Shown: one piece after another, positions 1-6,257 of the stretch
Layout of the letters: each line of letters opens with the position of its first letter
Numbering within the stretch: position 1 is the first letter of the stretch
Assembly (NCBI GenBank): GCA_021793855.1
Contig: JAJYRY010000060.1
Coordinates: 1-6,257, forward strand
DNA from: Thermoplasmata archaeon
Lineage (GTDB): Archaea; Thermoplasmatota; Thermoplasmata; Thermoplasmatales; GCA-001856825
Length of the DNA stretch: 6,257 nucleotides
Direction of reading: 5' to 3'
Notes under the pieces: generated by a model
What the model saw: the letters and a program-made list of their open reading frames with translations, nothing else
The model's database searches: none
Told to the model about the DNA's origin: nothing
Program-made: the position numbers and the translations under genes

Positions 1-1584
1 CCGGGTGACAAAGTGGAATCTACGCTCAGGCCGCTCTCAGTTCTTCTTGCACCTGGAGTATTGAAGTCAATCTACGACGGAATCCAGAGACCTCTGGATG
101 TAATAAGGGCTCAAACAGGTGATTTCATAAAGAGGGGGCTTTACCCCGATCCCGTGGACATGAAGAAGAAATGGAAATTCGTCCCATCCGTAAGGAAGGG
201 AGAAAGCGTAACAGCTGGCGACGTGATAGGGACTGTGCAGGAAACATCGATAATAGAGCACAGGGTCATGGTCCCTCCCGGGATGGAAGGCGTGATCACG
301 GACATATCTGAAGGACAGTTTGGTCCGGTTGAGACAGTCGCACATCTCTCGTCAAAGTCAGGTTCCAGGGAAGTTTCAATGGGGCAGTACTGGCCGGTCA
401 GGTCTCCAAGACCTGTCGTAAGGAAACTGCCACCTGAGATTCCCTTAATTACGGGACAGAGAGTCATCGACACATTCTTCCCTGTTGCAAAAGGAGGGAC
501 AGTAGCAGTACCAGGACCATTCGGATCCGGAAAGACAGTGGTTCAGCACCAGCTTGCAAAATGGGCAGATTCTGAGGTTGTCATCTACGTAGGATGCGGT
601 GAGAGAGGAAATGAGATGACTGAGATCCTCACAACATTCCCGGAGCTGACAGACCCGAAGACTGGTAAACCGCTTATGGAAAGAACAATACTGATAGCAA
701 ACACTTCAAACATGCCCGTTGCAGCAAGGGAGGCTAGCATCTACACAGGAGTCACTATGGCAGAGTATTTCAGGGACATGGGTTATAACGTAGCCCTCAT
801 GGCAGACAGCACCTCTAGATGGGCAGAAGCGCTGAGGGAGATATCAGGTAGGCTGGAAGAGATGCCAGGAGAAGAGGGATATCCGGCGTATCTTGGCAGG
901 AGGGTCGCTGAATTCTACGAGAGGGCAGGAAATTCAGTTGTGCTAGGGCAAAAGGAAAGAACTGGTTCTGTAACGATAATAGGTGCAGTATCACCGCCGG
1001 GTGGAGATATTTCCGAACCGGTTTCACAGAACACGCTTAGGGTAACGAGGGTTTTCTGGGGGCTGGATGCATCCCTTGCGCAGAGGAGACACTTCCCATC
1101 CGTTAACTGGCTAACCAGCTACTCACTTTACTCCGAGGACGTGAGGAAATGGTTTGAAAAGAATGTTTCCCAGGAATGGCATGAACAGTACCTGAGGAGC
1201 ATGGAGATACTCCAGGAGGAGAGCGAGCTGCAGGAGGTTGCACAGCTGGTGGGTTATGATGCTCTTCCAGAAAATGAGAAGGAGGTACTTGACGTTGCAA
1301 GGGCGATAAGGGAATATTTCCTGCAGCAGAGTGCATTCGATGATGTAGATACATACTGTTCCCTCAAGAAACAGTTCCTCATCCTGAAATCAATACTTCA
1401 GATGGACCAACTTGAAAAGTACGCGGTATCAAAGGGATCGGCAGTATCTGACCTGAATTCACTTTCCTACAGGGAGAAGCTGTCAAGGTTCAAGGAGGTC
1501 AAGGAGGGAGAGGTAGAACAGTATTTCACTTCCCTATCCAAGCTGATGGAAGATGAAATAAAGGGGAGGGCTGATAAAATATGA
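1..1584 (+). CDS. atpA: A-type ATP synthase catalytic subunit A (5' end missing)
   Basis: Catalytic subunit of the A1 head; three copies alternate with B and bind and convert ATP on the cytoplasmic side. The reading frame is open from base 1 (Pro-Gly-Asp-Lys, then Val at the GTG at 13), and this matches the conserved PLSV-L-PG segment that lies some 60 residues into complete family members. The gene therefore continues to the left, and the GTG at 13 is an internal valine, not a start. Seen: the subunit-A-specific non-homologous region (bases ~130-450), the Walker A motif GPFGSGKT at 514-537, the GCGERGNEM motif from 592, the Walker B strand VALMAD at 790-807, and the helical C-terminal domain from about 1090 on. 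The 527 codons present plus ~60 missing give the usual ~585 residues. Neither of the two known VMA intein sites (P-loop; before Cys at 595) is interrupted. The stop overlaps the ATG of B by 4 nt (ATGA). Identity is certain from the motifs. Confidence 0.98.
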
Positions 1585-2963
1585 GTTCTGATATAAGGTA
1601 CAAGACAGTTTCGAAGATTGCAGGACCGCTGTTGTTCGTGGAAAGGGTGGAGAACGTAGGCTACAACGAAATGGTAGAAATAACGCTCTCTAACGGTGAG
1701 AGAAAGACAGGGCAGGTACTTGAGGCTAGAAAAGGTATAGCGATAGTTCAGATATTCGGCCCGACCACTGGACTTGACGTCCAGAACACATCCGTTCGAT
1801 TCACGGGGGAGATAGCAAGGATACCTGTATCGGACGAGATGATAGGAAGGGTATTCAACGGACTCGGTGAACCCCGGGACGGTATGGGGAACATAATTTC
1901 GGAAGAGAAGGTGGAGATAGTAGGAAATGCGATAAATCCGTATTCAAGGGAGGAGCCTTCAGAATTCATCCAGACTGGCATTTCCACGATAGACGGCATG
2001 AACACCCTTGTCAGGGGTCAGAAACTGCCGCTATTCTCTGGATCCGGACTCCCGCACAACAGGCTTGCCGCACAGATAGCAAGGCAGGCGAAGGTGCTGA
2101 GCTCATCTGAAGGATTTTCCATAGTATTCGCAGCCATGGGAATCACGTCCGAGGAAGCGAACTTCTTCATTGACGAGTTCAGGAGCACGGGTGCGCTGAT
2201 GAGGTCGGTGCTCTTCCTCAATCTCGCATCAGACCCATCGATGGAGAGGACGATACTTCCAAGGGTAGCTCTGACTGCAGCGGAATACCTTGCTTATGAG
2301 AAGGAGATGCACGTCCTTGTCATTCTTACGGACATGACAAATTACGCTGAAGCCCTCAGGGAAATTTCTGCAGCAAGGGAAGAAGTCCCTGGGAGAAGGG
2401 GATATCCAGGTTACCTTTACACAGACCTTTCAACAATATACGAGAGGGCAGGGAAGATAAAGGGGAGGAACGGGTCCATTACGCAGCTGCCTATCCTTTC
2501 CATGCCATCAGACGACATGACGCATCCTATCCCAGACCTCACTGGATACATAACTGAAGGGCAAATATTCGTTAGCAGGGACCTGCACAGGAGAGGCATA
2601 TATCCGCCCATAAACGTCCTTCCATCCCTGTCAAGGCTGATGAACCAGGGGATCGGGAAGGGAAGAACGAGGGAGGATCATCGTGGTGTAGCAGACCAGC
2701 TTTATTCCGCTTACGGCCGTGGAACGGACCTCAAGAGCCTCAGTGCGATAGTTGGAATGGAAGCGTTGGGGAAGGAAGACAGGACATACCTTGAGTTCGC
2801 GAACCAGTTCGAGGCCAAATTTGTCAACCAGGGCTACAATGAGGACAGGACAATTGAAGCCACGCTGGATAAAGGGTGGGAACTCATGGCGAGTCTCCCG
2901 GAAATGGAGATGAACAGGGTCAAGAGGGACTACATCCAGAAGTACGGTAAATGGGGGAAATGA
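1581..2963 (+). CDS. atpB: A-type ATP synthase non-catalytic subunit B
   Basis: Regulatory, non-catalytic partner of A in the A3B3 head. The 460 residues match the usual family length. The N-terminal beta-barrel (residues ~1-75) carries [18 protein letters not shown] and [14 protein letters not shown]. The nucleotide-binding fold has a degenerate P-loop, GSGLPHN (residues 154-160), with no Gly-Lys-Thr, which is the hallmark of B as against A. Further family blocks are [16 protein letters not shown] and [17 protein letters not shown]. Arg352 in [11 protein letters not shown] is the likely arginine finger reaching into the A active site (inferred from the family). The ATG at 1581 is supported by its ATGA overlap with the A stop and by GGAGG at 1565-1569, 11 nt upstream, a rather long spacing. 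Nothing looks truncated or unusual. Confidence 0.98.
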
Positions 2964-2964
2964 G

Positions 2965-3606
2965 TTGGAGATTTCGGATATAAGACCAACGAGGATGGAA
3001 CTCCTCAAGACGAGGGGAAGGATCAGGCTGGCGAAGAGGGGACTAGACTTACTGAAGATCAAGCGGTCATCCCTGATCATGGAATTTTTCAAGGTAGCAA
3101 AGGAGGTGAAAGGGATGAGGGAGGATGTTACTAGGAGCATAGAGGAGGCAATGGAGAGCGAGAGGCTCTCTGAAATCATGGCAGGAAAACTTGAGATAGA
3201 GAACGCAGCATTCTTCCAGCCGCATCTGAAGGTCGATATAGCAGCAAAGAACGTCATGGGGGTCAGGATACCTGAGGTTGCCATGACGAGGGAGGATTCC
3301 TTCATGAACGACCTTTATGAGAACATCTCCCTGCCCACTTCCCTGATGGAAACGAGGAAGAGTTTCAAGGACCTACTGAACTATCTCATGATGATAGCTG
3401 AGAAGGAGATTGCAATGAGGAAGCTGCTCATAGAGATTGACAAGACGAAGAGGAGAACAAATTCAATTGAGAACGTGCTCATACCGAGGCTCACCGAAAC
3501 TGCAAACTACATTAAGATGAGGCTTGACGAGATAGACAGGGAGACTTTCATCACGCTCAAGATGATAAAGGGAAAGATGGAGGAAAGGGGTGAGGAAGCT
3601 GTATAG
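2965..3606 (+). CDS. atpD: A-type ATP synthase central shaft subunit D
   Basis: Rotor shaft subunit that sits inside A3B3 and transmits rotation to the membrane ring; one copy per enzyme. The 213 residues are normal for the family. The signature PTRMELLK (residues 8-15) followed by KRGLDLLKIKRSSLIMEFF is diagnostic. Two long helices, residues ~8-75 and ~130-205, form the antiparallel coiled coil, with a short globular middle. The chosen start is the TTG at 2965, one base after the B stop, because it places residues MEISDI before PTRMELL as in relatives; the next in-frame ATG at 2995 would cut into the signature. The upstream ribosome site is weak (GGGGG at 2953-2957), so translation probably depends on ribosomes finishing B. 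The last 17 nt overlap the next small gene in another frame. Confidence 0.97.
   Translation: MEISDIRPTRMELLKTRGRIRLAKRGLDLLKIKRSSLIMEFFKVAKEVKGMREDVTRSIEEAMESERLSEIMAGKLEIENAAFFQPHLKVDIAAKNVMGVRIPEVAMTREDSFMNDLYENISLPTSLMETRKSFKDLLNYLMMIAEKEIAMRKLLIEIDKTKRRTNSIENVLIPRLTETANYIKMRLDEIDRETFITLKMIKGKMEERGEEAV
3579..3583 (+). promoter_or_regulatory. Ribosome binding site GGAGG for the small membrane protein gene
   Basis: A perfect GGAGG lies 6 nt before the GTG at 3590, inside the last codons of subunit D. It is the best-placed Shine-Dalgarno sequence in the window and decides the start of the 42-residue gene. No other gene starts here: the D frame simply reads through it as Met-Glu-Glu-Arg-Gly. 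Confidence 0.8.
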
Positions 3607-3718
3607 GTTCGCAAACGAAGCCCAAAGGAAGTTCTTCCTGTTCACGAGGGTGATCGTTGCTGTGAATTTGTCCCTCCTCATGATAGCGATTTACGTTGTT
3701 CTGAAGGTGATATTGTGA
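3590..3718 (+). CDS. Small single-span membrane protein between D and H (unknown function)
   Basis: I do not recognise this 42-residue protein. It begins MRKLYRFANEAQRKFF and ends IAIYVVLKVIL. The first 20 residues are basic and amphipathic (Arg/Lys at 2, 3, 6, 13, 14, 20); residues ~21-42 are almost wholly hydrophobic with one Asn (26) and one Lys (39). That predicts one membrane helix with the N-terminus in the cytoplasm. In-frame stops at 3563 and 3566 leave GTG 3590 as the only usable start, and GGAGG precedes it by 6 nt. It overlaps the end of D by 17 nt, and its stop is fused to the H start (GTGA, 3715-3718). Without it, D and H would be separated by an unexplained 108-nt gap in an otherwise gapless operon. 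Its place after D resembles that of the small ahaG gene in Methanosarcina operons, but homology is untested. It may be an accessory or assembly factor of the membrane sector (inference). Confidence 0.78.
   Translation: MRKLYRFANEAQRKFFLFTRVIVAVNLSLLMIAIYVVLKVIL
3705..3711 (+). promoter_or_regulatory. Extended ribosome binding site AGGTGAT for subunit H
   Basis: AGGTGAT matches the 3' part of the extended archaeal Shine-Dalgarno consensus AGGAGGTGAT, 3 nt before the GTG at 3715; this short gap is right for the distal part of the consensus. It lies within the last codons of the small membrane protein gene, so H initiation and termination of that gene are physically linked. It supports GTG 3715 as the H start. 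Confidence 0.65.
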
Positions 3719-4023
3719 CTGCTGATTTAGATACGCTGAAGGCAATAAAGGAGAAGGAAAGGGAAAGCCAGGAAAGGCTTGCAAGGGCAGCAGAAGAAAG
3801 CAAGAGGATAGTGAGGGAAGCACTGGAAAAGAAGAAGGAGATACTCAAGGAAGCAGAGGAAGCTTCAATGAAGGAATACGAGATGAAGATTAGCGCAGTG
3901 AGGGAATCTGCATCAAAAGAAGCAAAGGAGATAGAGAGGAAGTTCGAGGAAGACATAGGCAAGCTGAAACGGCAGGTTACCAAGGAAGTGCTTGACAAGA
4001 TGATGAAGATAATAATGGAATGA
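3715..4023 (+). CDS. atpH: A-type ATP synthase peripheral stalk subunit H (also called G)
   Basis: Peripheral stalk subunit that pairs with E in long right-handed coiled coils holding the A3B3 head against subunit I. The 102 residues are very rich in Glu, Lys, Arg and Ala and predict one nearly continuous helix: residues ~7-80 form the coiled coil (AIKEKERESQERLARAAEES and onward), followed by a short C-terminal part ending in LDKMMKIIME. There is no signal or membrane segment. Such sequence is low in complexity, so the call rests on length, coiled-coil character and position directly before I, as in the H-I pairs of other archaeal operons. The GTG start at 3715 overlaps the stop of the preceding small gene and has AGGTGAT just upstream. 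E is also a coiled-coil stalk protein, but at ~190-200 residues with a globular C-terminal domain it does not fit. Confidence 0.88.
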   Translation: MTADLDTLKAIKEKERESQERLARAAEESKRIVREALEKKKEILKEAEEASMKEYEMKISAVRESASKEAKEIERKFEEDIGKLKRQVTKEVLDKMMKIIME

Positions 4024-4026
4024 GGT
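4022..4026 (+). promoter_or_regulatory. Ribosome binding site GAGGT for subunit I
   Basis: GAGGT overlaps the H stop codon (TGAGGT) and ends 6 nt before the ATG at 4033. Ribosomes terminating on H would release directly over this site, which favours re-initiation on I and fixes ATG 4033 as the start. Confidence 0.65.
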
Positions 4027-4032
4027 AAACAA

Positions 4033-5976
4033 ATGCTAACGCCCGTGAAGATGCTGAGAGTGAGGATCATTTCGACAAAGTCAAACGAAGAGGTGGTGCT
4101 CTCCGCACTTCATGACATGGGGATTCTGCAGATTGAACCAGTTTCAATCACGTCTGATATGATCAAACCCCTCCCGACAGGTGAGTCATACGCAAAACTC
4201 AGCGAGCTCTCGAGGAAGATCAGAGGCCTGGAATCTTCAATGATTCCGAGGGATGTTGATGAGAAGATGCTCTTCAGGGACGTGAAGGAGCTGGTTGCTG
4301 CGGCCGAGGATATAGGCATCTTCGACCAGGTAAGGAGCCTTAGGGAAAGGGAAGGCGCCGCAGTGTCCTCCCAGAAACTGGTACAGGAAGAGGTTGCCGT
4401 CCTGGAGAAGATGGCATTCTACAATGGAGATCTATCGCTGCTAAGCGGGGCAAACATCACATCCTACCTCATAAAAAGTGAAGAAGGAATAAATGCAAAA
4501 TTGAAGGGAATAAAGGATGCAATGACCATTTCCGGAGGAAATTACGTTTTAACGGTAGTCCCGAAGTATTCAGAGTCACAATTCGCAGATGTCATAAAGA
4601 ACGAGAAGACCGACATCTTCCCTGTACCCAATGAAAGCGGGAAAGTCCAGGATGTGCTGGCAAAACAGAAGGAAAAGCTAAATGAAACGGCGAAGACGAT
4701 TGAAGAAATAAGGAAAGAACTTGGAAAAATATCAGACAAGAACTTCAGCAAAGTGGCAGCGATACGGGAGCAGCTTGACATTGAGCTGAAGAAGATCGAC
4801 GTATCTTCCAAGATATCTGGAACTGAACGGGCACTTGTGCTTGAAGGGTGGGTCCCTGCAATGAATTTCGAACAGATGAAGAACGTCCTATCTTCACTCA
4901 CAAACGACGAGATAATAATTGAGAAGGTTGAAACTGACGAGATTCCGCCTACTGCACTCAAGAACCCAAGGAGGATAAAACTTTTCGAATTCTTCATCAG
5001 ATTCTACTCACTGCCGCAATCAGTTGAGTTCGACCCCACGCTCGTATTCGCGCTGATATTCCCGATATTCTTCGGGTTCATGATAGGTGACGTGGGGTAC
5101 GGGCTTACAATATTATTACTCTCCATCTGGATCATAAGAAGGGTGGATCACCCTCCAAAGAGATCTAGAATTCCAAGATTCATAGGAAGATTCATCCTGA
5201 GCATGATGAGCAGGAGAAGCCTCAAGACAGTTGCGAAAGCGATGATCCCAGGTTCGATATTGGCGATTGCAATAGGCATTCTTTTTGACGATTACTTTGG
5301 ATTCAGTTTCAATTATCCACACTTCGCCATCCTTCAGGCGAGCGGCCTGAAGATGCTTCTCCTGCTCTCAGGGTATGCTGGGGTTGCGATGGTTAGCCTC
5401 GGGCTAATATTCGGTTTCATAATCAACTACATCCACGGAAGGAACAAGGAAGCCATAGGGAAGATAGGCTGGCTCCTGCTCGCATATTCCATTGTCATTA
5501 TAGGGCTTGAAGTACTTAGGAGACAGAACCTGGACCCTGCAAAGAACATATTCGCGCTCATTGCATTCCCGATGCTTGCAGTTGGTCTTGGAATAGTACT
5601 CTACTCCGAGAAGGCGCAGGCGCTACTCGAGGTCACGACGATCATCAGCCACATCCTCTCCTACACGAGGCTTGTAGGGATACTACTTTCATCAGTCATT
5701 CTAGCTTTGGTGTTTGATGATATTTTCTTAGGTTCACTCAGGCATTCCATAGGGTTCGTCATACTGGGATTCGTCATACTTATCGTAGGGCAGATGCTGA
5801 ACCTGATTATAGCCGTCTTTGAGCCGGGGATACAGGGTGCAAGACTGATATATGTTGAATTCTTCAGCAAATTCTTCACTGGTAACGGGAAGGAGTTCAG
5901 GCCATTCTCCTCTCCGAGGAACTATACGATAAAGCAGTTTTCACTTGAACCGCTCGTTCAAAAGGGAAAGAAGTAG
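4033..5976 (+). CDS. atpI: A-type ATP synthase membrane subunit I (a-subunit homologue)
   Basis: Stator subunit of the membrane sector that provides the two ion half-channels facing the rotating K ring; homologous to eukaryotic V-ATPase subunit a. The 647 residues are normal. The cytoplasmic N-terminal half (1 to ~335) has coiled-coil arms at ~50-130 and ~205-255, the LEGWVP motif (270-275) and the NPRRIKLFEFF...SLP...FDPT linker (311-336). About eight membrane segments follow: ~337-351, 355-370, 404-418, 441-465, 478-494, 503-523, 546-565 and 572-596. FFGFMIGDVGYG (346-357) is diagnostic. Arg546 in SHILSYTRL is the expected essential arginine for ion transfer, and Arg604 in GIQGARLIYVEFFSKF the second conserved one. 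The loop at 369-402 carries eleven Lys/Arg against one acidic residue and should be cytoplasmic. It starts 9 nt after H and is the last gene of the visible cluster. Ion specificity cannot be judged without K. Confidence 0.97.
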   Translation: MLTPVKMLRVRIISTKSNEEVVLSALHDMGILQIEPVSITSDMIKPLPTGESYAKLSELSRKIRGLESSMIPRDVDEKMLFRDVKELVAAAEDIGIFDQVRSLREREGAAVSSQKLVQEEVAVLEKMAFYNGDLSLLSGANITSYLIKSEEGINAKLKGIKDAMTISGGNYVLTVVPKYSESQFADVIKNEKTDIFPVPNESGKVQDVLAKQKEKLNETAKTIEEIRKELGKISDKNFSKVAAIREQLDIELKKIDVSSKISGTERALVLEGWVPAMNFEQMKNVLSSLTNDEIIIEKVETDEIPPTALKNPRRIKLFEFFIRFYSLPQSVEFDPTLVFALIFPIFFGFMIGDVGYGLTILLLSIWIIRRVDHPPKRSRIPRFIGRFILSMMSRRSLKTVAKAMIPGSILAIAIGILFDDYFGFSFNYPHFAILQASGLKMLLLLSGYAGVAMVSLGLIFGFIINYIHGRNKEAIGKIGWLLLAYSIVIIGLEVLRRQNLDPAKNIFALIAFPMLAVGLGIVLYSEKAQALLEVTTIISHILSYTRLVGILLSSVILALVFDDIFLGSLRHSIGFVILGFVILIVGQMLNLIIAVFEPGIQGARLIYVEFFSKFFTGNGKEFRPFSSPRNYTIKQFSLEPLVQKGKK

Positions 5977-5988
5977 TCAATAAAAAGC

Positions 5989-6024
5989 AATCATTAGGTT
6001 TTTAAACTCGGTATGATAATGATT
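5989..6024 (+). repeat. 8-bp inverted repeat flanking a TATA-like box
   Basis: AATCATTA at 5989-5996 is the exact reverse complement of TAATGATT at 6017-6024, with 20 bases between that contain TTTTTAAA. The right arm also sits inside a tight 11-base near-palindrome, ATAATGATTAT (6016-6026). Arms this short in AT-rich spacer can arise by chance. If real, it could be an operator for a dimeric regulator of the gene at 6038, or a weak hairpin at the end of the ATPase transcript. Confidence 0.35.
5999..6006 (+). promoter_or_regulatory. Probable archaeal TATA box (box A) for the gene at 6038
   Basis: TTTTTAAA resembles the archaeal box A (TTTAWA-like) and sits in the only sizeable gap in the window (61 nt). 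Transcription starting about 25-27 nt downstream of its centre would begin near 6028-6030, giving a leader of under ~10 nt. This agrees with the lack of any Shine-Dalgarno sequence before ATG 6038, as in the leaderless or short-leader transcripts common in archaea. The T5 run at 5999-6003 could equally contribute to termination of the ATPase transcript. No clear BRE was recognised. Confidence 0.5.
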
Positions 6025-6037
6025 ATTGAAACGACAC

Positions 6038-6257
6038 ATGCATCGTCTTGAGACCATTAGCCCAAACAGTTTGATAGGATTACTGGAGATATTGGAGGAT
6101 ATAGGTAAATCAACAGACATAGCGAAACTTGATGATTCGCTGGACGAAGAAAGGACAACGTTGATGAACCTTCTTGACGATGCAGAGAGCCTGAACCTGA
6201 TAAAAGTTTCTAACGGTGATGCTACGCTCACAGAAGTTGGAAAGAAATTCCTCCAAT
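6038..6257 (+). CDS. AAA_assoc_C-like domain protein (3' end missing)
   Basis: A frame open from ATG 6038 to the right edge, giving 73 residues (MHRLETISPNSLIGLLEILE onward). The pattern S-x-L-I-G-L-L-E-I-L near the start, an alternating Leu/Asp helical middle (ISTDIAKL-like, MNLLDDAESLNLIKV) and LTEVGKKFL at the end strongly resembles AAA_assoc_C, a small winged-helix-like domain best known at the C-terminus of nitrate/sulfonate-type ABC transporter ATPases, where it typically reads GLLE-L...LT-LG--F. Here it lies at the N-terminus, with no ATPase before it, so the protein is either a stand-alone form or carries something else downstream. A DNA-binding winged-helix regulator is an alternative. 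TTG 6026 is a possible earlier start (adds four residues); an in-frame stop at 6020 limits the gene. There is no ribosome site, but a TATA-like box lies 31 nt upstream, so it is probably transcribed apart from the ATPase genes. The domain call is from memory of the family pattern. Confidence 0.7.
   Translation, partial: MHRLETISPNSLIGLLEILEDIGKSTDIAKLDDSLDEERTTLMNLLDDAESLNLIKVSNGDATLTEVGKKFLQ

Follow-up and report, generated by a model that had tools for sequence, protein, structure and literature searches.

The open reading frame (ORF) at positions 3590 to 3718 of the window, i.e. the whole stretch of 6,257 nucleotides of archaeal DNA analysed here, is, judging by its codon substitutions, a genuine gene under protein-level selection. 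Its product is probably a conserved single-pass accessory small subunit of the membrane sector of the A-type ATPase, and it appears to occupy the slot of the methanogen AhaG. We regard it as a functional gene because of the synonymous bias in its frame, a small ORF next to the subunit D gene in 157 of 180 loci, a phenylalanine (Phe15) present in 44 of 44 aligned rows, and the existence of relocated copies of a second sequence type. Counterparts of the small protein are encoded after D across much of Thermoplasmata's phylum, Thermoplasmatota; the copy of I-plasma is annotated as a hypothetical protein.

The small ORF and its neighbours

The window covers the 3' portion of an operon for an A-type ATP synthase, with the genes in the order A (cut), B, D, small ORF, H and I. 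The closest named relatives by identity of the D protein are the Thermoplasmata MAG YP5.bin4 (99%) and I-plasma (97%). The features are as follows.

1..1584, + strand: subunit A, 5' end cut by the window (PF00006, PF16886, PF22919)
1581..2963, + strand: subunit B (PF00006, PF22919, PF02874)
2965..3606, + strand: ATP synthase subunit D, TTG start (PF01813, E 6e-49; NF001545, 226.3 bits against a cut-off of 226)
3579..3583, + strand: Shine-Dalgarno-like GGAGG, 6 nt upstream of the GTG at 3590
3590..3718, + strand: type 1 small membrane-protein gene of the D-adjacent family (42 aa, GTG start, TGA stop)
3617..3712, + strand: predicted continuous helix including the membrane span, residues 10-41 (AlphaFold2, mean pLDDT 91)
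3632..3634, + strand: Phe15 codon (44/44 rows of the type 1 alignment A1)
3665..3667, + strand: Asn26 codon (42/44 rows of A1, Thr in 2)
3715..4023, + strand: putative peripheral-stalk subunit H, AhaH-like (TIGR02926 AhaH, E 2.3e-5, 24.5 bits, below the curated cut-off of 48.5)
4033..5976, + strand: subunit I, a-type membrane subunit (PF01496, E 1.8e-27)

An H-like gene is found at the same position in the relatives. The initial annotation had pointed to a GGAGG spaced 6 nt from the GTG at 3590 and to overlaps with both neighbours, and both can be read directly: the motif lies at 3579-3583, the stop codon of D occupies 3604-3606, which gives an overlap of 17 nt, and the ORF shares 4 nt (GTGA) with H, whose GTG is at 3715. 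It had also placed the GTG immediately after in-frame stops. An in-frame stop is indeed present; "immediately" is loose, as the closest one (TAA, 3566-3568) is seven codons before the GTG. Translation likely begins at the GTG at 3590, which is common to the loci L001, L002 and L010; in L007 and L011-L014 the ORF begins 9 nt downstream, with a GTG in place of the window's CTG. Over the relative loci, a Shine-Dalgarno-like motif at -16 to -4 of the first listed start was detected in 88 of 157 cases, compared with 34 of 157 when a control position 26 nt farther 5' was scored; the GGAGG of the window itself falls within the coding region of D, where GAG and AGG codons abound.

The encoded protein, MRKLYRFANEAQRKFFLFTRVIVAVNLSLLMIAIYVVLKVIL, has a pI of 11.1, a mass of 5.0 kDa and a GRAVY of 1.05, and its maximal hydropathy over 19 residues is 2.4. 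The earlier description of a basic product with one membrane helix thus agrees with the pI and with the single helix predicted by AlphaFold2. Phe15 and Asn26 are 11 residues apart, i.e. three helical turns.

The same note expected that standard gene callers would miss the ORF. This was overstated, as was the word "hidden", since the I-plasma copy is present in NCBI as the hypothetical protein AMDU3_IPLC00001G0198 (42 aa, 88% identical to the window protein, annotated without a functional name); an oversight by gene callers is thereby ruled out. A hypothetical protein of Thermoplasma sp. Kam2015 belongs to the same family and is likewise annotated with no functional name, and neither of these two proteins has a precomputed Pfam domain. 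The name "hypothetical protein" is carried over from the source on 9 of 32 profile-search matches.

Selection on the ORF

Substitutions were counted only in codons lying between the stop of D and the start of H. In the frame of the small ORF, all four changes between the window and L001 are synonymous. Between the window and L002 (I-plasma) we counted 11.5 synonymous and 5.5 nonsynonymous changes (pS 0.45, pN 0.07), and the probability of at least 11 synonymous changes out of 17 is 5e-4 under a site-proportional binomial. The other two frames of the region display the reverse pattern, with nonsynonymous changes dominant. The excess of synonymous change outside the D overlap, by which the initial annotation had proposed to judge the ORF, is therefore found in both pairs. 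For the window-L002 pair pN/pS is about 0.15 in the small ORF, 0.20 in H and 0.04 in D; as estimated from these ratios, the constraint on the small ORF is close to that on H and weaker than that on D. When pairs are pooled inside each of eight groups of relatives, pN/pS ranges from 0.22 to 0.44; for some of these pairs dS has reached saturation (25 of 28 in family f4 and 12 of 45 in f1). The ORF is conserved in the Thermoplasmata relatives, where the N-terminus is basic, the C-terminus hydrophobic and change biased toward synonymous sites, much as had been anticipated.

Distribution of the small ORF

The D gene was detected in 95 of the 101 relatives, in 271 of the 284 genomes representing the class and in 277 of the 285 representing the phylum. 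Among the relatives, loci were sampled from 89 of the 95 genomes with D (omitted were G029, G053, G057, G067, G084, G090 and a second copy in G015). Further sets comprised 30 loci, 20 regions (including the duplicate L125 and L126, of only 10 bases) and 26 genomes, and outside the class 20 regions were used; the choice was made from the 271 (class) and 277 (phylum) genomes with D. The census left out 11 duplicate or cut loci and skipped L109, where the contig ends 101 nt after D. An ORF was counted if it lay on the sense strand, was 29-100 aa long, started between -60 and +90 of the D stop and had a hydrophobic 19-residue stretch.

By these criteria a small ORF adjoins D in 157 of the 180 chosen loci, a sample weighted toward the window's own taxonomic order. 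Of the 43 families that offered a readable locus, 26 possess it and 17 lack it. The earliest start precedes the D stop in 124 of the 157 loci. Families f1 (14/14), f3 (5/5), f6 (56/56) and f4 (14/14) have the ORF throughout, and in G036 (L063) it also follows D. Among the controls, the criteria were passed by 40 of 3600 dinucleotide shuffles and by 41 of 180 antisense stretches. The high antisense rate may come from coiled coils rich in Lys and Glu, which read as Phe/Leu-rich on the opposite strand; with so many antisense stretches passing, hydropathy by itself is weak evidence.

The 23 loci with no such ORF belong to f12 (genus g41, 3 loci), f2, f11, f19, f23, f24 (2), f25, f26, f30, f34, f35, f41, f43 (2), f44 (2), f45, f46, f47 and f48; they are to be read with the caution that MAG assemblies may misplace or lose small genes. 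In f43 and f44 no ORF stands beside D in any of 4 loci, and the type 2 profile, the only one used there, had no match in 5 of 5 genomes. It follows that the enzyme can do without the small protein in some lineages. The three g41 loci (L158, L164 and L174) have an H-like gene directly after D and no small ORF, a natural loss.

Two sequence types

The ORFs fall into two types. Type 1 has the pattern N..(R/K)(R/K)F....R.....N and comprises f1, f6, f27 and the g6 member of f3; f12 and the other f3 members were assigned to it by position, order and eye. The window protein, one aligned row of this set, has the conserved Phe and Asn and a basic stretch before its single helix, and the gene order of the window, D-x-H-I (x is the small ORF), is that of type 1. 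The alignment A1 leaves out the f6 subgroup A3, the f3 ORFs of 30-33 aa, L017 and other rows; A3 joins A1 at 91.6% (hhalign, without a permuted control). A5, the 40-row alignment used for the structure, is A1 minus L016, L021, L030, L042 and L070, plus P0031, and in it both Phe15 and Asn26 are invariant.

A genome-wide search of 28 genomes with the type 1 profile gave a single match in 13 of them, and the coordinates place every one of these matches next to D. The 15 genomes with no match are four with type 2, four of g41, G012, G014, G016, G032, G125, G133 and G147; G032 and the f12 genomes G125, G133 and G147 have an ORF beside D despite the missing match. The membership of f12 in type 1 is weaker because G120 is the only f12 genome matched.

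Type 2 follows the pattern (D/T)PEKK.RL..W.IS..ML.LG, with the Gly invariant in 34 rows, and f4 joins it at 94.7% (hhalign, again without a permuted control). In the loci read, type 2 ends the operon and no H or I comes after it. The type 2 profile also matches away from D, in G391 (E 4e-14), G387 (E 6e-14) and G281 (E 5e-9), three genomes with no ORF beside D (L194, L191 and L132); the neighbours of these relocated copies were not recognised, by eye, as ATPase genes. In these genomes type 2 stands on its own as a gene and is more than a spacer, and this speaks against a role purely as leader or spacer. The same relocation makes the linkage argument for an ATPase function weaker for type 2. 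Weaker matches in G286, G268 and G289 (E 0.002 to 0.009) look like chance.

The small ORF is thus 3' of D in both gene orders, either internal (type 1) or operon-terminal (type 2). L001 has the order K-E-C-F-A-B-D-x-H-I and L209 the order H-I-K-E-C-F-A-B-D-x, in which the genes outside the window are named by place, size and the look of their sequence. The two orders read as if the H-I pair may have moved between the operon ends.

A single family uniting types 1 and 2 is not proved, as the two do not join convincingly. With the smaller sets the hhalign probability was 0.6%. With the fuller sets it was 19%, where the best of the permuted controls reached 23%; in probability the real pair surpasses all but one of the 40 block-permuted controls, and in score it surpasses every one (18.57 vs 18.47 for the best control).

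Structure and database matches

The AlphaFold2 model of type 2 consists of a short and a long helix (mean pLDDT 80). The conservation moment at 100 degrees gave permutation p values of 0.047 for A1, 0.023 for A5 and 0.0016 for the type 2 alignment A4, to be read with the reservation that related rows are not independent. Conservation leaning to one face of the helix hints at a single packing face.

For the window protein, neither Pfam nor NCBIfam gave a match up to E 1. The A1 alignment against Pfam and A4 against NCBIfam gave scattered weak matches (best E 0.0068 and 0.0077, respectively), none above a curated cut-off. Profile searches of the PDB sequences returned no credible chain, the best being a ribosomal protein (E 0.18) and a designed protein (E 0.06).

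Comparison with AhaG and other small subunits

A possible analogy to AhaG of Methanosarcina, raised in the initial annotation, holds for two properties only, gene position after D and approximate size. The small ORF directly 3' of D in an A-ATPase operon is in an AhaG-like position, and in Methanothermobacter the operon is listed as ahaGDBAFCEKIH, with AhaG beside D (PMC3087415). The window protein has 5.0 kDa and the median of the 157 ORFs is 5.8 kDa, with one helix; the AhaG of M. mazei has 6.3 kDa and one very hydrophobic tryptic peptide, according to PMC4350412, and a mass of about 6 kDa with one hydrophobic segment is a loose feature, common in small membrane proteins. Unlike AhaG, the window gene precedes H and I and is not operon-terminal, and its product is shorter.

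The place of AhaG in the enzyme is itself unsettled in the literature. In PMC4350412 AhaG is considered authentic because of an SDS-PAGE band seen upon expression in E. coli; the same text counts ten related genes in A1A0 operons, does not rule out a role as component and leaves membership of the enzyme open. PMC6863869 speaks of nine subunits, and according to it atp operons of Thermoplasmatales-like type have been transferred to other archaea. AhaG is absent from the main text of PMC11456600. PMC3750248 reports acid-mine-drainage plasmas (including I-plasma) and T. acidophilum as having no AhaG orthologue, and E- and I-plasma as having no putative AhaH. On the I-plasma contig L002 we observe a small ORF and an H 90% identical to that of the window, contrary to PMC3750248 with respect to AhaH. 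Among the paper titles listed by the literature searches none concerned the small ORF, and a search for ntpH gave no paper.

Other rotary ATPases offer parallels. NtpH of the Enterococcus hirae V-ATPase operon is a short ORF after ntpD. Supernumerary single-pass subunits, such as subunit 8/A6L of the F-type and small subunits of the V-type, are small helical membrane-sector proteins whose end near the membrane is charged, like the window protein; we saw no sequence relation to them, and the PDB profile searches gave nothing credible in this respect.

Proposed function and alternative explanations

A function as subunit or as assembly factor is what we infer for the small protein, the former being the preferred reading. 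Translational coupling with D and H would set the amount of the protein, and its basic N-terminus, by the positive-inside rule, would stay cytoplasmic. One conserved helix face (Phe15/Asn26) may pack on a membrane subunit, either static or part of the rotor (I or the K ring). This packing might stabilise assembly or sealing, a role that supernumerary subunits with a single membrane pass have in other rotary ATPases.

That the reading frame between D and H is open by chance has next to no probability: antisense stretches do pass the crude ORF and hydropathy test, but chance is ruled out by the synonymous bias in one frame and by the census at D (157/180 loci against 40/3600 shuffles), and the conserved residues point the same way. 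We also consider it very unlikely that the peptide is translated solely as a coupling or leader device for passing ribosomes from D to H. The overlaps on both sides, in the window and in many relatives, would suit such a role, whereas neither H nor I comes after type 2 in the loci read, relocated type 2 copies exist, Phe15 does not vary in 44 rows and the residues are themselves under selection; moreover, in g41 the H-like gene directly follows D with no small ORF between them. A leader-only role is thus disfavoured.

Closer to the preferred reading is a dedicated assembly factor that serves the membrane sector (insertion of the K ring or of I) and leaves the mature enzyme, for which AtpI of bacterial F-type operons would be a parallel. 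Operon placement and a single basic helix fit, and the patchy absence (23/180 loci) suits a helper better than a core subunit, but the tight overlap on both sides suggests a matched amount and mildly favours a stoichiometric part; on balance we think this explanation improbable, though not negligibly so. Compatible with a subunit or an assembly-factor role alike is true orthology with the AhaG of Methanosarcina and Methanothermobacter, in one fast-changing archaeal family, and this we hold to be quite possible, if not what we expect. AhaG lies beside D in Methanothermobacter (PMC3087415), the M. mazei protein has 6.3 kDa and a hydrophobic peptide (PMC4350412), the median mass of the 157 ORFs is 5.8 kDa, and type 2 ends its operon in a matching order. 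Against this, three profile searches over 5.8 billion proteins gave no Methanosarcina or Methanothermobacter name among the matches listed (32, 57, and the best 120 of 736, most of them nameless), PMC3750248 reports no AhaG orthologue in the acid-mine-drainage plasmas and T. acidophilum, and type 1 and type 2 themselves join at only 19% (hhalign).

A wider version of the accessory-subunit reading appears rather doubtful to us. Here the small protein would be a further, unrecognised archaeal ATP synthase subunit, types 1 and 2 and AhaG would form one diverged family, one face would lie on I or beside or inside the K ring, and the protein would have been lost in lineages such as f43 and f44.

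A conserved and functionally unnamed miniprotein after D thus occurs in lineages that are described in print (PMC3750248) as having no AhaG. Thermoplasma and Methanogranum, culturable relatives, are named among the profile-search matches, so that the question of AhaG membership becomes directly testable in such organisms. We take Methanogranum to be a Methanomassiliicoccales-type methanogen. If the small protein is a subunit, a component is missing from the present subunit lists of these enzymes and from their reconstitutions.

Further observations on the operon genes

Among plasmid copies of D (3 of 9 records) no archaeal operon end was found, and the Haloferax D stands among unrelated genes. 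On a Rubrobacter radiotolerans plasmid (L213) D, a 345-nt gene for a hypothetical protein and a gene of the V-ATPase 116-kDa family stand in a row. One in-frame TAG occurs within the D gene match of L098 (G311). Downstream of I in the window (6026-6256) another gene starts, with a C-terminal AAA-associated domain (PF09821). The A subunit of L001 (L001:2326-4617) has an intein-like insert at the P-loop (GSGK / TVV); the A subunit of the window has no insert and its flanks are near-identical, and the L002 match to A is similarly reduced in score.
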